Shown here: piece after piece, positions 1 to 64,000 of the stretch
Layout of the letters: each line of letters opens with the position of its first letter
Position numbering within the stretch: the stretch's first letter is position 1
Assembly: GCA_009840165.1 (NCBI GenBank)
Contig: VXOG01000036.1
Location: 38,373 to 102,372, forward strand
Length of the DNA stretch: 64,000 nt
Reading direction: 5' to 3'
Source: Chloroflexota bacterium
Lineage (GTDB): Bacteria; Chloroflexota; Dehalococcoidia; Lucifugimonadales; UBA3495
The notes under the pieces: generated by a model
Database searches by the model: none
What the model was told of the DNA's origin: nothing
The model's input: the letters and a program-made list of their open reading frames with translations, nothing else
Position numbers and translations under genes: made by a program

Positions 1-1
1 G

Positions 2-700
2 CCGGACGGTGGAGCGGGTTCGGGGCGGCGGGAGTCCGCCTCCGTCGGATCAGGCCGGCGTCCACAGTCTGCCGACGACGAGATCAACTTCACGCTACGA
101 CAGTGCATGAGAATACGGTCGTTCTGGCTGATGATACTGTTTGCCTTCGCCGGGTTCATCGTGCAGGCGGGGGTGTCGCTGCACATGGTGCCGCACCTGG
201 TGGACCAGGGGGTGCCGGCGTCGGTGGCGGTGTGGACGGCCAGTACGTTTGCCATATCGCAGGTGCCGTCCAGCGTTTTGTTTTCGGCGATGGCACAGTG
301 GGTTCCGGCGCGCTTTGTGATGGCGACGTCCGGGCTGGTGGTGGCCACCGGGGCCATCACCACGGCGTTCGCCAGCGAAATCGCGCTGGGCGTGGCCGGG
401 GCGTTCATCCTGGGGTTCGGCGTCGGTGGACTGCACACCGTCAGCCGGCTGACGTGGGCGGACTACTTTGGGCGGCTGCACCTGGGGGCGATACGGGCGT
501 GGGGGTTGGCGGCGCAAGTAGGCGGGCAGGCGCTGGGTCCCACGGCAGGCGGCCTGGTAGTGGACCGCTACGGCACCTACCTGGGGGCGTTCCTCGCCTT
601 CGGCATCAACCTGGCGGTAGTCTCGCTGCTGATGCTTACAGCGACGCGGCCGGGACGGGATGCGGCCAGCGGCGGGGAGAGGATAGAGGCCGGCGATTAG
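2..700 (+). CDS. MFS transporter, C-terminal part (5' end lies outside the window)
   Basis: Frame is open from position 2 through ATG 107; hydrophobic TM-rich protein with MFS-like repeats (FILGFGVGGLHTVSRLTWADYFGR). Confidence 0.75.
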   Translation, partial: PDGGAGSGRRESASVGSGRRPQSADDEINFTLRQCMRIRSFWLMILFAFAGFIVQAGVSLHMVPHLVDQGVPASVAVWTASTFAISQVPSSVLFSAMAQWVPARFVMATSGLVVATGAITTAFASEIALGVAGAFILGFGVGGLHTVSRLTWADYFGRLHLGAIRAWGLAAQVGGQALGPTAGGLVVDRYGTYLGAFLAFGINLAVVSLLMLTATRPGRDAASGGERIEAGD

Positions 701-1338
701 CGGAAGAGGCGGGAGAGCCAGCGGAGGAAGGTTTGAGTTAACTGACCGGTGATGGACAGATCGCCGAAACCGATTGCTTGCCCCATAAGTCGGGGATCCG
801 CTAATGTGGCTAGCCAAGCATGAACCTGCGCCCGGATGGTTTTGCCGGGGGCAAATTTTCGGTGGGACGTAGGGATGCCATCGATGTATTGCTGCGAGAG
901 TGGCCACACCGGATCGTTGGTGGGGATCATATCGGCGACGAAGTTTTCCAGTTCGCCATCTGCTGAGTTGTTGGGCATGAGCCAGATGCCTATGCGAGGA
1001 CCGCCGACACCGGGGTCTCCGGCGATAATGGTGCCGTTGGGATCGGGCGAATCTGGCAGACGGATAGGACGTGCGGCCCTGGAGAACTCGCCGCGCACGC
1101 GCAACCAAGTCTGGCGCACATTGTCGTCTGAGTCCATCACGAAGCCCACGGCTGGTCTATCAGGGGTGTCGATGTGTCCGTGGATGCTGCCGAGTACATT
1201 GTCGATGCCTTCGTAATCTTGGATGCCGAAGGCCAGCGATGGATCGCTGCGTTCCGAAAGGTGCCTGACTACGTGCAGGTCGGTTTTGCCCTCTACCACC
1301 AACAACGAGTCAGACGGGCCAGGACGGGGTATGATCAT
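697..1338 (-). CDS. TOPRIM-like protein, DUF3226-like
   Basis: LLVVEGKTDLHVVRHL (TOPRIM Glu), GFVMDSDDN (DxD), PNNSADGELENFV; 2 nt downstream of an ATPase gene. Confidence 0.75.
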   Translation of the reverse strand: MIIPRPGPSDSLLVVEGKTDLHVVRHLSERSDPSLAFGIQDYEGIDNVLGSIHGHIDTPDRPAVGFVMDSDDNVRQTWLRVRGEFSRAARPIRLPDSPDPNGTIIAGDPGVGGPRIGIWLMPNNSADGELENFVADMIPTNDPVWPLSQQYIDGIPTSHRKFAPGKTIRAQVHAWLATLADPRLMGQAIGFGDLSITGQLTQTFLRWLSRLFR

Positions 1339-1340
1339 TG

Positions 1341-2429
1341 TCAGCGCGCCTCTATCCCGTATTTGACTATCGAATCCAAACGGGACTCGTCGTAGGTGAT
1401 GGCCCGCAGCCCAATCGGGACGCGTTCGATGCGCACCAGCAGGCCCTCCACCTCCTCAAGTTCGTTGGCGGCCTGGGCAAACCCCTTGACGCAGTCCCAA
1501 CTGTGGGTGGTGGCCAGCACCTGCACGTTGTTGCGCTCCGCCGTCTGCAACACCATCTTCCAGAACTTGGGCTGGATGGTGTGGTGGATGCCATTTTCGG
1601 CCTCGTCGATGAGCAGAAAGCCGTTGGTACTCTTGGCAAGGGCGAGGGCAACCGCGTAGGTGCGTAAAGCGCCGTCGCCCAGGGTGCGCAATGGAACTTG
1701 ATAGTCCTTGCCTTGAACCTTCGCCGTCATTCGACGAGGTTGGGTTATTCCGTTGCCGGTAGGAGTTCCTAATGCCGCAACACGCTCAACCTGGGCGTCA
1801 GTGATCAAGTTAAGCGCATCAAGGGCTTGGTCTTCGTGCGATGTTAGGGCAACTTCGCTCCAAAAGCGTTCGACCATCGCATCGCTTGGCCCATCGGGTC
1901 CCAAAACGTTGAATGGAACCGCGGGAGGGGGAGAGGAACCATTGACGGTGTTAGAAGGGTAAATTGTGGAATTCCCGACTCGCGCGACCAAAGCCGGCTT
2001 CGCTCCTTTCACGAAATCGTCAGGCTCTATCTTCACGGGTTCATCTGACTGCAACCTGACACCGGATTGCCAACCTATTCGTAATGTGTCGGTTGTTGAC
2101 GAAGAACCAATCAAGACTTCAATCTCAGTTGAACTGCGACGATCAGTGAAGAGCGCATACCAGTCAATAACGGTGTTTTGCTCACCTTGACGATCAATCG
2201 TGTTGAGTGTGTCTCCGCGCTGAGACAAAACATCCTCAAGGACTTGTAACCGTCCGCGCCCCGCCCAAACTCGCACCGCATCCAACACCGTCGTCTTGCC
2301 GACGCCGTTCTTCCCCGCCAGCAGCGTCACGCGACCCAACCGCGGTATCGTAAGCTCGTCGATGCCGCGGAAGTTCTTGATGACCAGGCTGGGCAGGTGC
2401 AGGGATTGGTCGGGCTGTGCGTTGGGCAT
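1341..2429 (-). CDS. AAA/ABC-class ATPase (OLD/AAA_21-like)
   Basis: Walker A LLAGKNGVGKTTVLDAV, Walker B GFLLIDEAENGIHH, ATTHSWD motif. Confidence 0.85.
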   Translation of the reverse strand: MPNAQPDQSLHLPSLVIKNFRGIDELTIPRLGRVTLLAGKNGVGKTTVLDAVRVWAGRGRLQVLEDVLSQRGDTLNTIDRQGEQNTVIDWYALFTDRRSSTEIEVLIGSSSTTDTLRIGWQSGVRLQSDEPVKIEPDDFVKGAKPALVARVGNSTIYPSNTVNGSSPPPAVPFNVLGPDGPSDAMVERFWSEVALTSHEDQALDALNLITDAQVERVAALGTPTGNGITQPRRMTAKVQGKDYQVPLRTLGDGALRTYAVALALAKSTNGFLLIDEAENGIHHTIQPKFWKMVLQTAERNNVQVLATTHSWDCVKGFAQAANELEEVEGLLVRIERVPIGLRAITYDESRLDSIVKYGIEAR

Positions 2430-2475
2430 GGGATACCATCCTTCGACAGGCTCAGGATGAGCGGTTTCAGGGCGC

Positions 2476-5517
<3,042 letters not shown>

Positions 5518-5528
5518 GGAGGGCCTTC

Positions 5529-5936
5529 TTACATTAGGATGGTGAAACCGGCCTGGGTGAAGTGGTGGTCGTTGGTTAGGGCTTCCCGGATGCCGTAGGC
5601 TTGCATGAGCTGGAAGCTGGCGCAATCCACGAAGCCCCACTCCTGATCAGGTCGGGAGTTGTACAAATCGACGGCGTTCCAGAATTGTTCGGAGGATTGA
5701 GGTGCTACTTTCACGTTGGTAGTGTGCTCAAAACCCCTGATCAAATTCACGGCTGCCAACCGCCCCTGCGCTCCATATCCGGACATAAAGTTCAACGTCT
5801 CCGCAAGGACCATCTCACTGGTCAGTATCCGACGGCTTGAGTATTCTCGATATAGAAGCCGCGCCACTTCGTGCCAAGCGTCCCTTGGGTTCAGAAAGGC
5901 AATCCAGAAGCAGGCATCGGCGAAAATTTCACGCAT
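5529..5936 (-). CDS. PIN-domain putative ribonuclease toxin
   Basis: [12 protein letters not shown], conserved acidic residues, [18 protein letters not shown]; overlaps upstream small ORF. Confidence 0.8.
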
Positions 5937-6355
5937 CAGTCATCCACTTTGGGCCGACCGTATAGGTAGTGATGCATATTTTTAGCACCGTCGGTAGGCA
6001 CGTTGTCCCAAGTTTCCTGAGGATATTTTTTGTGAATCTCGTTGAGAATATGCAGCAACGTAGGCATCTCCGGGTCTTCCGGTGGCAATACTCGCTCCGT
6101 TTTTTTCAAGTCAATACTGACAATTCGCTTCAGTCGGTCGTCGGCGAAATCTCCTTCACCGACGATTTTGAGTGCGAATTCACCCCGACGATGCAGGCTC
6201 TCCAAGGCTTCCCACTGCGAGCCCATAAAGTCAGCCCGCACTGTGGAGCCGTCTTCCAGCAGTAGTTTGTAGGAACCGTTGCGACCCGGATCCAGCTCCA
6301 TGGACTGGACCTCGGCGACTATTTCCACGGGGTAATGTCCGGTCTTTTGCGGCAT
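5936..6355 (-). CDS. Hypothetical protein, putative antitoxin partner of the PIN gene
   Basis: Stop/start overlap with the PIN gene at 5936; no family recognised. Confidence 0.5.
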   Translation of the reverse strand: MPQKTGHYPVEIVAEVQSMELDPGRNGSYKLLLEDGSTVRADFMGSQWEALESLHRRGEFALKIVGEGDFADDRLKRIVSIDLKKTERVLPPEDPEMPTLLHILNEIHKKYPQETWDNVPTDGAKNMHHYLYGRPKVDD

Positions 6356-6382
6356 GGCGGGCCGTCCTTAGAGGGCAGGTTG

Positions 6383-6826
6383 CTACTCCAATTCTACCAG
6401 GGGGTCGTTGGCGTTGACAGAATCGAGGGGCTGGACGAAGACGGTTTTCACCACGCCGTCCCGATGGGCCAGGATGCTCTGCTCCATCTTCATGGCCTCC
6501 ACTACGCACACCTCGTCGCCGGCGGATACGGCATCTCCGGGGCGAACCAGGATGGACATTACCCGGCCCGGCATGGGCGAACGCAGGATGTCGTCGTTGA
6601 TTGGGGCGCCGGATGGGGAAGCGACGGACCCTGATGGAGCGGGGGCTTCCGGTACTGCCAGGCCGCCAGTGGGCCGGCCCCGGCGAGGGGGAGTCGAGCC
6701 GGATGCGGCCTCGACCTCAACCTCAAAAACCTCGCCGTCAACGGTGACCTGAACGGGGGATTGGGTCAGGTCGCCAACCTCAACGGTGTACCACTGTTCG
6801 CCGATGCGTACTCTGATGGTCGTCAA
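6383..6826 (-). CDS. Biotin carboxyl carrier protein of an acyl-CoA carboxylase
   Basis: Biotinylation motif CVVEAMKMEQSI; probable TTG start at 6826, directly after the biotin carboxylase stop. Confidence 0.9.
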   Translation of the reverse strand: MTTIRVRIGEQWYTVEVGDLTQSPVQVTVDGEVFEVEVEAASGSTPPRRGRPTGGLAVPEAPAPSGSVASPSGAPINDDILRSPMPGRVMSILVRPGDAVSAGDEVCVVEAMKMEQSILAHRDGVVKTVFVQPLDSVNANDPLVELE

Positions 6827-6827
6827 T

Positions 6828-8402
6828 TTACCAGGACGCGCTCCCCAGCCGCGAGCGGAACAGATCACGGCGACCCTGCATGCGCCAACGGGACGCGGAT
6901 TCACGCGACCCGCCATCCCGACCGTTGGCCTGCTCGGCGGCGACGGCCGCCGCGCCGATGGCGGCGGCCAGCGCGCGGGGATCCAGTTCGGTGAGCGAGT
7001 GATGCCCGTTGCCGGAGGTTCCGTTGGGATGCATGGTCGTCGTTTTGCCCTTGGCTTGTAGTCGTCGCTCGAGTATGGCGTTCAGGCTGCCGGTATGGTA
7101 TTGACCCGAGGTGAACTCGGGGCTGGCCAGCACGTCGCGCAGCAGGGGAATGTTGGTGTTCACGCCGGCCACGTGGAAGTCGGCGAGGGCCGTATCCAGC
7201 GTTGCGATGGCGTCAGCGCGGTCATCACCCCAGGCCATTATCTTGGCTAGCAACGGTTCGTAGTGTAGCGAAACCTCGTAGCCGACGCAAAGCGCGGTAT
7301 CGATGCGAACGTGTTCACCCTCGGGAAGTTGCAGCTCCGTGACGGTTCCCACGTTGGGCAGGAGGGTATCTGGGTCTTCGGGATAGATACGGGCTTCGAT
7401 GGCGTGGCCGTTGGCCCGGATGTCGCGTTGTCGGATGGAGAAGGGAATGTCGGCGGCGGCCATCAGCTGAAGTTCAACGATGTCCTGTCCGGAGATCAGT
7501 TCCGAGACCCCGTGTTCGACCTGGAGGCGCGGGTTCATCTCCAGGAAGTAGAAATGGCCATCGTCGGTTACTAGAAACTCCACGGTGCCGGCGTTGGTGT
7601 AGCCGACCTCACGGCCAAGCTGTCGGGAAAGGCGCCCCAGTTGTCCACGCGCCTCGGCAGTAAGCTTGGCCGATGCTGGGGTTTCCTCAATGAGTTTCTG
7701 GTTACGGCGCTGGATGGAGCAGTCGCGTTCGTAAAGATGGAGGACATTGCCATACTGGTCGGCGATGAGCTGGACCTCAATATGGGATGCGCCTTCGAGG
7801 TAACGCTCGTAGAACAGGCTGGAATCGGCGAAGGCGGCCTGGGCAGTCTTGCGGGTGCGCTCGATGACGGGTTCAAGCTCGGCCATGCTGCGGACCACGT
7901 GGATGCCGATGCCGCCTCCGCCGGCGGCGGCCTTGACCATCATGGGGAAACCCAGCTCCCAGGCTTTGCTGATGGCCTCGTCGTCGCTGACCGGCTCCTC
8001 GGTGCCCGGCATCACCGGGAGGCCGGACTTGCGGGCTACTCGGCGGGCGGACAGCTTGTCGCCCATCTGGTTCAGCACCTCCTCGGTGGGGCCGATGAAC
8101 ACCACGCCTTCGGACTTGCAACGATCAACCAGCCTACTGTTCTCGGATAGAAACCCGTAGCCGGGGTGGATGGCCTGCGCGCCGGTAGCGTGGCAGGCGT
8201 CCATCACTGCGTCGATGCTGAGGTAAGACTCGGCGGCAGGAGCGGCGCCGATGCAGACGGACTGGTCGGCGAGCTGCGTGTGCAGGGCCCCGGCATCGGC
8301 CTCAGAATAAACCGCTACGGTGGATACGCCAAGACGCTGGCAGGTGCGGATGATTCGGGCGGCGATTTCGCCGCGGTTGGCGATTAGCACCTTATCAAAC
8401 AT
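6828..8402 (-). CDS. accC: Acetyl/propionyl-CoA carboxylase biotin carboxylase subunit
   Basis: FDKVLIANRGEIAARIIRTCQRLG, KAAAGGGGIGIHVV, FLEMNPRLQVEHGVSE. Confidence 0.93.
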   Translation of the reverse strand: MFDKVLIANRGEIAARIIRTCQRLGVSTVAVYSEADAGALHTQLADQSVCIGAAPAAESYLSIDAVMDACHATGAQAIHPGYGFLSENSRLVDRCKSEGVVFIGPTEEVLNQMGDKLSARRVARKSGLPVMPGTEEPVSDDEAISKAWELGFPMMVKAAAGGGGIGIHVVRSMAELEPVIERTRKTAQAAFADSSLFYERYLEGASHIEVQLIADQYGNVLHLYERDCSIQRRNQKLIEETPASAKLTAEARGQLGRLSRQLGREVGYTNAGTVEFLVTDDGHFYFLEMNPRLQVEHGVSELISGQDIVELQLMAAADIPFSIRQRDIRANGHAIEARIYPEDPDTLLPNVGTVTELQLPEGEHVRIDTALCVGYEVSLHYEPLLAKIMAWGDDRADAIATLDTALADFHVAGVNTNIPLLRDVLASPEFTSGQYHTGSLNAILERRLQAKGKTTTMHPNGTSGNGHHSLTELDPRALAAAIGAAAVAAEQANGRDGGSRESASRWRMQGRRDLFRSRLGSASW

Positions 8403-8426
8403 CGCGGTACCTCGTTATTGCGGCCC

Positions 8427-8450
8427 GTAGGGGCGAATAATCATTCGCCC
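8427..8450. repeat. GTAGGGGCG-family palindrome (imperfect)
   Basis: gtaggggcgaataatcattcgccc; arms gggcgaat/attcgccc. Confidence 0.75.
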
Positions 8451-8544
8451 TTGCTTTATGAACAGGCGCATGAAAGCGGCAAAATCAATTGCAAGACTTT
8501 TACGCTTTACCAGCGGTTAGGTCAACATAAAATCCCTGCGAAAT

Positions 8545-9324
8545 TCAGGCAAATTTGGCGGCGTCCAGGAAAGCTTGGGAGCGCAACTGGCGGTCGAGCC
8601 AATGTTGGAGGGTTTCGGACAGTATGGCGTGTACCTCTTGTTGAACTGCGGGCGGCATGTTCAATCGGGGCAGTCGGTCAACCGATTCGGTGCGATGTAG
8701 CAGGCGCAGCACTTTCAGCGCCGCCAGGGACAACGGGCGGACGACAACCTCAGGCGGGCCACAATCGGGACAAATTGCGCCGCCGGCGCCGGCGGCGAAG
8801 CGGTGGCGTTCCGGCTCCAGTTCGTCGCCACATTCGACGCACTGGTAAAGCTCGGGCAGAAAGCCGGAGAGTTGCAGCAGTTGCAGGTCGAAGTAGCGGA
8901 GAGGGAGATCCAACGCAAGTTCATCGCCAGCGCCGGACTGCTTGCCGATAGCCTCCAGGGTATGCAGCGCGAGATCCAGCACTTGGGGGTTGGCCGCTGA
9001 GGATGCGCTGAAACCGTCGATGAGTTCGGCGACGTGCAGGCCGCGGGCGATGTTGGCGTAGTCGGCTTTGACATCAGGGAAGGCATTGACGACTTCGGCC
9101 TCGGCCACAATATCGAGGTTCCGTCCCCGGGCGACGGAGAGTCGGACCAGGGTGAGCGGCTCGAAATGGCCGACTAGCTTGCTGGTGAGCCGGCGCGCGC
9201 CACGAGCCAGCACGTCCAGCTTGCCGTGCTCGCGGGTGTAGAGAGATGCAACGAGATCCGCCTCGCCGGCCGGCGACTTGCGGAGGGTGAGGCCGACGGC
9301 GCGATAGGTTCGCGGCTGGGTCAT
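8545..9324 (-). CDS. recO: DNA repair protein RecO
   Basis: RTYRAVGLTLRKSPAGEADLVASLYTREHGKLDVLARGARR; CxxC pairs. Confidence 0.9.
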   Translation of the reverse strand: MTQPRTYRAVGLTLRKSPAGEADLVASLYTREHGKLDVLARGARRLTSKLVGHFEPLTLVRLSVARGRNLDIVAEAEVVNAFPDVKADYANIARGLHVAELIDGFSASSAANPQVLDLALHTLEAIGKQSGAGDELALDLPLRYFDLQLLQLSGFLPELYQCVECGDELEPERHRFAAGAGGAICPDCGPPEVVVRPLSLAALKVLRLLHRTESVDRLPRLNMPPAVQQEVHAILSETLQHWLDRQLRSQAFLDAAKFA

Positions 9325-9944
9325 TCGAGTTGGTTGCGGCCGGCCAGGGCGCGGCTGAGGGTGGTCTCGTCGGCGAATTCCAGGGAGCCGCCGACGGGGA
9401 GGCCCAGCGCCAGGCGGGTTATGCGGATGCCCGTGCCGGAGAGCCGGCGGTGAATGAAATCGGCGGTGGCGTCGCCTTCCAGCGTGGGGTTGGTGGCGAC
9501 GATGAGTTCCCGGAAAGGATTGTCCTGGGCCTGAAGACGGGCGAACAGCTGGGGCAGGTGGATGTCCTCGGGGCCGATGCCGTTGAGCGGCGACAACGCG
9601 CCGTGCAGGACGTGGTACATGCCGCGATAGACACGGGTGCGCTCCAGAGCCACCAGGTCGCGGGATTCCTCAACGACGCAGATCTGGTCGCGGTTGCGCT
9701 GGGGGTTGGCGCAGATGGAGCAGGGCGAAGCGTCGGTGAGGTTCCGGCACTCGTCGCAGAACAGAATCAGGTCCTTGACGGCGACGATGGCGTCGGCCAG
9801 TGCGCGCGCCTCATCGTCGGGGATGTGGGCGATGTGGTAGGCGATGCGCTGGGCGCTCTTGGGGCCGATCCCGGGCAACTGGTGCAGTCGGTCGATCAGC
9901 TGTCCCAGAGAGCGCGTGGTGCCCGGGGTTGGATCGGAGGTCAT
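9321..9944 (-). CDS. recR: Recombination protein RecR
   Basis: LIDRLHQLPGIGPKSAQRIAYHI, Zn motif CDECRNLTDASPCSIC, TOPRIM VVEESRDLVALE. Confidence 0.95.
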   Translation of the reverse strand: MTSDPTPGTTRSLGQLIDRLHQLPGIGPKSAQRIAYHIAHIPDDEARALADAIVAVKDLILFCDECRNLTDASPCSICANPQRNRDQICVVEESRDLVALERTRVYRGMYHVLHGALSPLNGIGPEDIHLPQLFARLQAQDNPFRELIVATNPTLEGDATADFIHRRLSGTGIRITRLALGLPVGGSLEFADETTLSRALAGRNQLE

Positions 9945-9969
9945 AATGTTTATGCTGTTGCGCCGGTTG

Positions 9970-10374
9970 CTATCCAACGTTGGCGGAAGCCGGCTGTGGC
10001 AATGCCGCCAGCGCCGGCGCCAGATGCACCGACGCCTGCCGTAAATCCACCGCTACCACGTCCCATTCACTCCCATCGTCAAACCACTGGCGGTAACTGA
10101 CGAAATCGCCGTTGTCCACCACGCGAAAATCGGCGTCGGGTTCCGGCTTGTCGCCCATGGTCAGAGTGTCGCTGTCGGCATCGTAGCCGCGCTTCGCGTC
10201 AAGAGGCAAAAAGCGCGTGACGCGATGCAAGTCAAGCCTGGTTATGTTTTCAATGCCCTCATCCTCAAGGGCGAAGATGACGCCAAAGTCGTCTCGCAAC
10301 GTGCCGCCGCTACGCCCGTCACGGGATCCGATTATGAGCAACACATCCTCTTCACGATAGTATTTAACCTGCAT
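9970..10374 (-). CDS. DUF2283-like protein
   Basis: MQVKYYREEDVLLIIG N-terminus. Confidence 0.5.
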   Translation of the reverse strand: MQVKYYREEDVLLIIGSRDGRSGGTLRDDFGVIFALEDEGIENITRLDLHRVTRFLPLDAKRGYDADSDTLTMGDKPEPDADFRVVDNGDFVSYRQWFDDGSEWDVVAVDLRQASVHLAPALAALPQPASANVG

Positions 10375-10744
10375 CTCTCACCTCCAAGTCTTGGCAACGG
10401 CGTTGAAACCAGGACAACTCTTCCTGCTTGACTCGTCCAGCCGCAGACTCGTCAAAAACGGCCGTTATGACTTCCTGGTTATCGAGCGAAACAACGACCC
10501 GCAACATTGCGCTTCTGCCGGGGACGAATCCCCAATAAGTGATGGTAACGTTGTCCGCTCGGTCGGTGCAAATTCCGCGAACAGCCCAATCTTCAAGCAC
10601 GTGTTGAATTCTGCTGGCGGTAATGCCGGCGTGCCGGGTATCACGTAAATGTCTGGTCAGCCACCTGGTGACGCCGCCGGCCGTGATGGTCTCCGGTAGT
10701 GCGCGCCGTTCCCGGTGCGGATCTCCGCTCCGCTGGCTGGACAT
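10364..10744 (-). CDS. Hypothetical protein, DUF4258-like
   Basis: HLRDTRHAGITASRIQHVLEDW... pattern; overlaps the DUF2283-like start. Confidence 0.4.
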   Translation of the reverse strand: MSSQRSGDPHRERRALPETITAGGVTRWLTRHLRDTRHAGITASRIQHVLEDWAVRGICTDRADNVTITYWGFVPGRSAMLRVVVSLDNQEVITAVFDESAAGRVKQEELSWFQRRCQDLEVRDAG

Positions 10745-10753
10745 CCGGCCGGG

Positions 10754-11056
10754 CTAGAAAAGACCGGGGATGTTCATGCCGCCGGTTACTGCGCCCATCT
10801 TTTCGGCGGCCAGTTCCTGGGTGCGGGTGAAGGCGTCATTGACGGCGGCGGCAACCAGATCTTGCAGCAGGTCGATGTCCTCGGCGGCTTCCGGTTCGAT
10901 GACGACCTCGGTTACTTCCTGCTTGCCGGTCATGGTGACGCGGACCACGCCGCCGCCGGCGGAGCCCTCGACGCTCATGGATTCCAGTTCTTCCTGGGCC
11001 TTGGCCAGGCGGTTCTGAAGTTGCTGTGCCTGTCGCATCATGCGCTTGTTCATCAT
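10754..11056 (-). CDS. ybaB: YbaB/EbfC nucleoid-associated protein
   Basis: MRQAQQLQNRLAKAQEELESMSVEGSAGGGVVRVTMTGKQEV; lies between dnaX and recR. Confidence 0.93.
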   Translation of the reverse strand: MMNKRMMRQAQQLQNRLAKAQEELESMSVEGSAGGGVVRVTMTGKQEVTEVVIEPEAAEDIDLLQDLVAAAVNDAFTRTQELAAEKMGAVTGGMNIPGLF

Positions 11057-11074
11057 AATGGGTTTCGGGGCCTC

Positions 11075-12757
11075 CTATTGTTCGTCCAGGATACGCGCGC
11101 CCAGGCCCATGGCAGTGCGGACCAGCGGGCTATCCTGGATGGAGCTGCGAGCTGGTTGGGTGCCCTCTCCGTTGGCGCCGGCCAGAATCACCTGGAAGGT
11201 GTGTCGTGAGCCAAAGGACTGTTCGATGGCTTGCTCAATAGTATCACGAACGCGAGGGTCGTTCAGTTCTTCCTGCATCCGGTCCAGGTTGGCAACGTTG
11301 CTGAACGGCAGGACCAATGTGGAATCGTCGTCCGCCAGATGGACGCTGTTGGAACGGCAGTCGCGGAGCAGGGCGCCCAAGTTGTACTTGCTGCCCTTGA
11401 CTCGTCCCAGCTGGCGGACGGCCTGCTCCCAGCGTCCTTGTAGGCTGTCGGGCGCGGCGGCGGGAGCGCGGGCCGGCGCGGGTCGGTTATCCGGTGGCGG
11501 CGCCGGAGGCGCGGATTGGCGGGATGGCGGCGGGTTTGCGTTCGCCTGGCGAGGTGGACGCTGTTGTGGCGCCCCGCCTCTGGCTGGTTGGGATGGCCGT
11601 CCCGCTGGAGCGGGCTGGGAAGGCATGGACGCCGGAGCCGGAGCTTCCTGCGGCGCGTTATTGGTCAACGGCGCGGGCCGGCAGATTTCGGCGGCGGCGA
11701 TTTCCAGGGCCAGGGCCGACGGCGCGTCGTAGCGCAGGCCGGCGCTGGCCTCGCCCCACACTCGCACGGCCCGCAGAATATGGTGGGAGTCGGTCTTCTG
11801 TATGGTGGCGCGCAGATCGGCCAGGGTGTCGTCGGGCAGATCCAAAGTCTGTCCGGCGTCCCAAGAGAGCAGGAGCATGGAGCGCAGGAGGTCCAGGGTC
11901 TGGCGGTGCAGTTGGCGGGGTTCGCCGCCCTCCCAGACGACCTCGTTGATGGTTTCCAGCGCGCCGGTGGTGTCGCCGGCCAGCAGTTTCTGCGCCAGGG
12001 CCAGGTAGGCGTCGCTGCGCACCAGGCCCAGGGATTCTTCAACGTCGCGCAGGGTTATGTCGCCATCGGAGGATACCGCCAGCTGTTCGAGGATGTTCAG
12101 AGCGTCGCGCATGGAGCCGCCGGCGTTGCGGGCGACCATGCGCAGCGCGTCGGGATGGATGGCGATGGCTTCCTGGTCGGTGATGTAAGCCAGGCGGTCG
12201 TAGATGGTCTGGCCGGGCAGCCGGCGAAAGTCATAACGCTGGCAGCGGGAGAGGATGGTAGGCAGCAGCCGGTCGGCTTCAGTGGTGCAGAGGATGAAGA
12301 TGACGTGCTCGGGCGGTTCCTCCAGGGTTTTGAGAAAGGCGTTGGAAGCCTCTCGGGTCAGCATGTGGGCTTCGTCGATGATATAGACCTTGCGCCGATT
12401 CTGCGTCGGCTGGAAGTGTACCTTGTCGCGGATTTCGCGGATTTCCTCGACGCCCCGGTTGCTGGCGGCGTCCAGTTCGATGATGTCCAGGTTGCGGCCC
12501 TCGTTGATCGAGACGCAGATGGCGCACTCATCGCATGGGTCACCTTGCTGCGGGTTGAGGCAGTTGACGGCCTTGGCCAGCACGCGGGCGGTGGTGGTCT
12601 TGCCGCTGCCCCGGGTGCCGCAGAACAGGTAGCTGTGGCTGACGCGCCCCTGCATCACGGCCTGGCGCAGGGTGTTGCCAACGTGCTCCTGACCGGCCAG
12701 GTCGCTGAAGGTGCCGGGCCGCCACTTGCGGTAATAGACTTGGGCTGAGGTGGTCAT
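11075..12757 (-). CDS. dnaX: DNA polymerase III subunit gamma/tau
   Basis: VYYRKWRPGTFSDLAGQEHVGNTLRQAV, GTRGSGKTTTARVLAKAVNC; start at 12757 overlaps the upstream kinase stop by 1 nt (TGATG). Confidence 0.96.
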   Translation of the reverse strand: MTTSAQVYYRKWRPGTFSDLAGQEHVGNTLRQAVMQGRVSHSYLFCGTRGSGKTTTARVLAKAVNCLNPQQGDPCDECAICVSINEGRNLDIIELDAASNRGVEEIREIRDKVHFQPTQNRRKVYIIDEAHMLTREASNAFLKTLEEPPEHVIFILCTTEADRLLPTILSRCQRYDFRRLPGQTIYDRLAYITDQEAIAIHPDALRMVARNAGGSMRDALNILEQLAVSSDGDITLRDVEESLGLVRSDAYLALAQKLLAGDTTGALETINEVVWEGGEPRQLHRQTLDLLRSMLLLSWDAGQTLDLPDDTLADLRATIQKTDSHHILRAVRVWGEASAGLRYDAPSALALEIAAAEICRPAPLTNNAPQEAPAPASMPSQPAPAGRPSQPARGGAPQQRPPRQANANPPPSRQSAPPAPPPDNRPAPARAPAAAPDSLQGRWEQAVRQLGRVKGSKYNLGALLRDCRSNSVHLADDDSTLVLPFSNVANLDRMQEELNDPRVRDTIEQAIEQSFGSRHTFQVILAGANGEGTQPARSSIQDSPLVRTAMGLGARILDEQ

Positions 12758-15603
12758 CAGTTGCCGAACTGGGGCGTTTCGGTGATTTCGCGCAGCGTCC
12801 CTTCCGTAACGTACAGCCGGAAGCTGCCGGTGTGCATGCCTTCGCGGCTGCAAGCCGTGTCGTACACCGTTCCGGGACAGCGGCTTACGGCTTCGTCGGT
12901 CTGGTAGGCTACGGGACCTACGTAATAACATTCGCCCGGAACGACTTCCCGCAACTCTTCTGCGGGGATGCTTTTCTGAAATTCCAGCAGTATCGTGTTT
13001 TGGGCGTTCTCCAGCGTCCCGCTGGGCCGGTCGGCCAGGTACAGCCAATGCTTTTGCCTGGTCTCGGACCCCACGTACCCGGAGACGTACTGCTGAACGC
13101 CGGGCGCGCGGGATAGATGGCCGGGTGGCGCCCCCCGTTGCGCCAGCAATACCGGGTCCGGATAGGGAGGAGGCGTCGGGGTGGGTGGGATGGCGATCAC
13201 CGCCAGTTGGCCGGCCACGGCAGACATGCTGCCCACGGTAGCCCAGACGTCGTAAATGCCGGCGTCCATGATGTTCGGAACCACTATGTCGTCAATCAGG
13301 ACGTCGCCGTTCGCGTCGGTGTTGGTGCGTGTGTTTCTCAGCAAAGGAAGTCCGTCGATGCTGACGTCATGCACCAGAGTGTACGGCGGGAATCCGGTCA
13401 ACTTCACGGTGACGGCTTCCCCGGGATTCGCCGCGGCCGGCAGCACGGTCAAAATGGGGGCTGGGGTGGGCGGCACAACGACCGGAACGGCTGTCGGTAT
13501 CGGAGTAACTGTAGGCAGCGGAGTAGGAGTATGGGTAGGCGTTGGCGGAGTGGTGGCCGTGGGCGCGGGGGTATCCGTTGGCGGGGTGGACGCTGGGAAA
13601 GTGTGAGTAGCAGCGTTCGATGGTTCGGAGAAAACTGAATCGCATATCGCATAGACCCGGTTTTGATAGGTCTGCCCTTCAACATCATCCGAAAAAGGGC
13701 CCAGATAGTAGTCGGTTTCCGAGCTGCTAATTAATTCTTCCCGCAAATTCCACGAGCCGTAAGCGCCGTTGCTCGTCAATTCGCGCCATTCGGTTTGGTA
13801 TCCGGTCACAGTGAGGCCACCGTCCGGCGGATTCCATTCAAAGAGGATCTCCCGGTTAGTCAGATCGAAAACTCGGAAGTTGGTCGGCTGGCCGCACACC
13901 GGTTCGGGCGCCACCGCGCCGGATTCCACCCCCGAGCCGCCGGCGCTGGTCGCCAACCCTGCCCCGCCGCCGGCCGCCGAGGCAACCACGTCGCCGGCGG
14001 TTGCGCCGCTGGCTGAGCTGGCCTCCGCCTGCAAGCTCCTGTTATTGCGCCACTCTTCAAATTCCCGGAAGCCCGCTGAACCCATGTTGAACAGGATGAA
14101 GAAGGCCAGAAGCGACACCCCGCCAATGGCGCTCCAGCGTGGCATCGCATTAGGACTGCGGAACAGCCCGAGCAGCCACCCTCTGGCTGGAACCAGGAAG
14201 ATGAACGCAGCCCCCAGACCTAACCCCAGCCACAACCACCAGGGCCAGACCGTCATGGCCGCTTGGATCAGCGCCAACAAGAACCAGATGCTGACCAGGG
14301 ATGCGAGGGTGATGATGACCCAGCGCGTTCTGGTGATGGGAGGTTGGAGCAGCCTGCGAACCGGAAGATAGAAGAGCGCCCCCGCCGTCAGGATTAGCGC
14401 CAGCCACCACCAGGGCCGGAACTCGCTGAAGAGCATGAGGGGCAGCAATGCCGCGTAGCCGGCCACCGCCAGCGCCCAATGAATCCAGTCGCCGCCCGTG
14501 GCGCCGGGGGGTGTGTAATAGCGCCGCGGCGCCGGCGCTGGTGTTGGCGAAGGGGCCGGCGCTGGTGTTGGCCGCCCCGGCGACGGTGATGGTGAAGGAG
14601 CGGGCGCGCGTCCTGCCGGTGAGGGGGCCGGCGCGGGCGCCGGGGACGGCGATGATCCGGGCGCCGGGACGGCCGGTATTTCCATCAGGGCTTCCACCCA
14701 CTCCTCCGGTTTGGGACGGAGTTCGCCTTCGTGATCCTTGTCGAAGCAGCGCAGGAACAGTTCTTTTTGTTTGTCGGTCAGCGTATCCCAGGCTTCGTTA
14801 AACGGGTCGGGCGCGGTGACGCCCCGGCCGGCCGGCGCGAACAGCCAGTTGCTGATGCGCTCGCCGGGAAGCGCGTAGTTGGGCTGGTTGTTGACGGTAT
14901 AGGGATGGTATCCGGTGAGCAGCTGAAAGACGAGGACGGCCAGGGCAAAGAGGTCCTGCTCCTGGGTCCGATTGGCGTAGTTGCTCTGAGCTTCCGGCGC
15001 CTGGAATTCAGGGCGGCCCATGTTGTTGGAAAAGGTTTGGCCGGTGGCCGGATCAGTGAAACCGTAGGAGTCGCAGTCCATCAAGGCGACGTCGTTCTGT
15101 CGGTTGGCTTCAGCGTTCTTTTCGTTAATGTCCCCGATCACGTAACCGGCCTCATGAACGGCCTTGAAGCCCAGGGCCAGGTTGCTCGCGATGCGCACCC
15201 GGTCGTCAATCTGTATCTCGCGGGCCTGCCCGGCCCCGGTGCCCCGGGCCGCGCTCCGGTTATAGTACTCAACAATTGGAATCCAGGGCAGAGTGTAGTC
15301 CAGCTTGGGCATGAGGTACCCGGCGATGGCTCCATTTTCCATAACCCGTTGCTGGGGCCAGGTAATGCGCCAGTTAGCTCCCAGTTCGGGAGTTACGGGA
15401 TTACTCACCAGGTACCGGAACTTGGCGTCGGCGTCATCGGGCGTTTTGCCCGGATGCCAGATTTTCACCGCCGAGCCGGGGGCGCCGTACACCGCATGCA
15501 CCACGCCCTCGCCGCCCTCGCCCAGCTTGCCGCCCGGCACGACGGGGTTGCCGCTTTCGTCCACGAAGCGGCGGCCGGCGAGGGGGTTGCTTGAGGTAGT
15601 CAT
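12757..15603 (-). CDS. TerY-P/YegI-type protein kinase with Pro-rich linker, TM segments, FN3 and C-terminal extracytoplasmic domains
   Basis: GKLGEGGEGVVHAVYGAPGSAVKIW, GYVIGDINEKNAEANRQNDVALMDCDSYGF; TM helices; Thr/Pro-rich stretch. Confidence 0.8.
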   Translation of the reverse strand: MTTSSNPLAGRRFVDESGNPVVPGGKLGEGGEGVVHAVYGAPGSAVKIWHPGKTPDDADAKFRYLVSNPVTPELGANWRITWPQQRVMENGAIAGYLMPKLDYTLPWIPIVEYYNRSAARGTGAGQAREIQIDDRVRIASNLALGFKAVHEAGYVIGDINEKNAEANRQNDVALMDCDSYGFTDPATGQTFSNNMGRPEFQAPEAQSNYANRTQEQDLFALAVLVFQLLTGYHPYTVNNQPNYALPGERISNWLFAPAGRGVTAPDPFNEAWDTLTDKQKELFLRCFDKDHEGELRPKPEEWVEALMEIPAVPAPGSSPSPAPAPAPSPAGRAPAPSPSPSPGRPTPAPAPSPTPAPAPRRYYTPPGATGGDWIHWALAVAGYAALLPLMLFSEFRPWWWLALILTAGALFYLPVRRLLQPPITRTRWVIITLASLVSIWFLLALIQAAMTVWPWWLWLGLGLGAAFIFLVPARGWLLGLFRSPNAMPRWSAIGGVSLLAFFILFNMGSAGFREFEEWRNNRSLQAEASSASGATAGDVVASAAGGGAGLATSAGGSGVESGAVAPEPVCGQPTNFRVFDLTNREILFEWNPPDGGLTVTGYQTEWRELTSNGAYGSWNLREELISSSETDYYLGPFSDDVEGQTYQNRVYAICDSVFSEPSNAATHTFPASTPPTDTPAPTATTPPTPTHTPTPLPTVTPIPTAVPVVVPPTPAPILTVLPAAANPGEAVTVKLTGFPPYTLVHDVSIDGLPLLRNTRTNTDANGDVLIDDIVVPNIMDAGIYDVWATVGSMSAVAGQLAVIAIPPTPTPPPYPDPVLLAQRGAPPGHLSRAPGVQQYVSGYVGSETRQKHWLYLADRPSGTLENAQNTILLEFQKSIPAEELREVVPGECYYVGPVAYQTDEAVSRCPGTVYDTACSREGMHTGSFRLYVTEGTLREITETPQFGN
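14520..14690. repeat. Low-complexity Pro/Ala/Ser coding repeat in the kinase linker
   Basis: Repeated ggccggcgctggtgttggc units; encodes SPSPAPAPAPSPAGRAPAPSPSPSPGRPTPAPAPSPTPAPAP. Confidence 0.8.
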
Positions 15604-16250
15604 TAGAACCACAGCCTCCGGCTGGCTACGTATTCATTCTGAAATTCGGTGTCGGTCTTGCGTAAGTAGATGACGCCTTCAAACACTCCAATCGCGATTG
15701 ACGCGGCGAGGGCAAGGAAGCCGACGAAGGAGAAAATAAGGTAGTACAAGAATATAATGGTCGCCACAACAGCCACTGTCAGGAGTATGCCCAGCGCCAT
15801 TACTATACACCCTGGCGAGAGACAGCCATCATCGTCATCGTCATCATTCCTCCGGCGGCCCCGCTGTCTGCGGCGACGCCGTTCCTCTTCCCCCCTGATG
15901 TTAAACCCAGCCCTGGTCAGGCGCAGGGTGGACCGAACCAGTCGCCAGGGCCAGAGGAGCAGCCGGCCGGGACTTATTATTTCGTCCACGGTGTGGCCGA
16001 AATGAAACCTGCGGACGTAGAAGTAGCCGAAAAGGATGACTGCCCACGCCGCGACTTGAACGACGATGGCGGTGGCGTCGTCGGGCGCGGTGAAATGGGC
16101 AAGAAATACCACCGGCCCCACAGCAGTCAGCGCGACGTGGGTGAATCCGACGTTCCGATAGCCCAGGTAGAACTTATGCAGCCCGGCCCAGCCCAGAAAA
16201 ATGGCCAGATAGGCCGCCGTTGTTCTACTCTTCGGGCCTGCTGAGAACAT
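15603..16250 (-). CDS. TM2-domain-like membrane protein
   Basis: SRTTAAYLAIFLGWAGLHKFYLGYRNVGFTHV (TM2 signature), multiple TM helices, RRRRQRGRRRNDDDDDD stretch. Confidence 0.8.
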   Translation of the reverse strand: MFSAGPKSRTTAAYLAIFLGWAGLHKFYLGYRNVGFTHVALTAVGPVVFLAHFTAPDDATAIVVQVAAWAVILFGYFYVRRFHFGHTVDEIISPGRLLLWPWRLVRSTLRLTRAGFNIRGEEERRRRRQRGRRRNDDDDDDGCLSPGCIVMALGILLTVAVVATIIFLYYLIFSFVGFLALAASIAIGVFEGVIYLRKTDTEFQNEYVASRRLWF

Positions 16251-16265
16251 TGCCGGCGCCCTTGC

Positions 16266-17018
16266 CTACTGATTCAGGAAATCCTGCTCCGGCAGGCGGA
16301 TGCCCTCACCGGGCTGGGAGCGTGATATGGCGGCCACGGAACGGGCCAGCCATTGAATGGAGCCGTCCAATTGTTCCAGGTTCGTCAGCAACTGGGGTGG
16401 GCGCGGCCCTAACCTCGCCAGCATATTCATATCGCAACTTCCGCCGATGCCGACACCGAAAATGAAAAAGGCAACGCCGCGGTTTTCCTCCATTTGGAAC
16501 ACGCGGGCGGAAACCTGATCCAACTCCTGACGACTATCAATCGTGGGATAGCCGTCGCCCAGAAAATAGGCCAGACTGCGGTAGTAAGCGATGCCGCCAT
16601 CCCGGTAGCTTTGCTTGCGAGCTTCAATCATATCTAGCGCCAGGTTGATGCCTTTTGAGTAGTATTCGGCTGGTTCGATTCCGAGGATCGGAGGCTTAAA
16701 ATCGGCGCCGTTGGTGAAGTCCTGAACCACCCAGGGGTTATTCGACGCCGCCACTATGGCCACGTCAGCCCGCAGCGCGGTTACGGCATCGCCTCTGATG
16801 ATGTCGCCAAATTTGACCAGGGCCCGGTTCACCGTAGCAATTTTGTCGCCAGACATGGATCCTGAATTGTCCACGATCAACACGATAGAACACCGGGCTT
16901 CCGGGTTGTCGGCGAACTCCGCTGTGTCGTACACGCCTACACTGTCCCGGACACCATGTGAGTCGAATAGGACGTTGAATGGGTCGCCTGGTCTGCCAAG
17001 TGAGTCGTAAAAGCTCAT
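16266..17018 (-). CDS. vWA-domain TerY-like protein (paralog 1)
   Basis: MIDAS IVLIVDNSGSMSGDKI; homologous to the next two ORFs. Confidence 0.88.
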   Translation of the reverse strand: MSFYDSLGRPGDPFNVLFDSHGVRDSVGVYDTAEFADNPEARCSIVLIVDNSGSMSGDKIATVNRALVKFGDIIRGDAVTALRADVAIVAASNNPWVVQDFTNGADFKPPILGIEPAEYYSKGINLALDMIEARKQSYRDGGIAYYRSLAYFLGDGYPTIDSRQELDQVSARVFQMEENRGVAFFIFGVGIGGSCDMNMLARLGPRPPQLLTNLEQLDGSIQWLARSVAAISRSQPGEGIRLPEQDFLNQ

Positions 17019-17068
17019 GGCTTGCCTTCTCTGGGTGGTTGTGTTGGCATTCCCCTCTCAGAATGCCC

Positions 17069-17764
17069 CTAGAAATCCAGGTAGTCAGGCTCGGGCAGGC
17101 GGATGGCCTCCCCCGGCTGGGATTGGGATACCGCGGCCACAGAGCGGGAAAGCCACTGGATGGAGCCGTCCAGCTGGGCCATGTTGGTCAGTTCTTTGGG
17201 TTCCCGGGGCGCGAGCTTGGCCAGTTCCGACATATCGGCCGGCAGGTCCGGCGTGCCAATGCCGAAGCAGAAAAAGGCGATGTTGCGATTTTCCTCCATC
17301 TCTTTCAGGCGTTCCGCTGCTTTGGCCAGTTCGCTGGCATTGTCGTGTTCCGGATAGCCGTCGGTGAGGAAGTAGGCCAGGCTGCGGTAGTAGGCGACGC
17401 CGCCGTCCCGGTAGCTCTGCTTGCGAGCCTCGCTGATGTCCAGCGCCAGGTTGATGGCCTTCGAGTAGTTGGTGCCGCCTTTGACGGACAGCGTCGGCGG
17501 CTCAAAGTCGGTGCCGTTGGTAAAGTCCTGAACCACCCGGGCCTCGTGGTCGAACTCGATGATGGCCACGTCGGCCCGCAGGGCGGTTACGGAGTCATCC
17601 TTGATAATCTCACCGAACTTGACCAGGGCCTGGTTCACGGTCTGGATTTTTTGGCCGCCCATGGAGCCGGAGACGTCCAAAATCAGCACGATGGGACACC
17701 GCTGCTCCGGGTTTTCGGCGAACTCCGCCTGGTCGTACACGCCCACCGAGTCTTGTATGCTCAT
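17069..17764 (-). CDS. vWA-domain TerY-like protein (paralog 2)
   Basis: PIVLILDVSGSMGGQKIQTVNQALVKFGEIIKDD. Confidence 0.9.
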   Translation of the reverse strand: MSIQDSVGVYDQAEFAENPEQRCPIVLILDVSGSMGGQKIQTVNQALVKFGEIIKDDSVTALRADVAIIEFDHEARVVQDFTNGTDFEPPTLSVKGGTNYSKAINLALDISEARKQSYRDGGVAYYRSLAYFLTDGYPEHDNASELAKAAERLKEMEENRNIAFFCFGIGTPDLPADMSELAKLAPREPKELTNMAQLDGSIQWLSRSVAAVSQSQPGEAIRLPEPDYLDF

Positions 17765-17776
17765 CGCAGTTCCTCC

Positions 17777-18673
17777 TTAGAAATTCAGGTAATCGGGTTC
17801 CGGCAAGCGGATGCTGTCGCCGGGCTGGGATTTGGACACGGAGGTCACCGACCGGGAAAGCCACTGAATGGATCCTTCCAGCTGCGCCAAGTTGGTCAGT
17901 TCTTTGGGTTCCCGTGGCGCCAGCTTGGTAAGTTCGCCCATCGCGGTTTGCATGATCCCTTCCCTGACGCAACGCTCCACGAGCTCGGTTGCGCTGGTTC
18001 CCAGCATTTCGGCGACCTTGCCCACATCGAGACCCGTAGCGCTTTCGCCGGAACTGCCAAAGGCGCCCGCCGCATACAGGTCGGCCTCGCTGGACCCGAT
18101 CAGTTGGTAGAACTTTGGAACATTTTCGCCTCTGATCGTAAAATTTGGAACGCCGTCGCCGCGGTCGCTGCCGATGATGAAAGAGAAGAACGCTACTCCG
18201 CGATTCTCCTCTACCTGGGCCAGGCGTCGGGCCGTCAAGTCCAAATCAGCAGGGTCATCATCCGGCATGCCGTCGGTCAGAAAGTAGGCCAGGCTGCGGT
18301 AGTAGGCGACGCCGCCGTCCCGGTAGCTCTGCTTGCGGGCCTCGATGAGGTCCAGGGCGACGTTGATCGGTTTTGAAAAATTTGTTTCGCCCTTTGGCTC
18401 CAGCGCCGGGGGCTCAAAGTCGGCGCCGTTGGTGAAGTCGTACACCCGGGCATCGTCGTCAAATTCGATGATGGCCACGTCGGCCCGCAGGGCGGTAACG
18501 GAGTCTTCCCGGATGATGTCGCGGAACTTGACCAGGGCCTGGTTCAGGGTGTCAATCTTGGCGCCGGCCATGGAGCCGGACACGTCCAGGATCAGGACGA
18601 TAGGGCACCGCACTTCGGGGTTGTCGGCAAATTCCGACTGGTCGTACACGCCGATGGTGTCGCGGATGGTCAT
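17777..18673 (-). CDS. vWA-domain TerY-like protein (paralog 3, with internal insertion)
   Basis: PIVLILDVSGSMAGAKIDTLNQALVKF; about 75-aa extra segment before KLAPREPKELTNLAQLEGS. Confidence 0.9.
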   Translation of the reverse strand: MTIRDTIGVYDQSEFADNPEVRCPIVLILDVSGSMAGAKIDTLNQALVKFRDIIREDSVTALRADVAIIEFDDDARVYDFTNGADFEPPALEPKGETNFSKPINVALDLIEARKQSYRDGGVAYYRSLAYFLTDGMPDDDPADLDLTARRLAQVEENRGVAFFSFIIGSDRGDGVPNFTIRGENVPKFYQLIGSSEADLYAAGAFGSSGESATGLDVGKVAEMLGTSATELVERCVREGIMQTAMGELTKLAPREPKELTNLAQLEGSIQWLSRSVTSVSKSQPGDSIRLPEPDYLNF

Positions 18674-19485
18674 TGCGGGTTCTCCTCCAAACTGCGGCGG
18701 GTACGGGCGGCGATGGCGATGGTCACGTCGTCGCCGGTGCGCGACTGCACGCGCTCGCCGCTGATGAAGGCGTGCAGCCGGCCAGGTACGGCTTCCGGTT
18801 CATCGGTGTGGGCCAAGTCTTGCAGCATGGGGTTCCAGAAGCCCATGAAGGCCTCTCGCTCCGGCATCTTCAGGGCCAGGTTCTGCAACCCGTCGGTAAT
18901 CAGCGCCAGGCTGTCGTAGTCGTATCCGGAAGCGCAGCCCACCGAAGCTATCTCATGAGGCCGGGAGCGCGAGGTGATGAAGGTGGTCTCGTTGGCGTAC
19001 TCGCCGCTGTGGGCTTCGCACAGGGTCGTCGCGGCGCCGCTGCCGATATTGAAGGCAACGACGGCGCCGTCGCCGACCTGGGCGGCCGTCATCAGCGAGT
19101 CGCTGGCGAAGGCGACGATGAGGGTGCAAGCCAGCTCTCGTACCGGTACATTGTGGCGCCGGCCGTAGCGCTCCACCTCGATCTTGGCCTGCTTGACTGC
19201 GCTGCGCAGCAGGGCCTCTGCGTGGCTTTCAACAAAAGCCGCCGCCGGCTGACGATTGGTGCCGTCAACAATCGTGGCCACGGCGGCGTCCGCGGCCACA
19301 CGGGAACCCTCGTCGGAACGGGGCGCCGAGCCGGCCCCGTCGGCGACGGCGGCCACTACAACTTCGCCTTCGCCGACTTCAATGAGTCGGCAGGCTACCG
19401 CATCCTGATTGGGGATATCTTCCCTCAGGTGTGAACTACCCGGGGCGGTGGCCGTTGCGATACGCCAGTGGTATTTGTCAGACAT
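18670..19485 (-). CDS. PP2C-like protein phosphatase
   Basis: VVVAAVADGAGSAPRSDEGSRVAADAAV, VGDGAVV; 4-nt overlap with vWA paralog 3. Confidence 0.85.
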   Translation of the reverse strand: MSDKYHWRIATATAPGSSHLREDIPNQDAVACRLIEVGEGEVVVAAVADGAGSAPRSDEGSRVAADAAVATIVDGTNRQPAAAFVESHAEALLRSAVKQAKIEVERYGRRHNVPVRELACTLIVAFASDSLMTAAQVGDGAVVAFNIGSGAATTLCEAHSGEYANETTFITSRSRPHEIASVGCASGYDYDSLALITDGLQNLALKMPEREAFMGFWNPMLQDLAHTDEPEAVPGRLHAFISGERVQSRTGDDVTIAIAARTRRSLEENPQ

Positions 19486-19672
19486 CTCAATCTCGAACCA
19501 TAGGCAAATTCATACGTTTGTACCCTGCCGCCCCTACTATACATCACGTGTCTATAGCCTATCACGCAAGTAACGTGGCGTATGAAGGGGCAATAGCAGG
19601 AGCGAATACACTTTCTTGCCCTGATTCGGCTGGCATGATAGATTTCCCACGTTGACTGAGGAGGAATAACTG

Positions 19673-21763
19673 ATGCGTCCAGTGATATTGACAATACTTT
19701 GCGTCTTGATACTTTCGGCGTTTGCGCTGTTGGGATGCGCCAGGGAGGTGGTGCGGGAGGTGGAAGTGACGCGGGACGTTGAGGTGGAGGTGGTGGTTAC
19801 GGCCACGCCGGACCCCAATGCGTCCGCTCAAACCGGGCAAACATCCGCTCAGACCAGCCAGACGGCGCCCCCGACATCCTCCGGAGCGCCCGCCGCGTCA
19901 ACGCCGCGTCCGGCCGCGGCATCACCCACTCCGCCGCCGGACGCGCAGGCGCCCGCAAGCGCCACCGACGTGTCCGAAAACGTTTACCAGCTGGGCATCT
20001 CGGCGGACATGACCACGACCAACTACTGGGCGTACCTGGGGCCGGACGGAACTATATGGAACCTGTACGTGCTGGGCGGCAGCAAGCCTTCCCTCTACTC
20101 GTACTCGGCGCAGCGTTATGACTGGGTGCCGTCGCTGGCGGCCGATTTCCCGACGCCGCTGGCGGAGGAAACCGTAGGCGGACAGACCCTCTGGACGACC
20201 GAGGTTCCCCTGAAGCAGGGGGTGAAGTGGAGCGACGGCAACGACGTCACTGCCGAGGATTTTGTCTTCACCGCGCATACGGTCGCTGACCTGGAGCTTT
20301 CCGGCAACTGGCCGTCCATAGTCGATCCCGATTACTTCGACCATGCGGAGGCGCTGGATCCTTACCGGCTCAAGATCTACTTCAAGCAGGAGCCGGGCTT
20401 GGCGCGCTGGCAGTTCGGAATGGCCTTCATGCCCATTTTCCCTAGAGCCTACTGGGAATCCATCGTGGCCGAGGCGAAGCAGGCCGGCGACGTTATTGAG
20501 CAGCAGAAGGCGCTGTACGCCCACGTTCCCGAGAATGAACCCACCGGCGGAGGCTTCGGGTTCGTCAAGTGGGAGCGCGGCGCGTTCGCGGAAAAGGAAC
20601 GGAACCCCGACTACTACTTCACCGACAGCGTGGTGGCGCAGTACGCCAACGGCGCGTATGCCGAATCCAAGCCGGGGGCCTACGAGTTTGCGGCATACGG
20701 CGAACCGGGCGGCGACAAGACGCTGGAGTACACGGTGGGGCCCTACGCCGACAGCGCGATCTATTCAATCTACGGCAGCCAGGACGCCACCGTGCTGGCG
20801 CTGAAAAAGGGCGACATCGACTTCATGTTGAATCCCCTGGGCCTTTCCCGGGGATTGCAGGAACAAATTGAGGGCGAGGAGGGGCTGGCGGTAATTGAAA
20901 ACGCCTCTGACGGCATGAGGTATCTCAGCTTCAACTTCCGCAAGGAACCCATGGGCAACAAGGCGTTCCGGCAGGCGGTGGCAACGCTGATCGACAAGGA
21001 GTTCCTGACCAGCACCGTTTTGCAGGGCGTGGCCATCCCCATGTACACCACGGTGCCCGAAGGCAACCGCGCCTGGTACAACCCCGACGTGCCATTGATC
21101 GGCAAGGGTTTGAGCCGGGGCGAGCGCATCAGCCAGGCCGTGCAACTGATGAAGGACGCCGGGTTCACCTGGGAAACGGAGCCTCGTATCAGCGAGGATG
21201 GCAGGTTCGTGGAGCAGGCGGGCGAGGGCCTGAAAATGCCCAACGGCGAGCCGATGCCGGCCATGGAAATCCTGGCGCCCAGCCCGGGCTACGATCCGTT
21301 GCGTTCCACCTTCGCCATCTGGATTGAGCGGTGGCTGAACGAGGTTGGCATTCCCGTGCGGGCCGACCTGACCGGATTCAACCTGATCGTGGACAAGGTG
21401 TTCACCCGGCAGGACTTCGATATGTGGATCCTGGGGTGGAAGTTGACCGCATACCCCGACTACCTGGAGTCGTTCTTCCACAGCCGCCATTCGGGACTGG
21501 AAGGCCACAACCCGGGCGGATACAACAACCCCGAGTTCGACCGGCTGGCCGACCAACTGCTGGCGGAAACGGACCTGGAGTCGGCGCGTCAGCAGGTTTT
21601 TGAGATGCAGGTCTTCCTGGCGGAAGACCTGCCCTACGTAGTGCTGTTCGATACTCCCCTGGTTGAAGCATTCCGCAGCGGCCGCGTCGATTATCCCTAC
21701 ACCGAAACCTGGGGCGGACTCCAGAGCGCGTCCGGAATGCCGGCGCTGGTGCACTTCAAGTAG
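19673..21763 (+). CDS. Peptide ABC transporter substrate-binding lipoprotein (SBP_bac_5)
   Basis: Lipobox ALLGC; EVVREVEVTRDVEVEVVVTATP linker; LKQGVKWSDGNDVTAEDFVFT; upstream of dppBCDF-like genes. Confidence 0.93.
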   Translation: MRPVILTILCVLILSAFALLGCAREVVREVEVTRDVEVEVVVTATPDPNASAQTGQTSAQTSQTAPPTSSGAPAASTPRPAAASPTPPPDAQAPASATDVSENVYQLGISADMTTTNYWAYLGPDGTIWNLYVLGGSKPSLYSYSAQRYDWVPSLAADFPTPLAEETVGGQTLWTTEVPLKQGVKWSDGNDVTAEDFVFTAHTVADLELSGNWPSIVDPDYFDHAEALDPYRLKIYFKQEPGLARWQFGMAFMPIFPRAYWESIVAEAKQAGDVIEQQKALYAHVPENEPTGGGFGFVKWERGAFAEKERNPDYYFTDSVVAQYANGAYAESKPGAYEFAAYGEPGGDKTLEYTVGPYADSAIYSIYGSQDATVLALKKGDIDFMLNPLGLSRGLQEQIEGEEGLAVIENASDGMRYLSFNFRKEPMGNKAFRQAVATLIDKEFLTSTVLQGVAIPMYTTVPEGNRAWYNPDVPLIGKGLSRGERISQAVQLMKDAGFTWETEPRISEDGRFVEQAGEGLKMPNGEPMPAMEILAPSPGYDPLRSTFAIWIERWLNEVGIPVRADLTGFNLIVDKVFTRQDFDMWILGWKLTAYPDYLESFFHSRHSGLEGHNPGGYNNPEFDRLADQLLAETDLESARQQVFEMQVFLAEDLPYVVLFDTPLVEAFRSGRVDYPYTETWGGLQSASGMPALVHFK

Positions 21764-21775
21764 CTGCCGGAATGT

Positions 21776-21985
21776 CTATTTTTGTGACCGGGGATGCCGC
21801 GCCCAACACGCCAGGAACCCCATCAATGCGCCCACCGCGCCTTTCAGCAGCCAATCCACCGCCGTGAGCAACTCTCGTTGAGCGGGCGCTAGAGTGGGAG
21901 ATGCCACCCATGCCTGCCAGATAAGACCGGAGGCGCACATCAAGATCAAACCAACCAATACGCCAACTATCACGTAGTTGTTCAC
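21776..21985 (-). CDS. Small membrane protein B1 (69 aa)
   Basis: TM segments; TLAPAQRELLTAVDWLLKGAVGALMGF resembles ORF 35412..35639; GTG start overlaps the stop of the upstream 55-aa ORF. Confidence 0.6.
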   Translation of the reverse strand: MNNYVIVGVLVGLILMCASGLIWQAWVASPTLAPAQRELLTAVDWLLKGAVGALMGFLACWARHPRSQK

Positions 21986-22149
21986 GCCTCAGCCTCGTTG
22001 CCCACGGAGCCTTGCTGCTCTGACGATGATCGTGAGCGACGCATCGAGCGATATGCGTCGAATCCGAGCCAAGCCAGTCCACCAAAGAACAAGATCATCC
22101 CCGCAGTCATCATGACCACCAACAGGATAAGAACCAGAACATCTTCCAT
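21982..22149 (-). CDS. Small membrane protein A1 (55 aa; below ORF-track cut-off)
   Basis: Translated by hand: MEDVLVLILLVVMMTAGMILFFGGLAWLGFDAYRSMRRSRSSSEQQGSVGNEAEA; GTGA overlap with B1; similar layout to A2 at 35645..35806. Confidence 0.55.
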   Translation of the reverse strand: MEDVLVLILLVVMMTAGMILFFGGLAWLGFDAYRSMRRSRSSSEQQGSVGNEAEA

Positions 22150-22182
22150 GATGTGCCTCCCCCGCCGTTGGTTTATATGCTA

Positions 22183-22209
22183 ACAATTGCGTACCGTGTG
22201 CGCAATTGT
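22183..22209. promoter_or_regulatory. Inverted repeat in a divergent intergenic region (candidate operator)
   Basis: acaattgcg-taccgtgtg-cgcaattgt, perfect 9-bp arms. Confidence 0.45.
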
Positions 22210-22244
22210 GAAATTGCGGGCCTCAAAGGCAAGCGAACCCTCCG

Positions 22245-23396
22245 ATGACGAACTACTTGATCCGGCGGGCCGGGCAGATGGCCCTGACCCTTTTCCTGAT
22301 CGTCACATTGACGTTCTTCCTGGTGCAGGCTCAACCCGGCGACTACGCCACCTTCTACTCCCTCAACCCCGACATCCCTGCGGAGGCGCGGGAGCAGATC
22401 AAAGCGTCCTTCGGGTTAGATAAACCCCTGTGGCAGCAGTACCTGGTCCACATGAAGAACACCTTCACCGGGAATTTCGGCGTATCCTTCGGGCATTATC
22501 CGCGTCCGGTGCTGGAGGTGCTGGCGGAGCGGTTGCCGCGCACGGTGGTGCTGTTTCTCTCAGCGACGGCGGTGTCCTTCTACGTTGGGTTCTTCCTGGG
22601 CAAAGCCATCGCATGGCGCAGGGGCGGCGTTCTGGAGTATGCCGCGACCATATCCGGAGCGACGCTGTTCACGGCGTTCACGCCGGCCTTCGCGCTGATG
22701 ATGATCTGGATCTTCGCGTTCAAGCTGGGATGGCTGCCGGTGGGCAAGTTCCTGGACCCGCTGATCTGGCGCGGCGCGGAAGTCAGCGCCAACCATGTGT
22801 TCAGTTACATGCTGCTCACGGCGGCGGTCTTCATCGTTTTCGCCTTTCTAACGATGCTTGCGGCGCGGAAACTCGGCCGCCTGGGGACGGCCCGGATGCC
22901 GTTCCTGGTTATCGCGGCCGGCGCGGCGATTATCCCCATTGCCTGGGCGTTCACCGGCGTCGGCTACCTGGCGTTGGACATCCTGCGGCACATGGTACTG
23001 CCCATCGCCACGCTGACGCTCATATCTTTCGCCGGCACCATGCTCCTGACGCGCAACAGCATGCTGGAAACGATGCGCGAGGACTACGTGATGGCCGCGC
23101 GGGCCAAGGGTCTGCCCGAAAGGACGGTGCGGGACCGGCACGCGGCGCGCAACGCCCTGCTGCCCGTCATCACCAGCCTGGTGTACAGCCTGATTTTCGC
23201 CATCGACGGCAGTGTGATCATCGAGGCGGTGTTTTCCTGGCCTGGCACCGGCCTGACGCTGCTGGAGGCGGTGCGCTCGGAAGACCTGCCCCTGGTGATG
23301 GGCGCGATGGTGTTCATCGGCCTGTTCTCGCTGCTGGCACACGTCATCGTGGACATCCTGTACGTGTACCTTGACCCGAGGATCCGTTACCAGTGA
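22245..23396 (+). CDS. Peptide ABC transporter permease (DppB-like)
   Basis: TNYLIRRAGQMALTLFLIVTLTFFLVQAQPGDYA; MAARAKGLPERTVRDRHAARNALLPVIT. Confidence 0.94.
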   Translation: MTNYLIRRAGQMALTLFLIVTLTFFLVQAQPGDYATFYSLNPDIPAEAREQIKASFGLDKPLWQQYLVHMKNTFTGNFGVSFGHYPRPVLEVLAERLPRTVVLFLSATAVSFYVGFFLGKAIAWRRGGVLEYAATISGATLFTAFTPAFALMMIWIFAFKLGWLPVGKFLDPLIWRGAEVSANHVFSYMLLTAAVFIVFAFLTMLAARKLGRLGTARMPFLVIAAGAAIIPIAWAFTGVGYLALDILRHMVLPIATLTLISFAGTMLLTRNSMLETMREDYVMAARAKGLPERTVRDRHAARNALLPVITSLVYSLIFAIDGSVIIEAVFSWPGTGLTLLEAVRSEDLPLVMGAMVFIGLFSLLAHVIVDILYVYLDPRIRYQ

Positions 23397-23425
23397 TCGA
23401 GTGCGAGTGATCGATCGATTATCCG

Positions 23426-24442
23426 ATGATTGAGCGCCCCCCAAATCAGCCGCCGTCGCTCGGCGAGGGATCATCTCTGTTCGGAGACGCCCCGGAGGTT
23501 GACCTGAGCCGTGGCCGGCTGGACCTGGCGCTGGTGCGTCTGCGGCTGGCGTGGCGGACGCTGCGGGGCGGCTGGTCGATATTCGTGGAAAGCCGGATTG
23601 GCCTGCTGTCCCTGGCGATCATCGGCCTGTTCGCGCTGATGGCGTTCTCGCATCCCATACTCATGGCAACGGTGTGGGAGCGCGACGTGTACGATCCGGT
23701 AACCGGGTATGCCTTCGACAGTTTTGAGCATCCGGCGTCGCCGAATTGGCGGCACCCGCTGGGCACAGACTCGCTGGGCCGCGACATTCTGAGTCAGCTT
23801 TTGTTCAGCGCGAAGTCCGAGTTCATCCTGGGCATCACCGCCGCGCTGGTTACGGTGGGCATTGCCACCACCGTGGGCGCGGTGGCAGCGTACTACGGCG
23901 GGCTGGTGGACTCGCTGCTGATGCGGCTGGCCGACCTGATCATCGCGCTGCCGGGAATCTCGCTGCTCATCGTGCTCAGCGCGCTGTTCAACCTGAACCT
24001 GTTCTACCTGGCGCTGATTATCGGCGTGCTGGGCGGTTTCGGCGGCACGGCCATCATCCTGAAATCCCAGGCCCTGAGCATCAGGGTTAAGCCGTACATC
24101 GAGGCGGCGCGGGCGGCCGGTGGGAGCCACTTCCACGTCATCTTCGTGCATATCATTCCCAACCTGTTGCCGCTGTCGCTGCTGTACATGATGTTCACCG
24201 TAACGGGAGCCATCTTTGCGGAGGCGGTGCTGTCCTTCCTGGGCCTGCTGGACATCAGGATGAGCTGGGGCATTATGATTCACACCGCCAACACCGGCGG
24301 CTACCTGTTGAGCGGCGCCAATTACTGGTGGCTGGTCGTTCCTGCCGGCGCGTCCATCACGCTGCTGTGCAGCGCGTTCTACCTCGTCGGCCGCGCCCTG
24401 GACGAGGTAGTGAACCCCAGGCTGCGCCGGCATGATGGGTGA
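23426..24442 (+). CDS. Peptide ABC transporter permease (DppC-like)
   Basis: HPLGTDSLGRDILSQLLFSAK; EAARAAGGSHFHVIFVHIIPN. Confidence 0.94.
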   Translation: MIERPPNQPPSLGEGSSLFGDAPEVDLSRGRLDLALVRLRLAWRTLRGGWSIFVESRIGLLSLAIIGLFALMAFSHPILMATVWERDVYDPVTGYAFDSFEHPASPNWRHPLGTDSLGRDILSQLLFSAKSEFILGITAALVTVGIATTVGAVAAYYGGLVDSLLMRLADLIIALPGISLLIVLSALFNLNLFYLALIIGVLGGFGGTAIILKSQALSIRVKPYIEAARAAGGSHFHVIFVHIIPNLLPLSLLYMMFTVTGAIFAEAVLSFLGLLDIRMSWGIMIHTANTGGYLLSGANYWWLVVPAGASITLLCSAFYLVGRALDEVVNPRLRRHDG

Positions 24443-25443
24443 TGGGGATGCTCACCGCAGATAGCCAACCCATCCTCCAGGTTGTTGACCTCTCCCTGTC
24501 GTACCTGACGCGACAGAGACCGGTTCACGCGGTGCAGTCAGTCAGCTTCGATCTGGGGCGCGGTCAATCGCTGGGGCTGGTGGGCGAGTCGGGCTGCGGC
24601 AAGACTTCCATCGCCAACTGCCTGATGCGCCTGCTGCCCGACAACGGGCGGTTGACGTCGGGGCAAGTGCTGCTGGACGGACAAGACCTGCTGCTGCTGT
24701 CCGAAGAAGAGATGCGTCATTATCGCTGGCGGCGCATGGCCATGGTGTTCCAGGCGGCGATGAACGCCCTGGATCCGGTGTACCGTGTCGGGCAGCAGGT
24801 GATGGAGGCCATTGAGGCGCACGGCGTGGAGGAAACCGCTGCCGACGCGCGGGAACGAGTGACCCGCTTGTTCCACCTGGTGGGGCTGGACCCGCAGCTG
24901 ATGGACCGGTATCCCCACGAGTTCAGCGGCGGGATGCGTCAGCGGGCGGTGATCGCCATGGCGCTAGCCTGCGACCCTGCCGTGATCATCGCCGACGAGC
25001 CGACCACGGCGCTGGACGTGATAGTGCAGGACCGCATCCTGAGGGAGCTCAAGGGGGTGCAGCGGGAGCTCAGCATGGGCATGATATACATCAGCCACGA
25101 CATTGGCGTGGTGGCGGAGGTGATTGACCGCATCGGGGTGATGTATGCCGGCCGTCTGGTGGAGCTGGGCGACACCGCCGACGTGTTCCGCGCGCCCATG
25201 CACCCCTACACGGCGGCGTTGATGTCGTCCTTCCCCAGCATCAGCGGGGAGAAACATGAGCTGGAGACCCTGCCGGGCGAACCGCCCAACTTGGCGAACC
25301 CGCCGGCGGGCTGCCCCTTCCATCCCCGCTGCGCCCACGCCACCGAGGAATGCCGGCGGGAGTTCCCGCCCCAGGCGCAACAGGGAACTCAATGGGCCGC
25401 CTGCTGGCATCCGCTGACCAATATGGCAGAGGTGGGGAAGTGA
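24439..25443 (+). CDS. Peptide ABC transporter ATP-binding protein (DppD-like)
   Basis: [46 protein letters not shown]-terminal CPFHPRCAHATEEC. Confidence 0.95.
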   Translation: MMGMLTADSQPILQVVDLSLSYLTRQRPVHAVQSVSFDLGRGQSLGLVGESGCGKTSIANCLMRLLPDNGRLTSGQVLLDGQDLLLLSEEEMRHYRWRRMAMVFQAAMNALDPVYRVGQQVMEAIEAHGVEETAADARERVTRLFHLVGLDPQLMDRYPHEFSGGMRQRAVIAMALACDPAVIIADEPTTALDVIVQDRILRELKGVQRELSMGMIYISHDIGVVAEVIDRIGVMYAGRLVELGDTADVFRAPMHPYTAALMSSFPSISGEKHELETLPGEPPNLANPPAGCPFHPRCAHATEECRREFPPQAQQGTQWAACWHPLTNMAEVGK

Positions 25444-26462
25444 GCAGCCGAGATAGCGAGCCGCTGGTCGCAGTGGCCGGCCTGAGCAAACGGTTTCCCA
25501 TTGCGGCTGGACTGTTTCGCAAGCCCACCAGTTTCATTCATGCCGTGGATGACGTGTCCTTCCGGCTGGGGCGTGGCGAGAGTCTGGGACTGGTCGGTGA
25601 ATCGGGCTGCGGCAAGACCACCGTGGGCAAGTTGCTGGTCAAGCTGCTGGACCCCACTGAAGGGAGCGTCACCTACCGGTTCCCCGCGCCGGCGGTGGGT
25701 GGACACCTGGCTGGTTCGGTGGAGGCGTCGAACATCCGGGGACGGCAGTTGCGGGTGTTCCGCCGCCAGGTGCAGATGATCTTCCAGGACCCCTATGAAT
25801 CCATGAACCCCCGGCGCACCGTGTACGACACCATCGCGGAGCCGTTGGTGGTGCAGGGGGTTGGCGACGCGCTGGGCCGGCTGGAGCGGGTTTCCGAGAT
25901 ACTGAATCTGGTAGGGCTGACGCCGGCCGGCGCGTTTCTGTTCCGCCGTCCCCACGAGCTATCGGGCGGACAGCGCCAGCGGGTGGCCATTGCGCGGGCG
26001 CTGGTCATCGGGCCGTCGTTCGTGGTGGCGGACGAGCCGACCTCCATGCTGGACGTTTCCAGCCGCACCGGAATCATGTCGCTGATGCAGGAGTTGGCGG
26101 ACCGGCTGGGGATCGCGTATCTGTACATCACCCACGATCTGGCCGTGGCGCGATATATGTGCCATCGCATCGCTGTGATGTACCTCGGCAAGATCGTCGA
26201 AATGGCGGAGACGGAGGAACTGCTGCGCAACCCGCTGCATCCGTACACCCGGGCGCTGCTTTCGGCGGTGCCCAGTCCCGACCCCATGCGTCGGCGTGCG
26301 CCGCCGGACATTCTGGGTGACTTGTCCCTACCGGTGGACCCGCCGGAGCGATGTCGATTCTACGACCGCTGCCCGATGGCTACTGACCGGTGCCAAAAGG
26401 CTCACCATCCGCCGATGGAGGAGAGAGGCCCGGATCACTGGGTCGCCTGCTACGAGGCTTGA
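25440..26462 (+). CDS. Peptide ABC transporter ATP-binding protein (DppF-like)
   Basis: [53 protein letters not shown] start overlaps the dppD stop. Confidence 0.93.
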
Positions 26463-26638
26463 GGGGGGCGGATAAAGCTTATTGTCCTCAAGGGTTATTC
26501 TCCTCACTGAATCAACGAATCTGCGGAACATTGCTCCACGATGGCCGTAGCCGCCCCGTGATTGATACTAGCACGTCTGCGGGAGAAATTTCGTAATTTC
26601 ACGTAAATATCACAATATTTCACAAACTTGCATAAGTG

Positions 26639-28309
26639 TCACTTGAGGTGGCGCTCCTCGCGCATGGTGATCAGGGCCAACGGTACGGACGAGACCACCA
26701 CCAACAGCAGCGCCGGCGCGGCGGCGCGGGCGAAGAACGCCTCCTCGGCGGCGGCCCATATTGACGATGCCAGCGTGGTGAACCCAATGGGACTGAGAAT
26801 CAGGGTTGCGGGCAGCTCCTTCATGGTGAGGAGGAACACCAGCGCGGCGCCGGTCAGGATGCCGGGCCGGATCAGGGGTAAGGTAATGGTGAGCAGCACG
26901 ATCAGGGGCTTCTTGCCCAGGCTGCGGGCGGCGTCCTCGAACTCCGGGCGCACCTGGACGAGAGACGCGCGCAGAGACCCGACCGCGGCCGGCAGGAACA
27001 GCGTTACGTATGCAACGGCCAGCATCGCCAATGACTGGTAGAGCCAGGGCGCGTAGTTGGCGCCGAAATACACCAGGCCCAGGGCGATGACGATGCCGGG
27101 CAGCGCGAATCCGATAAAGCCCAGGCGTTCGAGCCAACGACTGAATTGGCCGGGGTAGCGCACCGCCAGCACCGCGATGGGAGTCGCGCAAAGCACCGTG
27201 AGGATCGCGGCCAGCGCCGAAACTCCCACCGAATTGGCCGCCGCTCGCCACAGCAACTCCAGCGGTTCACCGGCCGCAACGCCTCGAATGGTCCAGTAGA
27301 TGAGTACCGCCACGGGCAAGCCAAGCGACACCAGCGACACCAGACCGCAGTAGGCCAGGGCGGGCCAACGCCAACGCCCCAGTGGAATCGCCTCGGGCCG
27401 GCGAGCCACGCCGCCCCCGCTGAGGTAGTAGCGGCCTCCGCCCCGATTCCTGAAGCCTGTGCGGGCGGTGTGCTCTCCCCACACCACGGCCAGGGCAAGG
27501 ACGATGAGGCCCAGCGACCAGGCTGCCGCCAATGTGCGGTTGAGCGCGGCTCCGTACTGTATGAAGATGCTCCACGTGAACGTTTCGTAGCGCATGATGG
27601 CCACCGCGCCGAAGTCGCTGAGGGCGTACAGCGCGGTGAGCAAGCCCCCCGCCAGGATGGCCGGGCGCAGCATCGGGAGGGTTACGCTCCGGAAGGTCTC
27701 CCAACGGTTGCGCCCCAGAGCGCGGGCCGACTCTTCGAGGGAGGTGTCCATGTTCCACAGGGCGGTGCGGATCGGCAGCAGCACGTAGGGAAAGCTGATT
27801 ATGATCAGCGTAAAGGCGGCGCCGGGGAATCCGTAGATACTGGGAATGCGGTCGATTGTTATGGAGAACGGGCCGAAAGCCGATTCCAGCCAGCCCTGGA
27901 GGATGCCGCGAGGGCCCAAGCCAACCGCGATGGCGAATCCCACGATGTAGGACGGCAGTGCCAGGGGCAGCATGGTGACCACGCGCCAGAATCCGCGGGC
28001 GGGCAGGTCGGTGCGCACGGTGAGCCAGGCCAGCGGGGCGGCGATGGCGATGCACCCCAGCATTACGGCGGCCATCAACGCCACCGTGCGGGCAATGACC
28101 TCCACCGTCCGGGCGCGGAATATCAGGTCGATGGCCTCTGAGCCCGCCCCCAGGGTTCGCAGGGCGAGGTACACCGGAGCCGTCAGCAGCAGGGCGGCGA
28201 TGATCAGGGCCGGGAGCCAGATGACGGCGGACGGCCGAGCTACTCCCTCAAACAGCCAGCCCGACGGGGAACGGGAAATGGAAGCGACCAGCTTGGCGAC
28301 AGAGGTCAT
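26639..28309 (-). CDS. Iron(III)-type ABC transporter permease (FbpB/ThiP-like, two fused permease halves)
   Basis: Two EAA loops: EESARALGRNRWETFRSVTLPMLRPAI and EDAARSLGKKPLIVLLTITLPLIRPGI. Confidence 0.9.
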   Translation of the reverse strand: MTSVAKLVASISRSPSGWLFEGVARPSAVIWLPALIIAALLLTAPVYLALRTLGAGSEAIDLIFRARTVEVIARTVALMAAVMLGCIAIAAPLAWLTVRTDLPARGFWRVVTMLPLALPSYIVGFAIAVGLGPRGILQGWLESAFGPFSITIDRIPSIYGFPGAAFTLIIISFPYVLLPIRTALWNMDTSLEESARALGRNRWETFRSVTLPMLRPAILAGGLLTALYALSDFGAVAIMRYETFTWSIFIQYGAALNRTLAAAWSLGLIVLALAVVWGEHTARTGFRNRGGGRYYLSGGGVARRPEAIPLGRWRWPALAYCGLVSLVSLGLPVAVLIYWTIRGVAAGEPLELLWRAAANSVGVSALAAILTVLCATPIAVLAVRYPGQFSRWLERLGFIGFALPGIVIALGLVYFGANYAPWLYQSLAMLAVAYVTLFLPAAVGSLRASLVQVRPEFEDAARSLGKKPLIVLLTITLPLIRPGILTGAALVFLLTMKELPATLILSPIGFTTLASSIWAAAEEAFFARAAAPALLLVVVSSVPLALITMREERHLK

Positions 28310-28481
28310 TTCGTGCGGACAGACTGTATATGCTTGCTTGTACGTATGACCTTTTGCGGTCAGGCGTTGATAGAAATTAGCCTCACCAAGTATCGCGTGA
28401 CGCCGGAGCGTTGGCAACCATGGATAAATGTCCAATTTAGTGGCGCTGCTGGTCGGCAGAGCTTCATTCCGGCTCCCATAC

Positions 28482-28578
28482 CGTCATTCCTGCGAAAGCA
28501 GGAATCCAGAAATGCCTTTCACGAGCAACGTTACGGTTTGAATGCGCTTCTGGATTCCGGCTCAAGGCCGGAATGACG
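28482..28578. repeat. MITE-like inverted-repeat element, copy 1
   Basis: CGTCATTCCtgcgaaagcaggaatccag ... ttctggattccggctcaaggccGGAATGACG. Confidence 0.75.
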
Positions 28579-28638
28579 TGAGAGAGCGCGGAATGACGTG
28601 AGAGAGCGCGGAATGATGTATGAGAGCGCGGAATGACG
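28569..28638. repeat. 20-bp tandem array extending from the element end
   Basis: cggaatgacg-tgagagagcg units, about 3.5 copies. Confidence 0.85.
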
Positions 28639-28675
28639 GCGCCGCAGCGAAACACGCTCGTCAAAGACTGAACGG

Positions 28676-29458
28676 CTACTGCGATGGTTCCTCTGCCTCG
28701 ACCGGGCGTACCATGATTTGCTGGGCGACGTTGTAGCCGATGGAGATGCTGTCCACTTCGGTCTGCACTTGCATGACGCCCAGGTAGGGCATCGCCTCCA
28801 GCAGGGTCATCGAGCGCCCCGGCACGAGCCTCGCGCCGTCGAGGAATTGCAGCAGTTGAGCGTCCTCTTCCGGCACCCGGTCAACTACGTATGATGCGCC
28901 GCTGGAAGCGTTGTCCAGCGTAACGGCTCCCGGTGTTGGGCCGGGCGAGCCTTTGCCGGGGATGGGCCAGCCGAAGGGCGAGTGAGTTGGATGGCCCAGC
29001 CGCTCCATGAGCTTCGCCTCCAGCGCCGGCGACATTCCGTGCTCCAGCTGGTGGGCTTCAATGTGAGCCTCATGGAGTTCCATGCCCAAAAGCCGCACCA
29101 CCAGCCACTCGGCCAGACGGTGGCGGCGGGCGATGCTTTCGCCCTCTTTTGTGCCCCGGTCGGTGAGGCGGATCCTCTTGTCGCTGCCGATGTCCACGAG
29201 GCCCTGCTTTTCCATCCGGCGCAGCATACCGGCCACCGATGGCACGGAGGTTCCCAGACCTTCGGTGGGCGGCAGTTGCCGCAGCGCTTCGGTCAACCGG
29301 GTCAGCGTGGGTACTTCGGAGTCCTCCCACATCTTGTAAAGCGACAGGAGGTAGTTCTCCGTTACCGGCGAAAGGCGTTCGGCCGTGTTGGACGCCTGGG
29401 TTTGAGCGCCGGCGTCAGCTCTGGATTTGCGGGGACGTGCCACGTCTATTCTCAGCAC
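28676..29458 (-). CDS. DtxR/MntR-family metal-dependent regulator
   Basis: SPVTENYLLSLYKMWED..., VAGMLRRMEKQGLVDIGSDKRIRLTDRGTKEGESIARRHRLAEWLVVRLLGM, EAHQLEHGMS. Confidence 0.88.
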   Translation of the reverse strand: MLRIDVARPRKSRADAGAQTQASNTAERLSPVTENYLLSLYKMWEDSEVPTLTRLTEALRQLPPTEGLGTSVPSVAGMLRRMEKQGLVDIGSDKRIRLTDRGTKEGESIARRHRLAEWLVVRLLGMELHEAHIEAHQLEHGMSPALEAKLMERLGHPTHSPFGWPIPGKGSPGPTPGAVTLDNASSGASYVVDRVPEEDAQLLQFLDGARLVPGRSMTLLEAMPYLGVMQVQTEVDSISIGYNVAQQIMVRPVEAEEPSQ

Positions 29459-29531
29459 AATTGGAGGATCGTGCCGCGATTATACCCTAAAGAAGAGGAG
29501 ATTGCCCGGCCCTCCCGGTTTTCCAACCCTA

Positions 29532-29653
29532 CGTCATTCCCGCGAAAGCGGGAATCCAGGAACTCCTGTTGCCAAGCAAGGTTGCAGTCTGGACATGCTT
29601 CTGGATTCCGGATCAAAGCCTGCCCCGTACTCGATACGGGGTCCCGAATGACG
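29532..29653. repeat. MITE-like inverted-repeat element, copy 2
   Basis: cgtcattcccgcgaaagcgggaatccagg ... cttctggattccgg ... cccgaatgacg; internal similarity to copy 1. Confidence 0.7.
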
Positions 29654-29685
29654 GGAATAATCGAAAGGACCTGGCGTTCCTCGTG

Positions 29686-30843
29686 TCAGCGTGCAGGGGC
29701 GCTGATCTGCTCCATGTACTCCGGAGCATTGAAAAAAGCCCGACCGCCAATGAATGGCAGCAATCTGTGTCCTTCCCGTGGAGACACGGTGACCCGCGTC
29801 CCAGTATCGATGTGGGTGATGTGCGACATCATTACGCGAACGCGGTTGTTGGAAGGCAATTCCACAGAGTAGATGTTGAACGCCCCCAAGAATTCCTTGT
29901 CCACCACCACGCCATTGCCATTCTCATTCGGCGCGATGTCCAGGCAGTCGGGGCGCACCATGATTTGCAGTTCCCGGTTCGCCGGCCAGGGCGATGGCCA
30001 GAACGCCGGCCAGGGCGTCCGCCCCACCTCGCTGGTTAGGCAGTCCCCGTCCTGCCAGGCTGGCAGAAAGTCCGCTACGCCGAAGAACTCGGCTGCGAAG
30101 CGCGTGTCCGGGTTGTGGAACACTTCCTCAGGAGACCCCAGTTGTTCAATCCGACCCTGGTTCATCACCGCCACGCGGTCGCCCAGTTGCAGGGCCTCTT
30201 CCTGGTCGTGGGTGACGCAGACGGCGGTGGCGTTTCGCGCTTTGAGTATGGCGCGCACTTCCATGCGCAGTTGCTCTCTCAGGCTGCGGTCGAGGCTGGA
30301 GAAGGGTTCGTCCATGAGAATGAGGTCGGGCGCCGGGGCCAGGGCGCGGGCCAGGGCGACGCGCTGCTGCTGTCCGCCGGAGAGTTGATGCGGGTAGCGG
30401 CGGTCGTAACCCTCCAGGTTCACCAGGCGCAGGGCATCGGCGACGATCTCCTTGCGGTCGGCGTTTTTGGGCAGGCCAAACGCCACGTTCTGCGCGACGG
30501 TAAGGTGGGGGAACAGGGCGCCTTCCTGGAACACCATGCCGACCCGACGCTTCTCCGGGCTCTCGTTCACCCCCGGCCCGTACACCATGCGGTTAGCGAT
30601 ACGGACGCTGCCGGCATCGGGCTTGTCGAAACCGGCGATGAGGCGGAGCGTGGTGGTCTTGCCGCACCCGCTGGGTCCGAGCAGGCAAAGGATCTCGCCC
30701 GGTTCCAGGAACAGGTCAACGCCGGCGACGGCGACGGTATCCCGAAAGGATTTGGACAACCCTGACAGGGTTAAAGCATAGGGCGCAGACATTGTGTTGC
30801 CGCTGGCCGGTTGGCTTTTCACGTTAGAAGATACGAACCGCAT
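29686..30843 (-). CDS. Iron(III)-type ABC transporter ATP-binding protein (FbpC-like)
   Basis: CLLGPSGCGKTTTLRLIAGFDKPDAG, LSGGQQQRVALARALAPAPDLILMDEPFSSLD. Confidence 0.92.
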   Translation of the reverse strand: MRFVSSNVKSQPASGNTMSAPYALTLSGLSKSFRDTVAVAGVDLFLEPGEILCLLGPSGCGKTTTLRLIAGFDKPDAGSVRIANRMVYGPGVNESPEKRRVGMVFQEGALFPHLTVAQNVAFGLPKNADRKEIVADALRLVNLEGYDRRYPHQLSGGQQQRVALARALAPAPDLILMDEPFSSLDRSLREQLRMEVRAILKARNATAVCVTHDQEEALQLGDRVAVMNQGRIEQLGSPEEVFHNPDTRFAAEFFGVADFLPAWQDGDCLTSEVGRTPWPAFWPSPWPANRELQIMVRPDCLDIAPNENGNGVVVDKEFLGAFNIYSVELPSNNRVRVMMSHITHIDTGTRVTVSPREGHRLLPFIGGRAFFNAPEYMEQISAPAR

Positions 30844-30954
30844 TTAACGTGTGCATACTGAATAGTTTTGAATGCCGATAGAAAACGCAGGTCAGTCTAT
30901 CTAGCCGATACGAGGTTGTCAACGCTTTCGGAGCGCGCTTTTCGGGATATGTTC

Positions 30955-30970
30955 ATAGCCTATCGGCTAT
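30955..30970. promoter_or_regulatory. Inverted repeat ATAGCC-TATC-GGCTAT (candidate operator)
   Basis: Divergent intergenic region upstream of the ATP-binding protein gene and the FN3/protease gene. Confidence 0.3.
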
Positions 30971-31048
30971 TTATCGATTACGGCATCGTCCTGTATCCTG
31001 TCGGAGTTATTAAATAACTTATTAATTGGTAGGCAAGATAGGTAAATT

Positions 31049-34000
31049 ATGATGAAAAACGCCATCGTCAGCGCCACGATAGTACGGTTGGTTCAAGATC
31101 ATCGGCGGGGGACGGTTGTCATAGCGGTGGTGTTGGTAGCGGTATTGGCCGCGCTGCTGGCCCTCGGCGTCTCAGAACGTTCTGCAACCGCACAGTCGGA
31201 GCCGGAAACCGTCGGGCGAGTCACCGGCCTGACCGCCACGGCCGAAGGCCAATCGCCCGGCACGGTCCATCTCACCTGGAACGCCGCCGAAAACGCGCAG
31301 GTCTATTTCGTCCTCTTCGTCAAAGCAGATGACTTGGCGTCCGGGAACTACGCAGGTGTCCAAATGCGCGCGTTCAACGAGACAGAGGCAACGATAGACG
31401 GGCTGGAGGCTGGCGCGTCGTACCACTTCATCGCTAGGGGAATGCGTTACAACATCAGTACCTTTAAGCACGTATGGGGTGATGATTGGTCAAGCTTGAC
31501 GACAGCTACAGCGGCGGGCGTTGCCTCCGGGAAGGCGCCGCCGCCGGACGTTTCACAACCCATGCCGGTTGAGCCGCAAACGGTTGGGGTGGTCACCGGC
31601 TTGACCGCCATTACCGACGGGCAGCCGCCCGGCACAGTTCAGCTCACTTGGAACGCAGCTGAAAACGCGCAGGTCTATCTTGTCCTCTTCGTTAAGGCAG
31701 ATGACTTGGCGTCCGGGAACTACGCAGGCGTCCAAATGCGCGTGTTCAACGAGACGGAGGCAACGATAGATGGGTTGGAGGCCGGCGCGTCGTACCACTT
31801 CATCGCTAGAGGGTTGCGTTACAACATCAGTACCTTCAAGGACATATGGGGTGATGATTGGTCAGGCTTGACTACGGCTATATTGTCCGCCGAGCCGAAG
31901 GTTCCTCTCTCCGAGCTTGAGCATTGGGACCGACTGGAAAGGGACAAACCGGCGTCGGCAAATCAACTCAAAGCGCTGCCCTGGGTTGCCGACGGTATAG
32001 ACGAAACCGAGAGCGATGCCGCTCAACGACTGGTGGATCTGGCCGTGTGGTGGCCGGACACGTTCAACGCGCTGCTGCAAAAGCAGTGGATTCAGGACAC
32101 GATTACCCGCGATGAAGGCACAGTGATCGAGTACAGCTATCGAATTACGCGAGCATATAGTGACGAAGCGATGCGGTTGCTGGTTTCCGAAGTGGTCGTT
32201 GCGCTCTTGGATATGCCCTTCCTTGACAGCGTGGAGAGTGCGGATGCCCTGGCGGTGTGGTCCCTGTATATTCTGGCGCACAGGGACGTTGCGACTTTTC
32301 TGGAAATAATGTCTCACCCAAAGATCAGCGACGGCATCACAGATGAAGAAGCCAAAATCGTAGTCTTGCTATGGGAAGCGAACGACCGGAATCAGGCGTC
32401 GCTTCAGACTCTGCTGGACGGACTGGATGGAACGGGCGGCGTGTATAAAGAGGAACGCACCACCAACTTGCCGCACTCCGGCGAAGTGCTGCTGGCAATC
32501 ATCAGATTCCGCGACAATAGTAATGCCAACATGGATTATCTTGAGCGCGCCGCGCGGAACGTTGAAGAGTTCATGGAGGAGCCGTTGGGCAGCAAATACG
32601 TCGCCTGGTACTTCGGCGACGCAATCGGAGGGCATCATGCCGGTACGCACATAACCTCGGAGCCGAGCCACGACGACGTGAACCACCCCTATTGGCAAGA
32701 TACGCCGGCGCATATCGCCCACGAGGTAGGCCATTACTATTGGCGTGACAGTAAGAGGTGGATCAGTGAAGGCGGAGCAGAGTTCGTCTCGGCAATCTCA
32801 GAGCATGAGCGCATTGGCCGTCCCCTTGAACCTTTCAGAACTCCCTGCGCCGAATTCCAAGCCATCAAAGATATAGTGCCTGGAGGTCTTCCCCATGCTA
32901 GTTGCGACTATTACTTGGGCAGTCAGCTGTTCCTGGACCTTTACCACGCCCTCGGCGAAGAAACCTTCCGCCAGAGGTTCCGCAACCTATACCTAAAGCG
33001 GTTGCGGGACGACCCCAACGACGACTGCGAAGGCACCCGCCTGGATATCTGCCACGTGGAAGCGGCGTTCAAGGCCGGCGCGTCCGACGACGTGATCGCC
33101 AGGGTGGATGAGGTTATCGACCGTTGGTATCACGGCATTGGCGCCGAGGAGCCGCAGATTCCGGGTCGAGAAGACCTTTATCAGCCCATACAGCCGCCGG
33201 AGCACATGGCATATATCTGGTGGGAATGGAACCCAGACCAGGATCATTTCACAGAGATGGTTACCGACTTCACCATCCACAACGATGTGGGAGATTGGTC
33301 GGATGATCACGGGCTCTACTTTATGGTGAGTAATACCTCTATATCAGATGTAGGGCTCTATTTCGGTTTGCAGACCGACAGCCATGCGCCAGAGCCTCCA
33401 TATCGGCGCGGAAAAGCGGTGATCTTCTCCAGGTGGGAGACTGACCAACTGTCCGACGCGCGATGGGACGAGACGAACGGCTGGTATGAGTTGGGGAAAC
33501 ATGAAGGAGGCTTTTTGGGAGTCCGGCGGTCTTATGCCTGGGGCGCGGGAGACTATCGTATCCGGATTGCTCCCGACGGCCTGGACACAGACGGAGAATG
33601 GTTTGGCCTGTGGATTACAGACCTGGCCACCAATGAAACCACCTGGATTGGGTCGCTGAAGTTTCCGCTGTTAAATGGCGTCGCGCAAATCAGCCCAAGC
33701 TCGTACTCAACACTTGAGATCTACGGCAACCCACCGATCCGGCCCATCGACATTCCTCAATGGCACGTCAGCATCAAAAGGACATTGGGAGATAATGTGC
33801 CGTCAGTCCGAGGACTTCCCGGCTACGGGTTAACTAGCGACAGCACTGTTCGGAACTCCGAGGTCAGATACGACCCGGAGGAAGACGCGGTACATCTTCA
33901 GGTGGGTGGCACTACCGAGCGCAAGACTCCTGCCACGGGGCATATAGACTTCAAGCCGCTCGCCACCCTCAACGACCTAGAACGCGCCGACCGTCTGGAA

Positions 34001-35317
34001 CCGGCGCAGGCCAACCAACTGAATGCGCTCCCATGGATCGCCGACGGCATCGACTACACCGAGCGCGAGACCGCCCAGACGCTGATCGACGCCGCCAACC
34101 ACTACCCCGACACGTTCAGCGCTTTGCTGCAAAAGCCCTGGGCTACGGACCATGACCTTACCGCCGCTGAATCCAGCGTGATTTATGGGATACGCTGGAC
34201 TGCCCGCCGGGACGAGGCATCCGCTCTCGCAATACTCGACATGCCCTTCCTGGAGACGCTGGAATTTGATGACTCTCTGGCGGTACTGGCGCTCTACAGG
34301 CTGGCGAGATACTCAGATGATGGCAGATTTAAAGTCCTGATGGAGCATCCGACTCTGGAAAGCGGCATCACCGATGACCTCACCACCCTGGTGGCGGCGG
34401 CAGGCACCATCAGGGTGGCCGATGAGGTGGAGCGGATGCTGAATCCCGGCTACGCCAATATCGAGGTCCATACCGGACAGACGGAACTCACTCCGGAGCT
34501 CAAGATCAGCATCGTCCGAACCCACAGCGAACCCCGGCCCGAAACCATGCCGGAGCTGGTGCGCATCGCGGAACTGCTGGAGAGCACCATGCAGGTCCCC
34601 TTGCCCAAACCCCACATGATCTTCGTGGTCAGCGACTGGGCAGTCTCAGCGTCGAGCAGAGGCATCTCGCAAGGGAAGCGATACGACTTCGCATATGGCC
34701 TTCGTGAAGACCGGGAGGATACGCAGCGATTCACTCGCGAATACGCCACCGACCGGCCCATGCTTCCGTCGGTGATGATCCACGAGATTGGGCACGACTA
34801 CTTCGGCAACGAGCTGAAGTCGTGGCTCAACCACACTCCGGTCAAGAACTTCGAGTACGTGTACCGACTGGACGGCAGAGACCCTTCCGATGTTCCTGAA
34901 ATGGTGCTGAACACCATCCACCAGCGAAGCGGCTGTGAGGCCCGCAATATCCAGCACCTGGAAGAGATGAATCCTCCCAGCAGCGACCGGACTAATAGCC
35001 TGTGTCACCACTATCTGGGTTACTGGATGGGTCGGGAGTTGCTGGAGGCCGTGGGCCAGGAGGAATACTTTGCGAGAATGCGGAGACTCTATCACCGGAA
35101 GGAAGAGTTGGTGGCAGAGGGCATAGACCCGGGGATCGCCGAAATCAGGGAGCTGTTCCCTGACCAGCTCGATATCGTGGAACACTATTGGTCGGGCGAC
35201 GTAGGCAACCCTGAGGAGCAATACTGGGGCGGGTTGGCAAGTTTGGCAGGGTACCCGATGGACCACACATTCGGCTTCGGCTGCTGCTGCGCCGGATGTA
35301 TGCCGGTCGATGCCTAA
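31049..35317 (+). CDS. Large secreted/anchored protein: TM, two FN3 domains, two HExxH metallopeptidase-like modules
   Basis: N-terminal TM (GTVVIAVVLVAVLAALLALGV); tandem VTGLTA..GTV.LTWNAAENAQVY; HEVGHYYW...WISEGGAEF and HEIGHDYF; repeated ANQL.ALPW.ADGID modules. Confidence 0.8.
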   Translation: MMKNAIVSATIVRLVQDHRRGTVVIAVVLVAVLAALLALGVSERSATAQSEPETVGRVTGLTATAEGQSPGTVHLTWNAAENAQVYFVLFVKADDLASGNYAGVQMRAFNETEATIDGLEAGASYHFIARGMRYNISTFKHVWGDDWSSLTTATAAGVASGKAPPPDVSQPMPVEPQTVGVVTGLTAITDGQPPGTVQLTWNAAENAQVYLVLFVKADDLASGNYAGVQMRVFNETEATIDGLEAGASYHFIARGLRYNISTFKDIWGDDWSGLTTAILSAEPKVPLSELEHWDRLERDKPASANQLKALPWVADGIDETESDAAQRLVDLAVWWPDTFNALLQKQWIQDTITRDEGTVIEYSYRITRAYSDEAMRLLVSEVVVALLDMPFLDSVESADALAVWSLYILAHRDVATFLEIMSHPKISDGITDEEAKIVVLLWEANDRNQASLQTLLDGLDGTGGVYKEERTTNLPHSGEVLLAIIRFRDNSNANMDYLERAARNVEEFMEEPLGSKYVAWYFGDAIGGHHAGTHITSEPSHDDVNHPYWQDTPAHIAHEVGHYYWRDSKRWISEGGAEFVSAISEHERIGRPLEPFRTPCAEFQAIKDIVPGGLPHASCDYYLGSQLFLDLYHALGEETFRQRFRNLYLKRLRDDPNDDCEGTRLDICHVEAAFKAGASDDVIARVDEVIDRWYHGIGAEEPQIPGREDLYQPIQPPEHMAYIWWEWNPDQDHFTEMVTDFTIHNDVGDWSDDHGLYFMVSNTSISDVGLYFGLQTDSHAPEPPYRRGKAVIFSRWETDQLSDARWDETNGWYELGKHEGGFLGVRRSYAWGAGDYRIRIAPDGLDTDGEWFGLWITDLATNETTWIGSLKFPLLNGVAQISPSSYSTLEIYGNPPIRPIDIPQWHVSIKRTLGDNVPSVRGLPGYGLTSDSTVRNSEVRYDPEEDAVHLQVGGTTERKTPATGHIDFKPLATLNDLERADRLEPAQANQLNALPWIADGIDYTERETAQTLIDAANHYPDTFSALLQKPWATDHDLTAAESSVIYGIRWTARRDEASALAILDMPFLETLEFDDSLAVLALYRLARYSDDGRFKVLMEHPTLESGITDDLTTLVAAAGTIRVADEVERMLNPGYANIEVHTGQTELTPELKISIVRTHSEPRPETMPELVRIAELLESTMQVPLPKPHMIFVVSDWAVSASSRGISQGKRYDFAYGLREDREDTQRFTREYATDRPMLPSVMIHEIGHDYFGNELKSWLNHTPVKNFEYVYRLDGRDPSDVPEMVLNTIHQRSGCEARNIQHLEEMNPPSSDRTNSLCHHYLGYWMGRELLEAVGQEEYFARMRRLYHRKEELVAEGIDPGIAEIRELFPDQLDIVEHYWSGDVGNPEEQYWGGLASLAGYPMDHTFGFGCCCAGCMPVDA
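31190..31880 (+). repeat. Tandem duplication of the FN3-coding segment (about 372-bp period)
   Basis: 31190-31508 and 31562-31880 near-identical, e.g. gatgacttggcgtccgggaactacgcagg in both. Confidence 0.9.
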
Positions 35318-35379
35318 CCCGGCTTCTCCCCATGGTGCAGCGCCACTCCTCCCATCCCCAGGCGGCGGTAGCCTACGTT
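35314..35379. repeat. 66-bp direct repeat, copy 1 (detached ubiE 3' end)
   Basis: 62/66 identity to 35896-35961; reverse strand encodes NVGYRRLGMGGVALHHGEKPG*. Confidence 0.9.
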
Positions 35380-35411
35380 CAAGAGGTTGTGCTGTGAGCG
35401 TGAGCCTTTCC

Positions 35412-35639
35412 CTATTTGGCGTCTTTCCTGCCCGCCAGTCCCGCACCGCCGGCGAAACCCAGGATCGCGCCGACGGACGCTTTGACCAGCCAGTCCGCTA
35501 TGTCGATGAGCCGGGTCTGCGCCAGAGTGAGTTGATCAGTGGGAACATCTGAGAGCCACGCTAGTGTGCCGATCCCCAGGACAGTCAACATCAGCAACGC
35601 AGCGAATATCCATAGCGCGGGTACTTTGCCGTGGCTCAT
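35412..35639 (-). CDS. Small membrane protein B2 (75 aa)
   Basis: Resembles B1: QLTLAQTRLIDIADWLVKASVGAILGF. Confidence 0.6.
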   Translation of the reverse strand: MSHGKVPALWIFAALLMLTVLGIGTLAWLSDVPTDQLTLAQTRLIDIADWLVKASVGAILGFAGGAGLAGRKDAK

Positions 35640-35644
35640 GTCGG

Positions 35645-35806
35645 CTATGCGCCTTGGGCTTGGCCACCCGACGCGCCACTGGAGTTCGCTTTTTTCGACC
35701 TCTGGCGATACCAGTTAATGATGCCTACAATGCACACCAAGAATCCCAGGCCGCCAATGCACATCATCACCAAGCCAGCCATTGACACCAACTCTCCCCC
35801 TACCAT
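35645..35806 (-). CDS. Small membrane protein A2 (53 aa; below ORF-track cut-off)
   Basis: Translated by hand: MVGGELVSMAGLVMMCIGGLGFLVCIVGIINWYRQRSKKANSSGASGGQAQGA; same position relative to B2 as A1 to B1. Confidence 0.5.
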   Translation of the reverse strand: MVGGELVSMAGLVMMCIGGLGFLVCIVGIINWYRQRSKKANSSGASGGQAQGA

Positions 35807-35895
35807 AGCAGCCTCCAAGTACGATTATTTGCACTGCGCGTTTGCATTGATGTTAGCACATTCTTGCCGGCCCCAAGGGGAATTCTTGTGTACAA

Positions 35896-35961
35896 CTAAC
35901 CCGGCTTCTCCCCGTAGTGCAGCGCGACTCCTCCCATCCCGAGGCGGCGGTAGCCTACGTT
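35896..35961. repeat. 66-bp direct repeat, copy 2 (3' end of ubiE)
   Basis: Same orientation as 35314-35379. Confidence 0.9.
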
Positions 35962-36618
35962 GACCAGACCGGCCTGTCGGTACACGTCGGCGAGGCCCTC
36001 GGCGGTGAGGAAGTAGTCCACGCTGCTGGGCAGGTAGGTATAAGCAGTGCGGTCGCCGGCCACCAACTGACCCATCAGCGGCACGAATCGGTGGAAGTAC
36101 AGGCGGCCCAGCGCGGCGCGAATACCCGGCGGCATGGGCGTCAGTTCCAGCGTGGTGACCCGCCCGCCGGGCGACACCACCCTGGCCATCTCCGCGATGG
36201 CCGCCGGCACGTCCGCCATGTTGCGCAGGCTGAACCCGGCGGTGGCGCAGACGAAAGTGCTGTCAGGGAAGGGGAGTTGCAGCGCGTCGCCCATCGCGAA
36301 AGACGTAGAAGCCGCGGTTTTGTCGCTTGCTGCCGGCTTGTCCGCCGCGATGGTCAGCATCTCCGATAGTAGGTCAACGCCGACGGCGCGGTCGATGCCC
36401 GGGCAGCGCGCCAGAGCGAATGCCAGGTCGCCCGTGCCGGTGGCAACGTCCAGCGCAGCGCCGTGCAGCCCGGCGGCGGTGAACCGCGCCGTCTCACGCT
36501 TCCAGCGGTGATGCAGCCCGCCGGTCATCAGCGAGTTCATCAGGTCGTAGCGCGGCGAAATGCGGGCGAACATCTCCGCCACGTACTGCCGCTTGTCGTC
36601 GCCGCGCAGGTGAGCCAT
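35896..36618 (-). CDS. ubiE: Demethylmenaquinone/ubiquinone methyltransferase UbiE/MenG
   Basis: MAHLRGDDKRQYVAEMFARISPRYDLMNSLMTGGLHHRWKRETA; LDVATGTGDLAFAL. Confidence 0.93.
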   Translation of the reverse strand: MAHLRGDDKRQYVAEMFARISPRYDLMNSLMTGGLHHRWKRETARFTAAGLHGAALDVATGTGDLAFALARCPGIDRAVGVDLLSEMLTIAADKPAASDKTAASTSFAMGDALQLPFPDSTFVCATAGFSLRNMADVPAAIAEMARVVSPGGRVTTLELTPMPPGIRAALGRLYFHRFVPLMGQLVAGDRTAYTYLPSSVDYFLTAEGLADVYRQAGLVNVGYRRLGMGGVALHYGEKPG

Positions 36619-36662
36619 GGCGCTAACGCTCCACACCCGTCATTCTGCAACGCCCTACAACT

Positions 36663-36691
36663 CGTCATTCCGGCCTTGAGCCGGAATCCAG
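36663..36691. repeat. Short palindromic repeat of the CGTCATTCCGG...CCGGAATCCAG family
   Basis: cgtcattccggccttgagccggaatccag overlapping the 3' end of the RibD-like gene. Confidence 0.75.
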
Positions 36692-37213
36692 CGGGGCGCA
36701 TGGGCGGTAGTGCAGCATCACCCCGCCGTCGCTGTAGGTCTGAGTTTCTATCAGCTCCAACGCAGTATGCGGAGCGTCGCCGCCGAACAACGGGATCCCT
36801 CGTCCCAGGACGACTGGAATGATAAAAATCAGGTATTCGTCAATCAGTCCGGCGCGGCGGAACTGCTCCGCCAGGTTGCCGCCGCCCACCAGCCACACGG
36901 TTCCATCATATTGAGACGCAACGGTTTGCACGAATGCAGCGGGGTTAGTGTCCACAAACTCGACGCTGTGCGGGTTGTCATCGGGCGGATGGCCGGTGAA
37001 CACATACGAGGGTTTGCCGGCGTAGGGCCACTGCCCGAACCCCAAAACCTGATCGTAGGTGCGCCGGCCCATCACCAGCGCGTCCACGCTGGCGTAGAAC
37101 TCCGCGTAGCCGTAGTCGTCGGATTCGCCCTGAGGGAGCCAGTCCACGCCTCCGTCGGCGTCGGCGATGTAGCCGTCCATGCTGGCGGCGACGTAGTAGG
37201 TGATGGTGGGCAT
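36665..37213 (-). CDS. Dihydrofolate reductase/RibD C-terminal family protein
   Basis: ITYYVAASMDGYIADADGGVDWL, LVMGRRTYDQVLGFGQWPYAGKPSYVFT, VWLVGGGNLAEQF. Confidence 0.88.
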   Translation of the reverse strand: MPTITYYVAASMDGYIADADGGVDWLPQGESDDYGYAEFYASVDALVMGRRTYDQVLGFGQWPYAGKPSYVFTGHPPDDNPHSVEFVDTNPAAFVQTVASQYDGTVWLVGGGNLAEQFRRAGLIDEYLIFIIPVVLGRGIPLFGGDAPHTALELIETQTYSDGGVMLHYRPCAPLDSGSRPE

Positions 37214-37255
37214 GGGGTTTCGCGCCACTACCCGGGGTGACCGGACACCGTGCGG

Positions 37256-38083
37256 CTAACCTGCCAATTCAGGATCGGTCGAGGGGTCGTAGCCCGACGT
37301 CTCCGCCATGAGTCTCATCAGCTGCTCCACGGCGTCGGGAATTTCCTGGTGGATTCTGCCGCGATTGAGTGGCGGCAGGTCATCGGCGTAGATGGCGCTG
37401 CCGGCGTATTCGGTCAGGTAGCTGTGGTATTCACCGTGCACCCGAAAGTCGGCCGACAACGCCAGCCGTTCCCGAACCAGCGCGATGAGTCCGGCGAGGT
37501 CGTGGCCGTGCCGACCCACGGGATAATCGTGGCCGTTGGCGCCCAGCAGCGCTTTGTAGCCGTGTTCCAGGGCCTGCTGAGCGATATGGCCGAATACTTT
37601 TTCGCCGATGCGCTCGACGTCTATGCCGTTTTGGATAGCGTAAGCGTTTTCCCTGGCGTCCCGCACCCTGGTCCTGACGTTGTTCCAGTCGATGCCTTCT
37701 GCGCCGTAATCGCTGGAATATCCGATATCCTCTGGGGGCATAATGGGCAGTCCATCCCTTGCGACGTGGTTGGCCAGGTTATTTTTCAAGCCGCGGTTAT
37801 CGAGGAATTTCTGTAGCGTCCAGCAGATTACGTCAGTCTTATCGGCTTCCGGCAGCAACTCTTTGCGCGCCTGCTCGGCGACGCTTTTGGCATATTCCCG
37901 GTAGTCTGGCTCGGTTTCATCTGCGGTAATGACGAAGATATCGATGTCCGAGTACCACCGATAGTCCCCGCGGGCACGGGAGCCGAACAGGATGGTCTGC
38001 ACTGGGCTCAGCGAATCGTGGACGGCGCCGGCCACCTGCGCTGCCCGGCTGTCGTGGCGTGTAATGGGCGCGATTTCGACCAT
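37256..38083 (-). CDS. Nucleotidyltransferase-HEPN fusion protein
   Basis: LFGSRARGDYRWYSDIDIFV (MNT) plus helical C-terminus with GRHGHDLAGLI. Confidence 0.75.
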   Translation of the reverse strand: MVEIAPITRHDSRAAQVAGAVHDSLSPVQTILFGSRARGDYRWYSDIDIFVITADETEPDYREYAKSVAEQARKELLPEADKTDVICWTLQKFLDNRGLKNNLANHVARDGLPIMPPEDIGYSSDYGAEGIDWNNVRTRVRDARENAYAIQNGIDVERIGEKVFGHIAQQALEHGYKALLGANGHDYPVGRHGHDLAGLIALVRERLALSADFRVHGEYHSYLTEYAGSAIYADDLPPLNRGRIHQEIPDAVEQLMRLMAETSGYDPSTDPELAG

Positions 38084-38155
38084 GATGATTGTCCAGTGGT
38101 GTCGTGAGCCACCATGCCAATGGCTCAATTATACGTCAGGCGGCTGGCTGACCGC

Positions 38156-38749
38156 CTACCGTTCCCGGTCGTGGTACTGCATATCGTCGGGCAGGCGGTC
38201 GGCGATGCCCAGGGACACCAGCGCCCGCTGCACTACAAACCGCACCACGCCGTCGATGTCCAGCGGTTTCAGGTAGAAGGGCGGCTCCGGCGGCAGGATG
38301 GTTGCGCCCATGCGGGAGAGAGTCAGCATGTTTTCCAGGTGGATGGCGTGCAGCGGGGTTTCCCGTGGGATAAGCGTCAGAGGTCGGCGTTCTTTGAGCG
38401 TAACGTCGGCGGCCCGCAGCAGCAGGTTGGGCGTCAGCCCGTGGGCCAGCGACGCCACCGAGTTCATGCTGGCCGGCGCGATGACCATTCCCGCCGTGGG
38501 GAATGTGCCGCTGGCGATGGGAGCAAACAGGTCGCTGATGGCTTGCTGCCGGAAACGGGGATGTTCCACCCAGCGCGCCACCGCGTCGTTGTAGGACTCG
38601 TCCAGTTCCTCCTGCCACACCATCCGCGCCGCGTTGGACGCCACGGCGACTACCGACGTCTCGCGTTCCAGCAGCGCGTCGATCAACTCGCGGGCGATGA
38701 TGGTCCCGCTGGCGCCTGTGATGCCGACAATGACGGGGTTGGCTACCAC
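38156..38749 (-). CDS. ubiX: Flavin prenyltransferase UbiX-like
   Basis: VIVGITGASGTIIARELIDAL, VIAPASMNSVASLAHG, LIPRETPLHAIHLENM. Confidence 0.92.
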   Translation of the reverse strand: MVANPVIVGITGASGTIIARELIDALLERETSVVAVASNAARMVWQEELDESYNDAVARWVEHPRFRQQAISDLFAPIASGTFPTAGMVIAPASMNSVASLAHGLTPNLLLRAADVTLKERRPLTLIPRETPLHAIHLENMLTLSRMGATILPPEPPFYLKPLDIDGVVRFVVQRALVSLGIADRLPDDMQYHDRER

Positions 38750-39669
38750 GGCAGAAACCCCTTAAAGGGCAGCGCCACCGCCAGGATGGTGAATCCCAAC
38801 AACTGCGTTGATATGTACTTGTTGAAGGCAAACGCCTTGCCGATCCTGGCCGGCTCGCCAGACTTGACCATGTTGTTCTCGTATATCAGCAGTATCACCG
38901 CCACTGCCCATCCGATGAAATAAAACACGTTCAGGTCCAGCCAAATGCCCACCGCCAGCAGGGCCGCCGCCGCCAGGATGTGCAGAATTCGCGTAGTCCT
39001 GATCGCGTTGCGGACGCCGAACCGGGACGCGATGGAATTGATGCGGTTCTCCCGGTCGAAGTCGTAGTCCAGAGTGCCGTAGATGGTCTCGAAGCCGCCG
39101 GCCCACATCATCACCGCGAAAGTGATCAGGACGGGCTGCCAGTCCCACTGGCCCGTAACTCCGATCCACGCGCCCGTGGGGGCGATGGACAGCGCAAAGC
39201 CCAGCATCAGGCTGCACAACCAGGTGTAATATTTGGCGAAGGAATACAGCACCACGTAGGCGGCGGCCACGGGCGAAAGCATCAGCGCCAACGGGTTGAG
39301 CTGCCACGCGGCGATGAAAAAGACGGCCGCGCCGCCGGCTGCCATCCCGCCTACCTCGAGTGGTTTCAGGATGCCGGCGGGAATGTGCCGGCCGGACGTG
39401 CGCGGGTTCCGTGCATCCTCTTTGGCGTTGATGATGCGGTTGGCCGACATGCCCAGCGTCCGCACGCCCAGGAAGGCCAGCGTGATCCAGATGAAGGCGT
39501 GCCAGCCGGGCCAGCCGATACCTGTAGAGTAATGGGACGCCAACACCATCCCGATGTACCCGAAGGGCATCGCGAACAGCGATTCCGAGATGTTAATGGC
39601 GTTGAGGTAGTGCGGCACTTTGACCGCAACCGCACGGAGGGGGCCGGAATGCGCTGGGGCGTCCTGCAT
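38743..39669 (-). CDS. ubiA: UbiA-family prenyltransferase
   Basis: MSANRIINAKEDARNPRTSGRHIPAG; YGTLDYDFDRENRINSIASRFG. Confidence 0.92.
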   Translation of the reverse strand: MQDAPAHSGPLRAVAVKVPHYLNAINISESLFAMPFGYIGMVLASHYSTGIGWPGWHAFIWITLAFLGVRTLGMSANRIINAKEDARNPRTSGRHIPAGILKPLEVGGMAAGGAAVFFIAAWQLNPLALMLSPVAAAYVVLYSFAKYYTWLCSLMLGFALSIAPTGAWIGVTGQWDWQPVLITFAVMMWAGGFETIYGTLDYDFDRENRINSIASRFGVRNAIRTTRILHILAAAALLAVGIWLDLNVFYFIGWAVAVILLIYENNMVKSGEPARIGKAFAFNKYISTQLLGFTILAVALPFKGFLPW

Positions 39670-39747
39670 GGCGTCATCATGGTAACATAGCAATGTCCGC
39701 CGAGAGGCGCTTACGGCAAACCGTCGCGCGTCGGTTGCGGAGAGTCT

Positions 39748-39939
39748 ATGCCAAAAGTTAGAGAAGCTATCGGGATTGTCGAACGAGACGGCTGGCAGTT
39801 TGACCGGAGGAATGGCAGCCATCGCATTTTCAAGCACCCCGTAAAGCCTGGATCGGTGACTATTCCAGGCCACCCTAGTGACGATTTGAAGATAAAGACT
39901 TGGCGAAGCATCTTGCGTCAAGCCGGCATTCGGAGGTGA
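39748..39939 (+). CDS. hicA: HicA-like mRNA interferase toxin
   Basis: VREAIGIVERDGWQFDRRNGSHRIFKHPVKPGSVTIPGHPSDDLKIKTWRSILRQAGI. Confidence 0.9.
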   Translation: MPKVREAIGIVERDGWQFDRRNGSHRIFKHPVKPGSVTIPGHPSDDLKIKTWRSILRQAGIRR

Positions 39940-39944
39940 AGCCG

Positions 39945-40307
39945 ATGAAACTGACCTACGCAGTGGTCTTTGAGCAAGCTCCGAATAACTACTGCGCCTA
40001 TATCCCCGACCTGCCCGGCTGCATTAGCACGGGCCGCACGTGGGAAGAGATGCAGTGGATGATTAGAGAGGCCATCACCGTGCATCTTGAAGTTATGCAC
40101 GAGTACGGCGACCCGATTCCGCTGCCGCAAATGTCGGTGGAACAGGCCCTTGAGTACCACCGTTCACAGCCCAACGACTACGGCGGATACTTTCCGGATC
40201 CTGATCCGGAGGAGGATGACGAACCCGCAGCCGTCCTGGAGGTCGAGGTGGAAGTGGGTTTTGAAATCGAACTGGCGACGGAGGCTGCGGCGGAAGTCGC
40301 TCACTGA
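39945..40307 (+). CDS. hicB: HicB-like antitoxin
   Basis: MKLTYAVVFEQAPNNYCAYIPDLPGCISTGRTWEEMQWMIREAITVHLE; immediately follows hicA. Confidence 0.88.
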   Translation: MKLTYAVVFEQAPNNYCAYIPDLPGCISTGRTWEEMQWMIREAITVHLEVMHEYGDPIPLPQMSVEQALEYHRSQPNDYGGYFPDPDPEEDDEPAAVLEVEVEVGFEIELATEAAAEVAH

Positions 40308-41798
40308 CTACCGCAGGTTCGCCGGCGGGATGATGTCGTTGAGGCCGAGTTCGGCCCACCGCTGGGACACCCGCTCGCGTATCTCCGCGCTCATCTCGAT
40401 GTCGGGCGGCCATTCCCGGTGGTAGCCCTCCTGCGGGCCCTTGCGCGTGGCGTCGATGCCGACCTTGCTGCCGAACCGGGGCGTGGGTGATGCGACGTCC
40501 AGGTCGTCGATAGGCCCGTCCACCAGCACCAGGTCAGTGGCCGGGTTGATGTTGTTGGCGACGCGCCAGGCGACTTCCGACGGGTTCTGCACGTCCACGA
40601 AGTCGTCCACCACCACAATCACTTTGGTCAGGCTGAGCAGGCCCAGGCCCCACAGGCCGTACATCACCTTGCGAGCATGGCCGGGGTACTCCTTCTTCAT
40701 GGACACCAGCACCAGGTTGTGAAAGATGCCCTCGGCCGGCATGTTCACGTCCACCACCTCGGGCAGGATCAGCTTGATGAGGGGCAGGAAGACGCGCTCG
40801 GTGACCTTGCCCATCCAATAGTCCTCGGTGGGCGGCCGGCCCACGAAGGTCGTGGGGTAGATGGGATTTTGACGGCGGGTGATGGTCTCCACGTGGAACA
40901 CGGGATAAGGTTCGGCCAACGAGTAGTAGCCGGTGTGGTCGCCAAAGGGTCCTTCGGTGCGCTCCTCTCCGGGCGTAACATAGCCTTCCAGCACCATCTC
41001 CGCGTGCGCGGGCACCATGAGGTCAACGCTCACCGCCGGCGTCAACTCCACGCCGGCGTCGCGGATGAACCCGGCCAGGGTCATCTCATCCACTTCCGGC
41101 GGCAACGGCGCGGATCCAGTCCAGATCGACGCCGGATCACCACCCAACGCAACCGCCACTTCGAGCCTATCCGCGCTGGCCCGGTAGTGCCGCGCTCCCA
41201 CCTTGTGGGTCTGCCAGTGCATCCCGGTGGTGCGTGAGTCGAACACCTGCATCCGGTAAATGCCGTAGTTCTGTGTGCCCGTCTCCGGATCCTTGGTGAT
41301 TACCAGCGGCAGCGTGATGTACGGCCCGGCGTCCTCCGGCCAGCACTTGATGATGGGCAGGCTGTGCAGGTCAACGTCCTCGCCGGTGAGAATGACCTCC
41401 TGGCAGGGCGCGTTGCGAACGGTGCGGGGCTGGTAGGCGCCGATGTGGGCCAGCCTTCCCAGGGTTCTCAGCTTGTTCATCAGGCCCTGGGGCGGACCGC
41501 CCAGCGCCATGTCGATCATGGACTCCAGGCGGGCGGCCAGGTCGTCGGCGTTGTCCACTTCCAGCGCCCAGTTCATCCGCCGCTCGGCGCAGAACAGGTT
41601 CATGGCCACGGGCATACCGTAGCTCCGTCCACCAGGGCCGATGACGTTCTCGAAGAGCAGGGCCGGGCCGTCAGACCGCATCAGGCGGTAGGCGATCTCT
41701 GTCATCTCCAGCTCGGGACTGACCGGAGCGGAAATGCGGCGCAAGTCCCCCTTGGTTTCCAGGAAAGCGAGAAACTCGCGCAGGTCTTGGTAAGGCAT
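40308..41798 (-). CDS. ubiD: UbiD-family decarboxylase
   Basis: YQDLREFLAFLETKGDLRRISAPVSPELEMTEI; EGPFGDHTGYYSLAEPYPVFHVETITRR. Confidence 0.94.
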   Translation of the reverse strand: MPYQDLREFLAFLETKGDLRRISAPVSPELEMTEIAYRLMRSDGPALLFENVIGPGGRSYGMPVAMNLFCAERRMNWALEVDNADDLAARLESMIDMALGGPPQGLMNKLRTLGRLAHIGAYQPRTVRNAPCQEVILTGEDVDLHSLPIIKCWPEDAGPYITLPLVITKDPETGTQNYGIYRMQVFDSRTTGMHWQTHKVGARHYRASADRLEVAVALGGDPASIWTGSAPLPPEVDEMTLAGFIRDAGVELTPAVSVDLMVPAHAEMVLEGYVTPGEERTEGPFGDHTGYYSLAEPYPVFHVETITRRQNPIYPTTFVGRPPTEDYWMGKVTERVFLPLIKLILPEVVDVNMPAEGIFHNLVLVSMKKEYPGHARKVMYGLWGLGLLSLTKVIVVVDDFVDVQNPSEVAWRVANNINPATDLVLVDGPIDDLDVASPTPRFGSKVGIDATRKGPQEGYHREWPPDIEMSAEIRERVSQRWAELGLNDIIPPANLR

Positions 41799-41805
41799 CT
41801 TAAAA

Positions 41806-41842
41806 CTCCCTCTTCCCTGGTGGGAGAGGGTTGGGGTGAGGG
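41806..41842. repeat. REP-like imperfect inverted repeat
   Basis: ctccctcttccctggtgggagagggttggggtgagggg between ubiD and the zinc-ribbon gene. Confidence 0.45.
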
Positions 41843-41911
41843 GAGTACTTGAAGCGGAACGCCGGCGGCTTTTGGGCCGGCCGGCGTGCAAATGCCCTGA
41901 CGCTGGTCGCG

Positions 41912-42229
41912 CTAGGAGTTGCGCATCTGCGAGAAGCAGTCGCTGCAATAAACCGGCCGGTCGCCCCGCGGTCGGAAGGGAACTGTGGCGTCAACGCCGC
42001 AGTTGCTGCACACGATGGGGAAAGATTCCCGGGGGCCGCCGTATCCGCCGCCTCCACCGCCGCCGCCGAAGTTGTCACGGGGCTGTCCGCGCCGGGCGTT
42101 GCGGCAGGACTGGCACCGCTTGGGGTAGTTGGTGAACCCGCGGGATTGATAGAATTCCTGTTCGCCAACTGTGAAAAGAAACTCTGCGCCGCAGTCGCTG
42201 CATTCCAGAGTCAAGTCTGATAGAGCCAC
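41912..42229 (-). CDS. Small protein with two zinc ribbons joined by a Gly-rich linker
   Basis: LECSDCGAEF...YPKRCQSCRNARR...GGGGGGGGYGG...IVCSNCGVDATVPF...VYCSDCF. Confidence 0.85.
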   Translation of the reverse strand: MALSDLTLECSDCGAEFLFTVGEQEFYQSRGFTNYPKRCQSCRNARRGQPRDNFGGGGGGGGYGGPRESFPIVCSNCGVDATVPFRPRGDRPVYCSDCFSQMRNS

Positions 42230-42420
42230 GATTTCCCTCCATTGGGTCGGTGATCACGATGCACACTGTATGGTCGGATTCGTCGGGCACAGTGAGTTTC
42301 GATACCCAAGAAGGCGAACCGGCGCAACCTGTTGTGAATTCACTATACTGGTAACCACCCGCACAAGCAACGATTTTGGCGACAATTGCCGTACAATCCC
42401 GTTAGGTAAATCGTCAGAAG

Positions 42421-42521
42421 CAGAATTTGCCGGATTTCGAGGACTAACAGGATTGGGGCCGTTCAGCAGGTCAAGAGTTCCCAATCCTGAAAATCCCATA
42501 ATCCCGTGAATCCTGATTCTG
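42421..42521. repeat. MITE-like imperfect inverted repeat (about 101 bp)
   Basis: CAGAAT ... caggattggg (42449-42458) / cccaatcctg (42480-42489) ... ATTCTG. Confidence 0.65.
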
Positions 42522-42525
42522 ACAG

Positions 42526-42960
42526 CTACGCCGGTTCCGCGACGAATACGGGGATCTTGCGCGTCGTCCGTTCCTGGTATTCCGCGTAGGGCGGGAATGC
42601 CGCCACCGACAACTCCCAAAGCCGCGCTCGTTCGGCGTCGTCCTGAACCTCGCGCACGCGCATGGCGTACACCTCGGTCTCGTCGCGGATTTCCACGCTC
42701 GCGTCGGCGCGCAGGTTATACACCCACACCGGATTCTTCGGCGCGCCGCCCTGGGATCCCACCAGCACGTAGTTGTCGCCGTCCTTGACCCGCATCAGCG
42801 GCGTCTTGCGGATGGCTCCGGTCTGGTTCCCCCGGTTGGTGACGATGATGACGGGCAGCCCGGTGTCCCGCAGCGTGGTCCCTTCGGCGCCTCCGCTGCC
42901 CTCGTAAAGCTCCACCTGCTCCCGCACCCAGTCCCTGGTAGATGGTATGTACTCGGCCAT
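42526..42960 (-). CDS. Deazaflavin (F420)-dependent nitroreductase-family protein
   Basis: TGLPVIIVTNRGNQTGAIRKTPLMRVKDGDNYVLVGSQGGAPKNPVWVYNLRADASVEI. Confidence 0.9.
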   Translation of the reverse strand: MAEYIPSTRDWVREQVELYEGSGGAEGTTLRDTGLPVIIVTNRGNQTGAIRKTPLMRVKDGDNYVLVGSQGGAPKNPVWVYNLRADASVEIRDETEVYAMRVREVQDDAERARLWELSVAAFPPYAEYQERTTRKIPVFVAEPA

Positions 42961-43097
42961 GGTTAGTTCGCTCCTTTCGTTCGATAAATTGTGAGGACAT
43001 ATCATAACCCCTACGGGCGACGCGTTGTCCATCCTGCAAAGCGCATGTGCCAAACCCGTTATAATACCTCTGCACTTTTCTGGAGGCCCAATCCAAC

Positions 43098-44741
43098 ATG
43101 GACGGTAAGACCGCATTTGCCACTATCCTGGAACGCGAAGGCGTGGACGTCGTTTTCTGCTTCCCCAATAACATCCTCATCGACGCCTGCGCCGCCGCCG
43201 GCATCCGCCCCATCATCTCCCGCATGGAGCGCACCGCCGTCAACATGGCCGACGCCTACAGCCGCGTCAACAACGGCAACAAGAACGGCGTCGTCCTGGT
43301 GCAGGGCGGCCCCGGCATCGAAAACGCCTTTTCTGGCGTGGCCCAGGCTTATGCCGACTCGTCGCCCCTGTTGATGGTGCCCAACCATCCCGGCACCCGT
43401 CGGCACGGCACGTCGTCGGACTTCGACGCCGCCCGCAACTATGAGGGCGTCACCAAGTGGGCCGATTCCGCCAACCACACCGACCGCATACCCGAAATGA
43501 TGCGCCGCGCCTACACCCAGCTGCGTACCGGCCGCCCGTACCCGGTGTTGGTGGAGATGCCCAACGACGTGCTGGCCGCCGAAATCTCCGAGGAGCAGTT
43601 CCACTACCAGCCCCAGCGCAAGCGCCGCTCGGCCGGCGACCCCCGCGACGTATCCCGCGTCGCCGAGCTGCTGGTCAACGCCCGCCGGCCGGTCATCTAC
43701 GCGGGCCAGGGCGTGCTCTACGCCGAAGCCACGCCGGAGCTGGTCGAACTGGCCGAACTGCTCAACGCGCCCACCATGACCACCACGCTGGGCAAGAGCG
43801 GCTTTCCTGAGAATCACCCGCTGGCCCTGGGCGCCGGCGGCAACACGGGTACCAAAATGGTCGGCGACTTCCTGGCCAAAAGCGACGTGGTGTTCGGCAT
43901 CGGCACCAGCTTCCAGAAGACCCTCGCCTCCGCACCCGTGCCGGCCGGCAAGACCGTCATCCAGTCCACCATCGACGAGAAGGACCTCAACGGTGAGTAC
44001 CCGCTGGAGGAGATCATCGTGGGCGACGCCAGGCTGGTCCTGGCCCAGCTCATCGAGGAAGTCAAGGACCGCCTGGGCGCGGACGGACGCCGCGGTGACG
44101 AGTCCGTGGCCGCCGAGATCCGGCAGGTGCGCCAGGAGTGGCTGGCCGAATGGATGCCCCGCCTGTCCAGCAACGACGCGCCCATCAGCCCCTATCGCGT
44201 GGTGTACGAGCTCAACGCCCGCTTGGACAAGGCCAACAGCATCGTCACCCACGACTCCGGCAACCCCCGCGACCAGATCGTGCCCTTCTACGCCGCCACC
44301 ACGCCGCGCGGCTACATCGGCTGGGGCAACTCCACCCAGCTGGGCAGCGGCCTGGGCTACGCCATGGGCGCAAAGGTCGCCTTCCCCGAGAAGACCTGCG
44401 TCAACCTCATGGGCGACGTGGCAGTCGGCATGGCCGGCACCGACTTCGAGACGGCCGCCCGCGAGCAGTTGGGCATCATCACCGTCATCGTCAACAATGG
44501 CGCCATGGGCGGCTACGAAAAGAACATCCCCATCGCCACCGAGCGCTACCGTACCAAGTACGTCACCGGCGAGTACGCCGCTATGGCCGCATCGCTGGGC
44601 GCCCACACCGAGTACGTTACCGATCCCAACGAGGTCGGCCCGGCCATAGAGCGCGCCAAGGAAATCTCCGCCACCGGCCAACCCTGCGTCCTGGAAATCA
44701 TCACCCGCGAGGAGCCGGTGTTCTCGCAGTACTACCGCTGA
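43098..44741 (+). CDS. Thiamine-pyrophosphate-dependent enzyme (acetolactate synthase-like)
   Basis: REGVDVVFCFPNN, RMERTAVNMADAYSRV, MGDVAVGMAGTDFETAAREQLGIITVIVNN. Confidence 0.9.
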   Translation: MDGKTAFATILEREGVDVVFCFPNNILIDACAAAGIRPIISRMERTAVNMADAYSRVNNGNKNGVVLVQGGPGIENAFSGVAQAYADSSPLLMVPNHPGTRRHGTSSDFDAARNYEGVTKWADSANHTDRIPEMMRRAYTQLRTGRPYPVLVEMPNDVLAAEISEEQFHYQPQRKRRSAGDPRDVSRVAELLVNARRPVIYAGQGVLYAEATPELVELAELLNAPTMTTTLGKSGFPENHPLALGAGGNTGTKMVGDFLAKSDVVFGIGTSFQKTLASAPVPAGKTVIQSTIDEKDLNGEYPLEEIIVGDARLVLAQLIEEVKDRLGADGRRGDESVAAEIRQVRQEWLAEWMPRLSSNDAPISPYRVVYELNARLDKANSIVTHDSGNPRDQIVPFYAATTPRGYIGWGNSTQLGSGLGYAMGAKVAFPEKTCVNLMGDVAVGMAGTDFETAAREQLGIITVIVNNGAMGGYEKNIPIATERYRTKYVTGEYAAMAASLGAHTEYVTDPNEVGPAIERAKEISATGQPCVLEIITREEPVFSQYYR

Positions 44742-44783
44742 CCGCGATGCCGACGTGCTATCCTGTTGGAGCGAGGTTGTGCT

Positions 44784-45059
44784 ATGAAGACCATCACCAT
44801 ATCGGTGGATGACGAGACTTACCGCTACTGCCAGCGCAACGCAGAGGCGGCGGGAATCCCTGTAGAAGAGTGGGTGACCTCACGACTGGCAGGTATCACG
44901 CCCCCGCGCGCATCGTCCAAAGACGTTGAACGCCAGCGCGAGACATGGAACCGCATTCAAGCCGACATCGACGCAAGAGCCAACGCCAGGGGCGATGAGT
45001 TGCGGACCGCCAGAAAGCTGACGCGCGAAGAACTGCATGATCGCGGTGCGCTTCGTTGA
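44784..45059 (+). CDS. Putative VapB-type antitoxin
   Basis: MKTITISVDDETYRYCQRNAEAAGIPVEEWVTSRL (RHH-like); overlaps the downstream PIN ORF. Confidence 0.7.
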   Translation: MKTITISVDDETYRYCQRNAEAAGIPVEEWVTSRLAGITPPRASSKDVERQRETWNRIQADIDARANARGDELRTARKLTREELHDRGALR

Positions 45060-45474
45060 CACGAACATAGCACTTTACGCAGTCAGCCCGTTGCCGGAGG
45101 AACTGGACAAGCGATCAATCGCGCTTGAACTGATTGATGGTGGAGACCTTGCTCTGTCGGCTCAAGTACTACAGGAATTCTACACGCAGGCCACACGTGA
45201 CCGAGGCCCATGGCAAATGACGCATGACGAGGCAGTGGGATTTATCACAACTCATCTGCTGCGATTTCCGGTGCAGGACATTACGCTGGGACTGGTCCAC
45301 GATGCCTTCGCTCTCCGTGCGCGCTTCGGCCTGAACTATTGGGATTGTGCCATCCTCGGCGCCGCACGTCTGCTCGGCTGCGACGCCGTGTATTCCGAAG
45401 ACATGAGCGACACGCAGGACTATGACGGCTTGCGTGTCATCAACCCATTCGCCAATTTGCCGCAACCGGCGTAG
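45037..45474 (+). CDS. PIN-domain toxin (VapC-like)
   Basis: VRFVDTNIALYAVSPLPEELDKRSIALELI, LNYWDCAILGAARLLGCDAVYSEDMSD. Confidence 0.88.
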   Translation: MIAVRFVDTNIALYAVSPLPEELDKRSIALELIDGGDLALSAQVLQEFYTQATRDRGPWQMTHDEAVGFITTHLLRFPVQDITLGLVHDAFALRARFGLNYWDCAILGAARLLGCDAVYSEDMSDTQDYDGLRVINPFANLPQPA

Positions 45475-45487
45475 TCAACCCGCACCC

Positions 45488-47083
45488 GTGTCCGAACCCC
45501 CCATCATCGTAATTGGCGGCGGACCCGCCGGCTCCTGCGCCAGCGCATTGCTTGCTCGTCAGGGCTATCCCGTAGTACTGCTCGAACGCGAGCGTTTTCC
45601 CCGGCCCCACGTCGGCGAGTCGTTGCTGCCGGCCAGCATCCCCATCCTGGATGATCTGGGCGTTCTGGACGAGGTGAAGCGGGCCGGTTTCACCGTCAAA
45701 CTCGGCGCGACCATGATCTGGGGCGCCGACCGTGAGCCCTGGAGCTGGCACTTCAGCGAGACCAACGCCAGCAACCCCCACTCCTACCAGGTCTGGCGAC
45801 CCGATTTCGACGCCATCCTGCTCAATAACGCCCGCCGCGCCGGTGTGGACGTGCGGGAGGGCTGCCAGGCCACCGGCGTCGTGTTCGACGATGCCGGAAC
45901 CGCCGTCGCCGTCCGTTGCCGTCCTGCTGACGGTTCGGGAAGCGAGACCGAGTTACCCGCCCGCTACGTCGTGGACGCCAGCGGACAGGGCGGCCTGCTT
46001 TCCCGTCAGCTCGGCCTCCGCCAATGGGACGACTTCTTCCGCAATCTGGCGGTGTACGGCTACTACCGGGGTGGCGAACGCCTGCCCGCGCCCGACGACG
46101 GCAACATTCTCATCGAGTCCCAGCCCGCCGGCTGGCTGTGGCACATCCCGCTGCGCGACGGCTGGGCCAGCGTCGGCGCAGTGGTGGACGCCGAAACCGG
46201 CCAGCAGGGTATCCGCGAACTCGGCCCGCAACGGTTTCTGGAATCGCAGGTTGCCGCCGCGCCGCGTCTGGCCGAAATGCTGGCCTCCGCCCGGTTCGTG
46301 TCCGGCCCGGAGGTGTTGCGCGATTGGTCCTACCGCTGCCAGTCGCTCCACGGCCCCGGCTACATCCTCGTCGGCGACGCCGGCTGCTTCATCGACCCGC
46401 TCTTTTCCTCCGGCGTCCACCTCGCCCTCACCTCGGCGACGCTGGCCGCCGCCGCCGTCACATCAGCCCTGGACGATCCGTCTATCGCCGAGCCGGCGGG
46501 GCAGGTATATCAGCAGCTCTACTACAAGGAATACGGCCACTTCCGGGAACTGGCCCGCCTTTTCTACTCCAGCAACCGCACCGCCGACTCCTACTTCTGG
46601 GAGGCCCGTCGCCTGCTGGACAACGACCCGTCCCTGACGCCACGTCAGTCGTTCATCCAGGCCGTCGCCGGCCAGCCAGCCCGGGGCTACGAGCGGGTGG
46701 TGCTGTCCCACGGCCTGGCCCCCGCAGCCTTCGGCCACAGCGTAGCCGCCGTCGAGTCTGAACGCCAACGTAGGCAGGAATGTGGTCTGCCTGCGGATGT
46801 TCCGCTGCGTCTGGCGGACGGCGTAATGCTGCAACGCCAGCCGGTGCTGGCCGATGACCGTTTCGTATGGGGTGTCGGCCTGATCACCGACGGCCACCCG
46901 GAGGGTCTCCCTTGCAGCGCCCTGGTCGCGCAACTCCTCACGCGCCTGAACGGCCGACGCACCGCCACCGATGCCATCGCCGACCTCTGCAACGGCATGG
47001 ACGCTGCGACCATCCGACAGATCGAACCTGCCGCCCGACAGGCCCTGCAAATCCTCTACGTGGACGGCGCGATAACGACGTAG
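45488..47083 (+). CDS. FAD-dependent oxidoreductase, flavin-dependent halogenase-like
   Basis: IIVIGGGPAGSCASALLARQGYPVVLLERERFPRPHVGESLLP; GWLWHIPLRDG (WxWxIP-type motif); GTG start. Confidence 0.8.
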   Translation: MSEPPIIVIGGGPAGSCASALLARQGYPVVLLERERFPRPHVGESLLPASIPILDDLGVLDEVKRAGFTVKLGATMIWGADREPWSWHFSETNASNPHSYQVWRPDFDAILLNNARRAGVDVREGCQATGVVFDDAGTAVAVRCRPADGSGSETELPARYVVDASGQGGLLSRQLGLRQWDDFFRNLAVYGYYRGGERLPAPDDGNILIESQPAGWLWHIPLRDGWASVGAVVDAETGQQGIRELGPQRFLESQVAAAPRLAEMLASARFVSGPEVLRDWSYRCQSLHGPGYILVGDAGCFIDPLFSSGVHLALTSATLAAAAVTSALDDPSIAEPAGQVYQQLYYKEYGHFRELARLFYSSNRTADSYFWEARRLLDNDPSLTPRQSFIQAVAGQPARGYERVVLSHGLAPAAFGHSVAAVESERQRRQECGLPADVPLRLADGVMLQRQPVLADDRFVWGVGLITDGHPEGLPCSALVAQLLTRLNGRRTATDAIADLCNGMDAATIRQIEPAARQALQILYVDGAITT

Positions 47084-47107
47084 GGGAGAGGCATACCTCG
47101 CCCCTAC
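47080..47107. repeat. GTAGGGGCG-family palindrome (imperfect)
   Basis: gtaggggagaggcatacctcgcccctac. Confidence 0.8.
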
Positions 47108-47134
47108 TCTGCGGTAGCTCCCGATGTCCGTTCG

Positions 47135-47716
47135 CTACGGCTTCACCCACGTTTCCGACCACGCGCAACATGCCGTGCTGCTCTGTGCCGGGCCGCGCAT
47201 TTCCAGCGACACCACGCCGGGCAGTGCCTTGTCGCCCACAGTGATTTGAGCCTGTCGTGCGGGGAAGAAGCAACTGTACACCCCGTGGGAGCGCCCTGAC
47301 GCCTCGCCGGCCGGGTTGTTGAGCATGTACGGCGTGAGGAAATCATGCCAGCTCAGCACGACGGTTTCCGTTGACGCCACCACGTGCTCGTTGTAGGCGC
47401 TTTCTATGCCCCCGGACCTGCTGAACTCGGCGGGAATTACCGGCAGCGAGGTGTCGCCAAACTCCGGGAACAGCATGGACTCGATCTCTTCCTGTACGTA
47501 CCGAGTCATTGCGATGTTGTCGGAGTACACCCGCGCCCTGCCGCCATCCACCTCATCGCTTTTCAGGAACAGGACGTGGCCGGCGCCGGCCGGAGTCCAG
47601 AGCACGCGCCAGTGGCTGGTGCGGGTGGTCTGGGGGCCGCCTTCCTCGGGGGAGAGGCGAATGAACGAGTTTTCGCCGGTCAGGCGTATCTGGACGGGAT
47701 CGACAGGGCTGGTCAT
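47135..47716 (-). CDS. Hypothetical protein (193 aa)
   Basis: Long ORF with coherent composition, no family recognised. Confidence 0.55.
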   Translation of the reverse strand: MTSPVDPVQIRLTGENSFIRLSPEEGGPQTTRTSHWRVLWTPAGAGHVLFLKSDEVDGGRARVYSDNIAMTRYVQEEIESMLFPEFGDTSLPVIPAEFSRSGGIESAYNEHVVASTETVVLSWHDFLTPYMLNNPAGEASGRSHGVYSCFFPARQAQITVGDKALPGVVSLEMRGPAQSSTACCAWSETWVKP

Positions 47717-47736
47717 AATTCACATCTCCGGTTGTT

Positions 47737-48120
47737 TCAGAGCCATAATGTAGGCACGTCGTATTTCCCGATGTCCTCATCATGTGTGATGAGGATCAGG
47801 TTTTCAATCTGCGCCTGCGCCACCAGCATCCGGTCAAACGGATCACGATGCAGCAACGGCAATTGCCCGGCCAGCATGGCGTGCTCGACTGTGATGTCCA
47901 ACTTCAACAGCCCGGCATTGGACAATAATTGATCCGGCTCTTCCGGCAATGGCGACATTTTGCCCAAGCGTTGCTTGATGCTGATTTCCCAGATGCTCGC
48001 TGCGCTGATGAAAACCTGGTTCTCACGATCCTGAATGACCGCGCGGGTTGCGGCAGTTAGCGCCGGATTTGCGGTCACGTACCACAAAAGCGTGTGGGTG
48101 TCTGATAAGTACCGCGTCAT
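47737..48120 (-). CDS. PIN-domain toxin (VapC-like)
   Basis: RYLSDTHTLLWYVTANPALTAATRAVIQD, LPLLHRDPFDRMLVAQAQIENLILITHDEDI. Confidence 0.9.
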   Translation of the reverse strand: MTRYLSDTHTLLWYVTANPALTAATRAVIQDRENQVFISAASIWEISIKQRLGKMSPLPEEPDQLLSNAGLLKLDITVEHAMLAGQLPLLHRDPFDRMLVAQAQIENLILITHDEDIGKYDVPTLWL

Positions 48121-48122
48121 GG

Positions 48123-48350
48123 CTATCGGTAAAAATCCTCAATGATGTCTTCGGGCGTATCGCGAAAGTCGTCAGAGACTGTTAACTTGCCCTTCAAATG
48201 GCCCGGGCGCGGAGTTGGGCGATAGGCGTCGTGAGGAACGATCTTCAACCAGGGCTGGCCGTCCCTCATAATCACAACGTCGCCGTTGTACCAGGCTGAC
48301 AAACCCAGTTTGGCGATTTCTTCCGGCAGATCGCTCTCGTCAATTCGCAT
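48123..48350 (-). CDS. Putative antitoxin (Phd/DUF2281-like)
   Basis: VVIMRDGQPWLKIVPHD; 2 nt upstream of the PIN gene. Confidence 0.65.
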   Translation of the reverse strand: MRIDESDLPEEIAKLGLSAWYNGDVVIMRDGQPWLKIVPHDAYRPTPRPGHLKGKLTVSDDFRDTPEDIIEDFYR

Positions 48351-48401
48351 TTTGCTTACCTCCCATAGCCGGGGAGTTATTCGCGTCGGAACCGGCTTCT
48401 A

Positions 48402-49178
48402 TTATAGCCCGTAGGCAGCGGCCCGCATCGTCTTGAGGTACTCGTTGCTGGCCCCTTGGATCAGCCGGCCGACGGTGTTGTGGAAGTAGCGCACGCCCAG
48501 TTCCAGGTAGTGGGGCACCAGGTTGTCCGGGCAACTGCACCCCGCCGTGATGCCGGCCGCAGCGATCTGCTGCACGCCTTTCTCCACCAGCGCCTGCACT
48601 TCGGGATGGGTCTGCTGGCCGGGGTAGCCCATGCTCTGCGACAGGTCGCCGGCGCCGATGAAATACACGTCCACGCCGGGCACCTTGACCAGCTCGGGGA
48701 TGTTCTCGATGGCCTCCACCTCTTCCAGCATCAGGCAGACCAGGGTATTGCGGTTGGCGTCGGCTACGTAGTCCGGCGTGGCCTGGTTGAACCCGTACTC
48801 TGCCGGCCGGCCGCCGCTGAACAGGCCACGGTCACCGTCGGGGTAGTATTTCACCGCCTTCACCGCGGCCCGCGCCTCATCCGCCGTGTTGACGTGTGGC
48901 ACCTGTACGCCCCAGGCTCCCCGGTCCAGGAACGGCGCGATGATCTCGGGACGGTTGCCCACGGGCCGCACGATGGGCGCCGTGCCCGAGTATTCGGCGG
49001 CGCGGATCATATCCTCGGCCAGGTCCACCGTGATGCTGCCGTGCTCGTTGTCGATCAACACCCAGTCGTAGCCCAGGAACCCCAGCATCTCCACCACCGC
49101 CGCCGAGGGGAACGTTATCATGGAGCCGAACACCGGCTGGCCGGCGGCGAGCTTCGTCTTCATCGTGTTTTCGCGCAT
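48402..49178 (-). CDS. HpcH/HpaI-family aldolase
   Basis: FGSMITFPSAAVVEMLGFLGYDWVLIDNEHGSI, VDVYFIGAGDLSQSMGYPGQ. Confidence 0.92.
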   Translation of the reverse strand: MRENTMKTKLAAGQPVFGSMITFPSAAVVEMLGFLGYDWVLIDNEHGSITVDLAEDMIRAAEYSGTAPIVRPVGNRPEIIAPFLDRGAWGVQVPHVNTADEARAAVKAVKYYPDGDRGLFSGGRPAEYGFNQATPDYVADANRNTLVCLMLEEVEAIENIPELVKVPGVDVYFIGAGDLSQSMGYPGQQTHPEVQALVEKGVQQIAAAGITAGCSCPDNLVPHYLELGVRYFHNTVGRLIQGASNEYLKTMRAAAYGL

Positions 49179-49269
49179 CTTGCAATTGTCTCCTGTGGTT
49201 CGGTTGACCGAATCCTATGCCCGCCGCTGCCAACCGTCAACGACTGGTACCTCACCGGCAGGGTTCCGT

Positions 49270-49354
49270 TTTAGGTGGTTTATTCTGTCAAACGCTGTTG
49301 CTGGCGCGGTAGGGGCGACCGGCCGGTCGCCCCTACGAACGGAAACCACCTAAA
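49270..49354. repeat. Nested palindromic element
   Basis: Outer perfect 12-bp inverted repeat tttaggtggttt/aaaccacctaaa around the perfect 28-bp palindrome gtaggggcgaccggccggtcgcccctac (49309-49336). Confidence 0.85.
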
Positions 49355-49380
49355 TTGCAACGCTACGTGCTTCACCTAGC

Positions 49381-50115
49381 CTAACCCCTCAGGTGCCGGT
49401 CGTAGAACAGCAGCACCCGGTGCCACATGTCCTGGGCGGGTGCGGCGCGGTAGCTGGGCCGATAGTCGGCGAAGAAGGCGTGGCCGGCGTTGTTGTACAT
49501 CACCCACTCGTAGGTTTTGCCGTGCTCATCCAGCAGCGCTTTCATCTGCTCGGCCTGCTCGGGCGTGGGGTTCTCGTCCTCGACGCCGAATAACGCCAGC
49601 AGCGGGCAGGACAGGTCGGGCACCATGTCCATGGGCTGCACCGGCCGCAACTCGGTGGGTTCGTGGACGATGTGGCCGCCGGCCGAGTCCACCGCCGCGT
49701 CGATGTTGCTGCTCAGGCACGCCATCATCAGCGTGTACCGCCCGCCGGAACAGAACCCAATGATGCCCACCTTGCCGTTGCTGTGGGCCTGGGATTTGAG
49801 GAACGTTGCCGCACCCTCCAGGTCGTCCATGGCGCGGGAATCGGGCGAGGCGAACAGCGTAGCCAGCACGTTCTCCGGTTCCGGCGTGCCCTCGCGGGTG
49901 TACAGGTCGGGCGCGATGGCGAGGTAGCCTTGTCCCGCGAAGCGCACTGCGATGTCCTTGTGGTGGTCCATCAACCCCATGCCTTCCATGGTGACGATGA
50001 CGGCGGGGTACGATCCCGGCGCGGCCGGCCGGCTGTACAGGGCGTCAATCATCGTACCGTCCCGGCTGGCGTACTGGATCATCCCAGTTTCAAGTTCCTG
50101 TCCAACAAGTACCAT
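49381..50115 (-). CDS. Dienelactone hydrolase-family protein
   Basis: ALYSRPAAPGSYPAVIVTMEGMGLMDHHKDIAVRFAGQGYLAIAPDLYTR, KVGIIGFCSGGRYTL. Confidence 0.92.
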   Translation of the reverse strand: MVLVGQELETGMIQYASRDGTMIDALYSRPAAPGSYPAVIVTMEGMGLMDHHKDIAVRFAGQGYLAIAPDLYTREGTPEPENVLATLFASPDSRAMDDLEGAATFLKSQAHSNGKVGIIGFCSGGRYTLMMACLSSNIDAAVDSAGGHIVHEPTELRPVQPMDMVPDLSCPLLALFGVEDENPTPEQAEQMKALLDEHGKTYEWVMYNNAGHAFFADYRPSYRAAPAQDMWHRVLLFYDRHLRG

Positions 50116-50143
50116 GATTTACCTCCGGCGGTTGGTTTGACGT

Positions 50144-50470
50144 TCACGTTGCGTCGATTTCCAGTATGCGCGTTTCCGCCTGGCTCACGGAATTGACGGC
50201 GTCGTTTATCGCGTTCAGAGCGCGGGTTACGTGTCGCCGGCGATTTCCGGTGATAATGAGTACAGCGATGTCTCTGCGGGACAGGTTTTGCTGGTAGGGA
50301 ATCCGCTGGTCGGCGGTAATCAGCTGCTGATACCCTTCACTTTCAGCTCGGTCCAGGAGTTCGCCGTTGCTGAGGGTGTGCCAACTGAACTGTAGGGCAA
50401 CGTCCACCTGATGGCCCGGAAGGTTGTTCCTAAGCAACCTGGGGACGTTGTTGTCCAGCAGTATCTTCAT
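50144..50470 (-). CDS. DUF5615-like PIN-like protein
   Basis: MKILLDNNVPRLLRNNLPGHQV...YQQLITADQRIPYQQNLSRRDIAVLII. Confidence 0.75.
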   Translation of the reverse strand: MKILLDNNVPRLLRNNLPGHQVDVALQFSWHTLSNGELLDRAESEGYQQLITADQRIPYQQNLSRRDIAVLIITGNRRRHVTRALNAINDAVNSVSQAETRILEIDAT

Positions 50471-50693
50471 CGGCGAAGTGTTTCTCCAGGGATTGGATTT
50501 CGTGATCGAGAATTGCCTCGATCTGTTCCCGGGTCACCCCTCCGAAGTCGTCGATGAACTCGTCGATGGTTGGGCTGTCCTTGAAGGCATCGAAGAGGCT
50601 CGCCACGGGCAGCCTGGTGTCCTTGAAGGTCCATGCTCCGCTCACTTTGTCGGGGCGACGTTCGATGGCGTCACAGCTGTCCCAGTGGCTCAT
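50430..50693 (-). CDS. DUF433-family protein (putative antitoxin)
   Basis: DKVSGAWTFKDTRLPVASLFDAFKDSPTIDEFIDDFGGVTREQIEAILD; overlaps the DUF5615-like gene. Confidence 0.8.
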   Translation of the reverse strand: MSHWDSCDAIERRPDKVSGAWTFKDTRLPVASLFDAFKDSPTIDEFIDDFGGVTREQIEAILDHEIQSLEKHFADEDTAGQQRPQVA

Positions 50694-50811
50694 GGTGTTG
50701 TCTCCTTATCGGGTGGCGCTTTGTTCAGGTATTCCGACGGTCGTACCCAAAGCCCTACTTTTGTGCAACGCCGGTTTTGAGTTGGGTGCGCAGCTTCGCG
50801 CACACGCGACT

Positions 50812-51570
50812 TTACGTTGACGCATCGTCCAACTGCGCCAGCTTTTCCTGGAACGCCTCAACCGCGCGTTGTTCGGGCACGCCCATGAAGAACCGCAGCC
50901 CCTGGACGTATTCCAGCACTTCCCGGGACAGCATCAGCACGTCGTTGCGGGGGCCGGTATCCTTGTACAGGTTGTTCATCCAGTCCTCCTGGCCGACGAA
51001 CAGGGCATCCTGGAGGACCAGGAAGTCCTGGCGCTCCATGTCGTTCCGGGACATCCAGCGGTTGAACACGAAAGGCAACCCGGTCCATTCCTGCCATTCC
51101 TCGCCCAGATCGTAACGGTGAGCGAATCCCCGAACGGCGCGGCGCCCGCGCAATCCCTGGTTCCACGTGAGGAACCTGGCGTCATGCTCCGATTGGGTGT
51201 CCACGAAAGACGCGCCGCTGACGCCGTGTTTCAACTCCAGTATGACCCGCAGCAGTTGCAGCGACGTGGCATCCGGCTCGTTGACGGCTATGGCGCCGCC
51301 GCTCAACTCGCCAATCTCCTTGTTTGAGAGCAGTACGCACGAAACGGCGTGATTCACTGACGCCACGCAAAACCGCTGGATGGGCGACGCGCTTGCCTCC
51401 AGGCGGGGAACGTCCAGCAGTGGTATCGGCCCGGCATCAATCGCGCCCTCTTCCAGCGCGTCCGCCACCTGGTTGGGTTCCATGGCAACCAGGATGATGC
51501 CGCGACGCTCCATATCGAAGTAGAACGCTTCGCATTCCAGGTTGGGAACATGGCCTACTGTGATGGGCAT
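50812..51570 (-). CDS. MqnA/MqnD-like protein (futalosine pathway family)
   Basis: EGAIDAGPIPLLDVPRLE, VSCVLLSNKEIGEL, YDLGEEWQEWTGLPFVFNRW. Confidence 0.72.
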   Translation of the reverse strand: MPITVGHVPNLECEAFYFDMERRGIILVAMEPNQVADALEEGAIDAGPIPLLDVPRLEASASPIQRFCVASVNHAVSCVLLSNKEIGELSGGAIAVNEPDATSLQLLRVILELKHGVSGASFVDTQSEHDARFLTWNQGLRGRRAVRGFAHRYDLGEEWQEWTGLPFVFNRWMSRNDMERQDFLVLQDALFVGQEDWMNNLYKDTGPRNDVLMLSREVLEYVQGLRFFMGVPEQRAVEAFQEKLAQLDDAST

Positions 51571-51609
51571 GGCAAAGATTCACTCCCTACGGTTTGTTGG
51601 GCGCCGACT

Positions 51610-51637
51610 GTAGGGGCGAATAATTATTCGCCCCTAC
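51610..51637. repeat. Perfect GTAGGGGCG-family palindrome
   Basis: gtaggggcgaataattattcgcccctac. Confidence 0.9.
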
Positions 51638-51676
51638 GCAGCAAGCGTGATTTATTCCCACAATGTCGTTGATAAG

Positions 51677-51706
51677 GATAGGGGCGAGGCATGCCTCGCC
51701 CCTATC
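51677..51706. repeat. Perfect TAGGGGCG-family palindrome
   Basis: gataggggcgaggcatgcctcgcccctatc. Confidence 0.9.
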
Positions 51707-51729
51707 GGCGCTACAGGCGCGAGGTATGT

Positions 51730-51758
51730 GTAGGGGCAGGTTTCAAACCTGCCCCTAC
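51730..51758. repeat. GTAGGGGC-family palindrome
   Basis: gtaggggcaggtttcaaacctgcccctac (14-bp arms around one central base). Confidence 0.9.
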
Positions 51759-51804
51759 GGAGAATCCAGACCACCCGAAAGCGGGGGCCTCCCTTGGCCA
51801 GGAC

Positions 51805-52839
51805 TTACAGGCGCGGCCCCATGAAGGTCAGGGCCTGCTTCTGGAACACCTGGATGCGGTTGCGCGGGCCTTCGCAGACGAACACGCGGTTGTTTTCGTC
51901 CACTGCGACGCCGGTGGGCGCCCAGAAGTCCCGCTCCCGTTCGAGGCCGGGCGCGCGCTCACGCTCGTCCCACATCTCGGGGTTGGCGTCCAGCTTGTCC
52001 TTGCCCCACTTGGATACGGTAGCTTCGCCGGTCTTTGCGCCGCAGAAGTTGCCGTCCGGGTCAAAGTACTGTAGCCGGTCGTTGAGCCAGTCGGCCACGT
52101 AGATGATGCCGTCCCGGTCCACCGCCACGTCCGCCGGCCGGTTGAACTCGCCGTCCCCGGAGCCGGAGGACCCGAACTTCATCAGGAACCGTCCGTCCGA
52201 AGAGAACTTCTGGATGCGGTCGTTGCGCCAGTCGGCGATGTAGATGTTGCCCTGGTTGTCGATGTCGATGCCCCAGGGCGAATCGAGTTCGCCGTCGCCA
52301 CTGCCGTAGCTCCCGAACTTCATCAGGAACTGGCCGTCGGGCGTGAACTTCTGGACCCGGTGGTTGTTGCCGTCCACGACCCAGACGTTGTCGTCCGCGT
52401 CAATGGCCACTCCCGCCGGGCGGTCCAGCTGGCCGTCGCCGCTGCCGACGTTCTCGTCCCACTTGCCGATGTACTCGCCGTCGCGGGTGAATATCGAAAT
52501 GCGGTGGAGCCATTCGTCGGAAACGTACACGTTGCCGTTGCTGGCAATCGCCACGTTCACTGGCCAGACCAGGGAGCCGTCCTCGAAGTTGTATTCGTGG
52601 GGACCCTGCTGCGGGACGCCGCGAGCGAAGGCGTTGACGTATTCCTCGTCAACCGTGCAGACGGTGACGCGCGTGCCCTCGGGCCGGTACTCGGAAGACC
52701 GGCACAGCACGTACATCAGGTCGTCCTCGCCCCGGGCCATGTGAATCGGGTAGGTGAACCCAGGTCCGAACTGCTCGCCGCGCCCGATGGTGTGGCTGTA
52801 CTGCAGCTGGACTTGGGAAAATCTCTGAGCTAAAACCAT
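51805..52839 (-). CDS. NHL-repeat beta-propeller protein
   Basis: Repeated GSGDGELDSPWGIDIDNQGNIYIADWRNDRIQKFSSDGRFLMKFGSSGSGDGEFNRPADVAVDRDGIIYVADW. Confidence 0.92.
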   Translation of the reverse strand: MVLAQRFSQVQLQYSHTIGRGEQFGPGFTYPIHMARGEDDLMYVLCRSSEYRPEGTRVTVCTVDEEYVNAFARGVPQQGPHEYNFEDGSLVWPVNVAIASNGNVYVSDEWLHRISIFTRDGEYIGKWDENVGSGDGQLDRPAGVAIDADDNVWVVDGNNHRVQKFTPDGQFLMKFGSYGSGDGELDSPWGIDIDNQGNIYIADWRNDRIQKFSSDGRFLMKFGSSGSGDGEFNRPADVAVDRDGIIYVADWLNDRLQYFDPDGNFCGAKTGEATVSKWGKDKLDANPEMWDERERAPGLERERDFWAPTGVAVDENNRVFVCEGPRNRIQVFQKQALTFMGPRL

Positions 52840-52866
52840 AATCGCCTCCTTGTGTCCGGCTGCGGG

Positions 52867-54000
52867 CTAAATGAAGTCCATCTGCTCGAAGGAGCCGTTC
52901 ACGATGGGCTGGGCGTCCAGGCCCATCCACTTCTCCATGATGGTGGAGTACAGGCCGCGGAAGTCGTTGTTGAAGTGCAGGTCGCCCTCCAGCAGCTTGT
53001 TCTCCTCCAGCGACGGGTACTCGCCGTACAGCCCGCCCTTGACCTGTTCACCCACAACGAACGCGACGCCGCCGGAGCCGTGGTCGGTGCCGGAGCCGTT
53101 GTCATGCACGCGGCGCCCGAACTCGGTGAAGACCAGCAGGATGACGTTGTCGCCAGCGTTGTGCTCCTTCAGGTCGTCGTAGAAGTCGGCGACGGCGTTG
53201 GAGGTCTCAGTCCACAGGCGGGTGTGGTTGGCCAACTCTCCGGCGTGGGTGTCGAAGCTGTTGTACGGCGCGGTGGTGTAGAGCACCCGGGTGCCGAACC
53301 CGGCCAGGTGGGTCTGCGCGATGTTGCGCATGTACTGGCCGACCGTGTCGCCGCCGTACTCCACCGAGGAGGAATACATCTGGGGAGCGGTGCTCAGGAT
53401 GTCCGCGCCTTCCAGCGCGTCCAGGCCGGTCTGGGCGAAGTAGTCCAGCACCGGGCCCTGGCCCAGCATCGGCGAATAGACGCGGGAGAACACGTCCAGC
53501 GCCTTGGTGCGCTGTTCCTCAATCTCGATGCCGGTCAGCACGCCGTAGGTCTCCAGGTTGCCCACGGAGGCAACGGGGACGCCCGGGGCCACCAGCGACC
53601 GGGGCAGGCCGCGGCCGAAGTTCACGCCGGTCAGCACGTTGGTCTTCTCAGGGTCCAGGTCGCGCACGGCGCGGCCCAGCCAACCCTCGTCGCCAACCTT
53701 GTCCGGCTCGCAGGTGTGCCAGATGTCCATGGAGCGGAAGTGGGACCGGCTGGGGTTGGGATAGCCCACGCCCTGGATGACGGCGACCTTGCCCTCATCG
53801 TACAGGCGCTTCATCGGCCCCATGGCCGGGTTGAACCCGATGTAGTCGTTGATCGGCAGAACCTGGTCAACAGGTATCCGCACGTTGGGTCGGTTGTCCA
53901 GGTACAGGGGGTCGCCGTAGGGGACGATGGTGTTCAGCGCATCGTTGCCCCCGGACAGCTGGAGTACCACCAGCACCGGATCTTTCTTGGTAGCTGTCAT
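52867..54000 (-). CDS. DUF1501 protein (sulfatase-like fold)
   Basis: VLVVLQLSGGNDALNTIVPYGDPLYLDNRPNVRIP; FTEFGRRVHDNGSGTDHGSGGVAFVVG. Confidence 0.93.
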   Translation of the reverse strand: MTATKKDPVLVVLQLSGGNDALNTIVPYGDPLYLDNRPNVRIPVDQVLPINDYIGFNPAMGPMKRLYDEGKVAVIQGVGYPNPSRSHFRSMDIWHTCEPDKVGDEGWLGRAVRDLDPEKTNVLTGVNFGRGLPRSLVAPGVPVASVGNLETYGVLTGIEIEEQRTKALDVFSRVYSPMLGQGPVLDYFAQTGLDALEGADILSTAPQMYSSSVEYGGDTVGQYMRNIAQTHLAGFGTRVLYTTAPYNSFDTHAGELANHTRLWTETSNAVADFYDDLKEHNAGDNVILLVFTEFGRRVHDNGSGTDHGSGGVAFVVGEQVKGGLYGEYPSLEENKLLEGDLHFNNDFRGLYSTIMEKWMGLDAQPIVNGSFEQMDFI

Positions 54001-54016
54001 ATCTTTCCCCCTTCTG

Positions 54017-55423
54017 TTACTCGAACAGGTACTCGGTGGTGGCCACGATGGACTGGAGCATCTGCCCGACGCGCGTGCCGAACTCGTCGCTGCCGGTACG
54101 CAACTCGCCTTCGCTGTCCGCCAGGGCGACCAGCTCGTTGCGGGTCACGTCGGCCAGCTGGTAGTGGCCGAGCAACTGCAAGCAGCCGTCCACCAGTTGC
54201 TCGGACGAAATGGTGTCGCCCTGCGCGCCGAGGCGGTTGATGATGGCCTGCACGCCGCGATGGGAGGTGTCGCCCACGGCGTCGGCGGTGAAGTTGATGC
54301 GCTCTACCAGGGTGCCGCTGTCGATCCACTCGCGGCCGGTGTGCCAGCCTTCCACCGTCGGCGGGTTCAGCAGGTCCTGACCCATGTAGCGGATGGTGAG
54401 CGTCATGGCGTTGAGACCGGGCCTGGGCATGTCGAAGTCCCCGACCAGGCGCATGGTGCCCACGACGGTCTCGGTGGGGCTCTTGACCTTCTCGAATTGG
54501 GCGTTCTTGAAGAAGTCCGAGTTGAACAGCACCCGCAGCATGGAGCGGATGTCGTAGCCGGAGCGGAAGTACTCGTCTTCCAGCATCTTGATGGCTTCGG
54601 GATCGCGCGGCGGCGTGTTCTGCCAGGCGGGAACCTGCGGCTCGTCGGCGACGAAGAAGTTGTACATGTGCCGGGCGACGAACCGGGCGGCGGCGGGCTG
54701 CCGGGCGACGATCTTGACGATGTCCTCGCCGTTGAAGTTGCCGGTCTCACCGAGGAAGGTCTTTTCGCCGTAGTCATGGTCCGACGGGTCGTAGATGAAC
54801 GCTGCCTCGTACTTGCCGTAGGGGTACCGGGGGATGGAGTTGGTAACCGTCCAGCCGGTGAAGGCGCGGGCGGCTTCCTTGACGTCATCCTCGGAGTAGT
54901 TGGCGTTGCCGTCCATTCCGACGCCCAGGGAGAACAGTTCCAGGAGCTCGCGGCCCCAGTTCTCGTTGATGGCGTCCTTGTGGCTCATGCAGTTGTCCAG
55001 GTAGAACACCATGGCCGGGTCCGTGGACAGCCCCATGAGCAGCTCTTCAAAGTTGCCGAACCCCAGGGTGCGGAACATGTCGAGCTCGATGTTCTGCTGC
55101 TTGGGATACTCGCACTTGGCGTGGCCGGTGCAGAAGATGTGATGCCAGAACAGCGCGATCTTCTCCTCCAGCGGACGCTTGGTGTTGATCATCCGGTAGG
55201 TCCACTCTTCCTGCTGGCCCTCAAGCCCGGCCTTGGAAACCCACTGGGGCTGGTAGCGCATCAGGATGTCGTCCTGGATGGCCGGCTGGCTTTCCGGGTG
55301 CAGCAGTTCTTCGACGGTGGCCTCGTAGCCCTTGGCGGCGCGCGCCTCGAGCTCCTCGTACGACGCTCCGAACCCGGCTCGGCGCATGAGGTGAGCCATC
55401 AAGGCAATGTCTTGTTCAGCCAT
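54017..55423 (-). CDS. DUF1800 protein
   Basis: AHLMRRAGFGASYEELEARAAKGYEATVEELLHPE; EKIALFWHHIF; NENWGRELLELFSLGVG. Confidence 0.94.
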   Translation of the reverse strand: MAEQDIALMAHLMRRAGFGASYEELEARAAKGYEATVEELLHPESQPAIQDDILMRYQPQWVSKAGLEGQQEEWTYRMINTKRPLEEKIALFWHHIFCTGHAKCEYPKQQNIELDMFRTLGFGNFEELLMGLSTDPAMVFYLDNCMSHKDAINENWGRELLELFSLGVGMDGNANYSEDDVKEAARAFTGWTVTNSIPRYPYGKYEAAFIYDPSDHDYGEKTFLGETGNFNGEDIVKIVARQPAAARFVARHMYNFFVADEPQVPAWQNTPPRDPEAIKMLEDEYFRSGYDIRSMLRVLFNSDFFKNAQFEKVKSPTETVVGTMRLVGDFDMPRPGLNAMTLTIRYMGQDLLNPPTVEGWHTGREWIDSGTLVERINFTADAVGDTSHRGVQAIINRLGAQGDTISSEQLVDGCLQLLGHYQLADVTRNELVALADSEGELRTGSDEFGTRVGQMLQSIVATTEYLFE

Positions 55424-55683
55424 TATTTACCTCCTGATCGCGTGTCTTTGGCATGGCCCGGCGGCCACGCACAGGCGGTGACGAATTCCGCTCAACTTCT
55501 GCGCCTGGAAGACATAAATCGGTAACCATTCCAAGCGTGTCCTGAATGTTGGCAGCATTTCGTCGATTGTGCCGCAATGCTATCCCTAATGGCCCAAAAC
55601 GTCAATGTTTTTATCACCAAATAACCATTTGGAGTTTGGTGGGTTTTTCGGCCGGAGAGTCGTCAATGCGTTCAGATAACTTG

Positions 55684-55715
55684 ATGTAAATCATATCAAT
55701 TGATATGATTTACAT
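55684..55715. promoter_or_regulatory. Perfect 32-bp AT-rich palindrome upstream of the nirK-like gene
   Basis: atgtaaatcatatcaattgatatgatttacat in the divergent intergenic region. Confidence 0.6.
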
Positions 55716-55787
55716 TGCGCCAACGCTGAGTATCAATACCATAGCTCGGCGTCGGCAAGGGAGTGAGCAATAACCTATCGAAACCGG

Positions 55788-57020
55788 ATGCTTCCCGGAG
55801 TGCGAACGAGTACGCTGACGCTGCTGGCAGCAGTAACGCTGATGATCTTCATCCTGGCATGTCGCGGCGGCGACCCCGCGGCTACCGCTACACCCGCATT
55901 TTCGCTGCCCACCGCGCTGCCCAGCCCGGAGGCCGCTCCCGCCGGCGGCGGAGCGGAAGCCACGGCGGCGCGAACCTCCACTTACTGGGACGGCCCCACC
56001 ACCTGGGAACCCGAGGACGTGAGCGGACTGGAACGGGTGACCCAGGAACTGGTCGCTCCGCCCTTCCTGCCCGAGCATGAGCAGACCTACAGCGGCGAGC
56101 CCAGGGTGGTTGAGGTGAACATGGTGGTGGAAGAGAAGGAAATCGAGGTCGCCCCCGGCGCGTTCATGTGGGCGTTCACGTTCAATGGCACGGTGCCCGG
56201 CCCCATCATCGTGGTGCATGAGGGCGACTACGTGGAGATGACCCTGTCCAACCCGTCCGACAACGGGCTGCTCCACAACATCGACTTCCACTCGTCCGTG
56301 GGCGCGCTCGGAGGCGGCTCGCTGACCCAGGTGGGGCCGGGCCAGGAAGTGGTGCTGCGATTCCGCGCGGTGAAACCCGGCGTATTCGTCTATCATTGCG
56401 CTCCCGGCGGCACCATGGTGCCCTGGCACGTTACCCACGGCATGAACGGCGCCATCATGGTGCTCCCCCGCGATGGCCTGAAGGACCCGGCCGGCAATCC
56501 CCTGCGCTACGACCGCGCCTACTACATCGGCGAGCAGGACTACTACCTGCCCCGCAACGCTGACGGAACGTTCAAGCGTTACGAGAACGCAGCCGTATCC
56601 GCGCTGGACGACCTGGAGGCGATGAAAACTCTCGCCCCCACCCACATCGTGTTCAACGGCGTAACCGGCGCATTGCAGGGAGAAGGCCAGCTGACCGCTA
56701 ACGTGGGCGAGAACGTGCTGATCGTCCACTCCCAGGCCAACCGGCAATCGTATCCCCACCTCATCGGCGGCCACGGCGATTACGTGTGGGAACGGGGCGG
56801 CTTCAACGACCCGCCGGAACTGGACCTGGAAACCTGGGTGATCGCCGCCGGCTCCGCCGGGGCCTCTATCCACACCATTCGCCAGCCGGGTACCTACGTG
56901 TACCTGTCCCACAACCTCATCGAGGCGTTTGCCTACGACGCCAAGGCAATCCTGGTGGCCGAAGGCGAATGGAACAACGACCTGATGGAGCAGGTCAAAC
57001 CGCCGGGGCCGATCCAGTAG
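55788..57020 (+). CDS. nirK: Copper-containing nitrite reductase (NirK-like), probable lipoprotein
   Basis: Lipobox-like FILAC; cupredoxin motifs [49 protein letters not shown]. Confidence 0.88.
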
Positions 57021-57031
57021 CAGTATCGCCG

Positions 57032-57727
57032 CTAATCGGCGTCGAATTCCCGTTCGTCCAGCCGGAACCAGTGGATGGCGCCAGCGTTCACCAGTTCCTG
57101 CACTTCGTGGTCATTGAACACGCTGGCTACTACGGAGTGCGACGGTTGGCCGGTGAACCTGGTAAGAAACGCGGCGTTACGGATGGCCCGGTCAGTGTCT
57201 CGACTGTCCGCAGTGAACGACGCTTCGGCGGCCACATAGTGAGTATCGCCTGCTGCATCGGTTCCCGCAAGCACCATGTCCGCAGCGTAGAAGCTCCTTC
57301 TTTGACCGAATTCTATCTCGTTCGCCATACCGGAATCGCGCACAAGGCGAGTAAGATCGCTGCGTTGCAGTATGTCGACGAAGTCCAGTTGCAACAAATC
57401 CAGGATCGTTTCGTGGTGGTCTCTGAGTACGCGCCGCGCCACGTTTCCCTTCAGGACGCCGATGTTGGTTTCGATGCGGGCTATGTTGGTTTCAATGCGT
57501 GCGAGGGTAGCATCGACCCTGGCGTTAATTATCTTCTGGTCCTCGTTGAACCTCTTCTGGTCCTCGATGAACCCCTCAACGTAGGCGGCAAACCGGGCGA
57601 AGCGTTCGGGAAGTTCCAGCAGTTCCTTGCTCAACAGTTGCCGGCGCACCTCAGCACGGAACTCCGGGTCGTCTTGCAACGCCCGTAGAAAGCGAGTTCG
57701 TTCTGCTGGACTCATGGCTGTGCTCAT
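57032..57727 (-). CDS. Coiled-coil protein with PD-(D/E)XK-like C-terminus (DUF3782-like)
   Basis: DQKRFNEDQKIINARVDATLARIETNIARIETNIGVLKGN; YVAAEASFTADSRDTDRAIRNAAFL. Confidence 0.65.
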   Translation of the reverse strand: MSTAMSPAERTRFLRALQDDPEFRAEVRRQLLSKELLELPERFARFAAYVEGFIEDQKRFNEDQKIINARVDATLARIETNIARIETNIGVLKGNVARRVLRDHHETILDLLQLDFVDILQRSDLTRLVRDSGMANEIEFGQRRSFYAADMVLAGTDAAGDTHYVAAEASFTADSRDTDRAIRNAAFLTRFTGQPSHSVVASVFNDHEVQELVNAGAIHWFRLDEREFDAD

Positions 57728-57778
57728 GGTTCGGAACCCCGGCTGGAAAATTATAGCATTGCCGGGGTTTCGTTTGCC

Positions 57779-58891
57779 TTACCGAAAATCCGCGTGAGCC
57801 GGGAACGCCGCCAGCAACGGCGACACCGTGTCGATGGTCGCCGTGCCGATGCTCTCTATGTCGGGGCAACCGCACATCCCCATGGTGGCGTCCAGTTCGT
57901 CGCGCAGCATCTCCAGCACGGCCCGTACCCCGGCCTCGCCGTCCACCGCCAGGCCCCAGAACAGCGGGCGTCCCATCAGCACTGCGCGCGCTCCCAGGGC
58001 GATGGCCTTGAAAATGTCGGTGCCCCGGCGGATGCCGCCGTCCAGGTACACCTCGGCGTTGCCGTCCACCGCGCGCACCACCTCCGGCAGCACCTCGATG
58101 GTCGCCGGCGTGGTGTCCAGGTAGCGGCCGCCGTGATTCGACACGATGACGCCCTTCGCGCCGTTTTCCGCTGACAGTCTGCCGTCCTCGCCGGCCATGA
58201 TGCCCTTCACCACCACGGGCAGGTTGATGCTGGACGCGAACCATTCCAGGTCGTCCCACGTCGAAGCCACGTCGCGGATGTCGCTGGGCCCGGCAGGAGC
58301 GTCGGCGGCAAACTTCCAGCTGTGGGTGCCCAGGTCAAGCTGTGCGTAGTTGGGCGACTCCGCGCCCACGTAGTCGTTGCGGATGTTGCGCTCGCGCTTG
58401 GGCTTGATCTTGGCGTCCAGCGTCATGCAGATGGCCGAATACCCGGCCTCTTCCGCCCGGGCGGCCATCTCCAGCGTCAGGCCCCGGTCCTTGAAGAAAT
58501 ACTGTTGGAACCAGATGGGGCCGGTGGCTGATGCCGCCACGTCCTCCAGCGTCCGCGCCGCGTGGGAGCTGAGCACCATGAGCGTGCCGGCCGCGCCCGC
58601 CGCTTTCACCGATGCGCTCTCCGCCTCCGGGTGGGCCGCCTCGTGATTGCCGGCCGGGTCCAGCATGAGGGGCAGGGAAATCTCCTGGCCCAGCACGGAG
58701 GTCGCCATGCTGCGCTGTTCCACGTCCACCATCATGCGCGGGCGCAGCATGATGGAGTCGTAGGCCGCGCGGGTGCGCCGGATGGTGATCTCGTCCGTCG
58801 CGCCCCCGGCTATGAAATCGTAGTGTCCCTTCTCGATGCGCTCCCTGGCAATCTCTTCATACTCAAAAATGTTCACGGGATCTGCAGCCAT
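57779..58891 (-). CDS. FMN-dependent alpha-hydroxy-acid oxidase family protein
   Basis: YDFIAGGATDEITIRRTRAAYDSIMLRPRMM; VVVKGIMAGEDGRL; GVIVSNHGGRYLD; DGGIRRGTDIFKAIALGARAVLMGRP. Confidence 0.94.
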   Translation of the reverse strand: MAADPVNIFEYEEIARERIEKGHYDFIAGGATDEITIRRTRAAYDSIMLRPRMMVDVEQRSMATSVLGQEISLPLMLDPAGNHEAAHPEAESASVKAAGAAGTLMVLSSHAARTLEDVAASATGPIWFQQYFFKDRGLTLEMAARAEEAGYSAICMTLDAKIKPKRERNIRNDYVGAESPNYAQLDLGTHSWKFAADAPAGPSDIRDVASTWDDLEWFASSINLPVVVKGIMAGEDGRLSAENGAKGVIVSNHGGRYLDTTPATIEVLPEVVRAVDGNAEVYLDGGIRRGTDIFKAIALGARAVLMGRPLFWGLAVDGEAGVRAVLEMLRDELDATMGMCGCPDIESIGTATIDTVSPLLAAFPAHADFR

Positions 58892-58921
58892 GCTGGTAAC
58901 CTCTCTTGCGTTGATAAATAC

Positions 58922-58950
58922 CGTCATTCCCGCGAAAGCGGGAATCCAGC
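58922..58950. repeat. Short palindromic repeat (ATTCCCGCGAAAGCGGGAAT family)
   Basis: cgtcattcccgcgaaagcgggaatccagc. Confidence 0.75.
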
Positions 58951-58961
58951 GTCCGAAATCG

Positions 58962-59792
58962 TTAGGCGTCCGGCGCCTTCAGCATGGGCCAGAAGGTGGC
59001 GGCGGCCCCGCCCATCATCCAGTCCAGATCCTCGGCGGACAGCCACGGCAGCGCCGTCTTGCCCAGTGTCACCTGTCCCGCGAAACCGCCCGCCCGCGAC
59101 GATGGGAAGTTGGAACCCCACATCATCCGTCGCGGTGTGAACGCTTCAACTACTCGTCGGAACATATCCTTGCCGGCGTCGTCCAGTTCGGCGTAGGGGC
59201 CCAGGCTGGTGCTGGAATAGCGCAGGTGGGCGTTGGGCAGCGTGGCCAGTTCCTCCAGCGCGACGGTCATGCCCGGCTTGTCGTCGGAGCCGCTCCAGCC
59301 CGCGAAGTGGTCGGGCGCAAACCGGACGTTGGGATGACGCGCGCCGATGTTCCGCATACGGTTCACCCGGTCCGCCGTGCCGCCGCCGCCGATGGAGATG
59401 GGGACGCCCAGCGACGCGGCCCGTTCCCAAATCGCGTCGCAGCGGGAGTCGTCGGGTTCGGCCTGGCTTTGCAGGCGCACGCCCCACATGCCGCGCTCAT
59501 TGGTCCAGTACGATAGCAGGTCTGCCGCGTCTGGCGCCGCCGGATCCAGGATGCCCACGGCCACCGTGCGCGGAGCGTATTGCAACGCACTGTCGCACTG
59601 GTAGGAGTTGTCCAGGCCGTAGGTGCCGTTGGGCTGCACCAGGGTGGCGCACTCCACGCCGGCCGCGTCCATCTCGGCGATCAGGTCCTCCACGTTGTTG
59701 CTGACTTCAAGCGACCACCCCGTAGCGTCGGGATGGAGCGGGTGCGCGACCCTGTCGCTGTTGACCACGTGGGTATGAGTGTCGATTATCAT
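58962..59792 (-). CDS. Amidohydrolase (TIM-barrel, PDC hydrolase-like)
   Basis: MIIDTHTHVVNSDRVAHPL; MWGVRLQ; RMMWGSNFP. Confidence 0.9.
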   Translation of the reverse strand: MIIDTHTHVVNSDRVAHPLHPDATGWSLEVSNNVEDLIAEMDAAGVECATLVQPNGTYGLDNSYQCDSALQYAPRTVAVGILDPAAPDAADLLSYWTNERGMWGVRLQSQAEPDDSRCDAIWERAASLGVPISIGGGGTADRVNRMRNIGARHPNVRFAPDHFAGWSGSDDKPGMTVALEELATLPNAHLRYSSTSLGPYAELDDAGKDMFRRVVEAFTPRRMMWGSNFPSSRAGGFAGQVTLGKTALPWLSAEDLDWMMGGAAATFWPMLKAPDA

Positions 59793-60006
59793 GGCGTAAC
59801 TCCTGCGGTCCGGTGCGTAAATCTCGTTAGATGCGTAACTCCAGTACGGGTTGATGAAACGGACACGCGCCATTCTACGACATCCGCCGAGAACCGGGAG
59901 CCTGCTTACAGCCCGGACGAGACACAAAAAAGCCGGCGCATGTAGAGCGCCGGCGCGTTGCTGGAGACTTGAGATCGGATATGCGGAACTGGCTCGAACT
60001 GCGTGG

Positions 60007-60261
60007 CTACTCCGCCTGGACGCGATTGAGGGCGGCGGCGAGGCGGGCCTTGCGACGCGATGCGTTGTTCTTGTGTAGCACTCCCTTGCGGGCGGCGATG
60101 TCCAACTGGCGCATGGCTTTGAGTACTTCTTCTTCCGATTCCGGCGCTCCGGCGGCGATGGCGCGGCGCGCGCGGCCAATGGCGGTACGGGTAGCGCGGC
60201 GCACGCTCAGGTTGCGCGCGTAGCGTTTCACGGATTGGCGGTGGGCCTTCTGTGCAGGCAA
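60007..60261 (-). CDS. rpsT: 30S ribosomal protein S20 (TTG start)
   Basis: PAQKAHRQSVKRYARNLSVRRATRTAIGRARRAI; VLHKNNASRRKARLAAALNRVQ. Confidence 0.93.
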   Translation of the reverse strand: MPAQKAHRQSVKRYARNLSVRRATRTAIGRARRAIAAGAPESEEEVLKAMRQLDIAARKGVLHKNNASRRKARLAAALNRVQAE

Positions 60262-60473
60262 GGGAACGGCTCCTGTAATCTGTTTCTTTGATTTGCAGGC
60301 TAAGATGTTATCAAAAGACAAACCAAATGTCATCCGTTAGTTGACAATACCCGCCCCGTTGCGGACAATTGAAACGCCAAACTCCGCGCGATCCCATCGC
60401 TTCCATTCGAGACATATCGTCACGTGTTGCCGAATCGCGCGCGTCAATTTGCCGAGTCCGGAGGATTCCCGCA

Positions 60474-62099
60474 ATGCCTGAAAAGCAACTGATTTTTGAC
60501 GAAGACGCCCGACAGAGCCTGATGAGCGGTGTTGACCAGCTTGGGCGGGTGGTCGCCCTTACGCTGGGCCCCAGTGGCCGGAACGTGATCCTGGGTCGCG
60601 TCTGGACCCTGCCGGTGGTCTGTAGCGACGGCGTCACCATTGCCAAAGAGGTCGAATTGCCGGACCCCTACGAAAACATGGGCGCCCAGGTCGTCAAAGA
60701 GGCAGCCGCCAAGACCAACGACGTCGTGGGCGACGGCACTACCACGTCGGTAGTGCTGGCGCGTTCCATCATCCAGGGCGGCTTTATGAACGTGGCTGCC
60801 GGCGCCAACCCCCTGGCCTTGAAGTCGGGCATCGACCAGGCCGTCAGCGCGGTCAGCAGCGAAATCAGCGCCCAGGCCGTGGCCGTTGAGAGTCGTGAGC
60901 AGGTCGCGCGTGTCGCCGCCCTTTCTGCCCATGAAGAGGCCATTGCCGAGCTGATCGCCGACGCCATGGACAAGGTGGGCCGCGAGGGAATCATCACCAT
61001 CGAGGAGAGCCGCGGCCTCACCGACGAACTGGACGTGGTTGAAGGGATGCGCCTCGACCGGGGTTACCTTTCACCCCACTTCATCACCGACCCCGACCGG
61101 ATGGAAGTTTCCCTGGATGAGCCGCTGTTCCTGCTCACCGACCAGAAGCTTTCCTCGGCCGCCGACGTGGTTCCCACCCTCGAAGCCGTGGCCCAGGCCG
61201 GACGACGGCCGCTGATCATAATTGCCGAGGACGTGGAGGGCGAAGCGCTGGCGACCCTGGTGGTTAACAAGCTGCGCGGCACCGTGAGCAGCCTGGCCGT
61301 GAAGGCTCCCGGTTTCGGCGAACGGCGCAAGGCACTGCTGCAGGACCTGGCCATCGTCACCGGCGGCGCGGTCATTACCAACGATGCCGGTATGCGCCTT
61401 GATGACGTATCTCTCGAAAATCTCGGCTCTGCCCGACGCGTCCTGGCCACCAAGGACGAGACCACCATCGTTGAAGGCCGGGGCCACGAGGACGACATCG
61501 CCGGCCGCGTTGCGGAGTTGCGCGTCCAGATCGAGGAGACTACCTCCGACTACGACCGGGAGAAGTTGCAGGAACGCCTCGCCAACCTGGCGGGCGGAGT
61601 CGCCGTTATCCGGGTCGGCGCCGCCACTGAACCGGAGCTGAACGAGCGCAAGAGCCGCACCGAGGACGCCCTGGCCTCCACCCGCGCAGCCGTCGAAGAA
61701 GGCGTTATCCCGGGCGGCGGCGTCACCCTCCTGCGCGCTCAGGCCGTGCTGGATGACCTGTTGGAGCGCGCGACCGGTGACGAAGCCGTTGGCATACGCC
61801 TGGTGCGCAATGCGCTGGAAGCCCCCCTGAACACTATTGCGCAGAATGCCGGCTACAAAGGTGATGTCATCGTGGAAAACGTCCGCAACGGCGAAGGCGA
61901 CTACGGGTTCGATGCCGACTGCGGAGAGTACACCGACGTGGTGGCCCGCGGGATCATCGACCCGGCGAAAGTCACCCGCTCGGCGCTGCGGAACGCCGGC
62001 TCCGTCGCCGGAATGCTGCTGACCACCCAGGCCGTCGTAACCGAAATACCCAAGTACGAGCCGTTGCCGGCCGACATCCAGGACTTCATGCACGACTAG
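60474..62099 (+). CDS. groEL: GroEL-like 60-kDa chaperonin
   Basis: VALTLGPSGRNVILG, SDGVTIAKEVELPDPYENMGAQVVKEAAAKTNDVVGDGTTTSVVLA; VEEGVIPGGGVTLLRA. Confidence 0.93.
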   Translation: MPEKQLIFDEDARQSLMSGVDQLGRVVALTLGPSGRNVILGRVWTLPVVCSDGVTIAKEVELPDPYENMGAQVVKEAAAKTNDVVGDGTTTSVVLARSIIQGGFMNVAAGANPLALKSGIDQAVSAVSSEISAQAVAVESREQVARVAALSAHEEAIAELIADAMDKVGREGIITIEESRGLTDELDVVEGMRLDRGYLSPHFITDPDRMEVSLDEPLFLLTDQKLSSAADVVPTLEAVAQAGRRPLIIIAEDVEGEALATLVVNKLRGTVSSLAVKAPGFGERRKALLQDLAIVTGGAVITNDAGMRLDDVSLENLGSARRVLATKDETTIVEGRGHEDDIAGRVAELRVQIEETTSDYDREKLQERLANLAGGVAVIRVGAATEPELNERKSRTEDALASTRAAVEEGVIPGGGVTLLRAQAVLDDLLERATGDEAVGIRLVRNALEAPLNTIAQNAGYKGDVIVENVRNGEGDYGFDADCGEYTDVVARGIIDPAKVTRSALRNAGSVAGMLLTTQAVVTEIPKYEPLPADIQDFMHD

Positions 62100-62127
62100 C
62101 GCACCCCAATCCATTCGGACTTCCAAC

Positions 62128-62155
62128 GTAGGGGCGACGCATGCGTCGCCCCTAC
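62128..62155. repeat. Perfect GTAGGGGCG-family palindrome
   Basis: gtaggggcgacgcatgcgtcgcccctac. Confidence 0.9.
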
Positions 62156-62182
62156 CAATATATCTACATCCTGCCTTTGGTT

Positions 62183-62725
62183 ATGAACCAGCAATCTCAA
62201 CTCACCGGCGCGCTCAGCCGGGCCACCATCGCCGAGCTTATCGCCGGCGACCCGCCGTTGCTGGAGCAATGCCACGACATCAGCGAGCAACTTCAGCCCA
62301 ACGGCTTTGACATGTCCGTCCGCTCGGTTTCCCATTACCATGCGGACTCCACGCCCGGCAGTATCGGTGTTCTCGACGGCGACCGGGTGTTGCCGGAGAA
62401 CGCGGAATTGTCCTTCGATTCGGATGGCTGGCTGCATCTCAAACCCGGCCCCTATTTGATTACGTTCCACGAAATCGTCAATCTGCCCCGCAATATAATG
62501 GCCCTGGCACGCCCCCGTTCCAGCCTGCTCCGCTCGGGCGTCGCCATCCACACCGCCGTTTGGGACGCCGGTTACTCCGGTCGCTCCCAAGCGCTGCTGG
62601 TCGTCCATCACCCCGCCGGCTTCAGAATCCGGCGCGACGCCCGGGTAGCCCAGTTGGTATTCTTTCCCCTGACCGCTGCCGACCCGCACGGATACACGGG
62701 ACGATACCAGGGCGAGAACCTGTGA
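62183..62725 (+). CDS. dCTP deaminase/dUTPase-like protein
   Basis: PNGFDMSVRSV; MALARPRSSLLRSGVAIHTAVWDAGYSGRSQALLVVHHPAGFRIRRDARVAQLVFFPL. Confidence 0.85.
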   Translation: MNQQSQLTGALSRATIAELIAGDPPLLEQCHDISEQLQPNGFDMSVRSVSHYHADSTPGSIGVLDGDRVLPENAELSFDSDGWLHLKPGPYLITFHEIVNLPRNIMALARPRSSLLRSGVAIHTAVWDAGYSGRSQALLVVHHPAGFRIRRDARVAQLVFFPLTAADPHGYTGRYQGENL

Positions 62726-63918
62726 GTGTGACACAACACGGCGACGCGAAACCCGCCGACCTGCGCCGATTGATTGACGGGCTGGCGCGCGAGGTCGGCT
62801 TCGATCTGGTGGCGGTGACCGATGCCGCCGATTTCGACGCTGATCGTGAATTAGCAATGCGCCGCATTGACGACGGGCTGATGGACGGCCTGCCGTGGTT
62901 CACCAAAGCGCGCGTTGCACGGGGCACGAGTCCCGACGAACTGATGCCCGGGGCGCGTTCCATCATATCCCTGGGACTCAACTACTACCCCGGCTCGACG
63001 CCAACGCCGGTCTCCGGTTCGGGACTTGTCGCCCGTTATGCCCAGGGACGCGATTATCACCGCGTGATGAAGCGGCGAATGCGCCGGCTCGTCATCTCGC
63101 TTGCCGAGCATCCCGCGTTGCAACAGGCCGACGAGGAACTGGCGGCCCGCTGGTACGTGGACGACGGCCCGATGCTCGACCGTGCCGCCGCCGCTCGCGC
63201 GGGACTGGGCTGGTTTGGCAAGAATGGGAACATCCTGAACCCGACCTATGGCTCGTGGCTGCTGCTGGGCCAGGTTGTCACCAACCTGAAACTGGAACCG
63301 GATGCGCCCCTGTCCAAGACCTGCGGCCAATGCGCCCGCTGCATTCCCGCCTGCCCTACCGAGGCCATTGTCGCGCCCTACGTGGTGGACAACCGACGAT
63401 GCATCAGCTACCTGACCATTGAGCACAAGGGGGCGATACCACTGGAACTGCGCACGGCCATGGGAACCTGGGTGTTCGGCTGCGACATCTGCCAGGAGGT
63501 GTGCCCGGTCAACCGCAAGGCCAAAGCGACGTCTGATCCCAACTTCGGGAGGCGCGACCTGACGACTCTGGACCTGGTTGAATTGCTGGACATGGACGAG
63601 GCGCAGTTTCGCCAGCGCTTTGCCGGCACGCCCCTGATGCGGGCCAAGCGGATCGGGATGCAGCGCAACGCCTGCGTGGCGTTGGGCAATATCGGCGACG
63701 CGACGGCGGAGCCTGCGCTCCGGCGCGCCCTGGCGTCCAGCGATGCGCTGGTGAGAGGTCATGCGGCGTGGGCATTGGGGCGTATTGGGGGCGCCGAGGC
63801 TGTCACGGCGTTGCGGATCGCGGAAAATGTCGAAGCTGATGAGGATGTTAGGGCGGAAATTCGTTTGGCGCTGGATGAAGCGGATGCGGTCGCTGGATTC
63901 CGGCTTTCGCCGGAATGA
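62722..63918 (+). CDS. queG: Epoxyqueuosine reductase QueG with C-terminal HEAT-like repeats
   Basis: CGQCARCIPACPTEAIVAPYVVDNRRCISYLTIEHKG; CDICQEVCPVNRKA; GTG start overlaps the upstream stop. Confidence 0.92.
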   Translation: MSVTQHGDAKPADLRRLIDGLAREVGFDLVAVTDAADFDADRELAMRRIDDGLMDGLPWFTKARVARGTSPDELMPGARSIISLGLNYYPGSTPTPVSGSGLVARYAQGRDYHRVMKRRMRRLVISLAEHPALQQADEELAARWYVDDGPMLDRAAAARAGLGWFGKNGNILNPTYGSWLLLGQVVTNLKLEPDAPLSKTCGQCARCIPACPTEAIVAPYVVDNRRCISYLTIEHKGAIPLELRTAMGTWVFGCDICQEVCPVNRKAKATSDPNFGRRDLTTLDLVELLDMDEAQFRQRFAGTPLMRAKRIGMQRNACVALGNIGDATAEPALRRALASSDALVRGHAAWALGRIGGAEAVTALRIAENVEADEDVRAEIRLALDEADAVAGFRLSPE

Positions 63919-64000
63919 CGAGAGCAGGTCCGGAATGACGAGAGCAAGTCCGGAATGACGAGAGCAAGTCCGGAATGACGAGAGCAAGTCCGGAATGACG
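63911..64000. repeat. 20-bp tandem array from the repeat terminus (runs off the window end)
   Basis: cggaatgacg-agagcaagtc x4 plus a terminal cggaatgacg. Confidence 0.9.

Follow-up and report, generated by a model that had tools for sequence, protein, structure and literature searches.

Gene content of the A2B2 locus

The window analysed here, a stretch of 64,000 nucleotides, is part of contig C36 of a 3.76 Mb genome assembled in 115 contigs. Its minus strand encodes two small adjacent genes, A2 (35645-35806, 53 amino acids), preceded by a GGAG sequence, and B2 (35412-35639, 75 amino acids), with 5 nt between the A2 stop codon and the B2 ATG. Homologous A genes are found upstream of B elsewhere as well. 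The A2 protein has one transmembrane helix, followed by a basic segment and then a Ser/Gly-rich C-terminal tail, and was modelled by AlphaFold2 as a single helix (residues 3-44, pLDDT 79.8). B2 is predicted to form a helical hairpin, in which a transmembrane helix (residues 5-29) is followed by a long helix (residues 39-74) carrying the motif LTxAQ..L..ADW..K..VGAILGF; the AlphaFold2 model consists of these two helices (mean pLDDT 88.8). A second pair on the minus strand, A1 (21982-22149, 55 amino acids) and B1 (21776-21985, 69 amino acids), overlaps by 4 nt. A2 and B2 are present where the first-pass annotation had placed them, and A1 and B1 exist as well. That annotation overlooked the minus-strand orientation, the direct repeat of the ubiE 3' end described below, and the fact that A1B1 has stable orthologues in four other species.

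A2 and B2 fill the space between an intact gene and a copy of that gene's 3' end. The intact neighbour is a ubiE/menG-like methyltransferase gene (35896-36636, minus strand, stop codon at 35896), which we take to be ubiE from its sequence and prior knowledge, without a family search. Its 3' end including the stop codon (35896-35961, minus strand) forms one arm of a 66-bp direct repeat. The other arm is a 66-bp copy (35314-35379, minus strand), which is 94% identical and also ends at the stop codon. The two arms differ at four positions, three of which are third codon positions. Between them lies a 516-bp insert (35380-35895, no strand assigned) composed of the upstream region, A2, B2 and about 32 bp, with a GC content of 57% versus 68% in ubiE. 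The ubiE tail copy also contains the stop codon of a large ORF on the plus strand (31049-35317, 1422 amino acids), which is of Fn3 type and metallopeptidase-like by sequence reading. This ORF has an internal direct repeat of 310 bp with 87% identity, corresponding to Fn3-like modules (31199-31880).

Promoter, terminator and Rfam scans of the A2B2 locus returned nothing, Rfam matches being sub-threshold only, and no inverted repeats were found in 35300-35990. Other repeats in the window include a 161-bp 3'-end repeat (83% identity) common to two adjacent ORFs that are VWA-like by sequence reading (17069-18673), an apparent tandem duplication, as well as intergenic REP-like repeats at 28400-28664 and 29427-29651 (translation SFPRKRESR / HSRESGNP).

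The A-B gene family

The first-pass annotation had described the two loci as copies of one cassette. For B this held beyond what shuffled membrane sequence yields, as the local alignment of B1 and B2 scored 87, whereas none of 5000 locally shuffled sequences scored above 72 (p = 0.0002). For A it did not hold in pairwise comparison, where A1 and A2 scored 34, within the range of local shuffles (p = 0.48); the two are linked only by a profile comparison of two A groups (hhalign probability 95.5), in which a transmembrane bias is possible. The pairwise result for A is what might be expected if A and B were chance ORFs whose transmembrane resemblance is driven by composition. This reading has a negligible probability and is refuted by dN/dS values in orthologue sets of related genomes (B, 0.13-0.36; A, 0.10-0.37), by the linkage of A to B, and by B profile matches at an E-value of 1e-27 in several Chloroflexota families. 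A2 and B2 are members of a real gene family.

The pairing, whose absence elsewhere had been set as grounds for dropping the first-pass annotation, recurs. A lies directly upstream of B at all 24 intact loci of the genus and at 40 of the 44 loci overall, with four loci containing B and no recognisable A. At two loci (L152 and L077), the ORFs preceding the B homologues are similar to one another (..LxEAVLxP..S.IDKxTGxxV..) and are not A, so B is possibly paired with a different partner there. Using a 27-row B profile, we identified one to five matches per genome, up to five of them divergent, in 13 of the 14 genomes of the genus. In the order, 23 of 250 genomes had a match, as had nine of 399 genomes drawn from the phylum, namely the genome of the window and eight of one other genus. 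The related named genomes are metagenome-assembled Chloroflexota/Dehalococcoidia, and their bin names suggest sponge hosts. Decayed A-B copies in genomes G001, G006 and G012 show that loss of the pair is tolerated; a truncated B gene beside an intact A also occurs.

None of the four proteins (A2, B2, A1 and B1) was recognised by a Pfam model above cut-off or by NCBIfam, including any known toxin or antitoxin family, and neither A nor B matched PHROGs. The 27 B members scanned with PADLOC (B only) matched no described defence protein. A profile of an 11-row B subset, queried against phage, plasmid and viral collections, found no relatives in viral contigs or plasmids and one chance-level match in the phage collection. 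A fold search of B returned meaningless helical matches only. Together with the strict linkage, these searches bear out the earlier description of an undescribed paired unit: A-B is an unnamed gene family, described in none of the libraries we searched.

Insertions behind gene 3' ends

The two loci of the window differ in history. An A1B1 orthologue occupies the same position in the opp operon in G002, G005, G008 and G013 (five species with its own). A1B1 is inherited in place, in contrast to A2B2. Each of the 13 other genomes of the genus has a single ubiE 3' end. Downstream of ubiE the relatives lack synteny and their flanks differ from one another, hence there is no exact empty ubiE site among them; G007 also has a related peptidase-like gene next to ubiE.

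Similar arrangements were found at other genes, whose names, like those of the cargo, were assigned by sequence reading except for McrBC, MmeI, DNA methyltransferases and KAP. In G010, the order at acs is native flank, a 138-bp copy of the acs tail, A-B, a small ORF and acs. In G004, the native flank is followed by a 128-bp copy, a Uma2-like gene and A-B, where the contig ends. Another G004 contig (L165, C36, 4110-5934) contains an 82-bp acs 3'-end copy, a DUF262/GmrSD-like gene, type IV restriction-like by sequence reading, and acs. G013 and G001 have empty acs sites, with acs and the native flank immediately adjacent. In G012 and G009, where A-B lies close to acs together with an MmeI-like gene, there is no tail copy. 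The acs copies of G010 have two internal differences, both synonymous, and the distal copy ends in TAG, as in G013, G001 and G004, with TAA in the intact gene. This pattern suggests the native tail in the distal copy and a donor origin for the end of the gene.

Two further cases in G010 concern cargo other than A-B. At clpB (L195, C1:202654-210854, 5816-6576), a 145-bp 3'-end copy accompanies an insert of 471 bp whose product is a HigA/VapI-like HTH antitoxin; we saw no toxin alongside it there. At nuoN (C1, ~3018600-3019190), a 76-bp copy accompanies an insert of 481 bp, which codes for a protein resembling retroviral-type aspartic proteases. The tail copies measure 66 bp (ubiE), 76 bp (nuoN), 82, 128 and 138 bp (acs) and 145 bp (clpB); all end at the stop codon beside the native flank, and their inner ends vary. 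Most A-B loci have no 3'-end copy. As a background for this gene-tail signature, 800 kb of G010 yielded one three-prime and one five-prime case, and 148 kb of random windows yielded one case (clpB). At one more locus (L046, 1113-2526, G001:C38), an RRXRR/HNH ORF, IscB-like by sequence reading, adjoins an A-B pair, and a 127-bp direct repeat with 80% identity lies on both sides of the pair and this ORF.

A-B is laterally gained accessory cargo, which does not imply self-movement. Within Chloroflexota, lateral transfer may have led to both gains and losses of the pair, with A2B2 entering directly 3' of the ubiE stop codon. One end would have been formed by homologous recombination in ubiE and the other by an illegitimate junction 66 bp inside the gene, a route that would keep ubiE intact and leave a second copy of its tail behind. 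Tail copies that end at the stop codon and vary at their inner ends are predicted by one-sided homologous plus illegitimate recombination, unlike by an integrase or transposon, and the third-position differences at ubiE and the synonymous ones at acs in G010 are what one would expect had one of the two ends come from a donor allele. A shared integrase leaves a fixed core, and a transposon leaves inverted repeats and a fixed duplication. From the sequence architecture, we infer that one-sided homologous plus illegitimate recombination is a better fit than either transposition or a single shared integrase. Homology-facilitated illegitimate recombination is a process defined in PMC3240628, and such one-sided homologous integration would likewise produce an intact gene, new DNA after its stop codon and a tail copy of variable length beside the native flank. 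That process is known from laboratory transformation and conjugation, whereas here it would be read from the architecture. At acs, the native flank follows the distal copy and empty sites are present.

Duplicated gene 3' ends around inserts are classic for integrase islands, and this, along with the empty and filled acs sites, would suit a site-specific integrase that acts in trans, in which case the attL and attR of integrase-less elements would be represented by the duplicated tails. Such cis-mobilizable islands (CIMEs, a term used in PMC5704250) resemble the present loci in carrying short cargo between duplicated gene 3' ends, with no integrase inside. They have a constant att core, whereas copy lengths and target genes vary here. 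Direct repeats of the 3' end lie at both ends of the inserts, but the acs repeats have three lengths and three inner ends, so there is no fixed core; the targets ubiE, acs, clpB and nuoN are unrelated, and no integrase was found in the 0.5-2 kb inserts examined. We regard an integrase in trans as unlikely. A self-mobile transposon, a MITE or a holin-bearing phage remnant is highly improbable. The small, AT-richer insert between direct repeats would be in keeping with such an element, but the region contains no inverted repeats, the duplications range from 66 to 145 bp instead of being fixed, and no relative of B turned up in plasmids or viral contigs, nor in phages beyond one chance-level match, and no PHROG model matched. 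We rejected the transposon/MITE reading on the first two grounds. The mobile unit proposed in the first-pass annotation survives in a passive sense only, supported by the A2B2 insertion at ubiE and by related A-B pairs at acs in two sister species, two more of which have the site empty; recombinase, terminal inverted repeats and a fixed target duplication are all lacking, and A1B1 stayed in place.

The duplicated tail, the cargo located exactly after the stop codon and the empty sites in sister species make a simple signature that can be scanned for, and may indicate how uncultured Chloroflexota gain small accessory or defence genes without an evident integrase. If one-sided recombination is the true route, accessory genes would be loaded behind essential genes independently of integrases.

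Possible functions of the A-B pair

A, with its single transmembrane helix and basic tail, and B, with its two-helix hairpin, would be two small membrane proteins with coupled translation, which probably assemble into one hetero-oligomeric complex. This complex might serve as a small membrane effector in phage defence or stress, the weakest step of the proposal. Taken jointly, a coupled A-B membrane pair carried as lateral cargo, entering one-sidedly after ubiE and acting as a defence or stress effector is our best explanation, a tentative one that falls somewhat short of probable. A broader proposal appears rather doubtful, namely that A and B make up a new two-component membrane effector system, in defence or addiction, spread through sponge-associated Chloroflexota by recurrent, integrase-independent micro-insertions. 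Each of these would replace the 3' end of a housekeeping gene and bring 0.5-2 kb of accessory cargo, the old tail staying behind.

Small membrane proteins of bacteria often serve as accessory subunits or modulators, and A and B could act in this way on a resident membrane complex such as a transporter, a protease or a respiratory enzyme, with no role in defence or addiction. Their small size, the purifying selection and the stable position of A1B1 within the opp operon in five species would agree with this. The partner gene, however, is not constant across contexts (acs, ubiE, opp, lipA, McrBC), and genomes with up to five divergent B matches, as well as the decayed copies, also argue against an accessory subunit, which we judge improbable. 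The addiction-like unit suggested in the first-pass annotation would be a toxin-antitoxin pair in which one small membrane protein is toxic and the other neutralises it. Like bicistronic toxin-antitoxin modules, A and B are two small, adjacent, co-translated genes with strict linkage, a patchy distribution, multiple copies and a cargo-like insertion, and a HigA-like antitoxin was inserted at clpB in the same mode. They differ in that both products are membrane proteins, without a DNA-binding antitoxin. We saw no candidate for a cytoplasmic antitoxin or, given the sub-threshold Rfam matches, for an antisense RNA; loci with B alone, a truncated B beside an intact A and decayed pairs are moreover tolerated, making an addiction pair quite unlikely.

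Phage holins and lysis pairs are likewise small proteins of one or two transmembrane segments with a charged tail, but A-B has no phage context and no phage relatives were found. The earlier holin-like suggestion was rejected, as was a phage origin, on the lack of B relatives in phages, plasmids and viral contigs and of any PHROG match. Compared with an addiction pair and with an accessory subunit, we weakly favour a two-component membrane effector. As the family is conserved and recurrent in nearly all genomes of the genus, one expression experiment would open the whole of it.

Some A-B loci adjoin restriction genes, including McrBC-like and MmeI-like genes and methyltransferases, and KAP genes are also among the neighbours. 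Neighbours of PADLOC type were estimated from family tables at ~7 of 18 A-B loci versus ~3 of 18 random windows, a suggestive difference that falls short of significance, since restriction genes are abundant throughout these genomes. Enrichment of restriction-type genes in sponge symbionts is mentioned in PMC5099237 and PMC5649159. Across the genus, restriction matches comprised 20 MmeI (above 90 bits) and 21 McrBC. Six of the 41 matches, three MmeI and three McrC from families picked after the fact, were located within 2 kb of an A-B pair.
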